Source: Deltaproteobacteria bacterium
GTDB taxonomy: Bacteria > Desulfobacterota > Desulfuromonadia > Desulfuromonadales > Geopsychrobacteraceae
Length of the DNA: 64,000 nt
Direction: 5' to 3'
Assembly (NCBI GenBank): GCA_024280335.1
Contig: JAJRQI010000049.1
Coordinates: 1 to 64,000 of the forward strand
In this document: positions 1 to 64,000 of the stretch, piece after piece
Numbering within the stretch: position 1 is the stretch's first letter
Layout: each line of letters starts with the position of its first letter
The notes under the pieces: model-generated
Databases searched by the model: none
What the model saw: the letters and a program-made list of their open reading frames with translations, nothing else
Told to the model about the DNA's origin: nothing
Made by a program: the position numbers and the translations under genes

Positions 1-65
1 CGTGTCAGTGCCTCAAGATCCTTACGCTCCTGCTCAGTCAGTATAATTCGATATCTCGGTGGCAT
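1..65 (-). CDS. IS630-like transposase, N-terminal fragment (cut by window edge)
   Basis: Reading the minus strand from an ATG at 65, the first codons give MPPRYRIILTEQERKDLEAL and the frame stays open to base 1. An AAGGAGG ribosome binding site lies just upstream (around 71-77). This opening resembles the N-terminus of IS630-family transposases, which begin with a short basic stretch followed by an L-T-x-x-E-R-x-x-L-E helix. Only 21 residues are visible, so the family call is tentative; a different small DNA-binding protein is possible. The gene would continue to the left of the window. No terminal inverted repeat could be fixed in 66-137. Confidence 0.5.
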   Translation of the reverse strand, partial: MPPRYRIILTEQERKDLEALT

Positions 66-137
66 GGCAACCTCCTTGGGTTGCCGTAAGTATATATTAT
101 GCGCTAACGATTGCGAAGATTTAAATGTTACATGGTA

Positions 138-1274
138 CTAGCGGCCCGCCAGTTCTCTGGCGATGATATTGCGCTGGATCTCACTGGTCCCTTCATAGAC
201 CTGCAACACCTTGGCATCGCGGAACAGCTTTTCCACCGGATATTCCTTGCTGTAGCCGTAGCCGCCATAGACCTGCATCGTTTCGGTGGCGACCCACATC
301 ACCGCATCGCAGGCGAACGCCTTGGCACAGGAGGCCTGCAGGGTATTGCGCTTGTCCTGATCGGCCAGCCAGGCGGCCTGATAGGTCATCAGACGTGAAG
401 CTTCCATGCGCATCTGCATTTCGGCGATCTTGTGGGCGATCGCCTGGTGTTCGATGATTGGCACGCCGAAGGTCTTGCGTTCCAGCGCATATTCCAGCGA
501 CAGATCGATACAGCGCTGCATCAGTCCGAGGGCAAAACCGGCAACCATCGGCCGGGAGCCGTCGAAGGCCTGCATGGCGATCTTGAAGCCATCCCCCGCT
601 TGGCCGATCAGTGCCGATTCTGGGACCACCACGTCGTTCAGGAAAACCTCGGCGCTAAAACCCGCCTTCTGGCCCAACTTGGGAATCGGGTTGCCGACCT
701 CCAAGCCGGGCAGATCACGATCGACCAGGAAGAAACTCATGCCGCGATGACCGGCATCCGGATCGGTTTTCGCCAGGATGGTAAAGAACGAGGCATGGTT
801 GGCATTGGAGATCCAGACTTTGCTGCCGTTGAGCAGATACTCGTTGCCGCGTTTCACCGCGCGGGTCTGGATCCCCGCGACATCGGAACCGGCACAGGGC
901 TCGGTGACGGCGTAGGCGGCATATTCGCCAGCGACCAGTCGTCCCAGGCAGGTTTTCTTCTGCTCCCGGTTCGCCCCGATCAGCAGCACCTCGGTCGGCA
1001 GGGCATTGAGCATGATCCCGGCGCCGATGCCGACACAGCCCCAACAGAGCTGCTCGGTCACCAGAACATTTTCCAGGCAACCCAGACCGGGACCGCCATA
1101 CTCTTCCGGAACGGTGACATTCATCAGCCCCAGCTCCCAGGCCTGTTTATGGATCTCGGCCGGCCATTTCGCCTGCTCGTCATGCTCCGCTGAGCACGGA
1201 TAAATCTTTTTTTTGGCAAACTGCCTGGCGGTCTGTTGAATCAGGCGTTGTTCATCACTCAGTTGAAAGTCCAT
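138..1274 (-). CDS. acyl-CoA dehydrogenase (FAD-dependent)
   Basis: A 378-residue protein of the usual length for short/medium-chain acyl-CoA dehydrogenases, which make trans-2-enoyl-CoA and pass electrons to electron-transferring flavoprotein in the cytoplasm. The N-terminal helical domain starts MDFQLSDEQRLIQQTARQFA. The middle domain has the FAD/substrate motif AVTEPCAGSDVAG. The C-terminal domain ends with VYEGTSEIQRNIIAREL, in which Glu361 is the expected catalytic base. An AAGGAG site precedes the ATG. It is last in a minus-strand series after the acyl-CoA synthetase and two-component genes, 138 bases beyond the regulator, so it probably oxidises the CoA ester made by that synthetase. 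Substrate chain length or branching cannot be read from sequence. Confidence 0.93.
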   Translation of the reverse strand: MDFQLSDEQRLIQQTARQFAKKKIYPCSAEHDEQAKWPAEIHKQAWELGLMNVTVPEEYGGPGLGCLENVLVTEQLCWGCVGIGAGIMLNALPTEVLLIGANREQKKTCLGRLVAGEYAAYAVTEPCAGSDVAGIQTRAVKRGNEYLLNGSKVWISNANHASFFTILAKTDPDAGHRGMSFFLVDRDLPGLEVGNPIPKLGQKAGFSAEVFLNDVVVPESALIGQAGDGFKIAMQAFDGSRPMVAGFALGLMQRCIDLSLEYALERKTFGVPIIEHQAIAHKIAEMQMRMEASRLMTYQAAWLADQDKRNTLQASCAKAFACDAVMWVATETMQVYGGYGYSKEYPVEKLFRDAKVLQVYEGTSEIQRNIIARELAGR

Positions 1275-1412
1275 GCTGGTAATCTCCTTTTTCCGGTAGT
1301 AACGTCATGAAATAAAGATGGTCTTTAACGTAAAGATCAGGATGCGGACGGTCAACCGCTCTCTGTCCCCTTAGGGTTTTCCAGGCGTAACTCTGAGTCG
1401 CCAAGGTATTTC

Positions 1413-2051
1413 TTAGCGTCCCTCCAGCCACTGGACTGCGCTGCGGATCAGTTCCGAGCTGTTTTTTATCCCCAGCTTCTCTTTGATCCGATCGCGGTAG
1501 GTGGCGATCGTCTTCGGGCTCAGGTTCAGCCGCGCCGAAATTTCTTTGGTGGTCATCCCTTTGCCGAACAGTGTAAAAACCTCAAGTTCGCGGTCAGACA
1601 GCGTTTCCTCGTGAAAAATTGTTGGCGTCGATTGCTTGCCCACGGTTTTTGCCAGCAACTGGGAGGCGATCCGCGGGCTGACATAGATCTCCCCGGCAAA
1701 GACGGCGCGCAGCCCCTTGATGATCCGCTCGGTGGCTTCGTGCTTCATGATGTAGCCCCTGGCCCCGGCACGAATCGACCGCTCGGCGTAGAGGCTCTCT
1801 TCATGGGTCGAGAGCACCAGGATCGGCAGATCTTTTTTCCAGCCGCTCAAACTTTTGACCAATTCCAGACCGTTTCGGCCTTTTAGGGAGATGTCGACCA
1901 GCACCAGATCAGGCTCCAGACGCAGGATCTCGTGCCACGCCGTACCGATCTCTTCGGCCTCGCCGCAGACTTCCATGTCGGACTCGTCCTCGATGAAGTC
2001 GCGCAGTCCGTGGCGAAAGATGGGATGGTCCTCGACTAGATATATTCTCAC
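1413..2051 (-). CDS. NarL/LuxR-family response regulator
   Basis: 212 residues with a receiver domain (about 1-120; phospho-acceptor Asp53 in LVLVDISLKGRNG, acidic pair near residues 7-8, Lys in the IMKHE region) and a C-terminal LuxR-type helix-turn-helix (about 148-205; LSDRELEVFTLFGKGMTTKE and LNLSPKTIATYRDRI). This is the standard layout for NarL-type regulators. It begins 25 bases after the sensor kinase 2077-4302, so the two form a two-component pair. The upstream Liv transporter and acyl-CoA synthetase genes and the downstream acyl-CoA dehydrogenase are the likely targets. That link is inferred from position; no operator was identified. Confidence 0.93.
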   Translation of the reverse strand: MRIYLVEDHPIFRHGLRDFIEDESDMEVCGEAEEIGTAWHEILRLEPDLVLVDISLKGRNGLELVKSLSGWKKDLPILVLSTHEESLYAERSIRAGARGYIMKHEATERIIKGLRAVFAGEIYVSPRIASQLLAKTVGKQSTPTIFHEETLSDRELEVFTLFGKGMTTKEISARLNLSPKTIATYRDRIKEKLGIKNSSELIRSAVQWLEGR

Positions 2052-2076
2052 GATTACTTGCCTTTCTTCCGGGTTC

Positions 2077-4302
2077 TCAACTCTCCTGTCGCACCCGCAG
2101 CTTGACCCGGGTGCCGGCGACGTTTCCTGCGGTCACCTCCAGGCTGCCGCCGATCATCTGCGCGCGGAAGGTCATAATCTTCAAGCCCATTCCGCGCCTG
2201 TTCTGCTGATCGCGTAGTCCGCAGCCGTCATCAGCCACCTCGAAAATTGCCGTATCATCGACCACCGTGCAGTTTATCGACAGCTGTTCGGCGTCGGCAT
2301 GCTTGACGGCGTTGTTGAGTGCCTCCTGGACGATACGGTAGACGTGCACGGCAGTTGTGGTATCGAGGCAGACCGCTCCTTGCCACTCTACAGTGCAGGG
2401 GAGGTCAAAAACGGTCTCCACCATATCTCCCAGCTGGCGAAGGCTCATCTCCAGCCCTTCCTCGACCAGATGTACCGGAGAGAAGCCGCGTGACAGCGCC
2501 CTGGTTTTCGCGATTGCCTCGCTGATGACTCCCTGCACCTTATCGGCCTGCTTGTCGGCTTCTTCGAGATTATCGCTCAGCCTGCGCCGCAGAAGTTTGT
2601 ACATAACGTCAAGGCCGATAAGGTGAGGGACCAGATCATCGTGGAGATCTTGGCCGATTCTGATCCGATCGCGTTCATCGGCGTCGATGACCTCCCGTTC
2701 CAGAAGCTTGAATTCGCTGATATCCCGCAGGATAATGACACAACCGCCGACGCTGCCGCCACTCTCCCGGAAGGGTCCGCCACTCATGTTGACCGTCAAC
2801 TGCTCGCCCCCTCGGGTCACCCGCAGCGACTCTTCGTCGGCCATGACTGCCCCGTTGAGAAGACCGGCCAGGTGCCGCCGCGAGCGCTGTCGCTCCTCGG
2901 CGGGGACGAAGGCGCGCGCCGACTCGGCGGAAAAATCCTCCAGCGTCCAGCCGAAGAGCCGCGTGAAGGCCTGGTTCAGGTAGCTGACTTCGCCCGCCAG
3001 GCCGAGGACCATAATCGGATCGGGGGCCGCCTCCATAACGGCGCGATAGCGCTCCTGTGAGGAGCGCAGCTTTTGCTCCACCTGCAGTCGCTCACGCGCC
3101 TCCTGTCCGAGATCGGTCAGAAAGCGATCAAACTGAGCCGAAAGCTGATCGACCTCGTCGCGGCCATGAAAAACCTTGTCCGGCGGAGTTTTTGCGAGTC
3201 TGGCGACCAGTTGCCTGATCGGATCGGTGATTGAGCTACTGACCTGAATGGCGACCATCACCCCGATCAGCAGGCAAAACAGTCCCGCAGCAAGGGTGCG
3301 GTCTCTAATGACCTGCAGCGGTTCATAGAGGTCATCCAGGTAGGCAGAGGCGGCAACGATCCAGCCGACCTCGGGGATGAAATCGTAGACCACGATCTTC
3401 TGCCGCGGCTCCTTGTCACCGGGATTCTGCCACAGGTAGCGCTGCTGGCCGTGTTTCTCTTTGATCATGGTACTGAGAAACTGGTCGCTATCGGGAAGGG
3501 CGATCTCGAAAGCGTTTTTACCGTCCTGTGAAGGGCGGACAATCAAATTGCCGTTCAGGTCCATGACAAAAGAGTAGCCGCTTTTACCGAATTTTAGCGA
3601 CTTGACGCTCTGGCTGAAATCGTCGACGTTGACGAGCTTTTCGAACTCATCCCGATAGGCGGTCACCGAGACGATCCAGTCCCAGGGTTCGAAATAGCTC
3701 ATGTAGAGCGCCTTGGCTCTGGACTGCTTCTCGCCGGGGTTTTTCCACTGGTATTCCAGATATCCTTCTTTGCGCCGGACCTGCTCGGCGACAAAATCCT
3801 GTTCGGAGAAATCGATCCCGACCACCTTCGGCGACGGATGGACGGTGGCGACAGCCTGGCTGTTGACGCAGTAGATATAGCCGGTCTGGCCGATCGATTG
3901 GCTCAAAAGGATCTCTGTCGCCCGTTTTTGCGCCGCTGCTTCGGTCAGTTCACCGCGCAACTGTTCGGCATGCAGCAGGAGCAATATCTCCCGGTTGGAT
4001 TCAGCGACTGCGCGCAGGTTGCTTCTGATGGAAAGACGCACCGAAGTCTCTACCATATTTCTGATCGTCTCGGTGGTATTGCGGAGTTCGCTGATGAGAT
4101 GGTTTTCGAGACTTTCACGCATCACCGAGTAGGAGACAAACCAGGTGATCAGGGCAAAAGAGAGCAAAACCAGCATCGAGGTCAGGATAATTTTATAGCG
4201 AATCGGCAGTGCAGAGAAAAACCAGTTGCGGAGCATAGCGTCAGTGTACCCGTTTCCCTGGAAGAGATTTTCAGAACCGATTCTTACCAGCTCATCATAC
4301 AA
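2077..4302 (-). CDS. membrane sensor histidine kinase (Cache-HAMP-PAS-HisKA_3-HATPase)
   Basis: Domain order for 741 residues: transmembrane helix about 36-56; a large periplasmic Cache-type ligand region about 60-330 with two similar halves (WKNPGEKQSRAKALYMSYF and WQNPGDKEPRQKIVVYDFI); second membrane helix about 333-353; HAMP; PAS about 413-540; HisKA_3 dimerisation motif QDLHDDL with His554 as phospho-acceptor; and a HATPase_c domain ending near 738. Cache domains of this type commonly sense small organic acids, which suits the neighbouring uptake and activation genes. The first ATG (4302) lies 8 bases after the acyl-CoA synthetase but has no clear ribosome binding site. An internal ATG at 4236 (MLRNWFFSALPIRYK) starts just before the first membrane helix and is a plausible alternative start. 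Confidence 0.92.
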   Translation of the reverse strand: MYDELVRIGSENLFQGNGYTDAMLRNWFFSALPIRYKIILTSMLVLLSFALITWFVSYSVMRESLENHLISELRNTTETIRNMVETSVRLSIRSNLRAVAESNREILLLLHAEQLRGELTEAAAQKRATEILLSQSIGQTGYIYCVNSQAVATVHPSPKVVGIDFSEQDFVAEQVRRKEGYLEYQWKNPGEKQSRAKALYMSYFEPWDWIVSVTAYRDEFEKLVNVDDFSQSVKSLKFGKSGYSFVMDLNGNLIVRPSQDGKNAFEIALPDSDQFLSTMIKEKHGQQRYLWQNPGDKEPRQKIVVYDFIPEVGWIVAASAYLDDLYEPLQVIRDRTLAAGLFCLLIGVMVAIQVSSSITDPIRQLVARLAKTPPDKVFHGRDEVDQLSAQFDRFLTDLGQEARERLQVEQKLRSSQERYRAVMEAAPDPIMVLGLAGEVSYLNQAFTRLFGWTLEDFSAESARAFVPAEERQRSRRHLAGLLNGAVMADEESLRVTRGGEQLTVNMSGGPFRESGGSVGGCVIILRDISEFKLLEREVIDADERDRIRIGQDLHDDLVPHLIGLDVMYKLLRRRLSDNLEEADKQADKVQGVISEAIAKTRALSRGFSPVHLVEEGLEMSLRQLGDMVETVFDLPCTVEWQGAVCLDTTTAVHVYRIVQEALNNAVKHADAEQLSINCTVVDDTAIFEVADDGCGLRDQQNRRGMGLKIMTFRAQMIGGSLEVTAGNVAGTRVKLRVRQES

Positions 4303-4310
4303 TGACGGGC

Positions 4311-6116
4311 TTAATACAGCGCGTTTATTTCTGCCGCGTATTTGCTGTAAATCTTTGAGCGACGAATCTTCATGGTTGCCGTCACCTCGTCGTCGTCGTG
4401 GTCAAGCTCTTTGCTGAGCAGGTGAAATTTACGCACATTGGCGACCGGAGCCAGACCTTGGTTGGCGGTGGCGACCACTTCGCTGATGAGCTTGAACACC
4501 TCAGGGTTTTCCGTGAGGCTCTTGAAGGTGGTAAAGGCGATCTTTTTTTCTTCGGCCCAGGCCGCGACGCTCTCGTAGTCGATCTGGATTAATGCCGCGA
4601 TGAATTTTCGGCGGTCGCCGATGACGATACACTCTTTGATTAAGGGACTGGCCTTCTGCGCGTTCTCAATCTCGGAGGGCGAGAGGTTCTTGCCGCCCGC
4701 AGTAATCATAATATCCTTCAGCCGGTCGATAATCTTGAGGTTGTCGCCGACCCACTCGCCGACATCGCCACTGTGGTACCAACCGTCGACGATCGCCGCT
4801 GCGGTTGCTTCTGCGTCCTTATGATAACCCTTGAAAACATGCTCTCCCGAGACGAGGATTTCACCCTGTTCGGAGAGTTTGAGGTCGACAGATATCGCCG
4901 CGACGCCGACCGTGCCGGGCACAACATTATCGGCATTGTGGCAGGTCACCACCCCCGAGAGTTCTGTGGCCCCGTAGCCTTCGACCAGCGGGACGCCGAT
5001 GGTGCGGAAGAACCTGAAAACCTCCGGAGCGATCGGCGCTGCGCCGCTCATCGCCAGAGTCGCCTCTCTCAGGCCGAGGAAGTTCTGCAGGGCGCGGAAG
5101 ATGATCCAGTAAAAAAAGCTCAGTTTTGCTTTTTCGATCAGCGTCCACTGCGCGGGCATTTTACTGCGGATCGGCGCGCAGACGTTCATCCCCCAGCGGT
5201 AGATTCGTTGCCGCAGACCGCCGGCCTCGTTGACCTTGATGTGGATCTCCGAGTGCAGTTTCTCCCAGATTCTCGGTACGCCGAGGAAGTAGCTGGGGGC
5301 AATTTCGCGCAGATCTTTTTGCACGGTGCGGATGCTTTCACCGAAGCTCACCGTACAGCCCAGGTAGATCGGGCCGAAATTGGTCATGAACTGTTCGGCG
5401 ACGTGGCACAGCGGCAGGTAGGAGAGCGCGGTCGACTCCGGGGTCAGGGCGAGGCGGTCGATGGCGCCCCAGGCCCCGGCGCGGATGTTGCGGTAGCTGA
5501 TGATCGCCCCCTTGGGCTTGCCGGTTGAACCGGAAGTGTAGATCATCAGTGCTGCGTCATCCAGCGACTGCTGGTCGAGCATTGCGTCGACGCGGCCCGG
5601 GTGCTGTTTTTCGTAGGCCTCGCCCCGTGCGGCAAACGCCGCGAAGGAGATCAACAGTTCGCTTGTCTGGCTGGTGAGTCCGCGCATGTCGACGACGATG
5701 ATCTGCCTGATCTTCGGCAGTTCGCCGAGCGCTTCCAGGATCTTGTCGGCCTGCTCCTGATCTTCGCAGACGATGATTTCCACATCTGCGTGGCCGATCA
5801 CATAAGCAACTTCAGCAGTGGGGCTGGTCGGGTAAACTCCCACCGTGATGCAGGCGGCGATACCGGCACCCAGCTGGGAGATCACCCACTCTGCCTGGTT
5901 CTCGGAGAGGATTCCCACCTTGGCTCCGGGTTTGAGTCCGAGCGACAGAAGCCCCATCGCAAAATGTCCGGCGCGGCGGAAGTACTCCTGCCAGCTGCAG
6001 GGCTGCCAGATGCCGAAATTCTTTTGCCGCAACGCCGGTTTGGCGGGGATGCGCTGCGCCTGCTCCCGCAGCATCTGTGGGAGGGTCAATTCCGGAAGAG
6101 GATTCAGCACGCTCAT
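4311..6116 (-). CDS. long-chain-type acyl-CoA synthetase (AMP-forming)
   Basis: About 601 residues of the ANL superfamily, activating a carboxylic acid to its CoA ester through an acyl-adenylate. The phosphate-binding motif YTSGSTGKPKG lies near residue 190, VEGYGATEL in the middle, and WYHSGDVGEW then IDRLKDIMITAGGKNLSP mark the hinge region; the C-terminal domain is complete. Length and layout match bacterial AMP-forming long-chain acyl-CoA synthetases. The ATG at 6116 overlaps the livF stop (ATGA), suggesting translational coupling; an in-frame GTG at 6125 is an alternative. It is embedded in a Liv transporter operon, pointing to activation of the imported substrate. Fatty, branched or aromatic acids are all possible; the motifs do not settle which. 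Confidence 0.92.
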   Translation of the reverse strand: MSVLNPLPELTLPQMLREQAQRIPAKPALRQKNFGIWQPCSWQEYFRRAGHFAMGLLSLGLKPGAKVGILSENQAEWVISQLGAGIAACITVGVYPTSPTAEVAYVIGHADVEIIVCEDQEQADKILEALGELPKIRQIIVVDMRGLTSQTSELLISFAAFAARGEAYEKQHPGRVDAMLDQQSLDDAALMIYTSGSTGKPKGAIISYRNIRAGAWGAIDRLALTPESTALSYLPLCHVAEQFMTNFGPIYLGCTVSFGESIRTVQKDLREIAPSYFLGVPRIWEKLHSEIHIKVNEAGGLRQRIYRWGMNVCAPIRSKMPAQWTLIEKAKLSFFYWIIFRALQNFLGLREATLAMSGAAPIAPEVFRFFRTIGVPLVEGYGATELSGVVTCHNADNVVPGTVGVAAISVDLKLSEQGEILVSGEHVFKGYHKDAEATAAAIVDGWYHSGDVGEWVGDNLKIIDRLKDIMITAGGKNLSPSEIENAQKASPLIKECIVIGDRRKFIAALIQIDYESVAAWAEEKKIAFTTFKSLTENPEVFKLISEVVATANQGLAPVANVRKFHLLSKELDHDDDEVTATMKIRRSKIYSKYAAEINALY

Positions 6117-6934
6117 GACAGCCACCGTTTACGTCTTTTGTAGTGTTTGATCTCCCGGTAGCTCCGCTGTTCGCCATCCTTGCCGGAGGCCCCCAGATAG
6201 AATTCCCGGACATCCTCGTTGGCCATCAGCTCCTCGGCGGTTCCGTCAATCACCACCTTGCCGTGCTCCAGGATGTAGCCGTAGTCGGCAATCGACAGCG
6301 CGATCGCTGCATTCTGCTCGACCAGCAGGATCGAGGTGCCCTGCTCGCGATTGATCCGCACGATAATCCGAAAGATCTCTTCCACCAGCAGCGGCGCCAG
6401 CCCCAGCGAGGGTTCATCAAGCATCAACAGGTCGGGCTGGGCGACCAGCGCGCGCCCCAGGGCCAGCATCTGCTGCTCGCCTCCCGACAGATATCCGGCC
6501 AGGCCCTTGCTGCGCTCCTTGAGTCTCGGGAAATACTCATAGACCAAGTCAAAGCGTTTTTTGCCTGCAGCTTCGCTTTTATTCCGCTTCCCCCGGCAGG
6601 CGTAGGTCGAGGCGATAAGATTCTCCTCAACGGTGAGATCTTCGAAAACGTGGCGCCCCTCCATCACGTGGAAAAGGCCGCGGTGAACCAGCTTGTCGGG
6701 AGAATCCAGCTTCACCGAGCGGCCCTTGAAATTGATCTGCCCACCGATGACCTCCCCGTCTTCCAGATCCAGAAGCCCGGAGACCGATTTCAGGGTCGTC
6801 GATTTTCCCGCCCCGTTGGAGCCCAGGAGGGCGACGACGCCCCCCTGGGGAACCGAGAGGGAGAGGCCGCGTAACACCTGCACGGCCTGGTTGTAGACCA
6901 CCTCTATATTGTTGATTTCAAGAATAGTTTCCAT
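6113..6934 (-). CDS. livF: Liv-type ABC transporter ATP-binding protein (LivF-like)
   Basis: ATPase subunit of a branched-chain amino acid/amide/carboxylate-type ABC importer. Walker A GSNGAGKST is near residue 37, the signature LSGGEQQM near 150, and Walker B LLMLDEPSLGLAP follows. The LivF-specific ending HGKVVIDGTAEELMAN-DVREFYLG is present. The protein is 273 residues, longer than the usual 233-240, because of a basic tail after the normal end (REIKHYKRRKRWLS). It lies 7 bases from the binding protein and overlaps the acyl-CoA synthetase. Paired with LivG at 10099-10923, it would power the LivH/LivM permease. Confidence 0.93.
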   Translation of the reverse strand: METILEINNIEVVYNQAVQVLRGLSLSVPQGGVVALLGSNGAGKSTTLKSVSGLLDLEDGEVIGGQINFKGRSVKLDSPDKLVHRGLFHVMEGRHVFEDLTVEENLIASTYACRGKRNKSEAAGKKRFDLVYEYFPRLKERSKGLAGYLSGGEQQMLALGRALVAQPDLLMLDEPSLGLAPLLVEEIFRIIVRINREQGTSILLVEQNAAIALSIADYGYILEHGKVVIDGTAEELMANEDVREFYLGASGKDGEQRSYREIKHYKRRKRWLS

Positions 6935-6941
6935 TTTTTGA

Positions 6942-8120
6942 CTAATTTATCGTGATCGTTTCCGACACCGGCTCGTAGCGCCCCTTGGCGATATTGGCCC
7001 TGAAGATCCTGCCGACCGGGATGGAGTTATTGCGGAAGGTCACGGGAACCGAAGCGATGCCGCCGGTATCCCAGTTCTCGATGGCGTTGATGGTGGCGCG
7101 CAGATTCTCAGCCGTGAGCGGTTTGCCCGCGTCGAGGGTGCGACCGATCGCCTCGGCCCAGACCATCCCCTGGAACCAGCCGAACATGTAGAAGTTGGGG
7201 CGGGACGCCTTGTCGGGGTGAACTTTCAGATTGTAGGCGCGCATGGCGTCCCACTCTTTGCCGGGAGATTTTTCCATGTCAAAGTAGTTCAGGTGCATCA
7301 CACCCAGGTAGCCGTCGGCGCTCGGGCCGCCCTTCATGATCATCAGTTCGCTGGAAGACCAGTAGGTGCCCATGAACTTGGTTTTTAAGCCGAGGTCGCG
7401 CATCTGCTGCATGAACTCGTTGATCGGCGTCAGCACGTAACCGTGAAAGAGTACGTAGTCGGGATTTTTCCGGCGCAGTTTCAAAACGTCGGTGGTGACG
7501 TCGACGCTGCCGGATTTGGTGGTGATGACTTCAACCAGATCGAGGCCAAGTTCTTTGGCCTTGACCTTGGCGGCCTTAATCGGATCGTTGCCGAAGCCGC
7601 TGTCGCTGTGAACGATGGCGATTTTTGCTCCGGGCTGCTCATTAGCGGCGTGGGTCAGAAGAATCGCCATCTGGTCGGAGTAGCTGGGGCCGATGATGAA
7701 GGAGCGGGTGTAGGTGGCGGCATCGGTCAGGTTGGTGGCATAGGAGACGCCGCTCATCAGGGTGTTCTCGGTCGCTTTGAGCTCGGGGTTGATCGCCTTC
7801 ATGAAGCCGGTGCTGTCGCCGCTGTAGAATAAGGGCTTGTACTCAGCCTGAATTTTTTTGAAGGCCGCCACCGAACAGTCCACTTTATAGCCGCAGTCTT
7901 CAAACACGTGCTTGATTTTGTGCCCTCTGATCCCGCCGTTTTCATTGGTGTAATTGAAGTAATCGACGATCCCTTCGTGAAGTTCGCCGCCGGCGAAGCC
8001 GAAGACACCGGTGATCAGGGCCGTCTCGCCGAAGACGATTTCATCTTCTGCCAGCGCGCTGCTGAAGCACAGCGCCAACGAGAGTAACGCGACGGCCAAT
8101 CCTGCTAACATTTTTTTCAT
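6942..8120 (-). CDS. Liv-type ABC transporter periplasmic substrate-binding protein
   Basis: About 392 residues. I chose the ATG at 8120 because it opens a clear signal peptide (MKKMLAGLAVALLSLALCFS, cleavage near SALAED) and has AAAAAGGAG upstream; the longer frame to 8240 would put 40 odd residues before it. The mature part is a type I periplasmic binding fold of the LivJ/LivK family (Peripla_BP_6), with VFGETALITGVFGFAGGELH at the front and FEDCGYKVDCSVAAFKKIQA after it. It delivers ligand to LivH/LivM. The adjacent acyl-CoA synthetase and dehydrogenase favour a carboxylic acid rather than an amino acid as ligand, but this is inference. Confidence 0.92.
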   Translation of the reverse strand: MKKMLAGLAVALLSLALCFSSALAEDEIVFGETALITGVFGFAGGELHEGIVDYFNYTNENGGIRGHKIKHVFEDCGYKVDCSVAAFKKIQAEYKPLFYSGDSTGFMKAINPELKATENTLMSGVSYATNLTDAATYTRSFIIGPSYSDQMAILLTHAANEQPGAKIAIVHSDSGFGNDPIKAAKVKAKELGLDLVEVITTKSGSVDVTTDVLKLRRKNPDYVLFHGYVLTPINEFMQQMRDLGLKTKFMGTYWSSSELMIMKGGPSADGYLGVMHLNYFDMEKSPGKEWDAMRAYNLKVHPDKASRPNFYMFGWFQGMVWAEAIGRTLDAGKPLTAENLRATINAIENWDTGGIASVPVTFRNNSIPVGRIFRANIAKGRYEPVSETITIN

Positions 8121-8175
8121 CCTGTCCGACTCCTTTTTGTCTGGGGGAATGGAAATGAAACGGGCATCGTTTATG

Positions 8176-9219
8176 CTACGTCTTAAAAGGCCAAAGCCGG
8201 AAAAAGCGCTGGATTTTTCTCCAGATCTCCGCCAGACCATGAGGTTCGAAGAGGAGGAAACCGACGATAAGGATGCCGAAGACGACCCCTTTCATCGGTG
8301 CAAGATGAACCTGGGCGTTGGCAATGATCGGCTCCAGCAACAGGGTCAGTACTTTCAGCATTTCTGGGACCAGAGTCATGAAGGCCGCGCCGAGAATCGG
8401 ACCCAGAATCGTTCCCATCCCGCCGACAATGATCGCCGCGAGGTAGAAAATAGAAACCTCCAGCGGGAAGCTCTCCGGGGTAATCACCTTGAAAAAATAG
8501 GCCCACAACGCGCCTGCGCAGCCCGCGTAGAAAGAACTCAGGCCGAAGGACAGCAGCTTGTATCTGAGCAGATTCACGCCCAGCACTTCGGCCGAGATGT
8601 CGCGATCGCGGACCGCGATAAAGGCTCTGCCGATGCGCGTGCGTAGCAGATTGCGCGCACCTGTCACCGCGATCAAGGCCAGCGGGATGATCACGAAGTA
8701 CAGCTTGAAGTCGCTGTCCAGTTCCATGCCGAACAGCTTGGCATGCTGTAGATTCAGCCCCAGGTTGCCTGCGGTTACCGACTCCCAGTGGACGAAGACG
8801 AAATGCAGGATGACGCTTGCCGCCATGGTTGCAATCGCAAGGTAGAGCCCCTTTACGCGCAACGAGGGGAGGCCGACGATGACACCCACCAGCGCGGTCA
8901 AGAGACCGGCAAGCGGTAGCGTCACCGCCAAGGAAAGTGCGAACTGATTGGCCAGCCACACCGAAGTATAGGCACCGACCCCCATGAAGGCTCCCTGGCC
9001 GAGGGAGATTTGTCCGGTCAGGCCGACGAGGATATTGAGCCCGGTGGCGCTGATAACCGCGATGCCGATCAGGCAGCCCAAAAACAGCAGGTAGGGACTG
9101 ACGACAAAGGGAAACGCCAGCAGGCAGGCGAGCAATATCCCCATCCAGACCCGCTGGGTCCGGGTGCGAAATATCGCCTCATCGTCGCTATATGAGGAAA
9201 CAGCGTCAGCGATTCTCAT
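8176..9219 (-). CDS. livM: Liv-type ABC transporter permease (LivM-like)
   Basis: 347 residues with eight or more hydrophobic segments and the LivM signatures GLTGQISLGQGAFMGVGAYT (about 65-85) and GGMGTILGPILGAAF near the C-terminus. It pairs with LivH to form the inner-membrane channel. It sits one base after livH and 55 bases before the binding-protein start, so these genes are co-transcribed. The C-terminus is basic and cytoplasmic in character (WRKIQRFFRLWPFKT). Nothing is truncated. Confidence 0.93.
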   Translation of the reverse strand: MRIADAVSSYSDDEAIFRTRTQRVWMGILLACLLAFPFVVSPYLLFLGCLIGIAVISATGLNILVGLTGQISLGQGAFMGVGAYTSVWLANQFALSLAVTLPLAGLLTALVGVIVGLPSLRVKGLYLAIATMAASVILHFVFVHWESVTAGNLGLNLQHAKLFGMELDSDFKLYFVIIPLALIAVTGARNLLRTRIGRAFIAVRDRDISAEVLGVNLLRYKLLSFGLSSFYAGCAGALWAYFFKVITPESFPLEVSIFYLAAIIVGGMGTILGPILGAAFMTLVPEMLKVLTLLLEPIIANAQVHLAPMKGVVFGILIVGFLLFEPHGLAEIWRKIQRFFRLWPFKT

Positions 9220-9220
9220 C

Positions 9221-10099
9221 TTAAAGTCTCTCGATCTCTTTGGTGCCGAACAACCCGTAAGGCTTGATGACCAGGATGAGGGTCAGCAGCGTGAAGATCG
9301 CCAGCATCTTGTACTCACCGCCCCAGAACGCCCCGACGATGGTTTCGAGCCAGCCGATGATCAGGCCGCCCACCAGGGCACCCAGAATACTGTCGAGGCC
9401 GCCGAAGATGACCACCACCAGAATGGCGAGCGCCATCCCTCCCGAGTGCGGGCTGAGCCCACCGCTGGCGGAGAACAGAATCCCGGCGAGAGCGGTCGCC
9501 ATGCAGCCGAAAATCCAGGCAAAATTAAACACCCGTGGAACGCTGATGCCCATGGAGAAGGAGGCAGCCTGGTCCGAGGCGGTGGCTCTCAGGGCCACCC
9601 CGCCCCTGGAGAAGCGAAAGTAGAGCAGGTAGCAGATGAGCATCGCTACGGCGATCAGGGCGGAGAAGGCGATCTTGGAGGAGACGTAGATTTCGCCGAG
9701 GAAGATCGGCTGGCGCGGCAGAAATCCGGGCAGCACCTGCGGGCCGCCGCCCCAGATGATTTGCGCCGTGCCGACCAGGATATTGGAGAGGCCGATGGTC
9801 ACCATGATGACGGAAATCGGCGATTCCCCCAACATCGGCCTGATGATCGTCTTCTCGGTCAGTCCGCCCAGCAAGCCGCCGCTCACGACTGCGGCGGGAA
9901 GCGCCAGCCACAGGGGCCAGGCGAAGATCCCGGCGAAGGTTAAAAAGAAGTAGGCGGAGATCATCATGATCTCGCCGATGGCGAAATTGATGACCTTGGT
10001 GGCCTTGTAGATGATGACGAAGCCCAGCGCGACCAGGGCGTAAATAGCGCCGGTGCATAATCCCGCCAGACTGCTCTCGATAAAAAACAACCAATCCAT
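9221..10099 (-). CDS. livH: Liv-type ABC transporter permease (LivH-like)
   Basis: 292 residues, the normal LivH length, strongly hydrophobic, with the family sequence GAIYALVALGFVIIYKATKV (about 17-36) followed by INFAIGEIMM, and GGLDSILGALVGGLIIG (about 233-249). It is the second half of the inner-membrane channel. Its ATG overlaps the livG stop as TGATG at 10097-10101, a sign of translational coupling. LivM follows one base after its stop. Confidence 0.93.
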   Translation of the reverse strand: MDWLFFIESSLAGLCTGAIYALVALGFVIIYKATKVINFAIGEIMMISAYFFLTFAGIFAWPLWLALPAAVVSGGLLGGLTEKTIIRPMLGESPISVIMVTIGLSNILVGTAQIIWGGGPQVLPGFLPRQPIFLGEIYVSSKIAFSALIAVAMLICYLLYFRFSRGGVALRATASDQAASFSMGISVPRVFNFAWIFGCMATALAGILFSASGGLSPHSGGMALAILVVVIFGGLDSILGALVGGLIIGWLETIVGAFWGGEYKMLAIFTLLTLILVIKPYGLFGTKEIERL

Positions 10100-10923
10100 C
10101 AGCCTGCTCCCGAAGCGTTTTCGGCGCCTAAACGTCGCCGCATATCCGCAACATCGCCGCTGCCCAGGTAGGCCTTGAGAACCTCGGGGTTTTCCTTGAC
10201 TTCGGCGGCTTTTCCTTGCGCGATCACCTCACCGAAATTGAGCACCACCACCTTGTCGGAGATATCCATGACCATCTCCATATCGTGCTCCACCATCAGG
10301 ATGGTCATCTGCCACTCCTGATTGAGATCGAGGATGAAGCGCGCCATGTCCTCTTTCTCCTCACGGTTCATCCCCGCGACCGGCTCGTCGAGCAGCAGAA
10401 TTTCCGGCCCGATGGCGAGCGCCCGGGCCAGCTCTACCCGCTTCTGCAGGCCGTAGGAGAGGCTTGCCACCGGCAGGTTGCGGATGTGGTCGATCTCGAG
10501 GAAATCGATGATCTTGCTCTCGATCTTCTCGCGCAGTTCCAGCTCCTCGCGCCTGGCGCGCCCGAAGTAGACCAGCGCGGAGAGCAGCCCGGTCTGCAGG
10601 TGGGAGTGGGCACCGAGTTTGATGTTGTCGATCACCGTCATGCCGCGAAACAGCGCGATGTTCTGAAAGGTTCGCGCCAGGCCCAGCTTGGCGCGTTTCG
10701 GCGGGTGCAGCCGGCTGATATCTTTCCCGCGGAAGAGCACCCGTCCGGCTTGAGGTCGGTAAAATCCGGAGATGGTATTGAACAGTGAGGTCTTGCCGGC
10801 ACCGTTGGGGCCGATAACTGTTGTTATCCCCCCCTCGGGCATATCGAAGGAGACTTCGTTCAGCGCCCGCAGCCCGCCGAACGAGAGGGTGATTCCTTCA
10901 AGAGTAAGGATCGGATCAGACAT
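10099..10923 (-). CDS. livG: Liv-type ABC transporter ATP-binding protein (LivG-like)
   Basis: 274 residues. Walker A GPNGAGKTS is near residue 39, the signature SYGLQKRVELARAL near 160, Walker B LLLDEPVAGMN follows, and the LivG-type ending GEVIAQGKAAEVKENPEVLK is present. It is the first gene of the transporter series, so the promoter should lie in 10924-11026, ahead of the next gene's terminator. The ribosome binding site is weak (GGGGACC). Together with LivF it hydrolyses ATP for import. Confidence 0.93.
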   Translation of the reverse strand: MSDPILTLEGITLSFGGLRALNEVSFDMPEGGITTVIGPNGAGKTSLFNTISGFYRPQAGRVLFRGKDISRLHPPKRAKLGLARTFQNIALFRGMTVIDNIKLGAHSHLQTGLLSALVYFGRARREELELREKIESKIIDFLEIDHIRNLPVASLSYGLQKRVELARALAIGPEILLLDEPVAGMNREEKEDMARFILDLNQEWQMTILMVEHDMEMVMDISDKVVVLNFGEVIAQGKAAEVKENPEVLKAYLGSGDVADMRRRLGAENASGAG

Positions 10924-11026
10924 GGATTAAGGTCCCCGGGCAAGCCGGCACAACCGGCCGGACTGAATATTTCATTCGCAACAAAGGTACCCGGTTGAAT
11001 TAAAAAGCGGTATAAGCAGGATGCCT

Positions 11027-11059
11027 GATGTCCTGTAGGTATTGCACCTACAGGACATC
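11027..11059 (-). terminator. strong hairpin after the giant cytochrome gene
   Basis: A perfect 14-base inverted repeat (GATGTCCTGTAGGT / ACCTACAGGACATC) with a 5-base loop lies 48 bases after the stop of the minus-strand gene 11107-22620 and before livG. There is no immediate U-run; a run of T comes about 25 bases later on the minus strand, so termination may be imperfect or the hairpin may act as a 3' stabiliser. Confidence 0.65.
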
Positions 11060-11106
11060 TGCCCGCTACGGACTGAATGGAAGTGCCTTAAGTTGACAAT
11101 ACCGTT

Positions 11107-14100
11107 TTATAGCCCCGGAACTTGGGTTGCCGTATTGTGGGCCGCAGAATCGGCGCTGCTGTTGCCAAGTTGGCCGAATATATTTTGTCCCCAGGCCCAG
11201 TAGCTGCCATTTTGCTTGACTGCCATGCCATGAAAACTGGTGGCAATACTGCTGACATCGGTCAGATAGGTTATCGGGTCCGTGTTGGGATTTTCGACGA
11301 CCTGAACCGGAACCAGAGAGTAGCCGGCGACCAAATGATCGCTATTATCTCCCAAGGCACCGTACGAGTTGTTGCCCCAGGTCCAGACCGTGCCGTCTGC
11401 TTGCAAGGCGATACTGTTCAGCTCGCCAGCTGAGATGGCTGCGATCCCGGTGAGTTGACCGACTCCCCCGGGACCTTTGACTGCGACCGGCAGCGAGCGT
11501 TGCTCTGTGCTGTTATCACCGAGGTTGCCGTAACCGTTCGTTCCCCAGGCGCGAATGGTTTTGTCATTTTTCAGGGCCAGACTGAATCCAGCTCCGGCGG
11601 CAATCGTGGTGACGTTGGAAAGAAATCCGGAGAGGTCAGTTGGATCGGTGACTTGCACCGCCGTCAGTTTATTTGTGCTATCGCTCCCCAGGCCGAGTTG
11701 GCCGTTATTGTTCTGCCCCCAGGCCCAGACCGTCCCGTCCGCTTTTAAAGCCAGACTGTGGCTGGCACCAGCCGAGACCGCAACGACACCGGTCAGGTAG
11801 TTTATCGGCACGGTGGTTGGATCTTCGATGACCTGCAGCGGCAAGGTTCGTTCTGTAGCCGTTGTGTTGTCGCCGATCTGACCGTACCAGTTCATCCCCC
11901 AAGCCCAGACCGTACCGTCATTTTTCAGCGCCAGAACGTGACCGTCGCCGGCCGAGACGCGGTTCACATCGCTCAGGTAGCCGCTGGGATCAGTGCTATC
12001 GATTACCTGTCTGGCGGAACATTCTTTGGTCGATGTCGCACCGAGGCCGAGCTGTCCGGCGCCGTTAAACCCCCAGCCCCAGACGCTGCCGTCCCGCTTG
12101 CTGGCAACCGCAAAGCGGCGACCGGCGGCAATCGACACGACCGTCTGCAGGTAGGTTACCGGAACCGTGCCAGGATCCTCAACGACCTGGATCGGGGAGC
12201 TGCGCTGAACGGTGGTGTTATCACCCAGTTCGCAGAGGCCGTTGTCACCCCAGGCCCAGGTGGTGCCATCCGCTTTTAATGCCAGGCTGAAACTCTCTTC
12301 AAAGAGGCTGGTATCGACCCGTAGCGGCGAGTCAATATCGCAGGCGGCGCCGATGCCGTCAGCGTCTCGATCGATCTGGCTTGGATTAGCCAGATTCGGG
12401 CAGTTGTCGCAGACATCGCCAAGTCCATCGCCGTCCACGTCGGCCTGGTTGCTGTTCGGAACCTGCGGACAGTTGTCGGCGGTGCCGTAGATTGCGTCGC
12501 CGTCGCCATCGGTGCCAGCGGCTCTGATAATACGGAAGCCGGTTCTGCGGCTGTTGGCGCTGGGAACTGCGGAGGCTCTGGAGGCGGAGCGGGCCTCTCT
12601 GACATAAGAATCGATACTTCCTCCACGCACCACCTTGCTGGTCCCGGTTGCCGGGCCGTTCGGATCTGTGCCCGGTGAGCTGAGATAGTAGTCAGGCACA
12701 TACCAATCCTGCACCCACTCAGCAACATTGCCGTGCATATCGTACAGTCCCCAGCTATTGGGGATTTTTTGCGCCACCGGTTTGATAGTGGAATAGGCGG
12801 AACGGCTCACCCAGCCGATAAGATCCAACACCGGGTCGCTATAGGATGATTCGGTCATCGCACCGTTGGCAAAAGCGAGCACGCTGCCTGCACGCGAGGC
12901 GTACTCCCACTGCGCTTCGGAAGGCAGCCGGTAGGTTCCCTGGCTCATTCCATTGAGAATTGTCAGAAAGGTCTGTGCGTCATCCCAGGAAACCGATTCA
13001 ACCGGGCAATCGATCCCGCAGGAAGGATCATCCGCTGGATTGGAGCCGGTCACCGCTTCCCACTGCCCCTGGGTTACCTCGGTGGTCTGCAGGTAATAGG
13101 GTTCGGAAAGCGTGACTAGATGCGGCGTCTCTCCTGAAGACCACTCATACTCTGCGGGAGGAACTTCACCGCTGCCGATCGGATATTCTGAGGTGCCGTC
13201 CGGGCTACCCATGGTAAAGCTGCCAGCCGGAATCAGCTGGAAAGTCATGCCGAAAACATTGCTGACGGTCGCTGCCGGTGGCCCGACCAGAACCGTCCGC
13301 GTGACCTGACTGGCGGCCACCCCGGCATCATCAACGGCATCGTAGGTGATGGTGTAGCTTCCTTCGGTTGCAGTGTCGAGCGTATCGCCGCCGATGATTA
13401 CCGCTGACGAAACAGCGCAGGCATCGGTTAGATTGGCACCCGCTTCAACATAGCTGCCGCCGACATCAATCCGCAGGGCCCGATTGCCGTTGAGGGTGAT
13501 GATCGGGGGGACGGTATCCTGCACGGTTACAACCCGGGTCACGGCAACGGCAGCATTACCCGCACTATCCGCAACGTTGTAATGCCGGCTGCTAGAACCG
13601 AGGATTGTTTCATCGACCGTACCGGCAACCGTGGCGCTCAATCCGATATCGCGATTGTCGCTGACCACTGCCCCCGGGTCGGCGAAGGGGGTGGCGCATT
13701 CATGGAACATGGCGGCCGGACCGATCAGGGTAATCACTGGCGCTTCAGTGTCTGCTGGCGCAGGCGGGTCGGCAACGGTGACGGTGACCATGTCTGCGGT
13801 TGAAGAACTTGGCCCATCCGCAACGATTAACCGGAGGGTATAGATTCCCGGCAGGTCTGCGGTGAAGGTGGGACTGACGGCTGAGCTGTCCGACAGCGCG
13901 GCACTGCTTGCGGCCGGTTTACCGGTGAGGGTCCAACTGTAAGTAAGTGGTGAGCCTTCCTGATCAAAACTGCCGCTGCCGTCAAGGGTGATGATCGCTT
14001 CGGTTAGCGCAACATGGTCAAGACCCGCATCGGCGACCGGTGCGTTTCCGGTACCGAAATAGCCGATCACGATCCTGCCGACAGAAGGGGTCACTGCCGT

Positions 14101-17100
14101 ATCGGTCGAAGCGAGATTCAGCCGATACTGGATATATCGGTCACCGTCGCTTACGCAGCTATTGGCCGAGATGTCGGTGCCATAAACTACCGCTGCGCAG
14201 CTGTCCCAGTCCGCTGCTCCGGCCATGGTCGCGTCATTCGAGGTCCTGACCTTGACCTGGATCGAGGTTGAAACCGGCAGGGCTTCGTCCCAGACGATGC
14301 TGTTGAAGCCCAGGTTCGATTCGGTGTCGTAGATCGTTGACGTGTAGTCGCCTGACCCCTGATAGGTCGAATCGAGCGTATAATAGTACGGGCTGTCGGA
14401 CATATCTGCACAACCACCGTAGACATTTGCGTAGATAGCAAAATGGGGGTTTTCGGTCGAATCGATGGCGATCGAGGTCTGGTAATCGCCGTCCGCGCAG
14501 GCGCCCTGATAATATCCAGGTTCGATTAGCCAGCTACCGGAGGCATTGGTGGCGTAGTAATGACCTTTTTGGGTTTTGTTAAGGTAACTGATATGCACCT
14601 TGTCAAACCGGTCGATGGCAATCGCGGGTGATTGTCCGACGCTGCCGGTGGCATCGATCGTTGTGCTGACCCAGCGACCGGAGGCATTGGTGGCGTAGTT
14701 GAGATCCTCGGCAGCCCCATCGAAATAAGCGGCGTGCAACGTCCCCCTGGAATCGATCGCCAGGGCTGAAGAGCGTGGATTCGCCCCAGGCCAGTCGATG
14801 ACCGTGTCGTGCCAGATTCCGGCAGAATTGGTCGTGTAGACCAGCTCGCCGGTGCTGATCCGGATGTGAATAACATGGATTTTGTCGTTGCTGTCGATCA
14901 CCAGAGATGGCATATAGCCACAATCGCCTGCGGTTGAGGCAATCAGCACTTCAAACCCGCCACCGGCAAGCTGTCGGGCGTATTTCAAGTCACCATTCTG
15001 GCTGAAGGCGATATAAGGCAGGTCGCCGGAGTCGAAAGTAAGGGCGATATCCTGCTCAAAGTCGCCGATATCCTGCTGTTGCACGACCCAACTACCGGTT
15101 TTGTTGGTGGCATAGAAGAGTGCTGGCGATGCAGCCCAGGCGATATGGGCCTTGCCGCTGCTGTCGAGGCCGAAGGCGCTGCCGCTGCGCTGCTTGGCGG
15201 CAACAACCTCGGCGGCAAAGCTGCCTGAGGTATCGCTACTGTAGACGGTCTCATAGTAGTTGTTGTAGTTGATATGCGCCTGATCGTCAGCATCAAGAGC
15301 CAGCGACACACCGTAGCGACCATCGTGATAGCGCACGCTATATTTCGGATCGATTAGCGGACTCAGATCGGTGGCTGTCTTTTGCAGCGTGATGTGGTCG
15401 GCCAGTTGACTGCTCGAGGTCTGGCTCAGCACCGACCCGGTGCTTTCAAAGTCGGCTCGGCTATCCTGTACCCAGACTTCGCAGGCGTTGCCGATCCCGT
15501 CACTGTCACCATCCTCCTGCCCCGGATTGGCAATGTCGGGACAGTTGTCGCGGGAGCAATCGAACCCTTCGGCGCTGCCCAGAACGGCAACCGGCTCCAG
15601 TGCAGTATAGCGCCTGACCCTGATCCAGTCGTAGGAGGTGTCCTGGATATTGCTGCTGGCGCTGCCGTCATAACTGCCCAGCGTCAGATAGCGCAAATCC
15701 TTTGTCCAGTTCACGCCGGTCAGAGAACTGGTTACGCGGTAATCGTTCCAGAGTTCGACCCTGTTCCCGGTAACGGATATCCCCGTTACATACCAGTACC
15801 GATCCAGCGAGTCCCAACCGTTGAGACCGCCGCCGCTGCTCAGGTTGAAGCTGGCCGCAGCGCCATCGGCAGCGCGGTAGCTGACCGTTTGGGTACTCTG
15901 ATTGCGCAGTTGAAATACCGCCGCAGCACTGGCGGCGTTGTCAGCGCTGGCGAATCGGGAGGAAGAAATCCCCGGCACCAGACCCGACCGGGCGGTATCG
16001 AACGCATCAAAGCGGACCCGACTCTCAACCATATAGCCATCCTGAAGCCGGTATGGCAGCTGGTTTTGCAGAGCTAATCCGCCGCTGTTTAACCTGAGCG
16101 TTCCGGCGTTAACCGAATAGTCATCTGCGGCAAGCGACCAGCGGTCGATATCGAGAGCGCTAAAATCATCAAACAGGAGGAAGACCTTTGCGCCGTCGCT
16201 TTCCGCGGCCAAGGTTTCATCCCCATAGTACAGCCAGGCGGTAGCGCTGTAGGCCGACTTAATCCAGACGGTGGCGGTGTCGCCGACGATACTCTCTACC
16301 CAGTAGGGCAGTTTAACCTTGGCGCTTTCTGTAGCGTAAAAACGCAGGTCATGAAAATCATCCTGCATGCCGGGATAATTTGCTCGCTCAATCCGCAGCC
16401 GGGTCGGCCAGTTTGACTTGAAGTTGTAGATGGCAATGGCTGCCCGGTTGGGCTGACAGGCGGTAATGTCGTTTGCGTAAACCCCATCACCATCCGAATC
16501 GTCGGCGACACTGTAGGGGCTGACGTCGCAAACATTGCCACGGCCATCCTGATCGCTGTCGGTCTGTTCGGCGTTGGCTACCGCCGGGCAGTTATCCTGC
16601 CCCAGACAGATGCCGTCTCCATCGCCATCGCCATTAAAAGTGTAGTTGATCGTCAGCGCGGCAAGGGAGGGGCTCTGTGACGGATCGGTCGTGGCAAGGG
16701 TGGCCTGATATTGCAGAAAGCTGTCGCCGTCGGTTACGCAACTGCTGGCAGACAGGTCGAGGTTGCTGCTCACGCCGCTGCAGCTGCTCCAATCGGCGGC
16801 ACCGGTCATGGTAGCGCTGTTTGAGCTTCGCACTTTCAGGTTCAGCGTCGTGTTGTACGGTTGCAAGGCGCTGAACTGGATGGTGTCGTAGCCGAGATTC
16901 TCGCCGGTATCATAAATAACCGATTCGTAACTGCCTGCGGTTGCATAGACGGCAGTCGCCAGTTCAAGGTGGCCGATATTGTTGACCCCGTGTACCTGTA
17001 CCGGTTGCGCTACGGTGCTGTTTAAACCGTTGCCGAGCTGGTAGGAGGTGCCGGTCCCCCAGCAGTAGGGGGTGCTGCTTTGAGAAACCACGCAGGTATG

Positions 17101-20100
17101 GCGTCCGTTATCAATGTTGCTGATGCCGGTCAGGTAGCTGCCGTCGTGATCCCCGGTTGCCGCCTCCCCTTTGGCCACAAAGGCAGGGGAGTTGGTATAG
17201 ATATCCCAACAATAGGTATAATTCGCGGATGCGGCACAGGCACCTGCGTAGCTGGCGGCGATATGCTCAATATTGCTTAAATAGAGCCCCTCGACATCCG
17301 CAGCAACCGCATCGCCCGCCGGGATTCTGGCCGGGTCGCTGGCCACCCCGCCGACATTGCCCCAACAGTAGGCCGCACCGCTGTTTGAAATAGCACAGCT
17401 GTGCGAGCTGCCGGGATTACTGCCCGAGGATATTGTTTTGATATTGCTGAGATAGTCACCATCCTGGTCAAAAAATAGCGCTGCGCCTTTTTTTACTCGG
17501 TGGGGGCCATACTTTGGCAGCGCCACGTCGTTATAATCTTTGCCCCAGCAGTAGGCATTGCCGCTCTTTGTCACCGCGCAGGTTCGACCGCCGCCAACCG
17601 AGAGGTCGGCAATGTTATTCAGGTAGGTTCCATCGGAGTCGCTGTCCGCCTGGCCGCGGACAATTCTGGCCGGGGTGCTCTGGTCCGCCCAGTCGACTCC
17701 GCCCAGCCGCCCCTGGTAGCCGTCGCCCCAGCAATAACCGTAGCCGCTCTCCGACACCACGCAAGCCCGGCTGCTGCCAGCACTGACGGTCTTGATGTTG
17801 GCCAGATAGGTGCCGTCATGGTCGCTGGCAGCGGCCTGACCTTTCAGAACTCTGACCGGAGTATGCTTTTCGATGTTGCTGGCGTCGCCGAGGGTCGACT
17901 CATAGTTGGCACCCCAGCAATAAACATTGCTGTTATTGGAGACCGCACAGGTGAAATAATCTCCCGCAGAGACGGTTCTGATGTTGGCCAGATAGGTGCC
18001 GTCATGATCTCCGTTTGCCGCCGCACCTTTTAGTACCCGGACCGGAGTGGGGCGGGTAAGGATGCTGTCATCGCCAAGATTGCCGCCGCCATAGCCTGGA
18101 TAGGAACTGTTATTGCCCCAACAGCTTACGCTGCCATCGTTGGCAAGGGCGCAGCTGTGATCATAGCCAGTGGTTATCTGGGCAATAGAAACCTTGTTCG
18201 GTGTCGTCAGCGTGATGCGGTTGTTGTCGGTTTGCGTCGCGGTAAATGTGCCGGGCGCAAAATCGAGTTCCCCGCTCTGCTGCCAGCTCGAATAGTCACA
18301 GTCACAGGCATCGCCGACCCCGTCACCGTCGGCGTCAGTCTGCTCGCTGTTGGCGGTGGCTGGACAGTTGTCGATAGCGCCGCAAATGCCGTCACCATCG
18401 GCATCGTTGTCCGCATCGGCCGGGCACGAATCGCAGCGGTTGCCGATGCCATCGTAGTCAGCGTCCAGTTGGTCACTATTGGCCACATCAGGGCAGTTGT
18501 CATAACTGCCGCAGAGGCCGTCCCCGTCGGTATCGTTACCGGGATCGGTCGGACAAACATCACAGGCGTCACCGCTGCCGTCGCCATCCGAATCGGTCTG
18601 GTCGGTATTGGCAATCGTCAGACAATTGTCACAGCTGTCTCCAATACCATCAGCGTCGAGATCCGACTGATCGGCGTTGTATTTTGTCGGGCAATTGTCG
18701 CAGGCATCGCCATAGGCATCCACGTCACTATTGAGCTGGTCCGGGTTGGCGCTGGTCAGACAATTATCGCAGAGATCGCCGATCGCATCATTGTCGATAT
18801 CCGACTGATCGGCGTTGGGTGTCGTCGGGCAGTTGTCGTTATCGGCCAGTTTGGGTGGCCGGAAACCTGTTCCTTCACAGACCGCGTCATTATCCTGATC
18901 GTTGTTGGCATCAGCGGGGCAGAATTCACAGGCATCGCCGATGCCGTCGTTATCCGCATCTAGCTGCTGCCAATTGGGCGTATCAATACAGTTGTCACAA
19001 ACATCGCCGCTGCCGTCGCCGTCGCTGTCGGTCTGGTCGGTATTCGGCCCGGCGACACAGTTGTCCTGAGCATCGGCGATGCCGTCATTGTCCATGTCGA
19101 AATTCTCAGTGAAGAAATGCGGCTTGAAGTCTCTGAGGTACCAGCCATCCAGTGACGAGGTTTCTACCGGCCCGAGTCCTGCCGCGAGGGTTGTTGCATC
19201 CGGTTCGGAATGGCAGTTGCCACAGGTCGGATTGGAGATGATCGCTCCGCCTTGGTTAAAGGCCGGGTCAGCCCACAAAGAGCGATCGGTTAATTCAATA
19301 TAGTTGTCGTCAACGGCATTGTACTGCAGAACCCGCAGATCACCGTTTTCGCCGCTGCGCGTCATTGCGGGACGGATGGTGCCATGCGGGTCATGGCAGA
19401 ACACACAGGAGCTGTTGATCTCCCAGGTTGATTCTTCAATATGCAGGAAATGATAATTGTAGGTGCCGAAATCCGGGCGGTTGTCAGATCTGAAATTAGT
19501 CTCCAGGTTAACCCCGCTATCTGCCGGATCAGCCTTTATCCAGGCGGCATCATGACAGCTGTAGCAAAGCGCAAAATCGGTATCTTCGGTGGGGAGTTGT
19601 TTCGGAAGCTCCAGCCCTTTGCCCGGATAAAAACGATAGTTGGTAGGACTATTGGTCGCAACTTCCGTAGCCAGGTGGTCGATATGCTGCTGTTTCAGAT
19701 CGTGGCAATTGCTGCAAGCCATGTTGTGACCGGTAACAAAATAACCCCAGCTACTGTTGTCGCCCAGAACATTGCCAGCCGAGACGCCGCTGCCGTCCTG
19801 TTTTGAGTTGGCCGGAACATCGTCATGACAGCCGCTGCACCACAGCTGTTTGTCGAAGGGGAGTTGGCCGTTGCTGTACACGCCGGTTTGCCAGTTACTC
19901 TTCGCGCCAACGATCGCATCGTTGACCCCGTCGATAACGCCGCCGGGACTATGACAGGCATCACATACTGCGGTGTTGGCAAAATCCTCGCCATCCTTGA
20001 AGTCGGGGAAGTTGTTTATGTCGTGGCAGGCATCACAGCTGATGTTCGGCCCCTTCTGGTCGTCGGCATCATTCTCGGTATGGGTCGAGTGACTCTGGGT

Positions 20101-22620
20101 GGTCCCTGCGCCGCTATTATCAGCATCCTTGCCGTGGCAATCGCCGCAGTCGCTGCTGGTTCCGCTGCCGGCATGGGCGAAGCTGGCGCTGTGCGAGTGA
20201 CACTCGATGCAGGAGCTGCCGGCATTGCCCTGATTATGATTGCCGGGGTGGTTGCTGTCCGGGTGGGCGCTGTCGGCGACTGCGTGGCAGGCGTCACAAA
20301 CGCCGTCGTCCGGAGCACTGCTCGGGTCGAGATCGCTCAGGTCAAGGTCGCTCGCCTCAAAGCCACTGATGCTGACCGGGTTGCTGACGCCGGCAAGCTG
20401 GCCGTCGATGGTTTCGAGGATCATCGCCAGCTTGCGGGTGCCATGGACCTCATGACAGGCTTCGCACTGGTAGCCCGGATTAGCGGCATAGTCGGCGCTG
20501 TCGCCGTAGGCGGGAAAAGCGGCGGCGGCAGCGGTGTTGAAGCTGCCACTGAGCGCCCCGGAATGGATCGAGGCTTCGGCCAGCGCGTCGTAACCGAGCG
20601 CGCCGCTGTTGGTCTGGCCGACCTGGTGGCAATCGAGGCAGACTTCACTGATCTTTGAGGTTTCATTGCGACCGTCATCCGGAACGCTGGCGAGCCGGGT
20701 GGCATCGCCGAGGCTATGGCTGAAATGGGGCAGAGCGCTATCGTGGCAGACCGCGCACTGATAACCGGGGCCGCTCTGACCGTGCAGGGTGGCGTTGTAG
20801 CCGCTGGTCACGCCGTGGCCGGTGACATAGTAGCCGTAGCTGTCGTTATCGCCCGCCTTGTCGGCGGCGGCAACGCCGCTGCCGTCTGCCTTACTGTTGG
20901 CCGGTGCGCTGTCGTGACAGCTGACGCACCATAACTCTTTGCCCGGCTGCAGACTGCCAGCGGCGTCATAGATGCCGTTTCGCCAATTGGCTTTGACGCC
21001 GTACAGGGGACTGTTGATGCCGTCAAAAGCACCACCGGCACTGTGACAACTGTTGCAGACATCGGTTTCCGCTAAATCAAAGCGACCGTCACCATTGATA
21101 TCGGTCCCCGATTTAAAGAAGGGGAAGTTGCTGATGGTGTGACAGGTATCGCAGTAAATTCCCGGACCGCGCTGATCGTCACTGTCAAGCTCGGTATGGG
21201 TCGAGTGACTCTGGATCGTTCCCCGTCCCTGGCTGGCAACGGTTCCAGCACTGTAGGGGGCGGAGGAATCGGGGTCATAGAGGGTCCCGCTGTCGTGGCC
21301 GTGACAGACCACGCAGCCGTTACCGCTGCTGCCGCGGCCGTGATGAGTGACCTCTTTGTCGGTGTGGCAGGAGGGACAAGTTATCCGGGTACCGCTTACC
21401 CCATGTTGAATCGCCTGCCGGACACTGCCCGCGTTAAGGATTGTGCCGGTATAATTATGGCAGAGTGCACAGTTTGAGCGGTGCAGTGCGTCAACATCCG
21501 CAGCGCTGACCAAGGTGCCGCTACCTGCCGAGCCGAGAACCGAGGTGTCGCTGGTATGACAAGGACTACACCCTGCATCGATGATCCGATTGTCATGCGC
21601 CGTACCCGTTATATGGCCTGCTGCACGGTTTTCGTGACAGCTGTCGCAGCTGATGTTCGGTGTCACGGCCAGAACCTTCGGCCAGACCGTCTGAGTGCCC
21701 CATTTATGCAGTAAATCATTCGGATCGTGACAGGATTTGCATTCGATGGTCATACCGGCGGTCATGCCGTTTCCGTCGCTCAGAACCGTCCGCCCATAGT
21801 GGCCGGGCAGAATATTGCTGACCAGCGGCGCATGGCAGCCGGCGCAGGAGCTGTCCGGGGGAGTCGTCAGGTCATGCAGCCCTGTCCAGGCCAATGGATC
21901 GAGATGGCACCAGACGCAGGTTTCGCCATCAAAAGTCAGGTCCGCGCCGTTACAATCCTGGTCGATTCCGTCGTAGGGAATGTCAAGGGCATCGGGATGG
22001 ATAGTGGCGTCATTATCATTGCAGTCATCAGCGACAGCGCCGCATGAAGTGAGGCCATAATAGCCGTCTCCATCGGTGTCTGTGGGTGTAAATCCATCAT
22101 CAACCTGGCCGTTGCAGTCGTTATCAAGACCATCACAGGTCTCGACGGCACCGGGGTAAACGTCGGTATTTTTATCGTTGCAATCATCAGCGCTGCCGGC
22201 GCAGGATCCAATCCTGGTGAAACCGTCCAGATCGGTGTCAAAATCGCATCGGTCTGTTGATAAAATCCCGACGTCCCCGGCAAAATCAGCAGCACCGGTT
22301 GATATGGTTATTGTGCCAAAAATACCTGTAGGCGTCGCTGTTTTGGTCGTAAAAGAGCAGTCATAGCCGCCATCGAACACGACCGATCCACCATCAAGAA
22401 ATAGATCTTCGGTAAAGATTTCACCCGAAAGTTGTAGCGTAAAAGCAGTCAGGGCCAAAGTTGTACTGGCGTAATCATAGGCATCCTGGATGGATGTCGG
22501 GCTGTAGACGTCCCCGACGATCTTTGCCGGAGGAATGCAGGCTGCAAAGGAATCGTTCTTAGCGGAGGGGAAAAACAGCAAGAAAAAGCATGCTATAACG
22601 ACGAAAAACCCTTTATACAT
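11107..22620 (-). CDS. giant secreted multiheme cytochrome with RCC1 propellers, TSP3 repeats and FGE-sulfatase fold
   Basis: About 3837 residues. The ATG at 22620 is preferred because GGAGG lies 7 bases upstream; the ATG at 22626 is only 1 base from it. Approximate order: signal peptide (YKGFFVVIACFFLLFFPSA); two MopE-type metal-binding motifs with DCND and CDGLDNDCNG (about 140-235); 24 CXXCH heme motifs (about 237-1138); thrombospondin-3 calcium repeats (about 1180-1440); seven RCC1-like repeats each with a C-x9-C-W pair (about 1485-1875); TSP3; a DUF2341/concanavalin-like region (about 2065-2350); repeats with YATNASGSW (about 2430-2750); PKD and HYR-like Ig folds (about 2860-3110); FGE-sulfatase fold (about 3120-3370); TSP3; seven more RCC1 repeats to the end. 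No membrane anchor is seen. Probably exported, with hemes added in the periplasm, and exposed outside. It stands alone between two minus-strand units. A role in extracellular electron transfer is inferred. Confidence 0.9.
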   Translation of the reverse strand: MYKGFFVVIACFFLLFFPSAKNDSFAACIPPAKIVGDVYSPTSIQDAYDYASTTLALTAFTLQLSGEIFTEDLFLDGGSVVFDGGYDCSFTTKTATPTGIFGTITISTGAADFAGDVGILSTDRCDFDTDLDGFTRIGSCAGSADDCNDKNTDVYPGAVETCDGLDNDCNGQVDDGFTPTDTDGDGYYGLTSCGAVADDCNDNDATIHPDALDIPYDGIDQDCNGADLTFDGETCVWCHLDPLAWTGLHDLTTPPDSSCAGCHAPLVSNILPGHYGRTVLSDGNGMTAGMTIECKSCHDPNDLLHKWGTQTVWPKVLAVTPNISCDSCHENRAAGHITGTAHDNRIIDAGCSPCHTSDTSVLGSAGSGTLVSAADVDALHRSNCALCHNYTGTILNAGSVRQAIQHGVSGTRITCPSCHTDKEVTHHGRGSSGNGCVVCHGHDSGTLYDPDSSAPYSAGTVASQGRGTIQSHSTHTELDSDDQRGPGIYCDTCHTISNFPFFKSGTDINGDGRFDLAETDVCNSCHSAGGAFDGINSPLYGVKANWRNGIYDAAGSLQPGKELWCVSCHDSAPANSKADGSGVAAADKAGDNDSYGYYVTGHGVTSGYNATLHGQSGPGYQCAVCHDSALPHFSHSLGDATRLASVPDDGRNETSKISEVCLDCHQVGQTNSGALGYDALAEASIHSGALSGSFNTAAAAAFPAYGDSADYAANPGYQCEACHEVHGTRKLAMILETIDGQLAGVSNPVSISGFEASDLDLSDLDPSSAPDDGVCDACHAVADSAHPDSNHPGNHNQGNAGSSCIECHSHSASFAHAGSGTSSDCGDCHGKDADNSGAGTTQSHSTHTENDADDQKGPNISCDACHDINNFPDFKDGEDFANTAVCDACHSPGGVIDGVNDAIVGAKSNWQTGVYSNGQLPFDKQLWCSGCHDDVPANSKQDGSGVSAGNVLGDNSSWGYFVTGHNMACSNCHDLKQQHIDHLATEVATNSPTNYRFYPGKGLELPKQLPTEDTDFALCYSCHDAAWIKADPADSGVNLETNFRSDNRPDFGTYNYHFLHIEESTWEINSSCVFCHDPHGTIRPAMTRSGENGDLRVLQYNAVDDNYIELTDRSLWADPAFNQGGAIISNPTCGNCHSEPDATTLAAGLGPVETSSLDGWYLRDFKPHFFTENFDMDNDGIADAQDNCVAGPNTDQTDSDGDGSGDVCDNCIDTPNWQQLDADNDGIGDACEFCPADANNDQDNDAVCEGTGFRPPKLADNDNCPTTPNADQSDIDNDAIGDLCDNCLTSANPDQLNSDVDAYGDACDNCPTKYNADQSDLDADGIGDSCDNCLTIANTDQTDSDGDGSGDACDVCPTDPGNDTDGDGLCGSYDNCPDVANSDQLDADYDGIGNRCDSCPADADNDADGDGICGAIDNCPATANSEQTDADGDGVGDACDCDYSSWQQSGELDFAPGTFTATQTDNNRITLTTPNKVSIAQITTGYDHSCALANDGSVSCWGNNSSYPGYGGGNLGDDSILTRPTPVRVLKGAAANGDHDGTYLANIRTVSAGDYFTCAVSNNSNVYCWGANYESTLGDASNIEKHTPVRVLKGQAAASDHDGTYLANIKTVSAGSSRACVVSESGYGYCWGDGYQGRLGGVDWADQSTPARIVRGQADSDSDGTYLNNIADLSVGGGRTCAVTKSGNAYCWGKDYNDVALPKYGPHRVKKGAALFFDQDGDYLSNIKTISSGSNPGSSHSCAISNSGAAYCWGNVGGVASDPARIPAGDAVAADVEGLYLSNIEHIAASYAGACAASANYTYCWDIYTNSPAFVAKGEAATGDHDGSYLTGISNIDNGRHTCVVSQSSTPYCWGTGTSYQLGNGLNSTVAQPVQVHGVNNIGHLELATAVYATAGSYESVIYDTGENLGYDTIQFSALQPYNTTLNLKVRSSNSATMTGAADWSSCSGVSSNLDLSASSCVTDGDSFLQYQATLATTDPSQSPSLAALTINYTFNGDGDGDGICLGQDNCPAVANAEQTDSDQDGRGNVCDVSPYSVADDSDGDGVYANDITACQPNRAAIAIYNFKSNWPTRLRIERANYPGMQDDFHDLRFYATESAKVKLPYWVESIVGDTATVWIKSAYSATAWLYYGDETLAAESDGAKVFLLFDDFSALDIDRWSLAADDYSVNAGTLRLNSGGLALQNQLPYRLQDGYMVESRVRFDAFDTARSGLVPGISSSRFASADNAASAAAVFQLRNQSTQTVSYRAADGAAASFNLSSGGGLNGWDSLDRYWYVTGISVTGNRVELWNDYRVTSSLTGVNWTKDLRYLTLGSYDGSASSNIQDTSYDWIRVRRYTALEPVAVLGSAEGFDCSRDNCPDIANPGQEDGDSDGIGNACEVWVQDSRADFESTGSVLSQTSSSQLADHITLQKTATDLSPLIDPKYSVRYHDGRYGVSLALDADDQAHINYNNYYETVYSSDTSGSFAAEVVAAKQRSGSAFGLDSSGKAHIAWAASPALFYATNKTGSWVVQQQDIGDFEQDIALTFDSGDLPYIAFSQNGDLKYARQLAGGGFEVLIASTAGDCGYMPSLVIDSNDKIHVIHIRISTGELVYTTNSAGIWHDTVIDWPGANPRSSALAIDSRGTLHAAYFDGAAEDLNYATNASGRWVSTTIDATGSVGQSPAIAIDRFDKVHISYLNKTQKGHYYATNASGSWLIEPGYYQGACADGDYQTSIAIDSTENPHFAIYANVYGGCADMSDSPYYYTLDSTYQGSGDYTSTIYDTESNLGFNSIVWDEALPVSTSIQVKVRTSNDATMAGAADWDSCAAVVYGTDISANSCVSDGDRYIQYRLNLASTDTAVTPSVGRIVIGYFGTGNAPVADAGLDHVALTEAIITLDGSGSFDQEGSPLTYSWTLTGKPAASSAALSDSSAVSPTFTADLPGIYTLRLIVADGPSSSTADMVTVTVADPPAPADTEAPVITLIGPAAMFHECATPFADPGAVVSDNRDIGLSATVAGTVDETILGSSSRHYNVADSAGNAAVAVTRVVTVQDTVPPIITLNGNRALRIDVGGSYVEAGANLTDACAVSSAVIIGGDTLDTATEGSYTITYDAVDDAGVAASQVTRTVLVGPPAATVSNVFGMTFQLIPAGSFTMGSPDGTSEYPIGSGEVPPAEYEWSSGETPHLVTLSEPYYLQTTEVTQGQWEAVTGSNPADDPSCGIDCPVESVSWDDAQTFLTILNGMSQGTYRLPSEAQWEYASRAGSVLAFANGAMTESSYSDPVLDLIGWVSRSAYSTIKPVAQKIPNSWGLYDMHGNVAEWVQDWYVPDYYLSSPGTDPNGPATGTSKVVRGGSIDSYVREARSASRASAVPSANSRRTGFRIIRAAGTDGDGDAIYGTADNCPQVPNSNQADVDGDGLGDVCDNCPNLANPSQIDRDADGIGAACDIDSPLRVDTSLFEESFSLALKADGTTWAWGDNGLCELGDNTTVQRSSPIQVVEDPGTVPVTYLQTVVSIAAGRRFAVASKRDGSVWGWGFNGAGQLGLGATSTKECSARQVIDSTDPSGYLSDVNRVSAGDGHVLALKNDGTVWAWGMNWYGQIGDNTTATERTLPLQVIEDPTTVPINYLTGVVAVSAGASHSLALKADGTVWAWGQNNNGQLGLGSDSTNKLTAVQVTDPTDLSGFLSNVTTIAAGAGFSLALKNDKTIRAWGTNGYGNLGDNSTEQRSLPVAVKGPGGVGQLTGIAAISAGELNSIALQADGTVWTWGNNSYGALGDNSDHLVAGYSLVPVQVVENPNTDPITYLTDVSSIATSFHGMAVKQNGSYWAWGQNIFGQLGNSSADSAAHNTATQVPGL

Positions 22621-22907
22621 TTTCATGCCTCCACACTATTTCTCAATAAATTATGGTTGGAAAAGCTGATAGGAATTATTTTTTCAGGAAATATTTATAC
22701 TGCTTCTAATGAGCAAATATCACACCAAAAAGCCGTAGAATGCGTGACGAAATGAGTCTTAGTTTGGACAGGCTTGTGAATTGACAAAATTTTTCTGATA
22801 ATTATTTTACACCCATCTTGCGGGACAACTATCCTCCTTTAGTTTTACAGATTTCTAAATGGCCATATCACTGAGCCTAACAGTTATATTCTAGTAATTT
22901 AACGCAC

Positions 22908-23229
22908 AAAGACCTGACCGATCAGTCCCCCGCCGAAGACAGCGCTACCATCCGCGCCAGAGTTAACCAAGCCCGCCAAAATCCAGCGCGACCGCCTGAC
23001 CCCCTTCGGTCTCCATGCCAACAGTCAGATGCAGGCGCGGCATATCCGACGTTTCTGTACGCTCGATGAAAAGGGTGCTCAGCTGCTTGAGCAGGTCACC
23101 GATAAGCTTGGGTTGTTTGCGCGTAGTTTTACCCGGATTCTCAAGCTTGCTCGGACGATTGCTGATCTGACCGGAGTTGGTCAGATTGAGACACTACATT
23201 TGGCTGAAGCGATTCAGTATCGGGGGTAG
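22908..23229 (+). pseudogene. comM: comM/yifB (Mg-chelatase-like) C-terminal fragment, frameshifted
   Basis: The plus strand reads KDLTDQSPAEDSATIRARV followed by NQARQ, then, after one extra A near 22977-22980, shifts frame and continues IQRDRLTPFGLHANSQMQAR and HIRRFCTLDEKGAQLLEQV to the family ending LKLARTIADLTGVGQIETLH, LAEAIQYRG, stop. This matches the C-terminal end of YifB/ComM proteins (typically RARV..AR, RRFC.LD, RILK.ARTIADL, EAIQYR). All upstream parts, including the ATPase core, are missing. It is therefore a remnant left by deletion or insertion, with a later frameshift. It lies between the giant cytochrome gene and an AT-richer patch. Confidence 0.8.
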
Positions 23230-23328
23230 ATCGGAAGTTAGGGTGAGAAGGCTGATTAAGATGAAAATTACGTTAGGCAACTTTAAAGTCGCAGACCCTA
23301 TTGATGCATCCGCAATCGCTTTTTCCAC

Positions 23329-24390
23329 TTATAATAATACAGTATTGAATACTATTCCTGCCGTGATGGCGATAAAGAAGACTGCTGCTAGGAATGCCAC
23401 AAGCATTGGCCATTTGAAAATGCGCTTGAGTATGATCACTTCAGGGAGACTGGCCCCGGCTCCGCCGATTGTTAACGCAACCACAGCACCAACGCTCATC
23501 CCCTTGGCCATCAGCGGTATGAAAATTGGTATCATCGTTGAGACCCGAACATAAAGCGGAACCCCAATAACGGCGGCTACTGGAACGGCGAAAGGATTGT
23601 TAGGGCCAGCATATTTGACGATGAGTTCCTCGGGAACGAATCCGTGGGCAATAGCGCCGATCACGACCCCGATGATGATATATGGCAGAAAGGTCCTGAA
23701 CTGACTCACAGATTCTTTGAAAATGCGCATCCATCGTCCAGGTTTAGTAGATGCAATGGTGAAGTTCACAGAGGCAGGCGCGCAACTACCGGTTGCGTCC
23801 GTACTCCCAGTAGCCATGCAGCAGGCTAATTGCGGTACAGAGAGGATCGGAGCTCCACTTCTGACCTCGACATTTTGTGTGCCTTGTCGTTCTGTGGAGT
23901 CATCTTGGCAGGAACAATCCCCTTGTTTTTCATCCAGAGTGTCCCATTTGATGAAGCGTTGAAAGTTTACTTTTTCTAGCAGAAAGCTAATCATAATCGC
24001 CATCATTAAAGCGAGAACTGAATAGATAATAGTAGCTTTTAGCCCAAGGGCCACGAAAAACAATCCAAAGATGATTGGGTTCACCAATGGCGAAGTAAAC
24101 AAAAACGCCAATGTCGGACCGAAACCGGCTCTGGCCCTCAGCAAACCCACCATGATAGGGATTGTAGAACAACTACAAAACGGAGTCAGCGCCCCCAGTC
24201 CAGCTCCAATAAAATACCCTCGCCCTCCGTGCTCTGAAAGCATGGTTTTAACTTTATCTTCAGGAATTAATTCCTGAAGGACACCGACAATGAAGCTGAT
24301 GCCAATGAATAGCACCATCAGTTCAGTGAAGGTAAAAACGAAGAAACTCAATGCTTCCTTTGCCATCGGAATGAATGTTTCAATTGTCAT
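23329..24390 (-). CDS. ArsP-like/DUF318 permease
   Basis: 353 residues with eight or more membrane segments in two blocks. The conserved first-block sequence FCSCSTIPIMVGLLRARAGF (about 92-111), then GPTLAFLFTSPLVNP, and the second-block GVPLYVRVSTMIPIF (about 275-290) fit the permease family PF03773 (ArsP_1), some members of which export organoarsenicals or other metal compounds. The cytoplasmic linker between blocks is Cys-rich (GDCSCQDD and QLACCMATG), which may bind metal. It lies 89 bases downstream of an ArsR-type regulator, and an operator-like site (24421-24436) lies 31 bases before its start. Substrate is unknown. Confidence 0.85.
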   Translation of the reverse strand: MTIETFIPMAKEALSFFVFTFTELMVLFIGISFIVGVLQELIPEDKVKTMLSEHGGRGYFIGAGLGALTPFCSCSTIPIMVGLLRARAGFGPTLAFLFTSPLVNPIIFGLFFVALGLKATIIYSVLALMMAIMISFLLEKVNFQRFIKWDTLDEKQGDCSCQDDSTERQGTQNVEVRSGAPILSVPQLACCMATGSTDATGSCAPASVNFTIASTKPGRWMRIFKESVSQFRTFLPYIIIGVVIGAIAHGFVPEELIVKYAGPNNPFAVPVAAVIGVPLYVRVSTMIPIFIPLMAKGMSVGAVVALTIGGAGASLPEVIILKRIFKWPMLVAFLAAVFFIAITAGIVFNTVLL

Positions 24391-24420
24391 GATTCTTTTC
24401 TTTTCTTCTATTCATTCTTT

Positions 24421-24436
24421 CTAGAAATTTAGAAAT
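24421..24436. promoter_or_regulatory. candidate ArsR operator upstream of the permease
   Basis: CTAGAAATTTAGAAAT. The same pattern (CTAGAAAT, three bases, GAAAT) occurs once more in the window at 24828-24843, upstream of the ArsR gene. It sits between arsR and the permease, where a repressor would block separate transcription of the permease. Binding is inferred from the duplication and position. Confidence 0.55.
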
Positions 24437-24479
24437 AGATGTTTTTAAAAAAAGGATGGAGCCCTTGTTGATAATTCCA

Positions 24480-24782
24480 TTAACCTTTTGGTTCTTTTAC
24501 GCCTGTACAGCATTCCAGTTGCAGGAAATCTATCAACTCAGTAAGGACTTCATACTCGGGCAAGCAATAAAGGACATTGCTTGCCCTTACTTGCTTAACA
24601 AGGCCAACTCTCACCAATCGGGAGATGTGATGTGAAAGGGTGGAGCCGGGGACATCAAGTTCTTTTTGGATCTGCCCTACAGGAACCCCTTCATGGCCCG
24701 CTTTGACTAAATAGCGGAATATGGCAAGGCGGGTTGTGTTCCCAAGTTCAGCCAACCTGTTTGCGGCATCATCATGTTTCAT
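24480..24782 (-). CDS. ArsR-family metal/thiol-responsive repressor
   Basis: 100 residues, a winged-helix ArsR protein. The opening AANRLAELGNTTRLAIFRYL and recognition-helix region GSTLSHHISRLVRVGLVKQV are typical. A Cys pair near the end (LQLECCTG, Cys91 and Cys92) could be a sensory site; it differs from the classic ELCVCD motif in the DNA-binding helix of arsenic-sensing members. It is the first gene of a two-gene unit with the permease 23329-24390 and probably represses itself and the permease through the two CTAGAAAT-type sites. Inducer unknown. Confidence 0.88.
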   Translation of the reverse strand: MKHDDAANRLAELGNTTRLAIFRYLVKAGHEGVPVGQIQKELDVPGSTLSHHISRLVRVGLVKQVRASNVLYCLPEYEVLTELIDFLQLECCTGVKEPKG

Positions 24783-24827
24783 AGGTTCTATGCTAAATCC
24801 AATCTAATACAGATGTCAACTTAATTA

Positions 24828-24843
24828 CTAGAAATATCGAAAT
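24828..24843. promoter_or_regulatory. candidate ArsR operator upstream of arsR
   Basis: CTAGAAATATCGAAAT, 46 bases before the arsR ATG. It shares the CTAGAAAT-N3-GAAAT pattern with 24421-24436, consistent with autoregulation. Confidence 0.55.
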
Positions 24844-25239
24844 TTAGTCCAGGCCTCACGTTTGAGCAGATAGACACTCTCACATTTATCACCATCTGCA
24901 AGACAAAAAGACCCAACCAGAATCCAAATGGTTGAGCTTTTTTGCTGTTAAACATTGAGGAATCGCCTTTGCTAAAAACGGCTTGTTACTCGATTGGGCG
25001 TTTTTGCGAAGAATGTTTGGAATGAAAATCATTAGATTTGATTGGCCGATCTGACCATTTTCTCCTTCCACAAGCGTTTGGTTTTGAGGTGGGTATCGGC
25101 TAACGAATTGTCAGAATCATCCGAAGATGATATCAACATTGTATTGACTCGGGTGTCCGTGTTAAGGTTGCTCATCTATAAAAGTTTGTGCAGAGATAAT
25201 TTGTTGGACGAGATTTAAAGTTAATCAGTCACGAATATG

Positions 25240-25272
25240 CCACGCAGACCTCTTACGGTTGCGTGGTTTTTT
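25240..25272 (+). terminator. rho-independent terminator or leader hairpin ahead of the cold-shock gene
   Basis: Stem CCACGCA / TGCGTGG with a 13-base loop, followed immediately by TTTTTT. No plus-strand gene ends just upstream, so it either ends an unrecognised short transcript or sits in the leader of the cold-shock gene 64 bases downstream. Confidence 0.55.
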
Positions 25273-25335
25273 ATTTTTACGTAGATATTGTTTGCACAAC
25301 AAAAAACGTTCCCACTGGGGAACATGGAGTTAAAA

Positions 25336-25533
25336 ATGGCTGAAGGTACTGTGAAGTGGTTCAACGATGCAAAAGGTTTTGGTTTTATCGAGCAGGTGAG
25401 TGGCGATGATGTGTTCGTTCATCATTCCGAAATCCAGGGCGAGGGCTTTAAATCTCTGGCCGAGGGAGACCGTGTGATTTTTGATGTCACCCAGGGCCCA
25501 AAAGGGCCCCAAGCATCTAATGTTCGTAAATAA
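25336..25533 (+). CDS. cold-shock domain protein (CspA family)
   Basis: 65 residues. The ATG at 25336 ([18 protein letters not shown]) has GGAG a few bases upstream and matches the family start; a longer frame to 25288 adds unrelated residues. Both RNA-binding motifs are present: RNP1 KGFGFI and RNP2 VFVHH. It is a single OB fold that binds single-stranded RNA/DNA as an RNA chaperone. The gene is monocistronic, with a clear terminator at 25564-25595. It lies near an RhlE helicase (26361), a functionally related RNA-remodelling protein, though the two are not in one operon. Confidence 0.95.
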
Positions 25534-25563
25534 TAGAAAAAGTTACAACCGCTGACATCCTCA

Positions 25564-25595
25564 AGAGCCCTACGGTCAATCCGTGGGGCTCTTTT
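25564..25595 (+). terminator. terminator of the cold-shock gene
   Basis: Interrupted stem AGAGCCC-TA-CGG / CCG-TG-GGGCTCT with a 5-base loop, followed by TTTT; 30 bases after the stop codon. Confidence 0.8.
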
Positions 25596-25697
25596 GATTT
25601 AAGTTCAATGGTTCGATCATAACAAAGAAGGTATTGAGGCCTGGTCACCTCTGCAGGTCTGGATGTCGACGCCGATTTCTAAAAAGAAGGACAGGCC

Positions 25698-26180
25698 ATG
25701 TTCGCCCCAGATATCGTTATTTTTAATCAGGTTACTCATTACTTGGTGGAGTACCCAAAGAATGAATGTGACGTGCGAAAATTGGTCGTTGCCAGCGGAA
25801 CCTGTAATGACGTTCCGTTTGAGGCAACGGCAATAAACGATCCAGATTTTTCCACTAAACTGGATCTATTTCGTGGCGATGGCGGGCGATTTTCAAAGTT
25901 GGAATTTCAATCAGTTCAAAGACGTATCAAGATGGCAAAACCGATGGAAATATTTGATCGGCGGGGTGATCTTGACGCTAAGGGATATGAGTTCTTTTAT
26001 GGCCAGATGTGTGAAAAGTATTTTGGCGAGAAGGTCTACCTGAGGGTTACGTTTAACCGTAAAGACGAAGCGAAGAACCTTGGTGCCGAATGGGACAGTG
26101 CGGTAAAGAAGTGGTTTTGCTTCTCCTCTTCTCCCGATCTTCGACGGATAGAGGAATACTTCTGCCGGGACGAATCATAA
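25698..26180 (+). CDS. DUF5710-domain protein of unknown function
   Basis: 160 residues, with AAGAAGGA upstream of the ATG. The C-terminal 45 residues (KVYLRVTFNRKDEAKNLGAE then WDSAVKKWFC) match the DUF5710 pattern, a small domain often found on phage, plasmid and topoisomerase/primase-associated proteins. The N-terminal 110 residues are not recognised; they contain a beta-rich opening (IVIFNQVTHYLVEY). No membrane segment or signal peptide. It lies alone between the cold-shock gene and rhlE in an AT-richer stretch, which may be acquired DNA. A nucleic-acid role is possible but unproven. Confidence 0.75.
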   Translation: MFAPDIVIFNQVTHYLVEYPKNECDVRKLVVASGTCNDVPFEATAINDPDFSTKLDLFRGDGGRFSKLEFQSVQRRIKMAKPMEIFDRRGDLDAKGYEFFYGQMCEKYFGEKVYLRVTFNRKDEAKNLGAEWDSAVKKWFCFSSSPDLRRIEEYFCRDES

Positions 26181-26360
26181 CTACAAAAAATCAATAGTCG
26201 AGATGTGCCCCCTATTCACTTTCTCTGCGCAATTGACAGCGTTGTCACAATCGACTACTGTCTCGACCAAGTCCCTGTTTGCCCGACATTTTCCCCGACA
26301 GGACACCTCTTCCATCCCGACCGATCCGACAAACCGAATCGTTTTATATAAGGATTTTCG

Positions 26361-27719
26361 ATGTCTTTTGAATCTCTTGGTCTGCGTGCCGAATTGCTGA
26401 GTGCAATCGAGTCCCAAGGTTTTACCACCCCGACCCCGATCCAGAGCCAGGCGATCCCTGTGGTTTTTGAAGGTGGCGACCTGCTGGCCGGCGCACAGAC
26501 AGGTACTGGTAAAACAGCAGCTTTTGCTCTGCCGCTCGTACAGAAGCTAAGTGAAAACACCCCACAAAAAAAGCGGCGTCGCCCCCGCGCACTGGTTTTG
26601 GTGCCGACCCGCGAACTGGCGGCGCAGGTTAGCGAACAGATGCAAACCTATGGTCGACGCTTGTCGTTGCGCTCCACCATGATCTACGGCGGGGTCAACA
26701 TTCAGGCCCAGATCGAACGGCTGCAGCGCGGCGTCGATATTGTTGTCGCAACGCCGGGTCGCCTGCTCGACCACGCCGCACGCGGCACGATCAAACTTTC
26801 CGAGATTGAATTTCTGGTGCTCGACGAAGCGGACCGGATGCTCGATCTGGGCTTTATCGACGACATAAAAGCGGTGACGGAATACCTTCCAGCTAAACAC
26901 CAGACACTGCTGTTCTCAGCGACCTATTCACAAAGCATCAAACAATTGGCCGATCAACTCCTCAATCATCCGAAGCGGATCGAGGTGGCGCGTCGCAGTA
27001 TCGCAGCCGTCGAAGTCAGCCAGGTGGTCTATCCGGTCGAGCGCAATCGCAAACGAGACATAATTTCGCATTTGATCCGCAACGGCGAATGGAACCAGGT
27101 GCTGGTCTTCGCCCGCACCCGTTACAGCGCTGACAAGCTGACTGCCGAGCTGCAGTTCGATGGCATCAACACCGCCGCCATCCACAGCAATAAAAGCCAG
27201 TCGCTTCGGACGCGAACCCTGAAGCAATTCAAACAGGGTGAGTTACGGGTCCTAGTGGCTACCGATGTCGCCGCACGTGGCCTCGACATTGCCCACCTGC
27301 CACATGTAGTCAACTATGAGCTACCGGATGTGGCGGAAGACTATGTCCACCGCATCGGCCGCACCGGTCGGGCCGGGGAAGCCGGCATGGCGATCTCGCT
27401 GGTCTGTCCGGCCGAGCAACCCAAACTGCAGGCGATCCAAAAGCTGCTTCAAGCGGCCATCCCGCAGGAAACCCTTGCCGAATTTCCGCATGTTGCGATC
27501 AACCGGGGGATGGTGGTCAAGCCGCGCAAACAAACTGTCAGCAAGCCGAGCCCGAAAAAGCTCGCTGCCAAAGCCAAAGCCGCCGCCCCGCGCACCAAAA
27601 AATCGGCTGAGAAACCGAAAAAGGTACAAAAATCGACCAAGAGTCGAACCATCGGCAGAAAACGGACTGAAGCACCACCGGCACCGAAAACCGGTCGCCG
27701 TGGGCAGAGATCCAAATAA
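26361..27719 (+). CDS. rhlE: DEAD-box ATP-dependent RNA helicase (RhlE-like)
   Basis: 452 residues with AAGGA upstream of the ATG. Motifs in order: Q motif (FTTPTPIQSQAIP, about 20-32), Walker A AQTGTGKT, PTRELA, TPGRLLD, DEAD (LDEADRMLD), SAT, and in the second RecA domain ARGLDIAHLPHVVNYELP and HRIGRTGRAG. A Lys/Ala/Pro-rich basic tail of about 75 residues (SKPSPKKLAAKAKAAAPRTK and on) follows the core, typical of RhlE proteins and likely used for RNA binding. It remodels RNA or ribosome assembly intermediates in the cytoplasm. Monocistronic; the remnant at 27724 starts 4 bases after its stop. Confidence 0.93.
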   Translation: MSFESLGLRAELLSAIESQGFTTPTPIQSQAIPVVFEGGDLLAGAQTGTGKTAAFALPLVQKLSENTPQKKRRRPRALVLVPTRELAAQVSEQMQTYGRRLSLRSTMIYGGVNIQAQIERLQRGVDIVVATPGRLLDHAARGTIKLSEIEFLVLDEADRMLDLGFIDDIKAVTEYLPAKHQTLLFSATYSQSIKQLADQLLNHPKRIEVARRSIAAVEVSQVVYPVERNRKRDIISHLIRNGEWNQVLVFARTRYSADKLTAELQFDGINTAAIHSNKSQSLRTRTLKQFKQGELRVLVATDVAARGLDIAHLPHVVNYELPDVAEDYVHRIGRTGRAGEAGMAISLVCPAEQPKLQAIQKLLQAAIPQETLAEFPHVAINRGMVVKPRKQTVSKPSPKKLAAKAKAAAPRTKKSAEKPKKVQKSTKSRTIGRKRTEAPPAPKTGRRGQRSK

Positions 27720-27723
27720 ACCA

Positions 27724-27973
27724 ATGAACAGACTGCAACAACTGAAATATCTGGACGGTTACCCGGAACACGGAACAGGTGACCGCCCAGGTGCAAAAAC
27801 TGGTCAACGAAAAGCGGCTGGGCGACACCATTTTGAAGCGATTTCCCGTCGCTCATGAGATCAAAACCGAGCGAGCGCTGTACGATTTCACCATCGAACT
27901 GAAAAACCAGTTTCTGCGCAAAGCCCCACCAATCAGCAAGGTGGTCTTCGGGTCAGTGGTGGGACGTAGATAA
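27724..27973 (+). pseudogene. ygjP-like (M48-type metallopeptidase) N-terminal fragment, frameshifted and truncated
   Basis: From the ATG at 27724 the frame reads LQQLKYLDGYPE, then the similarity moves one frame (GTG at 27779) and continues VQKLVNEKRLGDTILKRFP and ALYDFTIELKNQFLRKAPPI, SKVVF, before an early stop at 27973. YgjP-family proteins read YLxGYPE...V..LI...RLG..L..RYP......ALY.Y...LKN.FLR.A.P..KV and then carry the HELAH zinc site. That catalytic half is missing here, so this is a remnant and not a working peptidase. Confidence 0.75.
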
Positions 27974-28074
27974 GTTTATAAGTTTCTTGAACAAATTGAA
28001 TGCGAGATTGAAATATAGTAAAATGGTGACAGATCTGTTTCTGGCTTGAAACAAGATGAACGATTCCACTGCGT

Positions 28075-28875
28075 TCAGTTCTTCAAAACAGTATCTGCTG
28101 CGATCATTTGCAATACTTGCGCGGTTTCATCAGACAGGTACGCGAAGTAATTCAACCCTTCGGGGCTTTCGTGAAAAATTGCAGCATAAAAAACACAGGC
28201 TGCGAGATAAGATCCTTGCTGGTTGGGATGACTGTCATCCTGCCAGAGATCCAGTTGGGGATCTATCCTCCTCGCATTTAGCCACGCCTGTCCAACCGGA
28301 GCTATGGGAACATTGAGTTCCTGGGCAATTTTCAAGGAACCCTGATTGATTTGCAGCTGCATGCTTTCGTAACCGTTCAGACCGTTTTCAGGCCATCCAT
28401 GGCGACCTGCCGAGGTTTGAAAGAACATAGGGCTGGCGCCGGAAATACTGATTTTCTGAACCAGCTCGCGAGCAGCCGGATACATCAGCTCGGTTCGGAA
28501 TTGTTCGATCGAGGGGATTTGGGTTTGCTCCTGCAGAATCACAAAGTCCCATTCTGTCGATGACAGCATGTCCCTCGTCGCAGTTGAGGCAACATGATCC
28601 GCTAACGTTCTGGCAACGGCCCAGTCAGTCTCAACTTTATGCCCACCCGCCTTGGCTAATTCGGCAAAGGTATTTCGAAAATTATTTACAAAGCTATAGC
28701 TGTTGCCCAAGAAAAGAATCCGCGAAGTTGATCCCATGCCTGCACAGCTGATGGTACTGACCAGCAAAATACTGAGGACAGCGAACAGAACACCCCGCAG
28801 ATGAAATCTACAGCAGACCTCAACCGTCTCGGTCTTCTTGCGGGTTTGAGTTGTGAATTTGCAACGGAGAGACAT
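28075..28875 (-). CDS. exported SGNH/GDSL-like hydrolase
   Basis: 266 residues with a strong GGGAGGGGG site upstream. A basic N-terminus and hydrophobic segment (RGVLFAVLSILLVSTISCAG, about 27-46) indicate export; a lipobox-like Cys44 is present, but the -3 residue is Thr, so lipidation is uncertain. The mature part has the SGNH pattern: block I ILFLGNSYSF with the nucleophile Ser in GNS, a block reading WDFVILQEQTQ, and block V WQDDSHPNQQG with the Asp/His pair. This fits an esterase or acylhydrolase acting in the periplasm. It starts 18 bases after glmS, so it may be co-transcribed with cell-wall precursor genes. Substrate unknown. Confidence 0.78.
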   Translation of the reverse strand: MSLRCKFTTQTRKKTETVEVCCRFHLRGVLFAVLSILLVSTISCAGMGSTSRILFLGNSYSFVNNFRNTFAELAKAGGHKVETDWAVARTLADHVASTATRDMLSSTEWDFVILQEQTQIPSIEQFRTELMYPAARELVQKISISGASPMFFQTSAGRHGWPENGLNGYESMQLQINQGSLKIAQELNVPIAPVGQAWLNARRIDPQLDLWQDDSHPNQQGSYLAACVFYAAIFHESPEGLNYFAYLSDETAQVLQMIAADTVLKN

Positions 28876-28893
28876 GTCCCCCTCCCTGAAAAA

Positions 28894-30723
28894 TTACTCC
28901 ACCGTTACGCTCTTCGCCAGGTTTCTCGGCTGATCGACGTCGGTTCCCTTAAAAACCGCAATATGGTAAGCGAGCAACTGCATCGGCACCGAGGTCAGGA
29001 TCGGCATCAGGTCGTCGCTGATCTCCGGTACCCGGATCAACGCATCGACCTTGTCGATCAGGTCGATTTCTTCACCGCTGACCACAGCGATTACCTTGCC
29101 GCCGCGCGCACGAACCTCCTCCATATTTGAAACCACCTTGTCATAGGTGGCGTTGCGCGGCACCAGCACCACAACCGGCAGATTCTCATCGATCAGGGCG
29201 ATGGGACCATGCTTCATCTCACCGGCCGGGTAGCCTTCAGCGTGAATGTAGGAAATCTCTTTGAGTTTGAGCGCCCCTTCGAGGGCGATCGGGTACTGGT
29301 TGCCGCGTCCCAGATAGAGAAAATCACGGGCATTCATGAAGTCACGGGAGATGGCCTTGATATGCTCGTCCAGCTCGAGCGCCTCTTCCAGCTTGCGCGG
29401 CAGGGTCAAGAGCGCTTCAACCTGTTCGCGACACTGTTCGGCACTGAGCTTGCCACGTACCCGGCCGAGTTTGAGCGCCAATTGGTAGAGGGCCACCAAC
29501 TGGGTGGTGAAGGCTTTGGTCGAGGCGACGCCGATCTCCGGGCCAGCATGGGTGTAAATAACCCCGTCGCTCTCACGAGAGATGGAGGAATCGACCACAT
29601 TGCAGACGCAGAGAGTTTTGCTGCCCTTGCCCTTGGCTTCGCGTAATCCAGCCAGAGTATCGGCGGTTTCACCGCTCTGGCTGATCAGGATAGTCAGGCA
29701 GCTGTCATCGACAATCGGATCGCGGTAGCGGAACTCGCTGGCGATATCGATCTCGACCGGAATCCGCGCCAGTTTTTCAAGATAAAATTTGGCCACCAGC
29801 CCGGCATGCCAGGAGGTGCCGCAGGCGATAATGAAGATCTTCTCCAGCTTCTGCAGCTGCGGATCATCCAGGCCGAGGTCTTCGAGGTAGATATCCCCCT
29901 CTTCCGACTGCAGGCGCCCGGCGATGGTATCGGCAATCGCTCGCGGCTGTTCGTAAATCTCCTTGAGCATGAAATGCTTGTAACCGCCCTTTTCCGCCAT
30001 CAGCGGACTCCAGGTGATGGTCTTGCTCTGCTTGGCCAGCGACACTCCGGACAGGTCGGTAAAACGCATCTCCTGCTCGGTAAAGACCACCATCTCGCCA
30101 TCTTCGAGGAAGATCATCTCGCGGGTGTGGGAGAGCATCGCCGGGATATCGGAGGCAACGAAATACTCTCCGACCCCCTGACCGACCACCAGCGGTGAGC
30201 CGAGCTTGGCGGCAATCAGCGTGTCAGGTTCGTCACTGCAGAGGATCGCCACCGCGTACGCCCCTTCGACCTCGGCAAGAGCGAGACGCACCGCCGCTTC
30301 AAAATCGTTGCAGGCGCGGAAATGCTCCTCTACCAGGTGGGCAATGATCTCGGTATCGGTCTCGGAACTGAAAGTATGCCCGGCACTTTGCAGCCGCGCT
30401 TTCAACTTCAGGTAGTTCTCGATAATGCCGTTGTGCACCACGACGATGTTGCCTGCCCTGTGTGGATGAGCATTGATCTCCGACGGTCGACCGTGGGTCG
30501 CCCAACGGGTATGACCGATCCCGCGTGTCCCGGTCGCCGGGGTCTCGCGAAGGATGTTTTCCAGATTGATCAGTTTGCCTTCGGCGCGATGGATCTGCAC
30601 AGCACCGCCATCGAAGGTACAGATTCCAGCCGAATCGTAGCCGCGATATTCAAGCCGTCGCAAGCCATCGATAATGATTTGTGACGCCTGCTGAGAACCG
30701 ATATAACCAACTATCCCGCACAT
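28894..30723 (-). CDS. glmS: glutamine-fructose-6-phosphate aminotransferase (isomerising)
   Basis: 609 residues, the standard length. It starts MCGIVGYIG, so Cys2 becomes the N-terminal nucleophile of the glutaminase domain (about 1-225) once Met is removed. Two SIS sugar isomerase domains follow ([20 protein letters not shown] and [20 protein letters not shown]). The end LAKSVTVE is characteristic. It makes glucosamine-6-phosphate for peptidoglycan and lipopolysaccharide. It begins 21 bases after glmU; that gap is far too short for a glmS ribozyme. Confidence 0.98.
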
Positions 30724-30744
30724 AATTCTATTCCCCTCTCAAGA

Positions 30745-32127
30745 TCAGGATTTCTTCACTTTTTTTCGCAAGGCCCAGCCTTCGATCACTTTTTGCTCAG
30801 TGCGCGACAGCGCCAGTGAATCGGCCGGAACATCCCTGGTGATGGTCGATCCGGCACCGATCAAACTGTTGCGGCCGATATGCACCGGGGCGATGAACTG
30901 AACGTCGCTGCCAATGAAGACATCATCCTCAATGGTGGTTTTGTGTTTATTGACTCCATCATAGTTGCAGGTGATGGTGCCGCAACCAAAATTGACCCGT
31001 CGGCCGACTTCGGCATCGCCGATGTAGGTCAGGTGGCTCGACTGCGAACCCTCACCGAGAACGGCTTTTTTTGTTTCGACAAAATTGCCGATCTTGTTCT
31101 GACCGGCCAGCACCGTCCCCGGCCGCAGATGGGCCATCGGGCCGATTTTGCAGTCTGGGCCGATCTGCGCTTCTTCAATCACAGAACCTGCTTTTAGATG
31201 TCCCCGATCAGCGACAACCGAATCGACCACCACCACGCCGGTTTCTACCGTACAATTACAGCCGATTTTTGTCGTCCCGCGCAACTGCACGTTGGGGTAC
31301 AGGACAGAATCGCTGCCGACCTCGACAGCGGCGTCGACATAGACGGTGGTCGGATCGATCATTGAAACTCCGGAACGCATCAGTTCGGTATTCACCCGCC
31401 AACGCATCAACGCCTCGGCTTCGGCCAACTGGCAACGATCATTGATCCCCATCACTTCAGTCGGATCGCTAACACGGATGGCCCGGGTCTTCTGCCCGGC
31501 GGCCACCGCTGCAGCGACCACGTCGGTCAAATAGTATTCACCCTGAGCATTGTCGGTTTTCAGATCTTTCAATGCGCTGAAAACAAATGTTGCGTCAAAC
31601 AGATATGTGCCGGTGTTGATCTCCTGGATCTGCTGTTGCTGTTCAGTGGCATCCTTCTCCTCGACAATCTGCAGCACCTGTTCACCGTTGCGGATGATCC
31701 GGCCGTAGCCGGTCGGATTCGGCATCTCGGCGGTCAGCACGGTCACCACCGACTGCTGCTGGCGGTGAAATTCCAGCAACCGTTGCAGGGTCTCGGCGCG
31801 CAACAAGGGTACATCGCCACAGAGCAGCAGCAGCGTTCCGGAAAAACCGATCAGCGAATCGGCAGCGCAGAGCAGCGCATGACCGGTCCCCAACTGCTCG
31901 GTCTGTTCCACCCAGCTTACCTCGGTAGCAGCAAAGGCCCCCCTGACCAGCTCCGCCTGATGGCCGACAACCACCTGGATTTGTTCAAATCCGGCCTGCC
32001 GTGCAGCCTGCAGCGGAAACTGCAGCAGCGGCTGCCCGCAGAGCGGATGCAGCACTTTCGGCAGTGCCGACTTCATCCGTGTCCCTTTTCCGGCGGCCAG
32101 AATCACCGCTGCCAATCCCTCTTGCAT
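30745..32127 (-). CDS. glmU: bifunctional GlmU (glucosamine-1-phosphate acetyltransferase / UDP-GlcNAc pyrophosphorylase)
   Basis: 460 residues. The uridylyltransferase domain opens with AVILAAGKGTRMKSALPKVL (about 8-27). The C-terminal part is a left-handed beta-helix of hexapeptide repeats with acetyltransferase motifs (KIGNFVETKKAVLGEGSQSS, HLTYIGDAEVG, NFGCGTITCNYDG, GAGSTITRDVP). It performs the last two steps to UDP-GlcNAc. GGGGAG lies upstream of the ATG. It is the first gene of the minus-strand unit glmU-glmS-SGNH and is divergent from 32304. Confidence 0.98.
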   Translation of the reverse strand: MQEGLAAVILAAGKGTRMKSALPKVLHPLCGQPLLQFPLQAARQAGFEQIQVVVGHQAELVRGAFAATEVSWVEQTEQLGTGHALLCAADSLIGFSGTLLLLCGDVPLLRAETLQRLLEFHRQQQSVVTVLTAEMPNPTGYGRIIRNGEQVLQIVEEKDATEQQQQIQEINTGTYLFDATFVFSALKDLKTDNAQGEYYLTDVVAAAVAAGQKTRAIRVSDPTEVMGINDRCQLAEAEALMRWRVNTELMRSGVSMIDPTTVYVDAAVEVGSDSVLYPNVQLRGTTKIGCNCTVETGVVVVDSVVADRGHLKAGSVIEEAQIGPDCKIGPMAHLRPGTVLAGQNKIGNFVETKKAVLGEGSQSSHLTYIGDAEVGRRVNFGCGTITCNYDGVNKHKTTIEDDVFIGSDVQFIAPVHIGRNSLIGAGSTITRDVPADSLALSRTEQKVIEGWALRKKVKKS

Positions 32128-32303
32128 ATCAGAACTCCCCAGTGGTTTCAGGTAACGAAAAACACTCGATTATCTCGGAACCCGGTGGAACAAGTCAAGC
32201 CGAATAGATTGCCGATCAGCGGCCGCCGCGGCGACAAAAAATTCAGCCGGTTTACAATACCGAACTGGTCACGTATAGTTCCAGCCGGGGAGGCATCAAT
32301 TCA

Positions 32304-32855
32304 ATGGACGAACGCCGGGCACTCGGGTATGAACTTGACGACATCCAGCAGCAGCTGAAAGAGCTGGAGATCCGCTACGAGCAGTATTTTGCCGGAGTGG
32401 AGAAGCGTGAACCGCACCGCGAGCGGATCAACTTGGCAAAGCGATTGCGCCAATACACCAACCGGCAGATTATTCAGACCGATCTGAAGTTCCGTTACCA
32501 CGGGCTGACTTCACGCTTCATGTCTTACGCCCAATACTGGGACCGGATCCTGCGCCTGATCGATGAAGGTAAATACCACCGCCACACCGCAAAGCTGAAG
32601 AAACCGGCAGCACCGGCAAAACAAGCACCGGCGACAAACACCCAGCGACAGGAGGTCGAGCGTTTGCAGCAGGAACTGTGCGAAGCCCGCAAGGCCTGCG
32701 GGCTGTCGGGCGACGCACCCAGTATCAGCAAAATTGCCGCATTCCTTGACGCGCAGCGGGAAAAAATCAGTAGCCGTTACGGCGATCGACCGGTACAATT
32801 CAGCATCGACATCAACGATGACAAGCCCCGCATCAAAGTCAGTCTGAAGAAATAA
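32304..32855 (+). CDS. coiled-coil protein of unknown function (MXAN_5187-like C-terminus)
   Basis: 183 residues with GGAGG 11 bases before the ATG. Residues 8-40 are a charged helix (LDDIQQQLKELEIRYEQYFA), followed by a conserved-looking block (RRLRQY-like, TDLKFRYHGLTSRFMSYAQY, WDRIL), an Ala/Pro/Lys linker and a second helical segment. The block resembles the C-terminal domain named after Myxococcus MXAN_5187, seen in many delta-proteobacterial proteins; this naming is from memory and should be checked. No signal peptide or membrane span. It is 30 bases upstream of the radical SAM gene 32886, so the two may be co-transcribed. Confidence 0.7.
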   Translation: MDERRALGYELDDIQQQLKELEIRYEQYFAGVEKREPHRERINLAKRLRQYTNRQIIQTDLKFRYHGLTSRFMSYAQYWDRILRLIDEGKYHRHTAKLKKPAAPAKQAPATNTQRQEVERLQQELCEARKACGLSGDAPSISKIAAFLDAQREKISSRYGDRPVQFSIDINDDKPRIKVSLKK

Positions 32856-32885
32856 TCCCTTTTATTCATCGCTCATCAGGATTCT

Positions 32886-34745
32886 ATGCGTATTCTGTTG
32901 CCAACCCTGCACGTCCGTCCTTCCGCTCAGGCAATCCCTTTGGCAGCCGGCTGCCTGAAGGCCTGCCTGCCGAAAAAATTTCGCGACAACACACAACTTC
33001 TCGACCTGTTCCCGGAGCAGAGCGATGCAGAGCTGCTGCAACTGCTGCTCGTGCCGCAACCGACAATTATCGCCTTCCCGCTCTACCTGTGGAACCGCCG
33101 CCGGATTCTCGCCCTCTGCCGACGGCTACGGCAACAAAAGCCGGATCTGATCCTGCTGGCCGGCGGCCCGGAAGCCAGCGCCGACGGCCGAAAAGTTATC
33201 GCTGAAGGGGAACTGGACGGCGTGATCTGCGGTGAAGGGGAAGCGGTTTTTCCGCAACTGCTCACCGCCCTGGCCAAGCAGCAACCGACCACTGACATCC
33301 CCGGCTTTCTAGCGGCGCAAAACCCTCAGCGGGACTGCCAAGCAGCAATCTGCTCCGACCTCGCAACGCTGCCCTCCCCCTGGTTACAAAAGGATCTAAC
33401 CTTGCAGCCGGACACTGGGGTTCTCTGGGAGGTCGCCCGCGGCTGCCGCTTCAACTGCGCCTTCTGCTACGACGCCAAAGGCCGACAGGGCGTTCGCCCG
33501 CTGCCGATGGAGAGGCTGCGGGCAGAGCTGCAGTTGTTTGTCAGCAAACAGGTCAGTCAGGTCTGGATTCTCGATTCAACCTTCAATGCGCCGCCGCAGC
33601 GCGGCAAACAGTTGCTGCGCCTGCTGATCGAAAAAGCACCGCAGATCCATTTCCACCTGGAAGCCAAGGCTGATTTCCTCGACCGGGAGACGGCTGAGCT
33701 GCTGGCGCAAATCTCCTGCTCGGTGCAGATCGGCTTGCAGTCGGCCGATCCGGCGATTCTCAAACCGATGCATCGAAGTTTCGACCAGCGAAAAATGAAA
33801 CAAAGCTTACAACAGCTCAGTCGGGCCGGAGTCACCTTCGGCCTCGATCTGATCTATGGACTGCCCGGCGACAACCTCGCCGGGTTCAAGCAGAGCCTCG
33901 ACTTTGCCCTGCAGCAGCAGCCGAATCAGGTCGATATCTTCCCGCTGGCGGTGCTGCCGGGAACCGACCTCTATCAGCGGCAAGAAACCTTCGGCATCAG
34001 CGCGCAGCAGGAACCGCCCTACCTGATCAAAACCAACCGCAGCTATCCCCGGAACGATTTTCACACCAGCCGAGAACTGGCTTCCGCCACCGATATTTTC
34101 TATAACCGCGGCCGCGCGGTCGGTGTTTTTCTGCTGCTCTGCAGCGCATTAAAAACCACCCCGAGCCGCTTGCTGGAAACCTTTGCAAAATGGCTGAAGA
34201 AACCTTCGCAAGCAGGACAAGAAGCGTTAACCGCTGTCGAGCAGTGGCAGCCGAAGCAGATCCTGCCGCTGCAACAGAACTTTATCGCCGAGCAGTTGCG
34301 TAAAGCAAACAAGAAAATGCTGCTGCGCGCCGCGGCCGACCTGCTGAACTACCACTTCCTTTGCGCGGAAACCCTGCTGGCAGACGACTGCCTGCCGAGC
34401 GGAACGCTGCCATCAAAGAAACAACTGCGCAAAACTTACTGGAAGCTGAACCCGCAGGTCCGGATAGAAAAGTTCAACTACGCTCTGGATGGGTTGGAGA
34501 TGCTCGGCGGACAGCCGCTGGAACTGCTGGTCAGGCAGCTGCCCGCGGAAATTTCTTACGGGATTTTTCTGCGCCGCCAGGGAGAGATATTGATCGAAGC
34601 GCTGCAGGAGGATTTTGCCCGGATGCTGCTGGGGGCCGGGACCGGAAAAAGTGGTCAACAGCTGTTGCGGGAACTGCCCCCCGCAGAGGGGGAGGAACTG
34701 CTGCGATTCGCCGTTGCTGAAGGTTTGCTGATTCCGTTGTCGTAG
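32886..34745 (+). CDS. B12-binding radical SAM protein with DUF4080-like C-terminus
   Basis: 619 residues. The N-terminal 130 residues form a cobalamin-binding-type Rossmann fold (ILLPTLHVRPSAQAIPLAAG, ILLAGGPEASADGRKVIAEG, GVICGEGEAVFPQLL). The radical SAM core has the Cys triad CRFNCAFC starting near residue 187, then LQIGLQSADP- and FGLDLIYGLPGDN-type strands. The last 200 residues resemble DUF4080, a domain typical of this subgroup. There is no classical DxHxxG cobalamin-ligand motif, as is usual for the BchE-like class. It would cleave SAM to a 5'-deoxyadenosyl radical for methylation, ring closure or another C-H modification of an unknown substrate. It stands 12 kb from the four related genes of the 47-64 kb cluster. 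Confidence 0.9.
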   Translation: MRILLPTLHVRPSAQAIPLAAGCLKACLPKKFRDNTQLLDLFPEQSDAELLQLLLVPQPTIIAFPLYLWNRRRILALCRRLRQQKPDLILLAGGPEASADGRKVIAEGELDGVICGEGEAVFPQLLTALAKQQPTTDIPGFLAAQNPQRDCQAAICSDLATLPSPWLQKDLTLQPDTGVLWEVARGCRFNCAFCYDAKGRQGVRPLPMERLRAELQLFVSKQVSQVWILDSTFNAPPQRGKQLLRLLIEKAPQIHFHLEAKADFLDRETAELLAQISCSVQIGLQSADPAILKPMHRSFDQRKMKQSLQQLSRAGVTFGLDLIYGLPGDNLAGFKQSLDFALQQQPNQVDIFPLAVLPGTDLYQRQETFGISAQQEPPYLIKTNRSYPRNDFHTSRELASATDIFYNRGRAVGVFLLLCSALKTTPSRLLETFAKWLKKPSQAGQEALTAVEQWQPKQILPLQQNFIAEQLRKANKKMLLRAAADLLNYHFLCAETLLADDCLPSGTLPSKKQLRKTYWKLNPQVRIEKFNYALDGLEMLGGQPLELLVRQLPAEISYGIFLRRQGEILIEALQEDFARMLLGAGTGKSGQQLLRELPPAEGEELLRFAVAEGLLIPLS

Positions 34746-34755
34746 CTTCCAGGAA

Positions 34756-34898
34756 AACTATTCAGCCGGATGGCCTCGGGGTGCCCACTTCAAGGGTGTC
34801 TGTCGCCTGGATGGCGACAGTCAAGCCCCAGGGATGGGTTTATGCGGCCCTTGGAGTGGGCGGCGTGAGGCCATCCGTCAACGTCGCTGAAGAATTAC
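34756..34898. repeat. structured dispersed repeat, copy 1
   Basis: About 140 bases in the convergent gap between 32886-34745 and 34909-36273. It folds into nested stems: outer GGATGGCCTC (34768-34777) with GAGGCCATCC (34867-34876); middle CCCACTTCAAGGG (34784-34796) with CCCTTGGAGTGGG (34848-34860, one G-U pair); inner CTGTCGCC-TGGAT-GGCGACAG (34800-34820). A diverged copy lies at 45484-45618 with paired changes in the stems. This points to a conserved RNA or palindromic repeat element. Confidence 0.75.
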
Positions 34899-34908
34899 TG
34901 ATTCCGGC

Positions 34909-36273
34909 TTATTTGATCAACAGGTCGACAAACCCCTGATAGGTCTGCCGTTTGCGCTCTGAGCGCCCGTAAAGGGTCGAGGAAAACAATGCCGTGGCGG
35001 CATGTTCGCCGAGCATCGAAAACAGTTGATAATCGATCGAATCGAGTTGCTCTTTCTGGATGAACAGACGGTAGACTGCCAGCACCCCGATCATCTTCCC
35101 CTGAATGATCAGTGGGATCGCCACGATCGGCGTCAGCAGGTCGTCAGAGCCGTCACCGATGGCTCCTTGCAGAAAATAGCTTTCACAGCTGACCGCGGTT
35201 TCACCCAACACCCCTTCACCGAGCGGCACATCGGCAAAGCTGTCGTCCTCCTCAAACCCTTCACCGGTTTCAAAACAGAGCTGGTTACTGCCTTTATCAT
35301 GCAGGAAGATGGCAAACTTCTCGGCACCGACGAAGTTGATCACCACCTCTTTAATGATTTCCAGTGTTTCTTCCCGATCAAGGGTCGAATGCAGTCGCGA
35401 AGAGGCAACGTACAGATTGGTCAGGTTGTTGTTGACATCTTCAACCTGCACCAGCTGGTTGGCAAATTCCAGGTTCTCCTGTTCCAGTTCGCCGATCCGG
35501 CGCAGCGCATCATCCTGCTCGCTGCGCAGTTTGCCGCACTCATCCTCCAGAGCCATCAGCCGCTGACTCAACTGTACATCTTCAACCTGCTGCAGCGACT
35601 CGATTTTTTTGCTTTTTACCAGGGTATCGAGCAATTCCTTGCTATTAGGATCAGGATGGATCAGATAAACCCCACAGCCCTCATTCTGCTGCTGCGGCAT
35701 CCGCTTGATTTTGCCGAACAGGGTCAGCGGTTTGCCGTCATCCAGTTCCAGCTTGATTTCCAGGGTGGCATTTTCCGTCAGCGGCGCAGAGGATTTCAGG
35801 TAGAGTCCCTTCGACGACAGATCGCTGGCGCTGGCGACCTGCAGACGCTGGCCGTCACGCACCTGCACCGGCATCTGTACCGCCACCCGTTCCGAAGTGC
35901 GGCGCTTGATTTCACCGAGCAGTCGGGCGACCTTTTCCCGCAACTCCGGTTTATTGACCGGCTTGGTGACATAATCATCAGCGCCGGATTGCAGGCAGCG
36001 TTGCACCTCCTCCGGCTTGCCGGCGGCGGTCACCATCAGAATCGGCAGTTTTGCCCAACGGGGATTTTTGCGGATCGTACGGCAGACTTCATCACCGTCC
36101 ATTCCCGGCATATAGAAATCGAGCAACAGCAGGTCGGGAGAGATCTTTTCGAGACGCTGCAGGGCTTCTTCACCGGACGAAGCAGTCACCAGATCGTAGC
36201 CGCAACCATCCAGATAAGCGCGTTCCAGCTCGAGAAACAGATCGACATCATCAACTAACAGGATTTTCGGCAT
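34909..36273 (-). CDS. response regulator with REC, PilZ and GAF domains
   Basis: 454 residues with AAGGAGG before the ATG. Receiver domain about 1-122 with phospho-acceptor Asp52 (LLLLDFYMPGMDG) and Lys in VTKPVNK. PilZ domain about 128-225 with the c-di-GMP motifs RRTSERVAVQ and SASDLSSKGLYLKS. A heptad-rich coiled coil runs about 225-285 (QRLMALEDECGKLRSEQDDA). A GAF domain about 290-435 follows (LEIIKEVVINFVGAEKFAIF). No DNA-binding or output enzyme domain is present, so it probably signals by protein contact, integrating phosphorylation, c-di-GMP and a small ligand or redox cue. Its kinase is not in the window. A terminator (36351-36385) separates it from the upstream thioredoxin-like gene. 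Confidence 0.9.
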   Translation of the reverse strand: MPKILLVDDVDLFLELERAYLDGCGYDLVTASSGEEALQRLEKISPDLLLLDFYMPGMDGDEVCRTIRKNPRWAKLPILMVTAAGKPEEVQRCLQSGADDYVTKPVNKPELREKVARLLGEIKRRTSERVAVQMPVQVRDGQRLQVASASDLSSKGLYLKSSAPLTENATLEIKLELDDGKPLTLFGKIKRMPQQQNEGCGVYLIHPDPNSKELLDTLVKSKKIESLQQVEDVQLSQRLMALEDECGKLRSEQDDALRRIGELEQENLEFANQLVQVEDVNNNLTNLYVASSRLHSTLDREETLEIIKEVVINFVGAEKFAIFLHDKGSNQLCFETGEGFEEDDSFADVPLGEGVLGETAVSCESYFLQGAIGDGSDDLLTPIVAIPLIIQGKMIGVLAVYRLFIQKEQLDSIDYQLFSMLGEHAATALFSSTLYGRSERKRQTYQGFVDLLIK

Positions 36274-36350
36274 CGTCCCGGCCTCCTTGGGAGAAAGTAA
36301 CTATTGCGGGAGAAATGAAGAGCCAGCCTACCCGAGCACCTGAAAAAAGT

Positions 36351-36385
36351 AAAGGTTCCCGGCGGTGTCTGCACGGGAACCTTTT
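36351..36385 (-). terminator. terminator of the thioredoxin-like gene
   Basis: Perfect 10-base stem AAAGGTTCCC / GGGAACCTTT with a 14-base loop and T-rich flanks on both strands, in the gap between 36446-36721 and 34909-36273. Confidence 0.7.
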
Positions 36386-36445
36386 AGTGGTCTCAAACCA
36401 GCTATTTCGTTCGTTCAACCGAACCGGACGAGGCATGCCTCGCCC

Positions 36446-36721
36446 CTACGCAACGTCGGCGGTCTCCTTCAGGTAACGGGGTCGCTCAACCAGGAAATTA
36501 ACAATCTCCTCAACGGCCGGAACCCGACCGGCAATCCGCAACTGATCGTCGATCAGCAACGCCGGGACCACATAAACCCGATTATCGATCAGCTTTCTTG
36601 AATCATGGAATTGATGGACTTCCGCTTCAACGCCAAGCGTCTCAAGCGCTTCACGGACATTTTCGACGGTCCCCTGACAGCTTCCCGGAGCGTCCGGCTT
36701 ACAAAGAATATCTATCCGCAT
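36446..36721 (-). CDS. small thioredoxin-fold protein
   Basis: 91 residues with AAGGAGGAG before the ATG. The pattern beta-Cys loop-helix-beta and the cis-Pro loop YVVPALLIDDQLRIAGRVP match thioredoxin-like small redox proteins. The usual CXXC is replaced by CKPDAPGSC (Cys7 and Cys15, seven residues between), so a classical disulfide oxidoreductase mechanism is doubtful. It resembles small thioredoxin-family proteins of arsenic or radical SAM contexts, but no specific function can be assigned. Cytoplasmic; upstream neighbour is clpB, transcribed the same way about 107 bases away. Confidence 0.75.
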   Translation of the reverse strand: MRIDILCKPDAPGSCQGTVENVREALETLGVEAEVHQFHDSRKLIDNRVYVVPALLIDDQLRIAGRVPAVEEIVNFLVERPRYLKETADVA

Positions 36722-36828
36722 GATCTCCTCCTTGCACGAGACTGGAGCTATTTACAACTAAACTCGTTATGATTATACGTCATCTTTCCCGGATGGCAAC
36801 TGTTTTTCGCCGATCTACCGTAGAATTT

Positions 36829-39444
<2,616 letters not shown>

Positions 39445-39542
39445 TATTTGCTCCTTAGCCAAATCTGATGAGATTATAGCGGTTATTCTCAGTAATGTCC
39501 GGTTAGATATTTGCAGTCAGAACAATCTACCAAATGACCACA

Positions 39543-39634
39543 TAAATCCCCCCTAACCCCCCTTTAGCAAAGGGGGGAATTGAGCACAATGTCCTTGCCT
39601 CCCCCTTTAGCAAAGGGGGATTGAGGGGGATTTG
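39543..39634. repeat. palindromic C-run/G-run repeat (MITE- or REP-like)
   Basis: Two hairpins, CCCCCC-TTTAGCAAA-GGGGGG and CCCCC-TTTAGCAAA-GGGGG, separated by about 28 bases and framed by AATCCCCCC on the left and GGGGGATTT on the right, so the whole unit is roughly its own reverse complement. Such TTTAGCAAAGGGGG units are common mobile intergenic repeats in bacteria. Confidence 0.7.
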
Positions 39635-39733
39635 ATCAGTTTAAATCATCAGCTAGAACCAAACCGGACACCACTGATAATTATTCGCATCTTGCTGGTT
39701 ATTTGCCGCGTCAGCTGCGTTGCCCATTGCCGC

Positions 39734-39753
39734 TGTATAGCTACGGCTATACA
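39734..39753. repeat. short perfect hairpin
   Basis: TGTATAGC-TACG-GCTATACA, an 8-base stem with a UACG-type tetraloop, inside the clpB-hsp20 gap. No U-run follows, so it is not a clear terminator; it may be part of a degraded repeat. Confidence 0.45.
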
Positions 39754-39856
39754 ACGGAAAGTACACCTTGCTGACACGCTAAATCCCGGCGCAATCTTGC
39801 GAACTCTTATGAAATACAGGGTACTAGCGCCGTTCAGGTCATTCCGACTTCCCGCA

Positions 39857-39888
39857 GAAAAAAGGCCGGACCCATAACAGGCCCGGCC
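39857..39888 (-). terminator. terminator of the hsp20 operon
   Basis: On the minus strand, GGCCGGGCC pairs with GGTCCGGCC-type sequence across a short loop and is followed by a run of seven T residues; it begins about 10 bases after the stop of the hsp20 gene 39898-40272. Confidence 0.75.
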
Positions 39889-39897
39889 CCTTCTGCA

Positions 39898-40272
39898 TCA
39901 ATGCAGCGTCTTGACCGCGATTTTTTTCGGCTTTGCCTCGGCCAGCTTCGGCAGCTTCAGCGTCAACACTCCATCTCGCAACTGTGCCTCACCGGCGTCT
40001 GCATCGATCCGGTCATGCAGCTTGAATTGCCGGTAGTAATGTTTCTCGGTACGTGCCTGCGGATCGGCAACGGCCCCTTCAAGGGTCAAAACCCCCTGAG
40101 AAACCTCGATCTGCAGATCCTGTTCAGCAACCCCCGGCAGGTCGATCAACAGTACCAGATCATCTGCGGTTTCATAAATATCGACCAGCGGCGTTGCACG
40201 GCGGAGCGCCCGGGCCTGCGCCGCAACGCTGGATTTCTCCTTCGCTTGATTCATCATCTGCTTGTCGTTCAT
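39898..40272 (-). CDS. small heat-shock protein (Hsp20), second copy
   Basis: 124 residues with AAGGAG before the ATG. The alpha-crystallin domain occupies about 27-118: PLVDIYETADDLVLLIDLPG, then GVAEQDLQIEVSQGVLTLEG and the family signature RDGVLTLKLPKLAEAKPKKI. It is shorter than its neighbour and lacks the I-x-I C-terminal anchoring motif in obvious form (ends IAVKTLH; I-A-V may serve). It is an ATP-independent holdase. It follows the first hsp20 gene by 54 bases and shares its sigma-54-type promoter. Confidence 0.93.
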   Translation of the reverse strand: MNDKQMMNQAKEKSSVAAQARALRRATPLVDIYETADDLVLLIDLPGVAEQDLQIEVSQGVLTLEGAVADPQARTEKHYYRQFKLHDRIDADAGEAQLRDGVLTLKLPKLAEAKPKKIAVKTLH

Positions 40273-40326
40273 GGTTCTACTCCTTTGTCTTGTCGCACCA
40301 TCTTTGCGGTTTAAAATTCGCTGAAG

Positions 40327-40755
40327 TCAGGCGGCCTTGATGCTGATCTTCTTCGGGATAGCCGAGGCCGCCTTCGGCAGGCTGATCCGCAGGATGCCGT
40401 TTTTGTACTCAGCGTTGACCTTGTCGCTGTCAACATCCATCGGCAGCAGCAGCGTCTGGCGGAACCCGCTGCGGTCACGCTCCTGACGATGCCAGGTGAC
40501 ATCCTCGGCGGTTTCGCTGGCTGTCCGTTCGCCGGAAAGGGTCAGGCGGCGACCAAGTACACTGATCTCCAGCTTCTCGACATCGATCCCCGGCAGCGGC
40601 GTTTCGACGACAAAGTCTTCGTCGCCCTCACGCCAGTTGAGGCGATCCTCCTGCCGCACCGCACTGCGTACCGAGGGCAAGCCGCAGCCGCGAAAAATCT
40701 GGTCCATCTCACGCTGAAAACTCTCCATTTCGTTGATCATCTGCAATCCGAACAT
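40327..40755 (-). CDS. small heat-shock protein (Hsp20), first copy
   Basis: 142 residues from the ATG at 40755 (MFGLQMINEMESFQREMDQI), which has AAAGGAGG upstream; the longer frame to 40836 has none. The alpha-crystallin domain is about 40-135 with GVDVEKLEI-type strands (PLPGIDVEKLEISVLGRRLT), FRQTLLLPMDVDSDKVNAEY, KNGILRISLPK. It ends IPKKISIKAA, giving an I-S-I anchoring motif. Transcription should start from the sigma-54-like promoter 40814-40830. The two Hsp20 proteins may form mixed oligomers, as paired copies often do. Confidence 0.94.
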   Translation of the reverse strand: MFGLQMINEMESFQREMDQIFRGCGLPSVRSAVRQEDRLNWREGDEDFVVETPLPGIDVEKLEISVLGRRLTLSGERTASETAEDVTWHRQERDRSGFRQTLLLPMDVDSDKVNAEYKNGILRISLPKAASAIPKKISIKAA

Positions 40756-40813
40756 GTCTTCCTCCTTTATTCTGGGTTGATGATTTACCTGTTCAGTTCG
40801 TAATGATCGATAC

Positions 40814-40830
40814 TTCAAAGTCAGTGCCAA
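40814..40830 (-). promoter_or_regulatory. sigma-54-type promoter of the hsp20 operon
   Basis: On the minus strand: TTGGCACTGACTTTGAA. The -24 element TTGGCAC is exact and GG is followed after 10 bases by GA where the consensus has GC at -12. It lies about 59 bases before the hsp20 start and directly downstream of palindromes suited to an NtrC-type activator. Confidence 0.7.
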
Positions 40831-40888
40831 AAACAAAGGCTCAATATTTTCAGTAAGTTGAGAGGTATCAACGATTTAAAGCAGAGGG

Positions 40889-40944
40889 CTGCGACGTCGC
40901 AGAGTGTCGCAAAAGTGAGGGCGTGCGACAGGTGCGGCGTCGCA
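40889..40944. promoter_or_regulatory. upstream activator sites with TGCGAC palindromes
   Basis: CTGCGACGTCGCAG (40889-40902), half-sites TGTCGCA (40905-40911) and TGCGACA (40924-40930), and TGCGGCGTCGCA (40933-40944). The two palindrome centres are 43 bases apart, about four helical turns, placing both on one face of DNA 60-130 bases upstream of the sigma-54 promoter. They are the probable binding sites of the adjacent activator 40969-42393. Confidence 0.65.
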
Positions 40945-40968
40945 ATGAGAAACTTACAGAAATTGCAA

Positions 40969-42393
40969 TCAGGAAAGATCGTCGCGGGAGAGCTGCAAAC
41001 GTTGCAGGTGACGATAGAGGGTCGCCCGGTGGACTCCGAGCCGCCGCGCAGCAGCAGAGAGATTACCTTCGGCTGCAAGATAGGCAGCGCGGATCATCGC
41101 TTCGGTCAACTCAGCGCGCCGGCCGAGCATCCGCGGTGCCACATCCAGATCGGCGGTGTGGGCGCTTTCCGCGCCCTGGCCGAGCGGAGCAGCAACGGCG
41201 ACCGGCAGGTTTTGCGGATTATCGCCACTGGGCACGGCAGTCGGCGAAACAAACTGCTGCCGCTCACGAACCCATTCAGTAAAGGCCCGGGCGCCGATCG
41301 CCTCGGTTTCGGCCTCAACCACCACCCTCTCCAGCACGTTGCGCAGCTCGCGGACATTGCCCGGCCAAAGATAGGCCTGCAGCAGCCGCAACGCCCCGCT
41401 GGTCAGGCGCTGCACCCCTTTTTTATATTTAGCGTTGAACTGCTGCAGAAACTGCTCGGCGAGCAGCGGGATATCCTCTGCGCGCTCACGCAACGACGGC
41501 AGATGGATCCGCAACACCGCCAGCCGATGATACAGGTCAGCGCGGAAACGTTTCTCGGCGACCGCCTGCTCTAGCGGCACATTGGTGGCACCGACCACGC
41601 GCACGTCAACTTGCCGGCTGCGCTCGCCACCGACCCGCTGCACCCGACCATCCTCCAGAACCCGCAACAGCTTGCTCTGAATATGCAACGGCATGTCGCC
41701 GATCTCATCCAGAAACAGCGTGCCGCCGTCGGCCCGCTCAAAATAGCCACGATGCTCCCGCACCGCACCGGTAAAGGCGCCGCGCTCGTGGCCGAACAGT
41801 TCCGATTCGAGCAATTGTTCGCTGAGCGCAGTACAGTTCAACTCGGCAAACGTTTTATCGTGTCGGGCACTCTCTGCATGCAACGCCTGAGCGACCAACT
41901 CTTTGCCGGCGCCGGTTTCACCGGTGATAATCACCGCGGCATCCGAAGCCCCGTAGAGACGTATCTTGCGAAACACCTCATGCATCGCCGGACTGCTGCC
42001 GATCAGGTTGCGAAATCCGGTCTCCAGCCGGCTGGCGATGGTTTCACCGCGGAAATTGATCCGCACCAGCTGGCCCTGATAATCCTCGGTCAACCCGGCG
42101 AACTGGATATCTGCCAACTGTTCCGGTTGATCGGTCGCCAGCCGCACCTTAACGTCATGCAGGTCCAAACCCTGCTCAAGAACCTCGTCGGCCAGCTCTT
42201 CCAGGGGTGGTACCGCCTGGGGGAAAAGGGCGAGGGGGGAGCGGCCGCGGAGCTGCTCGGCCGGAATCCGCATCCAGCGCAGCAGCCGCTCCGAGAGGTG
42301 CTGCAGCTGCCAACTGGCCTGGCCGCGCCGGACCATCAGCAGATCAGGGGAAATTGCCGGAAGATGTTCAGAATTGATCGGTTCTAGCGTCAT
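40969..42393 (-). CDS. sigma-54-dependent transcriptional activator (NtrC type)
   Basis: 474 residues. N-terminal sensory region about 1-125 looks like a PAS fold (LLMVRRGQASWQLQHLSERL, LRWMRIPAEQLRGRSPLALF), with no receiver domain, so control is by ligand or partner rather than phosphorylation. AAA+ domain about 140-370: Walker A GETGAGKE, the sigma-54 contact loop GAFTGA, LFLDEIGDMPL. Fis-type helix-turn-helix at the end (NLSAAARRLGVHRATLYRHL). It lies immediately upstream of the hsp20 operon, reading the same way, and the TGCGAC palindromes between them are its likely sites. An NtrC-like heat-shock activator is known in Myxococcus (HsfA), a useful precedent. Start lacks a clear ribosome binding site; translation may be coupled to the PilZ gene 18 bases upstream. 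Confidence 0.92.
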   Translation of the reverse strand: MTLEPINSEHLPAISPDLLMVRRGQASWQLQHLSERLLRWMRIPAEQLRGRSPLALFPQAVPPLEELADEVLEQGLDLHDVKVRLATDQPEQLADIQFAGLTEDYQGQLVRINFRGETIASRLETGFRNLIGSSPAMHEVFRKIRLYGASDAAVIITGETGAGKELVAQALHAESARHDKTFAELNCTALSEQLLESELFGHERGAFTGAVREHRGYFERADGGTLFLDEIGDMPLHIQSKLLRVLEDGRVQRVGGERSRQVDVRVVGATNVPLEQAVAEKRFRADLYHRLAVLRIHLPSLRERAEDIPLLAEQFLQQFNAKYKKGVQRLTSGALRLLQAYLWPGNVRELRNVLERVVVEAETEAIGARAFTEWVRERQQFVSPTAVPSGDNPQNLPVAVAAPLGQGAESAHTADLDVAPRMLGRRAELTEAMIRAAYLAAEGNLSAAARRLGVHRATLYRHLQRLQLSRDDLS

Positions 42394-42411
42394 ATTTAAG
42401 ACAGGGGGAGC

Positions 42412-42747
42412 TCAGCGATGGAGCGCTGCTAGAAATTGTTTATAATCGTCCTCGCCGGACTCGATTTTAAGCAGACGGACTCCCATGCCACCCTTGCTGG
42501 CAACCCGGATCAGTTGCGGCGGAACCTTCTTGGCCCAATGAACCCGGCCTCGAGCGATTACGCACTTCTCATCGGGCAGAGAAATTTCCAGCACCAGCAA
42601 GGTCCCGGGCTTTTCCGGCTGGCCAGTGATTATAAACAGGCCCATATCGGAAATATCTTCAGTAAAAGCAATCCGCTTCGGGTAGTCAATCCCAAATCTG
42701 ATTTTCAAGCGCTTTCTTTTACGCTTGATGTCCCGCTTTTCACTCAT
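42412..42747 (-). CDS. PilZ-domain protein
   Basis: 111 residues from the ATG at 42747 (MSEKRDIKRKRKRLKIRFGI), with GGGGAG closely upstream. A single PilZ domain: basic RxxxR-type start RKRKRLKIRFG, then DISDMGLFI (DxSxxG) and a beta-barrel closing with GMGVRLLKIESGEDDYKQFL. It is a candidate c-di-GMP receptor acting by protein contact. It precedes the NtrC-type activator by 18 bases, so c-di-GMP might influence that activator or be co-expressed with it; this link is inference. Confidence 0.85.
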   Translation of the reverse strand: MSEKRDIKRKRKRLKIRFGIDYPKRIAFTEDISDMGLFIITGQPEKPGTLLVLEISLPDEKCVIARGRVHWAKKVPPQLIRVASKGGMGVRLLKIESGEDDYKQFLAALHR

Positions 42748-42846
42748 CGCTCCCCACTGACACAAGTAATTTGCAACCTCCTAGAATCTTAACAGGTTCA
42801 AGAAAAAAATAAACAAAATCTCATCCAGGGGGATTTCAGCGGGGAA

Positions 42847-43317
42847 CTAATTCACAACTTTCCAGTTGCCGTCGACCTCACGACAGGCGGTTCCGTAAGC
42901 GCGACTTTCCTCACCGCCGATAACGACCGTCTGCAGATATTCACGGCAATATTCATTCTGTGCGGTCCGGTAGGTTTTTATCGGGGTCAGGGTTCCGGAA
43001 TGGCCGGTGTCGGGATTGACCCAGTCGCTGCTCTCCTGCGTGCGGTAGCGCTCCAGACCGTTCTGGGTACTCTGCTGCATTGCCAGCTTGTCAGCTTGAT
43101 CCAGTGAGCGACCGATCTCTTGTCCAAACATGGCCCCGGCCAGGGTGCCGATCGCGACCGCAGCCAATCGGCCATGGCCGTGACCGAACTGAGCCCCCAA
43201 CAGTGCTCCGGTCCCTGCACCGAGCAGGGCACCGGTCTGCTGTTTCGGACCGGTCGCGGGCGCACATCCCGCCAAAAGAAAGGTTGCCAGTAAGCTCCAG
43301 ACACAGACTTTTTTCAT
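42847..43317 (-). CDS. outer-membrane glycine-zipper lipoprotein
   Basis: 156 residues with GGGAGA before the ATG. Signal peptide with lipobox LLAGC (Cys18). A glycine-zipper segment follows (GALLGAGTGALLGAQFGHGH and AVAIGTLAGAMFGQEIGRSL), as in 17-kDa surface antigen-type proteins, which insert or pack into the outer membrane. The C-terminal half (RTAQNEYCREYLQTVVIGGE) has a conserved Cys pair and resembles the globular end of this family. The minus-strand promoter 43378-43406 matches the two ECF promoters nearby, so it is probably part of the ECF regulon of 43606-44187. Confidence 0.85.
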   Translation of the reverse strand: MKKVCVWSLLATFLLAGCAPATGPKQQTGALLGAGTGALLGAQFGHGHGRLAAVAIGTLAGAMFGQEIGRSLDQADKLAMQQSTQNGLERYRTQESSDWVNPDTGHSGTLTPIKTYRTAQNEYCREYLQTVVIGGEESRAYGTACREVDGNWKVVN

Positions 43318-43377
43318 TTTTATCTCCCATGGATAAAGGTAAAATTGATCGTGGGTTGAACGACTCTTGATGTTCTA

Positions 43378-43406
43378 TCTGACGACCGGGAGCGGAAAAG
43401 GTTTAC
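43378..43406 (-). promoter_or_regulatory. ECF-type promoter of the glycine-zipper lipoprotein gene
   Basis: Minus strand: -35 GTAAACC (43406-43400), exactly 16 bases, -10 GTCAGA (43383-43378). It matches the two plus-strand promoters at 43466 and 45672 in -35 and spacing, and at four of six -10 bases. The ATG is 61 bases downstream. Confidence 0.65.
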
Positions 43407-43465
43407 AAAAAAACATCCGGCGGCGTATTTAATCCTGAAATTACTGGAAAAATTTCATGCTGGCG

Positions 43466-43494
43466 GTAAACCTTTCCGCGGATCGTACGTCTAA
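43466..43494 (+). promoter_or_regulatory. ECF-type promoter of the sigma/anti-sigma operon
   Basis: -35 GTAAACC (43466-43472), 16 bases, -10 GTCTAA (43489-43494). GTCTAA is a typical ECF -10. It lies 112 bases before the sigma-factor ATG, consistent with autoregulation, and is the same as the promoter at 45672-45700. Confidence 0.75.
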
Positions 43495-43605
43495 ACGATA
43501 CATAGCTGAGAATCTGGTTTTGGGGGAAGAATCATTTTCAGACAAACAGTCGTGGGTTCTACTGTATCCATTGACGAATCAAGCTGACGCGGATACGCTC
43601 ACAGG

Positions 43606-44187
43606 ATGGATGCAGCAACGGAAAAAATAGTTCTGGCCCGGATTCGAGATGGAGATGAGGCCAGCTTTGAAGTCCTGGTCAGGGCGCATTCCGCCAAAAT
43701 TATCAGTCTGGCCTGGCGACTGGTCGGCAACCGGGAAGATGCTGAGGATATTGCCCAGGAGGCTTTTATCCGGCTGCACCGCAACCTCGCTTCTTTTCGT
43801 GGCGACAGCAGCGTATCGACCTGGCTGTATCGAACCGTGACCCGTCTGACCATCGACTATCAGCGGCGGCAGAAACTTAAGCAGAAGATCTTCTTTTTTC
43901 GTCGCAGCAACGCGGAGCATGATCCCTACGAACTGGCCGCAGACCCGGCGGCCTCACCTGGGGATCAGTATCTGGCCGGAGAAGCCGGACGCCGCCTGGC
44001 CGCTGCCATGGGCAAACTTTCCGCGCGGCAGCGAGCGGTCTTCACCCTGCGTCACCATGAAGAGCTGCCGCTCAAGGAGATTGCCGCTGTGTTGCAACTC
44101 GAAGAAGGAACGGTCAAGGCCCATCTCCACCGCGCCGTGCATATTTTGCGTAAAGAACTGAAAGATCTGCAAGGGGGTCTAACATGA
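43606..44187 (+). CDS. ECF (RpoE/SigW-like) RNA polymerase sigma factor
   Basis: 193 residues. Region 2 about 20-90 (LAWRLVGNREDAEDIAQEAF, IRLHRNLASFRG, STWLYRTVTRLTIDYQRR) and region 4 about 125-185 (LSARQRAVFTLRHHEELPLK and EIAAVLQLEEGTVKAHLHRA). No other sigma regions, as expected. Its stop overlaps the anti-sigma start by 4 bases (ATGA). The promoter 43466-43494 and two matching promoters at flanking envelope genes suggest it controls itself and both neighbours. The inducing signal is probably envelope stress or a metal, inferred from the downstream genes. Confidence 0.94.
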   Translation: MDAATEKIVLARIRDGDEASFEVLVRAHSAKIISLAWRLVGNREDAEDIAQEAFIRLHRNLASFRGDSSVSTWLYRTVTRLTIDYQRRQKLKQKIFFFRRSNAEHDPYELAADPAASPGDQYLAGEAGRRLAAAMGKLSARQRAVFTLRHHEELPLKEIAAVLQLEEGTVKAHLHRAVHILRKELKDLQGGLT

Positions 44188-44654
44188 TCAATCAAGAGCA
44201 GATATGCTCCTGCCGACCACAGCAGTTGCTCCTTTATCACTATGACGAACTGGATACAGCCGGTCGCCGGCAAGTCGAACAACACCTGCAGAGCTGTACC
44301 GCCTGTCGCGCGGAACTGTCCGAGCTGCAAAGTTTGCTGACGGCGCTGCCGACAGCAGCGCCGAAACTTTCATCCGCCGAGCTGGACCGCTTCAGTGCCC
44401 GCGTCATGGAGCAGGTCCAGCCGCGCCGCAGTCGGTTTACCCGGCCCGCATTAGGCTGGGCACTGGCAGGGGGCGCCGCACTGCTGATCACCCTGAACCT
44501 GCCCCAGTTGCTTCCGACCTCTGCTCCGTTGCCAGCCAAGTTGCCGGTGGTCATGACTGCCGATCAAGATGTGCTGCTCAATCTGGAGCTGCTACAGACC
44601 CTGGAACTGCTGGAGGATTTTGAACTGCTCCAACAGCTTGAGCCTCTGGGATGA
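44184..44654 (+). CDS. membrane anti-sigma factor with zinc-finger (zf-HC2)
   Basis: 156 residues. The ZAS/HC2 motif H-x3-C-x2-C is His34, Cys38, Cys41 (EQHLQSCTAC) in the N-terminal cytoplasmic part that would bind the sigma factor. One membrane helix about 90-110 (GWALAGGAALLITLNLPQLL). The short periplasmic tail ends in a leucine-rich helix LELLQTLELLEDF (134-146) that is nearly identical to part of the next gene's product. It would hold the ECF factor at the membrane until a periplasmic signal releases it. Confidence 0.9.
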   Translation: MINQEQICSCRPQQLLLYHYDELDTAGRRQVEQHLQSCTACRAELSELQSLLTALPTAAPKLSSAELDRFSARVMEQVQPRRSRFTRPALGWALAGGAALLITLNLPQLLPTSAPLPAKLPVVMTADQDVLLNLELLQTLELLEDFELLQQLEPLG

Positions 44655-44658
44655 GCGC

Positions 44659-44880
44659 ATGAAAAAACTGTTATTGCTGTTATTGCTGTTATTGCTGACA
44701 GGCTTCTCGCTGCTGCCTGCACAGCTGCTTGCCGAAGAACAAACCGGCAGCGAGCCCCCCCGGGCCGAAGTTACTGTCAGTGTCGAGGATCAGAAGGTCA
44801 TCGAATTGCTGGAACTTTTGCAGATGATGGAACTGCTGCAGGATTTTCAGGTGATGACCCTTGCGGAGGAAAAGAAATGA
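44659..44880 (+). CDS. small exported Leu-rich protein, likely partner of the anti-sigma factor
   Basis: 73 residues starting at the ATG 44659, 4 bases after the anti-sigma stop. The signal peptide is almost pure leucine (KKLLLLLLLLLLTGFSLLPA, cleavage near LLAEEQ) and is encoded by a slippery TTATTGCTG triplicate. The mature part is acidic and ends with LELLQMMELLQDF (51-63), matching LELLQTLELLEDF in the anti-sigma periplasmic tail at 10 of 13 positions. No known family was recognised. The shared helix suggests that it binds or competes with the anti-sigma tail in the periplasm. The last 4 bases overlap the next gene. Confidence 0.75.
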   Translation: MKKLLLLLLLLLLTGFSLLPAQLLAEEQTGSEPPRAEVTVSVEDQKVIELLELLQMMELLQDFQVMTLAEEKK

Positions 44881-45395
44881 AAGTTATGCGGATAATAGGT
44901 GTCGCGGTACTGCTGCTGCTGGCGGTCAATGCGCTTGCGGAAGAGACTGTCGCGCCAGGGGGAACGCCCGGAGCAACGGTTGCCCTGCCGGCAGAATCGG
45001 CGGCGCTGCAACGCTGGCAACAGCTTTCTCTTGAACAGCAGCAGGCGCTGCGCGAGCGCTATCAGCAGTATCAGCAGTTGCCCGCAGAAAATAAACAGCA
45101 ACTGAAACAGAACCTGCAACGCTTCAAAGCGATGGAACCGGGGCAGCAGCAACGTATCCAGCAACGCTTCAAACAATGGCAAGGCTTGTCGCCGGAACGT
45201 CGTGATCAGCTGCGGCAGACGTTTCAGCGTTTCAACCAGTTACCGAAGGAGCAGCAGCAACAGTTGCGCCAGGAGCTGCATCAACTTAAACAACTGCCGG
45301 CAAAAGAACGCACCCAACGTCAACAGCAGTTGCGGCATAATTACTTCGGCCCCAACCGGGGTCCACGTCAACCGATGCATCGCCGCGCCCATTAG
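44877..45395 (+). CDS. exported Gln-rich helical protein (DUF3106-like)
   Basis: 172 residues. Signal peptide VMRIIGVAVLLLLAVNALAE. The mature part has about five repeats of a helical unit (LEQQQALRERYQQYQQLPAE, EQQQQLRQELHQLKQLPAKE) rich in Gln, Arg and Leu, resembling DUF3106 and, in general design, the LTxxQ/CpxP-Spy type of periplasmic chaperone or sensor. It overlaps the preceding gene by 4 bases (ATGA), so it is the fourth gene of the ECF operon. A role as periplasmic sensor or chaperone that feeds the anti-sigma factor fits the context but is inferred. A strong terminator follows at 45428-45451. Confidence 0.82.
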   Translation: MKVMRIIGVAVLLLLAVNALAEETVAPGGTPGATVALPAESAALQRWQQLSLEQQQALRERYQQYQQLPAENKQQLKQNLQRFKAMEPGQQQRIQQRFKQWQGLSPERRDQLRQTFQRFNQLPKEQQQQLRQELHQLKQLPAKERTQRQQQLRHNYFGPNRGPRQPMHRRAH

Positions 45396-45427
45396 CACCA
45401 CTGATGTTATCAAGCTTGTCCCTCCAC

Positions 45428-45451
45428 ACGCCCCGGCTCCCGCCGGGGCGT
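45428..45451 (+). terminator. terminator of the ECF operon
   Basis: Perfect 9-base stem ACGCCCCGG / CCGGGGCGT with a 6-base loop, 33 bases after the stop of 44877-45395. The downstream T-run is weak (TCGCTATTTG). Confidence 0.75.
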
Positions 45452-45483
45452 CGCTATTTGAGCGACTTTAAAGTCAACGTACT

Positions 45484-45618
45484 ATTCAGCCGGATAGTCT
45501 CGGGATCCCAATTCAAGGGTGCCTGACGCCAGGATGGCGTCAGCAAGTCGCAAGGAGGGGTTCATGCGGTCCTTGAGTGGGCAGCGCGAGGCCATTTACC
45601 GAGGTGCTGCAAGTTACC
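45484..45618. repeat. structured dispersed repeat, copy 2
   Basis: Diverged copy of 34756-34898, both opening CTATTCAGCCGGAT. The inner hairpin CTGACGCC-AGGAT-GGCGTCAG (45523-45543) has paired changes relative to CTGTCGCC/GGCGACAG in copy 1. The outer stem GGATAGTCTC with GAGGCCATTT keeps 9 of 10 pairs counting G-U. It sits between a terminator and an ECF promoter. Confidence 0.75.
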
Positions 45619-45671
45619 AGTCAACCATATCCAGACCCGAAAAACTTTTTTTCAAAAATTGAAACTTTTTT

Positions 45672-45700
45672 GTAAACCGAATCATCTGCCCTGCGTCTAA
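45672..45700 (+). promoter_or_regulatory. ECF-type promoter of the NRxMNQ-repeat protein gene
   Basis: -35 GTAAACC (45672-45678), 16 bases, -10 GTCTAA (45695-45700), identical in both boxes and spacing to the sigma-operon promoter at 43466-43494. The ATG is 144 bases downstream. Confidence 0.75.
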
Positions 45701-45843
45701 GAGACATGTCTAGACACAAAAGGAAGCAAGAGTTGCAGGATTTCCTGCCTGACCCGGCCGCAGCTGTCCTCTCAAAAGGACAGAACTCAAAATGGAACGT
45801 AACCAGAAAATTTAACGATAATTTCATACCAAGGAGAAATCAA

Positions 45844-46209
45844 ATGTCGAAGAAAAAAATGTTCATCATCATGCTCGCCCTGGCAGTCAGCGTCGGTAGT
45901 GCAGGTCTGGCAACCGCCGGAAGAGGGGGCAGCGGTTCTCATGCAGGGGGTGGGGGATTTTCTCAGGGTCACGGCAGTATGAACCGTTCGATGGCGGGTA
46001 TGTCGCAGGATAATATGGCCACTCGCAATATGAGTCAGAACCGGAACATGAACCAGACCCGCAACATGAACCAGAACCGGGTGATGGATCAGAGTCAGAA
46101 CCGGGATATGAATCAGTACCAGAACCATGCACAGGATGGAACCGGCAACCATTACGGAGCCGCAACGCACAATGGAACCATGCAACAGCCGGGAAGCACC
46201 ACCGAGTGA
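45844..46209 (+). CDS. exported Asn/Met/Gln-rich repeat protein
   Basis: 121 residues from the ATG at 45844, with AAGGAG upstream. Signal peptide KMFIIMLALAVSVGSAGLAT, cleavage near TAGRGG. The mature part is Gly/Ser/His-rich, then has five or more NRxMNQ-type hexapeptides (NRNMNQTRNMNQNRVMDQ) and a polar end. The sequence is low in hydrophobic residues apart from Met and is probably disordered. Met/His-rich exported proteins can bind copper or silver, which would suit an ECF-regulated gene, but this is a guess. It has the same promoter type as the ECF operon. Confidence 0.78.
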   Translation: MSKKKMFIIMLALAVSVGSAGLATAGRGGSGSHAGGGGFSQGHGSMNRSMAGMSQDNMATRNMSQNRNMNQTRNMNQNRVMDQSQNRDMNQYQNHAQDGTGNHYGAATHNGTMQQPGSTTE

Positions 46210-46257
46210 TAAGCCGTAAAATCCTGTTGGTCGGCTGATTTACTTGCCGTATACTAA

Positions 46258-46289
46258 GGAGCAGCCGCGAGATAATCCGCGGCTGCTCC
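46258..46289 (+). promoter_or_regulatory. 12-base-pair hairpin ahead of the outer-membrane protein gene
   Basis: Perfect stem GGAGCAGCCGCG / CGCGGCTGCTCC with an 8-base loop, 49 bases after the stop of 45844-46209 and 27 bases before the next ATG. It has no U-run, so it may stabilise a 3' end or lie in the leader of 46317-47156. Confidence 0.5.
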
Positions 46290-46316
46290 AGCTTTGTCCA
46301 AACGGAGGAATACCAG

Positions 46317-47156
46317 ATGAAGAGATGGAACAGCTTGAAAGTATGGGGGGGACTGCTGTTGGCAGTGGGTTTGTTGTTCTGCCAGACCGGCAGTGTACTT
46401 GGGGCATCAACAACACCCCTTTCGGTGAGCCTCGGTTTTGACTTTGCCAGCGGTGATTATGGAACAGACCAGACGACCGACAGCACTCGAATCCCCCTGA
46501 CCATCGGCTACACTCCCAGCGATCGACTCGATTTTGAGTTGGTGATCCCCTACCTCTACCAGAGCAACAATTCGGCCGTTTCGCTCGGCGGCATGCATTT
46601 TTCGGTGCAGAATTCAGGCACGACCGGTGGCGGAATGGGTGGCGGAGGCGGCACGGCCAACAGCGGTACTTCACAGAGCGGCCTGGGCGACATCACCTTG
46701 ACGACCGGCTACGTCCTGCTGGCCGAGAAAGAACAAAGCCCCATGTTTCGTCCGCTGGTCTACGTCAAGTTCCCGACGGCCGATGAAAACAAGGGGCTCG
46801 GCACCGGAGCCTACGATTTCGGTGGCGGGCTGAGTCTGGGCAAAGGGGTTGGTAACTGGTTCACTTACGCCGAAGCCCTGTACATAGTTCCCGGTTCCAC
46901 CGCAAGTTTCAACCCGGATAACTACTGGACCTATCTGGTCTCTGCCAGTTATGCCCTGAGCGAACGACTTTCTTACGGCGTCGATCTATCGGGGGCGACT
47001 GCAGCCTTTGCCGGCGGCAGCAATGCTCTCTACGCGGAAGCGAGTCTCAACTACTGGACCTCGCAAACCGGCAGTATCGGCGGCTATGTTTCCAAGGGAT
47101 TGAGCACCGGCAGCGCAGACTACGCACTCGGGTTCTATGGCGCGATCAATTTCTGA
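46317..47156 (+). CDS. outer-membrane beta-barrel protein (MetA-pathway/PF13557-like)
   Basis: 279 residues with ACGGAGGA before the ATG. Signal peptide KVWGGLLLAVGLLFCQTGSV, cleavage near LGAST. The mature part alternates polar and hydrophobic residues as in beta-barrels (PLTIGYTPSDRLDFELVIPY, YVLLAEKEQ, PLVYVKFPTADENKGLGTGA) and ends in Phe, the usual outer-membrane insertion signal. The loop at about 105-120 is Gly/Ser-rich (GTTGGGMGGGGGTANSGTSQ). The overall pattern fits the family named for phenol-degradation MetA, whose members are poorly characterised and often annotated as transporters. It is separated from both neighbours by leaders and is probably monocistronic. Confidence 0.8.
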   Translation: MKRWNSLKVWGGLLLAVGLLFCQTGSVLGASTTPLSVSLGFDFASGDYGTDQTTDSTRIPLTIGYTPSDRLDFELVIPYLYQSNNSAVSLGGMHFSVQNSGTTGGGMGGGGGTANSGTSQSGLGDITLTTGYVLLAEKEQSPMFRPLVYVKFPTADENKGLGTGAYDFGGGLSLGKGVGNWFTYAEALYIVPGSTASFNPDNYWTYLVSASYALSERLSYGVDLSGATAAFAGGSNALYAEASLNYWTSQTGSIGGYVSKGLSTGSADYALGFYGAINF

Positions 47157-47242
47157 GCAGCACGGAAGCTTCTGACAAAAAGGACAGCGGGAAAAAGGGG
47201 GCAGATTTACAATCTCCCGGAAAAAGAGTAAAGTTCCGCGTC

Positions 47243-48535
47243 ATGAGAATCCTTTTTATCAACCCGCCGAACTGCGGTCGCAGTCTCCCCGAAGAACGCT
47301 TCGGCATCGATTCACTCAAGCAGATCTTTCGCGGCGAGCCGCTGGCGCTGGAAGTTCTGGCCGGTAACCTGTCCGGGCACCAGTTACAGATTCTCGACCT
47401 GAAAGTCGAACCGGACGGTTTTGAGCAGCAACTGGACGGTTTCGCTCCGGAGCTGGTAGTGCTGACCGCCATGACCTGTGAGGCGCAGACCGTTCTCAAA
47501 CTGGCCGCCAAGGTCAAGCAGAGCTGCCGGGCGACCGTAGTGGTCGGCGGCGTCCATGCCTCGGCTGATCCGGAATTTTTCAACCGGCAGATGATCGACT
47601 GGATCATCATCGGCCTCGGCAAACAGAGTTTGCGGCAGCTGGTCGATGCCCTGGACGCAGCAACTGCCGAGCAGGTAATTCCGGGGGTCGCCCGCACCAA
47701 CCCCGGCCGCCCCCTGAGCTATCGAAAACGCAAATACAGCCGCGCCGATCTAGCCGAGCAGCAAGCGCCACGTTACGATCTGGTCGAACACTACCGCCCC
47801 CACTATCGGCTGCAAACCCTCGACCTGCAACTCGGCTTTGTCACCTCGGCCGCCGGTTGTCCCTACGATTGCTCCTTCTGCTGCATCGCCCCGCTGACCG
47901 GTGGTGATTATCTGACCGCGACGATCGCAACGGTGATCCGCGATATCCAGAGCCTGCCGACGCCGATGATCCGCCTGGTCGACGCCAACACCTTCGGTAA
48001 TCCGCAGCATGCCCTGCAACTGGCGGCGGCGATCGAAACCGCCGGCTGCAACAAACAGTTTCTCGCCGATGTCCGCTCCGATACCGTAGTGCGCCATCCA
48101 GAGCTGCTGAAACGCTGGAAAGAAATCGGTCTGCGCGCCGTGGTGATCGGCTTTGAAGAGATCGAAGATGCGGCACTCGGGCTGATGAACAAAGAGAACA
48201 GCGCCCGCACCAATCGGCAGGCGATCGAGATTCTGCACCGAATCGGGCTGACCATCGTCGGTGATTTCATCATCTCACCCGACTATACAGAACAACAGTT
48301 CGACAGTCTGGGAGCCTTTGTCAAACAACAGCAGATCGAACTGCCGATGTACACCATCCTGACCCCGCTCCCAGGAACACGCCTCTACCAGCAGTTGCGT
48401 GATAAGATATCCAATCACGACCTCGACTACTATACGTTGACCAACGCGGTGCTACCGACCTATCTTAACGAAGAACTCTTTTACCGATGCTACGCGGCCC
48501 TGCTGGCCGAGGGGCATCGTTCCGCAAAGGTTTAA
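47243..48535 (+). CDS. B12-binding radical SAM enzyme
   Basis: 430 residues. N-terminal Rossmann-type cobalamin domain (ILFINPPNCGRSLPEERFGI, VVGGVHASADPEFFNRQMID). The radical SAM triad CPYDCSFC starts at Cys206 in a loop with AAGCPYDCSFCCIAPLTGG. A C-terminal region resembles the HpnJ/BchE-like clade. A ribosome binding site is weak. It is followed 7 bases later by the KAS III gene 48543, so the two form a short plus-strand operon that faces the long minus-strand cluster. It probably methylates or cyclises an acyl intermediate. Confidence 0.9.
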   Translation: MRILFINPPNCGRSLPEERFGIDSLKQIFRGEPLALEVLAGNLSGHQLQILDLKVEPDGFEQQLDGFAPELVVLTAMTCEAQTVLKLAAKVKQSCRATVVVGGVHASADPEFFNRQMIDWIIIGLGKQSLRQLVDALDAATAEQVIPGVARTNPGRPLSYRKRKYSRADLAEQQAPRYDLVEHYRPHYRLQTLDLQLGFVTSAAGCPYDCSFCCIAPLTGGDYLTATIATVIRDIQSLPTPMIRLVDANTFGNPQHALQLAAAIETAGCNKQFLADVRSDTVVRHPELLKRWKEIGLRAVVIGFEEIEDAALGLMNKENSARTNRQAIEILHRIGLTIVGDFIISPDYTEQQFDSLGAFVKQQQIELPMYTILTPLPGTRLYQQLRDKISNHDLDYYTLTNAVLPTYLNEELFYRCYAALLAEGHRSAKV

Positions 48536-48542
48536 ATCCTCA

Positions 48543-49691
48543 ATGGCCGTCTATATTACCGACCTGGCGAGTTTTCTGCCCAATGCCCCGGTTAGCAACC
48601 AGCAGATGGAAGAAATCCTCGGCATGGTCAACCAGCTTCCATCACGCACCCGCCGGATTATTCTACGCAACAACCGGATCGAAAGCCGTCACTACGCCAT
48701 CGACCCGCAGACCGGCGCCACCACCCACAGCAACGCCCAACTGACCGCCGAAGCGATCCGCAGGCTCAAGCCGCAGGCTGATTTCAACCCCGAACAGATC
48801 GAATGCCTCTGCTGCGGCACCTCCTCCCCCGACCAGCTGATGCCCGGCCACGGCGTGATGGTCCACGGCGAACTGGGCGGCCGCCCCTGCGAGGTCCTGA
48901 GCGCCGCCGGGATCTGCTCCGCCGGAATGAGCGCCCTGAAATACGCCTGGCTCAACGTCCTCTCCGACCAGAGCAGCAATGCCGTCGCCACCGGCTCCGA
49001 ACTCGCCTCCTCGTTCATGCGCGCCCGCATCTGCGGCGCGATTGACCCACAAAAGGCCACGCAACTGGAAGAACAGCCGACCCTCTCTTTCGAGGCCGAC
49101 TTTCTGCGCTGGATGCTCTCCGACGGGGCCGGAGCCGCCTATCTGAGCAAGCGACCGGCAAGCGACGGTCTCTCCTTACGGATCGACTGGATCGAGCTGC
49201 TCTCTTTTGCCAACCAGCTGGAGACCTGCATGTACGCCGGGGCGGACAAACTGGCGGACGGCTCTTTGCGCGGCTGGCGCGAGAATGAATCGCTGACAGC
49301 GACACTGGCCAGCGACAGCTTGCTGATCAAGCAGGATGTCAAGCTGCTCAACCAGGAGATTATCACCACCGCCGTCGAACGCAGCCTGCCGCGCCTGATC
49401 GACAAACATCAATTAGCGGCCGAACAGATCGACTGGTTTCTGCCCCACTATTCATCCGACTACTTTCGCCAGGATCTGCACGACCGGATGGCGCAGATCG
49501 GTTTCGGCATCCCTTTTAAGCGCTGGTTCACCAACCTGACCACAAAAGGGAACACTGGCTCAGCCTCGATCTACATTATCCTGGAAGAGCTGTTCCATTC
49601 CGGCCGACTGGAAAAAGGCCAGAAGCTGCTCTGCTTCATCCCCGAAAGCGGCCGTTTTTCCATGTGTTACATGCAGCTGACCGTCGTTTGA
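48543..49691 (+). CDS. beta-ketoacyl-ACP synthase III-like enzyme
   Basis: 382 residues of the FabH-type thiolase fold. The catalytic triad is intact: Cys125 in SAAGICSAGMSALKYA, His302 in DWFLPHYSSDYF and Asn337 in TKGNTGSASIY. The domain is longer than FabH (about 320) through insertions in the middle (ELASSFMRARICGAIDPQKA). It should start a chain by condensing an acyl-CoA or acyl-ACP with malonyl-ACP, or perform an esterification-type reaction as in some secondary-metabolite homologues. It is 7 bases after the radical SAM gene 47243 and separate from the KAS II/CLF pair. Confidence 0.9.
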   Translation: MAVYITDLASFLPNAPVSNQQMEEILGMVNQLPSRTRRIILRNNRIESRHYAIDPQTGATTHSNAQLTAEAIRRLKPQADFNPEQIECLCCGTSSPDQLMPGHGVMVHGELGGRPCEVLSAAGICSAGMSALKYAWLNVLSDQSSNAVATGSELASSFMRARICGAIDPQKATQLEEQPTLSFEADFLRWMLSDGAGAAYLSKRPASDGLSLRIDWIELLSFANQLETCMYAGADKLADGSLRGWRENESLTATLASDSLLIKQDVKLLNQEIITTAVERSLPRLIDKHQLAAEQIDWFLPHYSSDYFRQDLHDRMAQIGFGIPFKRWFTNLTTKGNTGSASIYIILEELFHSGRLEKGQKLLCFIPESGRFSMCYMQLTVV

Positions 49692-49733
49692 AGCGATTTT
49701 TTTGCGTAACGATGCAGCTAGCTGCAGTAAACT

Positions 49734-49830
49734 CGGGACTGTCCCAAGATGTTTATGGAACTGTAGTGCTTCACGCCGCAAAAGCCTGGGACAGCCCCCT
49801 CTAAAAACAAAGAGCGCGGAGACAGTCCCG
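49734..49830. repeat. nested inverted repeats of GGGACTGTCC type
   Basis: Outer arms CGGGACTGTC (49734-49743) and GACAGTCCCG (49821-49830) are perfect complements; an internal CTGTCCCA (49739-49746) pairs with TGGGACAG (49787-49794). Such GGGACTGTCCC units are commonly associated with REP-type or transposase-linked repeats. They lie in the convergent gap between 49691 and 49964. Confidence 0.65.
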
Positions 49831-49845
49831 GTTTTGCTAAAGACC

Positions 49846-49914
49846 GTCATCCTCGCGAAAGCGGGGATCCACGCTGCATAAAAAACACTGAATTCCCGCC
49901 TTCGCGGGAATGAC
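49846..49914. repeat. inverted repeat of GTCATTCCCGCGAA type
   Basis: Left arm 49846-49868 and right arm 49892-49914 are 23-base complements with four mismatches (GTCATCCTCGCGAAAGCGGG and its mirror). This GTCATTCCCGCGAAGGCGGGAAT palindrome is a widespread bacterial intergenic repeat. It could also act as a bidirectional terminator here. Confidence 0.7.
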
Positions 49915-49963
49915 GAGATATGAGTAGCACCTAGAAAGACTTGGACGAAGGTCCATAGTTTTG

Positions 49964-50752
49964 CTACGGTTTATTTTTCGGATAGCCGATCAGATAGGTA
50001 TTTTTCAAGGGCGTTTTCGGCGAGCTGCTCTCGCCGATCTCCCACTCGAAGGAAGCCGCATTGCTGACCTTTTCGAGCATCTCTTGCATTTCATCCTGAG
50101 AATAACTGCGCAGATGAGAGACGCTGCTGTCCCACAAAAGCAGCAGAGGAACGATCGGGATCAGATAGGAAAACAACAATCGGGAGCCGGTTAACGGCTT
50201 GGCAAACAACATCTTTGCAAACAACAGCAGCCAGGCAATCGGCGTCAGCAGAAAGTTTACTGGCCGCCGACCGGTAAATTCAAAAATACAGATCGGCATC
50301 TGTTTGTTAACGGCATCCTGGATGATTGACAGGGCTTCATCGGCAGCAAAATGATGAAAGCTGGAGAACAGGGTTCGAACCCCTTCTAACTCAGGGGCAA
50401 TATTCAAGGCATCGACCGATTCGGCTTGGTAGTCAAATACCGGGTGACTATCTGCCAGCGCCTTCAGTGCAGTTTCGTTAGGGTAAAGATCGGTCAGGGT
50501 AATGCGCTCAGGCAGCTCGGCAGATTTTTCGATTTCACCAAGCAGGTACTCCCAGGGCCCGGTTCCTCCTGAACAAAGATCAACGACCTTTTTTGTCTGC
50601 GCGTGCTGCAGAACCCAAAGAAATTCCGGAATAATCGGGTCATATATTTTCATCTCGAGGATCAGATAGTGCAGCGCATCAGTCATCTGGTTGCGCAACA
50701 GCTGTGGAAACCATCGCTGGTCTTCGATTTCAAAGAGTCTCGGCCACCTCAT
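49964..50752 (-). CDS. SAM-dependent methyltransferase (class I)
   Basis: 262 residues. Motif I VVDLCSGGTGPWEYLLGEI (about 55-75) followed by an acidic end-of-beta-2 residue (LTDLYPNE), and EGVRTLFSSFHHF at the position of motif IV-V. A hydrophobic stretch (LLTPIAWLLLFAKMLF, LLFSYLIPIVPLLLL, about 165-208) suggests membrane contact or a hydrophobic substrate tunnel, as in lipid methyltransferases. It is the last gene of the minus-strand operon, 39 bases after the ACP. It may O- or C-methylate the ACP-bound or finished product. Confidence 0.82.
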   Translation of the reverse strand: MRWPRLFEIEDQRWFPQLLRNQMTDALHYLILEMKIYDPIIPEFLWVLQHAQTKKVVDLCSGGTGPWEYLLGEIEKSAELPERITLTDLYPNETALKALADSHPVFDYQAESVDALNIAPELEGVRTLFSSFHHFAADEALSIIQDAVNKQMPICIFEFTGRRPVNFLLTPIAWLLLFAKMLFAKPLTGSRLLFSYLIPIVPLLLLWDSSVSHLRSYSQDEMQEMLEKVSNAASFEWEIGESSSPKTPLKNTYLIGYPKNKP

Positions 50753-50791
50753 TCGGTCCCTCCGCAGATCTTTAGCCGCAGATCTTTAGCC

Positions 50792-51064
50792 TCAGCTCTT
50801 TGCAGGCTGCTTCAGCCGGATAAAGTCAGCCAGGGTTTTCAGCGACTGCAAAACTTCACGCCCCGAATCCTTGCCGCCGATCCGTACCCCGTAGGTTTTC
50901 TGCACCGCCACCACCACCTCAACGGCGTCGAGCGAGTCGAGGCCAAAGGGCGAATCGGGCCCGATCAAGGGGGCATCCGCCGGGATATCCTGCGGCGAGA
51001 CATCCTCTACATTGCAGAATTTAATGATCAGCTCTGCCAGTTCACGTTCGAAATTATCACTCAT
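50792..51064 (-). CDS. acyl carrier protein, copy 1
   Basis: 90 residues; the phosphopantetheine site is Ser44 in GLDSLDAVEVVVAVQ. It differs from fatty-acid AcpP by a longer loop before the site (DAPLIGPDSPFG) and a basic end, and is related to the other ACP in the cluster (57672). It carries acyl chains made by the cluster KAS enzymes. It lies between the methyltransferase and the ABC permease. Confidence 0.92.
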   Translation of the reverse strand: MSDNFERELAELIIKFCNVEDVSPQDIPADAPLIGPDSPFGLDSLDAVEVVVAVQKTYGVRIGGKDSGREVLQSLKTLADFIRLKQPAKS

Positions 51065-51101
51065 TTCTGTTGTTCCAACCTTTCTTTTTCAATTAATCGA
51101 T

Positions 51102-52421
51102 TTACATCCCCCGTCGTCGGTGGCGAAACAGCAGGGCGGCAAAAAACATACAGAGCAGAAAAAACCCGCTCAGAGCAGCAACCCGCGGCAGGACGCTGAG
51201 CAGATTGCCCTCGCGGACGAAGATTTCCAGAAACGCATCAAGCCCCCAGCCGAGCGGCGAAATTACGCTCAGCTGCTGCATGGTCCGCGGCATCACGTAA
51301 ACCGGCACCATCACGCCGCCCAGCGCCGCTGCGATCACCACCGAAACCGCGCCGAAGGTTGACGCCTGATCGTAACTGCGCGCCAGCACCCCGACCAGAA
51401 TCCCGTAGCCGCAGGCCGCCAGTGCCGCACTTATTGCCACCACCAATAAAGCCAGCGGCGCAGCACCGAGTTCCAGCACTGGTGTGCCGAGCAGCGGCAG
51501 AATATATCTGCCGACCAGCAGCATCAGGCCGAACTGCAGCAGGCAGATCAGCAGGTAGGCAAAAACCTTGCCGAGCAGCAGACTGCCGCTGGAGACCGGC
51601 ATCGTCATCAGCCGGGTCAAGGTGCCCTCCTGACGCTCGCGGATCAGGGTTCCGGCCAGCGGGATGACGATAAAAAACATACCGAACAGGGTCCAGGCCG
51701 GGACGTTCTGCTGTACCGAGGTCGGTAACGTAGTATATTTTTCCGGGTAGGCCGACTCCTCGCTCAATTCGATCAGCGTCTCACCGCTCCAATCGGCAGA
51801 GAGCGACGGCAGCTCCAGTTGCAGTCCGGCGGCCCCGTAGGCCGACAGCTGCTGATCGATGCTGCGCTGTAACTCTTCCGGCAGCAGCCGCCCGAACGCC
51901 TTACTCTTGCGGGCGATTTCCAGACCGAGGACGCCCCGCTGCAGCGCGTTACTGACCGCGGTGCGATAGACGCCGCGCACGGTCGGATCGAAAAATATCA
52001 GCATACGACTGGAGGTCAGCGCGACCTGTTCGTTGCGCAACGCCGCTCGAACCGCCGCTTCGGCCGCCGCATTGATCCCGGCACTGAACCCGGCCGGAAC
52101 AACAATCGCGAACTGGTAGTCGCCGCTGAAAACCTTCTGCCGCGCCGTTGCTGTATCGAGCTGCTCACCGGCAAGCTCCGTCACCAGTTCAAGCGCCCCG
52201 GTCGCAGCAAGTCTGGTCGCAAACTCCGCCCCCAGCGCCCCCTCATCAAGGTTGACGAACAGGGCGCGGGTCGCGCTCTGTCCGCTGGCGCGAAACAGGT
52301 TATCCTGAATCAGCGACAACACCAGTACCAGCAGCATCGGCATGACAAACAGCACCAGCAGACCACCTCGATCACGGCTAAGCAGCAGCAGTTCTTTTTT
52401 GATGTTCGCCAGCAACAACAT
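51102..52421 (-). CDS. ABC-2 type exporter permease
   Basis: 439 residues. An N-terminal membrane helix (GGLLVLFVMPMLLVLVLSLI, about 20-39) is followed by a large periplasmic domain (about 45-240) and then five membrane segments with the conserved block FIVIPLAGTLIRERQEGTLT and TRLMTMPVSSGSLLLGKVFA. This matches the ABC-2 family that exports lipids, polysaccharides or drugs. It pairs with the ATPase 52433 (11 bases away). Export of the cluster product or a precursor is likely. Confidence 0.9.
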   Translation of the reverse strand: MLLLANIKKELLLLSRDRGGLLVLFVMPMLLVLVLSLIQDNLFRASGQSATRALFVNLDEGALGAEFATRLAATGALELVTELAGEQLDTATARQKVFSGDYQFAIVVPAGFSAGINAAAEAAVRAALRNEQVALTSSRMLIFFDPTVRGVYRTAVSNALQRGVLGLEIARKSKAFGRLLPEELQRSIDQQLSAYGAAGLQLELPSLSADWSGETLIELSEESAYPEKYTTLPTSVQQNVPAWTLFGMFFIVIPLAGTLIRERQEGTLTRLMTMPVSSGSLLLGKVFAYLLICLLQFGLMLLVGRYILPLLGTPVLELGAAPLALLVVAISAALAACGYGILVGVLARSYDQASTFGAVSVVIAAALGGVMVPVYVMPRTMQQLSVISPLGWGLDAFLEIFVREGNLLSVLPRVAALSGFFLLCMFFAALLFRHRRRGM

Positions 52422-52432
52422 AGCAGTCCGTT

Positions 52433-53197
52433 TCAGTCGCGCAGCTGTTTCCCGGTCAATTTCAGGAACAGCTCTTCAAGGTTCTCACAGTCGGCCGCGT
52501 CGCTCACCAGTTGTGTCGGCGTACCCTGGGCGATCACCCGCCCGGCATCGATGATCGCAATCTCGTCGCACAACTGCTGCGCCTCTTCCATATAATGGGT
52601 GGTGTAAAGCAGCGTCATCCCGGCGCGGTTCAGCTCGGCAATCCGGTCCAGAATCAGGTTGCGGGATTGCGCATCGATGCCGACCGTCGGTTCATCCAGA
52701 AACAGCAGCTCCGGTTCATGGAGAATCCCGACCGCTAGATTCGCCCGCCGCTTCATCCCGCCGGAATAGGTGGCGATACGCCGGTCGGCGCAGTCGAGCA
52801 GTCCGACCAGTTCCAGACATTCCTCCAGCCGCGCCTCGATCCGCTGACGCGGGATACGCTGAATCCGGGCAAAGTAACGCAGATTTTCCCGCGCGCTCAA
52901 ACTGGGATAGAGGGCGATCTCCTGCGGCACCAGACCGATCAGTCGCCGCACCGCATCCGCCTGACGAACCACATCCTGACCGAGCAGAATCGCCATCCCG
53001 GCAGTCGGCCGCAACAGGGTGCAGAGGATCGAGATCGCCGTGGTCTTGCCCGCGCCGTTTGGACCGAGCAGGCCGAAGATACTGCCGCGCGCAACCTTCA
53101 GGTTCAGTCCAGCGAGCGCCGGTTGCTCTGAACCGGGATAGATTTTGACCAAATTCTCGATCAACAGCGCACTGTCGGTACTGGTTTGCGTCATCAT
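52433..53197 (-). CDS. ABC exporter ATP-binding protein
   Basis: 254 residues; Walker A LLGPNGAGKTTAI near residue 43, signature YSGGMKRRANLAVG, Walker B LLFLDEPTVGIDAQ, and switch His in LLYTTHYMEEAQQL. This is the CcmA/DrrA-like class used by ABC-2 exporters. The start ATGATG overlaps the BtrH-like stop (ATGA), giving tight coupling. Partner is 51102-52421. Confidence 0.93.
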   Translation of the reverse strand: MMTQTSTDSALLIENLVKIYPGSEQPALAGLNLKVARGSIFGLLGPNGAGKTTAISILCTLLRPTAGMAILLGQDVVRQADAVRRLIGLVPQEIALYPSLSARENLRYFARIQRIPRQRIEARLEECLELVGLLDCADRRIATYSGGMKRRANLAVGILHEPELLFLDEPTVGIDAQSRNLILDRIAELNRAGMTLLYTTHYMEEAQQLCDEIAIIDAGRVIAQGTPTQLVSDAADCENLEELFLKLTGKQLRD

Positions 53198-54201
53198 TGC
53201 TTGCCGATCGCCGCCTGCAGCTGTTTAAACAGGATTTCTTCCTCGGCTGCGCACTGCCGCAGCAGCTGCGCCAGCTCGTCGAATGAATCGCTGATCGCCA
53301 CCCGGCCCTTGCAGACCCGCGCGGCGATCAGCGCAAACTCCCGCCACAGGTCACCGACTTCGGTGCAGCGCTGTGACAAGCCGATCAGCTGGTCGTTCTC
53401 CAGCAGCTCGGCGGCTTCCTGTAAAAAAGCGGCGTAGATGAAGCGGAAGCCGCCACCGCCGGTACCGATCTCCTCCTGCATGCGGATGATGTGCCCGAGC
53501 CGCAAAAGTGTCTGCTGCTCGCCGAGTTTGCCCGGCCAGTTGGCCAGTTGCCGGGCGAGTAGGCGGATGCCGCGTACCCCGATCAAGGGGAGCGGAACAT
53601 GCAGCATCGTCCGGCAGACGTCGCGGATACCCGCTTTAATCGCCTGCGGCAGGTCAAAGCGCTCCGGCATCTTTTCGATGTAGTAGAGTTTCCCCTTCGG
53701 TGCCAGCGCCCCCTTGGCAAAGCGGGCCTTACGCAGGTCGACCGCCGGACAGCGGACCGTCTCCTCAAAGATCGGATCGCTGATCAGATAGTCGTCAGCC
53801 TCTTTGCCGAAGACCACCAGGTTGTGACCGTTGAAATGAAACCGATAGGCGGGCGGAAAGAACGGCAGCCAGAACACCCCGGTCTGCGCTCCGACCGGCC
53901 GCCCGGTTGCGAGCAAGCGATCAAGCTCTGCCTCGGCGGTGGCCGGGTTGCTGAACTGCTGTTTTTTAACCTCGATCCCGAGCCGCCGGGTCGCCTTTTT
54001 GAAGATATGGCCGGGGGCGATGCGACAGGTCGTCAGCGGCAGATAATTGATTTTGATAAAGGGCACATAGGCAAAAAACAGTCCGCCGCCGATGCCGAAG
54101 GCCAGCGCCTCGGAGCAGGGGAGGCCATGATGGTTCAGCAGGTTCGCGGTAACCCCGCTTTCGCAATGGGCGAACTGGCGATGGGTAAAATCGATCTTCA
54201 C
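53194..54201 (-). CDS. BtrH-like acyl-ACP-dependent acyltransferase
   Basis: 335 residues. The first half matches the BtrH N-terminal domain: QFAHCESGVTANLLNHHG with candidate nucleophile Cys13, then His126 in HFNGHNLVVFG and Asp142 in YLISDP, a papain-like Cys-His-Asp set. The second half fits DUF4872. In butirosin synthesis BtrH transfers an acyl group from an ACP to the amine of the antibiotic. Here it overlaps the ABC ATPase and the upstream small gene by 4 bases each, so it may move the cluster's acyl chain from an ACP to an acceptor before export. The acceptor is unknown. Confidence 0.78.
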   Translation of the reverse strand: MKIDFTHRQFAHCESGVTANLLNHHGLPCSEALAFGIGGGLFFAYVPFIKINYLPLTTCRIAPGHIFKKATRRLGIEVKKQQFSNPATAEAELDRLLATGRPVGAQTGVFWLPFFPPAYRFHFNGHNLVVFGKEADDYLISDPIFEETVRCPAVDLRKARFAKGALAPKGKLYYIEKMPERFDLPQAIKAGIRDVCRTMLHVPLPLIGVRGIRLLARQLANWPGKLGEQQTLLRLGHIIRMQEEIGTGGGGFRFIYAAFLQEAAELLENDQLIGLSQRCTEVGDLWREFALIAARVCKGRVAISDSFDELAQLLRQCAAEEEILFKQLQAAIGKQ

Positions 54202-54647
54202 GGCTGTTCACCTTCAATCGGGGTAAATTCGGCCAGCGGCAACAGTGGCAGCTCCGGCAGTTGGCGCAGCTGCGCGACGCTGATACCGAACAGTTCGGCA
54301 TAGGGGTGCAAGGCCACCGCATCCAGCCTGGCGAACACGGCCGGTTTCAGGTGTCGCTTGACACGCCAGCGGGCGATACCGGCATACTCGGAGAGCAGCT
54401 GCGGATCCATCTGCTGCCTGACCATATAGTAAGCCAGGGTGCTCTTCACTCCGGCCTCGATCTCGCCGATCACCACGCGCAGCTGATCGGCAATCGCCGC
54501 CCAGGCCTGACGCAGGGCAATATTCTTCACCTCCCAGCCGTCACTCGGTTCAAGCGTATAGTGTCCGTCGCTGTCGACGGCATAACTGACTTCACGGCAA
54601 CCGGCATTCAGGCCGCCCTGTTGGGGTACATTGGCTTTTTTCATCAT
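54198..54647 (-). CDS. small protein of unknown function, next to the BtrH-like gene
   Basis: 149 residues, mostly alpha-helical by appearance, with no signal peptide or membrane span. The middle (EYAGIARWRVKRHLKPAVFA, RLDAVALHPYAELFGISVAQ) looks like a helix-turn-helix and may bind DNA or a partner protein. The opening has a Cys (NAGCREVSYAVDSDGHY). No family recognised. It heads the sub-operon 54647 to 49964 and overlaps the BtrH-like gene start by 4 bases; a 171-base gap separates it from the PagL-like gene upstream. It might be a local regulator or BtrH accessory. Confidence 0.65.
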   Translation of the reverse strand: MMKKANVPQQGGLNAGCREVSYAVDSDGHYTLEPSDGWEVKNIALRQAWAAIADQLRVVIGEIEAGVKSTLAYYMVRQQMDPQLLSEYAGIARWRVKRHLKPAVFARLDAVALHPYAELFGISVAQLRQLPELPLLPLAEFTPIEGEQP

Positions 54648-54684
54648 TCACTTTCGGTCATTGCTTCGAACTTTAAACCCCCTG

Positions 54685-54783
54685 GACACGGATAAAGTCT
54701 GTTTTCCACGGATCAAGCCGTTACCGCCAAGATTGCTCCTCGCATTGAATCTAAATCTGTGTTCATCCGTGAATATCCGTGTC
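54685..54783. repeat. inverted repeat GACACGGATA / TATCCGTGTC
   Basis: Perfect 10-base arms at 54685-54694 and 54774-54783 in the 171-base gap between two cluster genes, with additional CACGGAT/ATCCGTG units inside. The CATCCGTG/CACGGATA sequence is a widespread intergenic repeat in proteobacteria. The only gap of this size in the operon, it may hold an internal promoter or processing site. Confidence 0.55.
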
Positions 54784-54818
54784 CCATTGCCCTTGACCAG
54801 GATAACCTGACTGCAGTT

Positions 54819-55394
54819 TCAGAATAGATATCCGATCATCAGCAGCGCCGAATTGATGCCGCGATTCTCTTTATAAAGATTGCCGTTGGAAATATGATGC
54901 AAGCGTAAAGCCACGCTCAGCGCGCCACCGCCGCTCAAAGCGTATTCACCACCGACACCGAGCTGCGGATTGAAGTTGAATCTCATCCCCTGACCCTCCA
55001 CCTGAAAATCGGTATAGATCAGGCCGATCCCCGCCTCGGCATAGGGGGTCCAGTTGCCACGACGGAAATACTCAAGATAATAGAGCGCCAGTGCATTGAC
55101 AGCCAGCAGCCCGCGCTGATTTTTAGCGGTGCTGATTCCAACGTTGGCTTCCAGCTTGAGCCGCAACGACTCCGGCGCAGCATGCCAGAAGACCCGATCA
55201 TAATCGAGCAGCAACTGCCCCTGCATAATCAGCAGACCGAAGCGGTCCGGATCGTAGGCACTGCCGACCAGCAGGCCGACGCCATAACGGGTCGGGGCAA
55301 AACCTTCTGTCTGCGGCTCTGCCGCTTGTGCCTGCCCCGGCCGGACCAGCCCCAGAGAGCAGAGCAGCGAAAAAAAGATCAGTAGCGTTCGCAT
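54819..55394 (-). CDS. PagL-like lipid A 3-O-deacylase
   Basis: 191 residues. Signal peptide TLLIFFSLLCSLGLVRPGQA. The mature part is a small outer-membrane barrel ending in Phe. The PagL pattern HHISNGN is present with His167 and Ser169 as expected catalytic residues; the position of the third residue by spacing (12 after Ser) is Asn181 (RGINS), where Pseudomonas PagL has Glu. It removes the 3-position acyl chain of lipid A in characterised members. Its place 9 bases after the Cys-less KAS gene suggests either remodelling of outer-membrane lipid to accept the cluster product or an acyl-transfer role. Confidence 0.8.
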   Translation of the reverse strand: MRTLLIFFSLLCSLGLVRPGQAQAAEPQTEGFAPTRYGVGLLVGSAYDPDRFGLLIMQGQLLLDYDRVFWHAAPESLRLKLEANVGISTAKNQRGLLAVNALALYYLEYFRRGNWTPYAEAGIGLIYTDFQVEGQGMRFNFNPQLGVGGEYALSGGGALSVALRLHHISNGNLYKENRGINSALLMIGYLF

Positions 55395-55403
55395 GGCAAC
55401 CTT

Positions 55404-56495
55404 TTAGAGCGACAAGCGGATCAGGCCGTAATCGCCACCCGGGCCGAACTTCAAACAGCTGATTTTTTCATCCGAAAATTGCCGGCCAGCGGCCTCCGCC
55501 GCATCATTGGCGCAACCGTTAACTGCAGGATTTGGGTAACGGGTGCGATCAGCCAACGACAGCGCCGCCACCGCCAGATCGAACCCGGCCGCCGTCGGAA
55601 AACTGCCGAAGAGCGGTGCGTAGGCGGTCGCTTCCCGCCCTTTGAGCAGCTGCGCATAGTAGCGACCGCACTCTTTGTGCCCATCGGCACCGACAATCAG
55701 CATATCGTCCTGTGGCAACTCGACCGCATTGACGAGATGATTGCCGAGCCTGACGCTATCGATATAGCCGTAGGGCGCATACTCCTGCGCTTTTGTCAGC
55801 ACCAAGAAGACCGCTCCCTCACCGACCACCGCACTCTGCTGGTCGAAGCTAAACGGCTGGATCGGTCCCTGCTCACCGTCGGTAAAGAACTGCTGGCGAC
55901 AGTAGCGCAGCACCTCACAATACTCATCAATCGCCCCGAACAGCACCCGATCGACCCGCCCCTCGGCTAACCAAAGTTGCGCGGTCAACAGTGCCGATGC
56001 GACCGACATTTCAAACTGGGTCACAGTCAGGCTCGGTGCCGTCGCCTTGAACTGCATCGACACATGCGCGGCCGCAGCATTGTGTACCGAATTGGAAAAG
56101 TGGGTCGGTGAACTGCACGCATAACCGAAATCGAGATAGGAATCGAGGAAATCGAAGGTGGTCTTCAGGGTTCCGTAGCCGGTCGCGATCACCACGCCGG
56201 TCCGCGAGCGGTCGGCTTCGAGCAGATCGGCATCTTTAAGTGCCAGACAGGCTCCGAGCAGGGTCATCCGCGAAAAATGATCGATGCGCCGCAGCGCCCG
56301 CTTCGGGATAAACTCACTCAACTCCTCGACCGAACTTCGATAGGTCGGGAACCGGTCGGCTTCGCCGTTGCGTTCGAGGCAAACCTCCTGCGGGGCAACC
56401 CGACCGGTTTGCAATGCGCTGCGCAACGCTTCGACGCCATTGCCGCAGCCACAGCAGATCCCGATTCCCAGAATTGCCATACGCATATCAGCCAT
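55404..56495 (-). CDS. Cys-less beta-ketoacyl synthase homologue (chain-length-factor-like)
   Basis: 363 residues of the KAS I/II fold, aligning with the next gene, but the nucleophile is lost: where KAS II reads TVVNACSSGTDA, this reads TVTQFEMSVASA, placing Glu at the Cys position. The two catalytic His motifs (NAHGTGT, GHTLGAAG) are also not found (the second aligns with SFPTAAGFDL). This is the pattern of a chain-length factor (KAS-beta), which forms a heterodimer with an active KAS. It overlaps the active KAS II gene by 8 bases, as partner subunits typically do. Confidence 0.82.
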   Translation of the reverse strand: MADMRMAILGIGICCGCGNGVEALRSALQTGRVAPQEVCLERNGEADRFPTYRSSVEELSEFIPKRALRRIDHFSRMTLLGACLALKDADLLEADRSRTGVVIATGYGTLKTTFDFLDSYLDFGYACSSPTHFSNSVHNAAAAHVSMQFKATAPSLTVTQFEMSVASALLTAQLWLAEGRVDRVLFGAIDEYCEVLRYCRQQFFTDGEQGPIQPFSFDQQSAVVGEGAVFLVLTKAQEYAPYGYIDSVRLGNHLVNAVELPQDDMLIVGADGHKECGRYYAQLLKGREATAYAPLFGSFPTAAGFDLAVAALSLADRTRYPNPAVNGCANDAAEAAGRQFSDEKISCLKFGPGGDYGLIRLSL

Positions 56496-57675
56496 CTCCT
56501 TTGGCGAGGATCAGTACCGCGTTATTGCCGCCGAAGGCGAGCGATTCCGACAGGGCGACATCCCCCTCGACCCGGCTGTTTTCACGCAGCGGGGTCGCGG
56601 GCAGCTCCGGATCGGGTGTGGAAAAACCGATATTAGCCGGCAGCTCGCCACGCTGTAAACAGGCCAAGGTGAACACCGCTTCGATCGCCCCGGCCGCGCC
56701 GAGGGTATGACCGGTGTAGCCTTTGGTCGAGACGAACGGCACGCCCGGCAGAACTTCATGCAGCACCCGGCTTTCGACCCGATCATTATCGGGGGTGCCG
56801 GTGCCGTGGGCATTGACAAAAGCAATCTGCTCCGGTGTCACCTGTGCCGCCGCAAATGCTTCACGCAGCGCCTGTTTGAGCCCGGCACCGTCAGGATGTG
56901 GCGCGGTCAGGTGATAGGCGTCACAAGCCGAACCATAGCCGAGCAGGTAACCACGGGCTTTTTTTCCGTCACGAACCGCCTCGCTCTCGAGAATCAGCAT
57001 CCCCGCTCCCTCACCGAGATTCAGCCCTTTACGATGCAGGTCGAACGGTTTGCACGGTTCGGTGTCGGTGATCATCAAAGAGCTGAAACCGGCGTAGGTG
57101 ACCCGCGCCAACTCGTCGGCGCCACCAGCAATGGCAATATCGCAGACCCCGGCGCGTAACCAAGCCGCAGCGATACCGATCGCATCGGTTCCAGAAGAAC
57201 AGGCGTTGACTACGGTCTGATTCGGTCCGTCGAGTTGCAGCTGCCGGGCGATCAGCGCAGCCGGATTGCTGCGTAAATAACGCTCGATGGTAGCCAGCCC
57301 CGGATCCCCATCGGTCTTGTAGGCCCGATAGAAATCATCACAATTCAGCGCACAGCCGACCGTGGTGCCGATGCAGACGCCGACCCGCTTGCCACGCAGA
57401 CTTGCCACGTCCCAGCACGCATCATCCAGCGCTTCGAGGGTCGCAGCCAGAGCCAGCTGGCTGGTCCGGGCATGGATGGTTTCGCACATATCGAGCGGCA
57501 GTTCTAACCCGTCACGCAGCTCCAGCACCGGGTAACTGACCGGATGATCGGTCGAAAAACGCTGTGGTGGCTGCGGATTGCGCTGATTGCGGAACAGGCT
57601 CTGCATCGATTCGGCAAGGTTCATTCCCGCGCCGGAAAGACAACCCAGCCCGGTGATGGCGACTCCTTGCTTCAT
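56488..57675 (-). CDS. beta-ketoacyl-ACP synthase II-like enzyme (active KAS)
   Basis: 395 residues. Full catalytic set: Cys in VVNACSSGTDAIG, His in NAHGTGTPDNDR and His in KGYTGHTLGAAGAIEA. The length is slightly below FabF (about 412). It elongates an ACP-bound chain with malonyl-ACP and probably works with the Cys-less homologue 55404-56495, whose gene overlaps it. It also overlaps the ACP gene (57672-57926) by 4 bases. This ACP-KAS-CLF order is the minimal-PKS arrangement in reverse. Confidence 0.93.
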   Translation of the reverse strand: MKQGVAITGLGCLSGAGMNLAESMQSLFRNQRNPQPPQRFSTDHPVSYPVLELRDGLELPLDMCETIHARTSQLALAATLEALDDACWDVASLRGKRVGVCIGTTVGCALNCDDFYRAYKTDGDPGLATIERYLRSNPAALIARQLQLDGPNQTVVNACSSGTDAIGIAAAWLRAGVCDIAIAGGADELARVTYAGFSSLMITDTEPCKPFDLHRKGLNLGEGAGMLILESEAVRDGKKARGYLLGYGSACDAYHLTAPHPDGAGLKQALREAFAAAQVTPEQIAFVNAHGTGTPDNDRVESRVLHEVLPGVPFVSTKGYTGHTLGAAGAIEAVFTLACLQRGELPANIGFSTPDPELPATPLRENSRVEGDVALSESLAFGGNNAVLILAKGDG

Positions 57676-57926
57676 CCCTGCTGCTTGGCCTCGATGAAAG
57701 CGGCCAGGGTGCTGATCGTCTGCAGCGCCGGACGGCCCTCTTCCATATCCTTGATCTCGACGCCGAAATGCTTCTGTACGACTACCACCAATTCGACGGC
57801 ATCGAGCGAATCGAGCCCCAGACCTTCACCGAACAGCGGCTCCTCGTCACCGATCTCTTCAGGCGTCACATCTTCCAGATTTAACTCCTCAATCAACACT
57901 TGCTTCAATTTTTGCTTGATATCCAT
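57672..57926 (-). CDS. acyl carrier protein, copy 2
   Basis: 84 residues; Ser40 in GLGLDSLDAVELVVVVQ is the phosphopantetheine site. The helix II region is close to the first ACP (50792) and both share the ending ..LAAFIEAKQ / LADFIRLKQ, so they are paralogues. It lies 4 bases after the acyltransferase gene and overlaps the KAS II gene, suggesting direct partnership with the KAS pair. Confidence 0.93.
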   Translation of the reverse strand: MDIKQKLKQVLIEELNLEDVTPEEIGDEEPLFGEGLGLDSLDAVELVVVVQKHFGVEIKDMEEGRPALQTISTLAAFIEAKQQG

Positions 57927-57930
57927 TCAA

Positions 57931-58872
57931 TCACTCCTGCTCGGCCGGTTCTGATTGGCTACCCGACCACATGTTATGAAAGTTGTAGAACTGGTACGGA
58001 TGCTGACGGCTGAACTCCTCCAGCACGACAGCGAACTCTTGTACATAGGGGGCAAAATGCTCGGTGCTGCGCCCCTTGATCTGCGGTACGCGCAGCACCT
58101 TGGCCAACTGCACCCGATAACTGTCGGGACCGGTTTTACGAGTGAAAAAAATCACCAGCGGCGCGCCGGTTGCCGAGGCCAGTTTATAGGCGCTGAACGG
58201 CAACGGCGCCGGTTCACCGAGAAAATCGACCGGAGTACTGCTTTTGTCGCTGCCGAGCAGCCGGTCGCCCATAACGCTGAGAATCTGCCCCTGCTTGAGC
58301 ACACCAAGCATTTCGAGGGTTCCGCCGAGATATCCGGTCGGATCGATGACCTGATAAGGGCAGGGGATCCCGGCATGTTCGTAGTAGTGCCGGTCGATAT
58401 CGCCATCCTCGCGGCGCATCAGCATGTTGACCGGCCGCTGTAAAAATTCCAGCGCCGACATCGCCAGCTGCCAGCAACCGACATGGGCGGTCATCAGAAT
58501 CATGCCGCGATTCTCAGCGCAGAGTTCCAGCAGCTCTTCACGACCATCCAGACAGACCTGAAACGATTCGGCTCCAAGGATACCGACCACTGCCCGATCG
58601 ATCAACACCTTGCCGAACTCGAGAATCAGCCGGTAGCAGTGCCAGAGACGTTGCAATCCGGAACTCTCGGGGAAGCGCCGCGCCAGATAATGACCGGCCC
58701 GCGCTCTGGCCAGCGGGCTGAACAGCACATACCAGGCGACGACAAAATAGAGCATCAGGTAAGCCGCTTTTCGACCACCCAGCTTTATCGTCAGATAGAA
58801 AGCCCGGTGCTGCCAACCGCTGCCGATACTGCGGCTTGACCAGCTGTTTTTATCGTTAGATTGCTTCAGCAT
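57931..58872 (-). CDS. LpxL/HtrB-like lipid acyltransferase
   Basis: 313 residues. An N-terminal membrane helix (AAYLMLYFVVAWYVLFSPLA, about 34-53) is followed by the LpxL/LpxM-type acyltransferase fold: MTAHVGCWQLAMSALEF, VNMLMRREDGDIDRHYYEHA, GQILSVMGDRLLG and GAPLVIFFTRKTG. In the family the first motif is H-x4-E/D; here it reads H-V-G-C-W-Q, so the acidic partner of the catalytic His is Gln. It probably transfers the cluster's acyl chain from an ACP to a lipid at the inner membrane. It overlaps the GT2 gene by 17 bases. Confidence 0.85.
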   Translation of the reverse strand: MLKQSNDKNSWSSRSIGSGWQHRAFYLTIKLGGRKAAYLMLYFVVAWYVLFSPLARARAGHYLARRFPESSGLQRLWHCYRLILEFGKVLIDRAVVGILGAESFQVCLDGREELLELCAENRGMILMTAHVGCWQLAMSALEFLQRPVNMLMRREDGDIDRHYYEHAGIPCPYQVIDPTGYLGGTLEMLGVLKQGQILSVMGDRLLGSDKSSTPVDFLGEPAPLPFSAYKLASATGAPLVIFFTRKTGPDSYRVQLAKVLRVPQIKGRSTEHFAPYVQEFAVVLEEFSRQHPYQFYNFHNMWSGSQSEPAEQE

Positions 58873-60046
58873 CTTCCTTTTGAACCGACTCTGCCAGCAG
58901 ATAAGTCAAGACCCCGACCAGCAGCGCCAACAACGGCGCCAGCAGCAACGAACCTAAAAACCATTCATAAAAACGCTCAAACGCCTGATAGCCGAGGGTC
59001 TCCAGTGAAAGCTCGGTCAACCAGCGACCGTGACGGAAGTAGTGACCGAGTTCAATACAGAGTGCCGGGACGATCGGCGGCATGCAGAGTTGACTGCTGC
59101 TGACCGCCGCCACCTTGTTTAAACGAAAAAATCCGCAGACGAACAGGATGGCGATGGTGTGAAAAAATATCAATGGCCAAGTACCAAGCAAGATCCCGAC
59201 CCCGGCGGCCACTGCCAGACGTTGCGGGCTGCGGTTCTCCCGCAGCAGTTGTCGAATCGAAGCTAGCGGGCGAAATATTGACAAAGCTTTCAACGTGCCG
59301 CTGTTGGTGGTCTGACTTTCAATAATCTTACGATGCGGCCAGGGCAGAACCGAACGCGACGTCAAATGGGTATTCAGCAGGGTCAAGCGCCAGTTGTCGA
59401 CAAAGCCGCGAAAATGGGAAATCCGCTCATCGTTCGGCGGATAGTAGACCGAAATATCAATATCCCGCAACTCCAGACCGGCCCAGGCACTGCGGACCAG
59501 CACTTCAACCTCGAAATTGTAGCGCCGCGTCCAGAAATTCAGCCGGGCAAAGATCAGCAGCGGATAGGCGCGGAAACCGCTCTGACTGTCCTTCAACCGG
59601 CTGCCGGTCTGCAATCGCAACCAGAAGTTGGAAAACTGCCGCCCGAAGCGGGAGGAAGCGGGGATCGAATCCTGATCAAAATCCCGATGACCAACGATCA
59701 GCGCCTGCGGATGCTCAGTAATTGCAGCAAAAAACCGGGGAAGTTCAGCCGGATCGTGCTGGCCGTCGGCATCCAGACAGACCATGTGCGTATAGCCCCG
59801 CTGCAAGCCCCACTCGGCAGCGGTCAACAGCGCCGCCCCCTTACCCTGATTATTCGGGTGTCGAACAAACTCCAGCGGTAAACCTGCCAGCAATCCGGCA
59901 ACCGACTCACTGCTGCCATCATCGATCACCAACACCGACGGGTGCAGCTTAAGCACCCCATCAACAACCTGACGCAAGGTTGCCGAATGATTGTAGACCG
60001 GCACGACCACCAGAATTTTTTTTGCCGGCAAATCAGGAGCTGCCAT
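58856..60046 (-). CDS. family 2 glycosyltransferase fused to DUF2062
   Basis: 396 residues. The GT2 domain (about 8-240) begins KILVVVPVYNHSATLRQVVD with a nucleotide-binding VLVIDDGSS and the DXD-type LDADGQHDPAE. A membrane-rich C-terminal part (about 275-390) is DUF2062 (LAVAAGVGILLGTWPLIFFH). GT2-DUF2062 fusions occur in lipid-modifying clusters and may glycosylate a lipid carrier at the membrane. It overlaps the radical SAM gene 60033 by 14 bases and the acyltransferase 57931 by 17. Confidence 0.88.
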   Translation of the reverse strand: MAAPDLPAKKILVVVPVYNHSATLRQVVDGVLKLHPSVLVIDDGSSESVAGLLAGLPLEFVRHPNNQGKGAALLTAAEWGLQRGYTHMVCLDADGQHDPAELPRFFAAITEHPQALIVGHRDFDQDSIPASSRFGRQFSNFWLRLQTGSRLKDSQSGFRAYPLLIFARLNFWTRRYNFEVEVLVRSAWAGLELRDIDISVYYPPNDERISHFRGFVDNWRLTLLNTHLTSRSVLPWPHRKIIESQTTNSGTLKALSIFRPLASIRQLLRENRSPQRLAVAAGVGILLGTWPLIFFHTIAILFVCGFFRLNKVAAVSSSQLCMPPIVPALCIELGHYFRHGRWLTELSLETLGYQAFERFYEWFLGSLLLAPLLALLVGVLTYLLAESVQKEDAEAI

Positions 60047-61484
60047 AGCGCTTATTACTCAGGGCGAAACGCAAAAACTGTCCGCCGCTGGCGATAAAAC
60101 GCCGCCAGCTGTCGGGCGATTTCCAGAGCATACTCAGATAGCCGAGCAACACCCGGTTGCGTTTGAAATGGCTCTTGTAAAATTCGATAAACAACCGCTC
60201 CAGCTGCTCCTTCTCCATCCCCTGCGGCACGAACTGAAAATGCATGCAGTCCATCTTCTGCCAGTCCTCATCAAAACTGCCGAGTTGATGAATCTTCTCG
60301 TAGATCGGCGAGCCGGGAAAGGGGGTGAACTTGGCCAGATTGAAATCGTCGATCGGCAATGAAAAGACGTAATCCATGCTGCGCCGGATCGAGGCTTCAC
60401 TCTCGCCCGGCAGGCCGATCATCAACAAACCCTTGGTGCGGATACCGCAGGCTTTGATAGTGCGGATCGTCTCCGCCAACCGGTCGAGATCGGCGTTCTG
60501 CCGATGCTGGGCGAGCAGCTGCGGGTCGCCCGTTTCGATCCCCAAGCTGACCATCCAGCAGCCGGAAGCCTTCATCAGCTGTAACAGCTCGCGATCGACA
60601 TGCTCGGCGCGTACCGCACAGTTGAAGGTCATCCCCAGCGGTCGGTCGATCAACATCCGGCAGAATTGTTCGACCCGACCGCGATGTAAAGTAAACTGGT
60701 CATCATAGAAATTGATATGTCGGATACCGAATCGATCGCGCAGATACTGCAGATGCCGGTAGAGATAATCGGCCGAATTATAGCGGAAGCCGCGCTGAAA
60801 GACGCTGCGGTCACAGTAGCTGCAACTGTAGGGGCAGCCGCGACTGGAGATGCAACTGCTGTTCGGTGCGGTCGGGTAGTTGAAGATCGGCAGCTTGTAG
60901 GCCTCCGGATAACCGGCCAGCTTTTCATAGGCCGGAAACGGCAGCTCGTCGAGAACCAGCGCATCGTTGCGATAGTCGTTATTGACGATCGTACCGTCAG
61001 CGGCTCGCCAGACCAGGCCAGCGACATCCTGTGGCTCAGCACCAGCCAACTGCGCCAGTTCGAGCAGGGTCTGCTCCCCTTCACCGATCACCGCATAATC
61101 GATCAGCGGGGAGAATTCCAGCACTTTCTCCTGCAAGGCCGAAACGTGCGCGCCGCCGAACACCGTGCGGATCTCCGGCACTTCTTGTTTGGCCAACTGC
61201 GCCAGCCGCACACCGTCATGAAAACTGGCGGTGGTGCAGCTGAAACCGATCATGCCGGGGCGCTCATGACGCAGCAGTTCCAGCAAACGGCTGTCGGCAT
61301 CCGGGTGCGCGTAGCAATCGAGGATCAGACTGTCCAGCCCGGCGCGGTCGAGATAGGCGGCGATACTCGCCAACCCGAGCGGCGGCATGATATTCGCCCT
61401 GCGCGAGATATCGTTTGCGGCGGCGTCAAGCTGATAACCGAGCGGATGAACCAGGAGGATTTTTTGATTATTCAGTTCTGCCAT
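60033..61484 (-). CDS. B12-binding radical SAM enzyme
   Basis: 483 residues. Cobalamin domain about 1-150 (KILLVHPLGYQLDAAANDIS, IRTVFGGAHVSALQEKVLEF, YAVIGEGEQTLLEL). Radical SAM triad CPYSCSYC near residue 215 in SSRGCPYSCSYCDRSVFQR. A glycine-rich loop SLGIETGDPQLLAQH and GLPGESEASIRRSMDYVFSL follow, ending with a basic tail. The P-methylase/BchE-like class has B12 and an iron-sulfur cluster to methylate or cyclise unactivated carbons. One of three consecutive genes of this kind at the right end. Confidence 0.9.
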   Translation of the reverse strand: MAELNNQKILLVHPLGYQLDAAANDISRRANIMPPLGLASIAAYLDRAGLDSLILDCYAHPDADSRLLELLRHERPGMIGFSCTTASFHDGVRLAQLAKQEVPEIRTVFGGAHVSALQEKVLEFSPLIDYAVIGEGEQTLLELAQLAGAEPQDVAGLVWRAADGTIVNNDYRNDALVLDELPFPAYEKLAGYPEAYKLPIFNYPTAPNSSCISSRGCPYSCSYCDRSVFQRGFRYNSADYLYRHLQYLRDRFGIRHINFYDDQFTLHRGRVEQFCRMLIDRPLGMTFNCAVRAEHVDRELLQLMKASGCWMVSLGIETGDPQLLAQHRQNADLDRLAETIRTIKACGIRTKGLLMIGLPGESEASIRRSMDYVFSLPIDDFNLAKFTPFPGSPIYEKIHQLGSFDEDWQKMDCMHFQFVPQGMEKEQLERLFIEFYKSHFKRNRVLLGYLSMLWKSPDSWRRFIASGGQFLRFALSNKRYGSS

Positions 61485-61499
61485 CTACCAAGCCCGGAG

Positions 61500-62858
61500 C
61501 TATTTCTTGCGTTGTTTCGGGAAGCGGATCAAACGATCCCACATCAAGCCGCGATAACCGAAATCCTTCATAATCTCCATCCGCTTCAAGCCTTCCGAAG
61601 GTGGAAAAATACGATTCTTCTGCCCGCGAAAATGCTTCTCGATCGTCTGCTCCATCTGCTGCCGGTCGAGCAACGGTGAAAAATAGTAAACCGGTTTGAG
61701 CAGCGGGGTATCCACCGCAATCACCCCGTCAGCGATGGCGCGTCGGTGCAGCGGCGCTTCCGGATGGATGCGGATGCCGGAAAAAGCAAAGACCACCGAA
61801 GCGCCCAACTGAGCAATATTTTCCAGCCCTTCCGCCAGGGTGATTTCATCCTCATCCGGGCCGCCGAACATAATGAAATGCGCTGCCGGCAGCTGCTCCG
61901 CCAGGCAGTTCCGGTTGACTTGCAGGACTTCGGCAAAGTTCAGCTTTTTGCAAATTCCGGCCAGGGTTCGGTCGGCGGCGGCATCGGTTCCCAACTCCAG
62001 CGCGTAGAGACCGGCGCGCTTCATCAGCGCCAACTCTTTACGACCGATCCCCTGCGGGCGGAAAAACGCCGACCACTGCATATCCAGTTCACGCCGCAGC
62101 AGCTCCTCGACCAGCAGCAGATAGTCACCCTGCGGATCGTTGAACACCGAATCGGTAAAAAACACCCGCTCGACGCCGTGCTCCGACTTCAATCGCTCCA
62201 GTTCATCAACCACCAGACGCGGATCACGGACCCGAAAGCGGTTCCCCTCCAGATGCGGATAGGAGCAGTAGCTGCACCGGTAGGGACAGCCGCGTTTGGT
62301 CTGCAGATTGACCATGCCGCTCTGCTGCTGATAGAAATCGATCAGCGGCTGGTCGAACAGCGGGGCACTGAACTGATCACCGTCCAGCGGGGCACTGCGC
62401 GGAATAATCTGCGCCATACTTTCACCTGCGGCCAACTGCCGCACCAGTTCGGGCAGCGAACGCTCGCCCTCACCGATGATCGCGTGATCGACCTGCAGGT
62501 ATTCGGCAATCTCCTCCGGCATGATGGTCAAGGCCGGGCCACCGACGACGATCGGGGCGCTGCTGACTGCGCGGATCTGCGCCACTAGCTGTTGGGTCCG
62601 CTGCAGATACCAGGCATTTTCACCGGAGAACGAATCGACGTTGTCGATGTTGCGCAACGAGATCGAAATCAGCTCGGGCGCGAACGCACGCAACCGCTCT
62701 GGCAGTCGAGTCGGATCATCCGCATGGGCCAGGCAGTCATATTGCTGAATCTCATGTCCAGCCCCGACCAGAGCGGCGGAAACTACCGCCATTCCCAACG
62801 GATAGACCGGATAGGGATCGACTGCGGTGTTGCTGGAAATGAGAAAAACCCGACTCAT
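61500..62858 (-). CDS. B12-binding radical SAM enzyme
   Basis: 452 residues. Cobalamin domain about 1-140 (VFLISSNTAVDPYPVYPLGM, IVVGGPALTIMPEEIAEYLQ, HAIIGEGERSLPELVRQL). Radical SAM triad CPYRCSYC near residue 190 in TKRGCPYRCSYCSYPHLEGN. C-terminal end MEIMKDFGYRGLMWDRLI. It overlaps the third radical SAM gene (62855) by 4 bases and lies 15 bases upstream of the preceding one, so the three are co-transcribed. Substrate unknown. Confidence 0.9.
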   Translation of the reverse strand: MSRVFLISSNTAVDPYPVYPLGMAVVSAALVGAGHEIQQYDCLAHADDPTRLPERLRAFAPELISISLRNIDNVDSFSGENAWYLQRTQQLVAQIRAVSSAPIVVGGPALTIMPEEIAEYLQVDHAIIGEGERSLPELVRQLAAGESMAQIIPRSAPLDGDQFSAPLFDQPLIDFYQQQSGMVNLQTKRGCPYRCSYCSYPHLEGNRFRVRDPRLVVDELERLKSEHGVERVFFTDSVFNDPQGDYLLLVEELLRRELDMQWSAFFRPQGIGRKELALMKRAGLYALELGTDAAADRTLAGICKKLNFAEVLQVNRNCLAEQLPAAHFIMFGGPDEDEITLAEGLENIAQLGASVVFAFSGIRIHPEAPLHRRAIADGVIAVDTPLLKPVYYFSPLLDRQQMEQTIEKHFRGQKNRIFPPSEGLKRMEIMKDFGYRGLMWDRLIRFPKQRKK

Positions 62859-64000
62859 GCCCCGGCCTTTTTAAACAGCCGCCGCTTGCGTGGATTGTAA
62901 CGATGATAGGTGCCGTCATCCATCTCCTTGCGGATCACCTGTTTAAACAGCTCGCCCATCTTCAGCTGATGACCGCTCTGCGCGTTGAAGGTGTCCCAGG
63001 CGTAATAGTACATCTCCTGCAGCTTCTCCGGGCTCATCTGCTTCGGCTGAAAGACCACCTTGTCGGCGGTATAATCGATCCAATTGTTCGACAGGATCCG
63101 CCCCTCTTTTTCCAGCTGCTGGCGTACCGGCGAATGCGGAAAGGGGGTCATAATGGTGAACTCGGCAACATCCAGTTCGATCTCGAGCAGAAAATCGACC
63201 AGCCGTTTAATATCGTCCGCACTCTGATCGTCGGTGCCGAGCAGGATGGTCCCCTCGATACCGATGCCGTGATCCTTGAGCCGCTTGACCCGGTTGCGGA
63301 TCGTCTCCGAGGTATCGAAAACCGCCTGATAGACGTACCAGGCTCCAGCATCGGCGGCCAGCTTGAGGACCTTGTCATCATCGAGAATCGGGTGGGAGAC
63401 CCACTTCTTTTTCAGCGGCGCCATCGCCTTGAACAGATCGATCAACCACTGACGATCCTGGGCCAGCGAGTTGTCGACGATAAACAGACGGTTGTTCTGG
63501 ATCGCCTCCATCTCCTCGATCACCATGTCGATCGGCCGCGGACGGAAACTGGTACCACCGAGAAATCCGGTGCAGCAGGGGAAGCAGTTGAACTTGCAGC
63601 CACGCGAGGCATGCACCAGATCTAGCATCTGCACGCCGCGATAGTTATACAGTTCACGGTCGAGAATTTCGCGCTTGGCAGTGCCGATCAGGTTGATGTC
63701 GGGCGGGTTGTGCATGTAGTCGTAAACCGGCTGCAACTCGCCACGCTGAAAATCCTCAATCACCTGGCCGAAGCGCCCTTCGACCTCACCGAGAAAGACC
63801 GAATCGGCATGCTGCTGCACCTCCTCGGCATGCAGCATGGTCGAAATACCACCGAAGATAACCTTTTTGCCCCGCTCGCGAAACTCGCGGGCGATCTCGA
63901 ACGCGCGCGGCAGTTGCGAGCTGAGCATGGTTGAAATCGCCACCAGATCACAGCTGGCATCGAAATCGATGGTCTGCAGATTATCATCGGTAAAATTGAC
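62855..64000 (-). CDS. B12-binding radical SAM enzyme (N-terminus beyond the window)
   Basis: At least 381 residues; the frame stays open to base 64000 (reading VNFTDDNLQTIDFDASCDLV before VAISTMLSSQLPRAFEIARE), so the true start is outside. The visible part begins inside a cobalamin-binding fold (VIFGGISTMLHAEEVQQHAD). The radical SAM triad is CKFNCFPC in ASRGCKFNCFPCCTGFLGG, with Pro instead of the usual aromatic residue before the third Cys. Ends MDDGTYHRYNPRKRRLFKKA. It is the first of the three clustered radical SAM genes seen here. Confidence 0.88.
   Translation of the reverse strand, partial: VNFTDDNLQTIDFDASCDLVAISTMLSSQLPRAFEIAREFRERGKKVIFGGISTMLHAEEVQQHADSVFLGEVEGRFGQVIEDFQRGELQPVYDYMHNPPDINLIGTAKREILDRELYNYRGVQMLDLVHASRGCKFNCFPCCTGFLGGTSFRPRPIDMVIEEMEAIQNNRLFIVDNSLAQDRQWLIDLFKAMAPLKKKWVSHPILDDDKVLKLAADAGAWYVYQAVFDTSETIRNRVKRLKDHGIGIEGTILLGTDDQSADDIKRLVDFLLEIELDVAEFTIMTPFPHSPVRQQLEKEGRILSNNWIDYTADKVVFQPKQMSPEKLQEMYYYAWDTFNAQSGHQLKMGELFKQVIRKEMDDGTYHRYNPRKRRLFKKAGA

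Follow-up and report, generated by a model that had tools for sequence, protein, structure and literature searches.

How electroactive bacteria stay electrically connected to minerals and partner cells over long times is not yet understood, and one reading frame in the DNA analysed here (the window, 64,000 nucleotides in all) brings it down to a single gene: what is a protein for that carries 24 heme-binding motifs in its front part and a long chain of extracellular modules behind them? Hemes and binding modules in one chain would make attachment and electron transfer testable via one gene. The gene is real and unusual, and it belongs to a broader pattern whose interest exceeds that of the gene alone.

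Reading frame and domain order

The gene is a single open reading frame on the minus strand (22626..11107; 3839 aa plus stop) without an internal stop codon. Its first in-frame ATG (22626) lies one base behind a GGAGG and the second (22620, codon 3) seven bases behind it; because the latter distance is the better one, the second ATG may well be the true start, giving 3837 aa. The end at 22620 given in a preliminary description of this DNA is thus a plausible start, whereas the frame itself is open from 22626. The frameshift that the same description had named as a danger was not found, the frame being unbroken over 11107-22626 with exact repeats of at most 28 bp inside it. The GC3 content, taken in steps of 200 codons, was 0.50 in the first step and 0.59-0.78 thereafter, with no abrupt step later. 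The junction between the heme part and the thrombospondin-3 (TSP3) repeats was seen again in other genomes, where the start of the window tail aligns to the tail starts of relatives (L123, 45% over 174 columns; L103, 48% over 172 columns; L100, weaker), which argues against an assembly join at that junction. It is the only junction with an outside witness, none having been found for the others in this ORF.

The chain from residue 30 onwards has a computed mass of about 399 kDa without hemes and a computed pI of 4.2, and beyond the signal peptide it has no strongly hydrophobic segment (best mean hydropathy after residue 60, 1.33). Read by eye, the residues at signal cleavage, after a charged stretch, are FAAC in the window protein (SFA|AC), HAAC in the paralogue L001 and the lipobox-like LAAC in two relatives (L002 and L065), so that the window protein may or may not carry a lipoprotein anchor. 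Downstream of the stop codon, a 15-pair hairpin was found (window 11027-11059, minus strand; a 91-base stretch reached a z-score of -4.5 as RNA); it fell short of the T-run expected of an intrinsic terminator and was not scored as one. A tRNA and Rfam scan of the window (gathering thresholds) returned no match.

Pfam families above their cut-offs in the ORF were RCC1, FGE-sulfatase, TSP_3, Bact_surface_Ig (twice), Cytochrome_C7, MopE (twice), DUF2341 and PKD (Table 1). The 24 heme motifs, TSP3 repeats, two RCC1 propellers and FGE-sulfatase fold of the preliminary description were all recovered by Pfam and motif count, and the order it had proposed, from a multiheme part through calcium-type linkers to binding folds, was upheld by Pfam and reading. 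The MopE motifs, the seven-fold repeat, the doubled beta-sandwich, DUF2341, the PKD domain and the two Ig domains were absent from it.

Table 1 Features of the window protein and their positions in the window (aa, residues of the 3839-aa chain).
Feature	Window position	Strand	Basis or remark
Whole ORF	11107..22626	-	3839 aa + stop, or 3837 aa from 22620
Signal peptide, aa 1-28 (SFA|AC)	22543..22626	-	read from sequence; hydropathy
N-terminal domain, aa 29-125, common to two paralogues, beta-rich by eye	22252..22542	-	
Two MopE-type metal-binding motifs, aa ~148-225	21952..22185	-	PF11617, two stretches, best 148-177; second by reading
24 CXXCH heme-binding motifs, aa 237-1139	19210..21918	-	motif count
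Heme cassette copy 1, aa 430-636, five CXXCH	20719..21339	-	profile alignment
Heme cassette copy 2, aa 798-997, six CXXCH in span	19636..20235	-	profile alignment, tree
TSP3 block 1, aa 1176-1446, 26% Asp+Glu	18289..19101	-	Pfam, structure match
RCC1 propeller 1, aa ~1470-1895	16942..18219	-	Pfam
Beta-sandwich-like repeat copy 1, aa ~1896-1998	16633..16941	-	self-comparison; fold by eye
TSP3 block 2, aa 2000-2062	16441..16629	-	by reading
DUF2341 (aa 2090-2164) and LamG/ConA-lectin-like stretch	15607..16359	-	Pfam for DUF2341; rest by eye
TSP3 block 3, aa 2357-2384	15475..15558	-	reading and motif
Third propeller-like domain, seven repeats, aa ~2430-2745	14392..15339	-	motif count
Beta-sandwich-like repeat copy 2, aa ~2757-2857	14056..14358	-	self-comparison; fold by eye
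PKD domain, aa 2861-2951	13774..14046	-	Pfam
Two Ig-like domains, aa ~2960-3114	13285..13749	-	PF16403 (Bact_surface_Ig), two stretches, best 3043-3114
FGE-sulfatase fold without FGE cysteine pair, aa 3131-3368	12523..13236	-	Pfam, alignment to structures
TSP3 block 4, aa 3372-3432	12331..12513	-	domain search, reading
RCC1 propeller 2, aa ~3446-3830, C-terminal end of protein	11137..12291	-	Pfam

The heme part and its relatives

Between residues 237 and 1139, adjacent CXXCH motifs (24 in all) stand 21-61 residues apart, and 32 further His occur between residues 237 and 1175 beside the 24 proximal ones, enough for bis-His ligation of all 24 hemes. The DNA pattern TGYNNNNNNTGYCAY matched the window 31 times against 3.9 expected from shuffles (largest, 9), with 24 of the 31 matches on the minus strand within 19210-21918. 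The motif number, the spare His ligands and a signal peptide assigned by reading are those of a c-type multiheme cytochrome, with putative heme loading. No CXXCK motif was found in the protein, nor did it match the MtrC/MtrF pentaheme domain II/IV (PF22113) at an E value of 0.01. Compared with solved structures, residues 1-1174 matched no cytochrome chain at E values up to 1, the filament cytochromes OmcS, OmcE and OmcZ included; the same search gave a weak match to the 'surface-associated protein' 2vov (E 0.031), which we take to be MopE. Likeness to the DmsE decaheme family was far below the cut-off (51.5 bits vs 192.2).

Residues 1-430 are common to two paralogues in the same genome, both without a scaffold tail: one of 710 aa with 17 CXXCH motifs (71% identical; L001:5767-7899) and one of 1247 aa with 35 (64% identical; L002:7287-11030). 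Among 277 genomes of the class, a model of the N-terminal part was matched over most of its length only in the own genome (G000) and one of the same genus (G076), while in seven further genomes the match was confined to the MopE part; a search against named genome records gave no relative of this module. Both matches in G076 sit in ORFs cut by contig ends, and none of the tail matches listed falls in that genome. The MopE motifs, fewer than 100 of the 3839 residues, are common to the tail-less paralogues and occur also in heme-free giant proteins of the class. Near L001, we noted an apparent cytochrome b gene, more multiheme genes and a 719-aa protein that by eye resembles a beta-barrel.

The remaining heme part (residues 430-1173) has relatives in at least 10 of the 277 class genomes; this count and those of 103 and 145 given below include the own genome and are lower bounds, since only the first few candidates per genome were scored. 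An alignment of nine cassettes (A2), used on a species-level genome collection, retrieved 68 loci of many phyla, with titles that include Desulfuromonadales, Desulfobulbaceae, Nitrospirae, Calditrichota, Chlorobiota, Phycisphaerae and Gammaproteobacteria; almost all of these titles belong to metagenome bins, and a Methanophagales archaeon is among the weakest matches. The two copies in the window protein were found with i-E values of 3e-86 and 6e-48. A heme-free tail of at least 500 aa follows in 48 of the 68 cassette ORFs and in 36 of the 50 complete ones (counts of loci, not species, some being near-copies or from one genome), and one of at least 1000 aa in 23 of the 68; the other 14 complete ORFs lack a tail of 500 aa. 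A heme-free front longer than 300 aa is present in four cassette ORFs, of which three are titled Phycisphaerae and one is titled Planctomycetota. In the planctomycete relatives L145, L146, L152 and L157, the heme-free part precedes the hemes.

A Pfam scan covered 52 of the 68 cassette ORFs, those left out being mostly cut, duplicate or short. The families found were beta-helix (24 ORFs), GEVED (17), TSP_3 and LamG (4 each) and, more rarely, NHL and Golvesin_C (3 each) and SBBP, Calx-beta and fn3 (2 each), with the propeller families SGL and NHL seen in three members each of the second scanned set, which includes the planctomycete relatives; RCC1 was not among the families listed for the two sets (25 of 27 and 25 of 25). 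The MtrC/MtrF II/IV domain was found in 23 of the 52 relatives (9/24 and 14/28). In a quick tree without bootstrap, built from alignment A5 (the window and 57 of the 66 cassette hits), cassette copy 2 falls together with L123, L103 and L100 and no others (97% SH-aLRT), the three loci whose tail starts align to that of the window. Phylum labels on the tree are clustered but mixed (23 changes, against a least possible number of 9 and a shuffled mean of 31.8), to which paralogues and binning errors may add. A profile search of the PDB with the cassette alignment gave 18 weak matches, mostly to other cytochromes (best E 0.00019), and one with 24 whole relatives (A3) gave 8, the best on the beta-helix part and none to an MtrC-type chain. 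A structure model of the cassette (mean pLDDT 68) showed no known fold, with two meaningless matches in Foldseek and none in VIA.

Tail modules and other giant multiheme genes

The TSP3 repeats (acidic, DxDxDGxGDxCD-type) scored 97.5 bits in Pfam against a cut-off of 25 (four stretches, best 1344-1386) and match the structures of COMP and thrombospondin-2, with an acidic content of 21-26% in the three blocks measured. Ten RCC1_2 and seven RCC1 stretches were found in the ORF (RCC1-like domain, 475 bits); the RCC1_2 matches form two groups of five, giving two propellers, and are all of those in the own genome, where FGE-fold matches occur also in other ORFs. A further motif occurs seven times between residues 2442 and 2719, 43-50 residues apart, and nowhere else in the protein, while 2000 shuffled versions of the stretch gave 0.06 on average and never more than 2; since the pattern had been derived from the repeats themselves and was loosened after a stricter version had caught five, this is an after-the-fact test. 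A self-BLAST control was uninformative, with no HSPs for the real or the shuffled sequence; no Pfam family matched the repeat, and a single-sequence AlphaFold2 model of it reached a pLDDT of 34. Seven such units are what a seven-bladed propeller would show, and we call the domain propeller-like. The domain present in two copies, behind RCC1 propeller 1 and behind the seven-fold repeat (48% identical over 99 aa), is read by eye as a beta-sandwich.

The FGE domain matches formylglycine-generating enzymes and Treponema variable protein 1 (E 4.8e-24 to 4.8e-23). In the LCHDSYCNRYR stretch of 6muj and 2q17, whose Cys pair we take to be the active-site pair of the enzyme, one Cys stands opposite a gap and the other is aligned to Val in the window protein. 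A formylglycine-generating enzyme was therefore rejected: the absence of these cysteines points to the fold and not the enzyme, and speaks for binding and against catalysis. The fold is internal here, not C-terminal; targets of diversity-generating retroelements with the FGE/C-type-lectin fold are C-terminal in known cases.

No relative of the tail as a whole was found in the 277 class genomes, where listed matches cover at most ~400 residues; parts of it have matches in at least 145 of them, the own included. The search for the same domain order that the preliminary description had called for found the whole architecture neither in these genomes nor in the 68 cassette relatives. Its picture of a lone oddity did not survive, as the cassette and the design of hemes plus scaffold recur widely and RCC1 propellers follow another multiheme part as well. 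A 2229-aa ORF in genome G161 (L048:10870-17556) carries 19 CXXCH motifs, fn3 and RCC1 by Pfam, with a larger RCC1 ORF upstream, and genome G159 (L062) has a multiheme-fn3-RCC1 ORF by reading. Both are from the same class and, similar to the window protein, have RCC1 propellers behind a multiheme part; L048 differs in lacking TSP3 and FGE in Pfam, and its heme part, with relatives in at least 103 of the 277 genomes, has no BLAST match to that of the window at 1e-8. Its RCC1 propellers and those of L062 were probably recruited separately from those of the window.

Within the clade of cassette copy 2, the tails differ (SBBP repeats and TSP3 in L103, Ig-like domains in L100, TSP3 with SBBP and GLUG in L123, the RCC1/FGE chain in the window), which from these four looks like an exchange of tails behind one cassette. 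On sequence comparison, then, the window protein is a mosaic with kin, made of a shared N-terminus, a widespread cassette and a changing tail.

Two further loci deserve mention. On JAQYVZ010000001.1 (G008:C150; MAG Desulfuromonadales Pyr_d60_bin35), an array of giant multiheme genes spans ~197.9-238.6 kb (L049, L085 and L084, of which L084 is also L103). It consists of seven consecutive same-strand ORFs of 1239, 1343, 1302, 2312, 3724, 1789 and, for the seventh, which runs off the contig, at least 1423 aa; each has 16-22 CXXCH motifs in the parts read, and several carry scaffold tails. At L088:8516-19000 (the L099 gene), a multiheme ORF stops in mid beta-helix and the frame continues for 2192 aa with beta-helix and Calx-beta. 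The idea that this locus holds a multiheme gene and, behind it, an independent partner gene was rejected because the same frame runs on past the single stop codon; it is probably one giant fusion broken by a stop, through mutation or record error.

Function, alternatives and known systems

On balance, and with modest confidence, we read the protein as an exported multiheme c-type cytochrome of a Desulfuromonadales bacterium, whose calcium-stiffened tail of binding domains, the C-terminal two thirds of the chain, holds the hemes against a surface. The hemes would be attached in the periplasm before the chain is exported to the cell surface; the genome has a gene for a type II secretin (GspD, above cut-off), and outer-surface cytochromes of this group are usually exported by type II secretion. 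Electrons from other cytochromes would enter the row of closely spaced hemes and pass along it, while the TSP3 blocks would take up calcium and make the joints between binding domains stiffer, and the propellers, Ig domains, DUF2341 and FGE fold would bind polysaccharide, mineral or a partner cell and keep the heme arm there, much like an electron wire that brings its own clamp. The intact ORF, the 24 CXXCH motifs with spare His, the domain order, the mosaic origin and the recurring design are shown by the sequences; export, heme loading, conduction and the binding of calcium and targets we infer. In favour of this reading also count the long heme-free tails of the cassette relatives, with their modules of extracellular type, and the presence in 23 of 52 of these relatives of the MtrC/MtrF II/IV domain, which belongs to outer-surface cytochromes. 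Against this reading stand the lack of any outer-membrane conduit (MtrA/MtrB-type) or other cytochrome gene by Pfam among 20 neighbour ORFs (window 138-42393), the lack of matches to MtrC/MtrF and to solved cytochromes, the empty fold searches and the complete cassette ORFs without a 500-aa tail. The neighbours include a branched-chain amino-acid ABC transporter, a histidine kinase, an ArsP_1-family permease (upstream) and a DEAD helicase; the genome as a whole is rich in multiheme genes (54 Cytochrome_C7 matches). On the plus strand upstream of the gene, at ~22980-23230, lies a remnant that by eye resembles a ComM/Mg-chelatase-like C-terminus.

With ~2700 of the 3839 residues in the scaffold and no electron-transfer gene recognised among the 20 neighbours scanned, the protein might instead be chiefly a matrix or adhesion protein, whose tail forms a biofilm or sheath and whose hemes serve as redox buffer or charge store. 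We regard this as rather unlikely, as the close spacing of the hemes, their spare His and the conservation of the cassette across phyla are expected if heme packing matters. Less likely still is a reductase at the surface that acts on some soluble or particulate substrate (a metal, a humic substance or another) and for which the tail is no more than a tether: the DmsE likeness and the MtrC/MtrF-type domain in cassette relatives point that way, while the protein has no CXXCK motif and no substrate-specific partner gene was recognised among the 20 neighbours scanned.

The two MopE motifs, the weak match to 2vov and the predicted ArsP_1-family permease upstream would fit a scavenger of copper or another metal, in which these motifs and the acidic TSP3 blocks collect the metal and the hemes are secondary; the smallness of the motifs and their presence in tail-less paralogues and heme-free giant proteins make this very improbable. 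An artefact that wrongly joined unrelated genes is hardly credible. It would account for an architecture seen in no other genome searched and for RCC1_2 matches confined to this ORF, and the assembly is in 72 contigs with an outside witness for the heme-TSP3 junction only; that junction does recur elsewhere, the frame is unbroken without an abrupt GC3 step after the first 200 codons and with a longest exact repeat of 28 bp, and the tail is knit together by its four TSP3 linkers and by the domain that it contains twice.

Beyond the single gene, we tentatively propose a cross-phylum class of electrically wired adhesins, in which one conserved cassette would be combined with exchangeable giant binding tails, each tail choosing the surface (mineral, polysaccharide or partner cell). 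The window protein, with two cassettes, a TSP3-strung chain and an RCC1 end, would rank with the most elaborate members seen. The recurrence of one cassette across many phyla, each time with another tail, would also allow metagenomes to be searched for such contacts by sequence (alignments A2 and A5).

As a kind, giant cytochromes fused to extracellular domains are already known. The closest concept found is that of the ANME giant cytochromes MHC-A, MHC-B and MHC-C, which have 20 to 86 heme motifs per chain and large heme-free extracellular domains, S-layer or pectin-lyase-like, in the same chain, the pectin-lyase-like domain of ANME type C being discussed as possibly recognising partner cell walls (PMC9012536). 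The beta-helix tails of many bacterial cassette relatives appear alike in kind to that domain. The ANME cytochromes are archaeal, whereas the window protein has TSP3, RCC1, FGE-fold and Ig modules, no C-terminal helix and no S-layer family in Pfam. During extracellular electron transfer, Desulfuromonas acetexigens, a member of the same broad group as the window host, expresses very large cytochromes of up to 86 heme motifs, described in the accessible text by heme number and not as fused scaffolds (PMC12133095), and the accessible parts of two Geobacter papers hold nothing on fused scaffolds (PMC12977616, PMC2825233). MtrC, MtrF and OmcA are linked to the cassette relatives through domain II/IV, and the five-heme cassette of the window protein, in two copies per chain, is a further likeness; the window protein differs in its 24 heme motifs, its giant tail, its lack of a PF22113 match and the lack of recognised MtrAB genes among the 20 neighbours scanned. 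The open-access literature, most subscription journals lying outside the search, yielded no paper on multiheme cytochromes with RCC1, thrombospondin type 3, beta-helix fusion or beta-propeller adhesion, and nothing that describes this architecture or a single cassette with varying tails; the statement in the preliminary description that no characterised protein of this architecture was known thus still stands.

One weak cassette match, whose assignment is possibly a bin error, lies in a record titled Methanophagales (ANME-1; L165) and consists of a 1747-aa ORF with 13 CXXCH motifs and an 802-aa tail.
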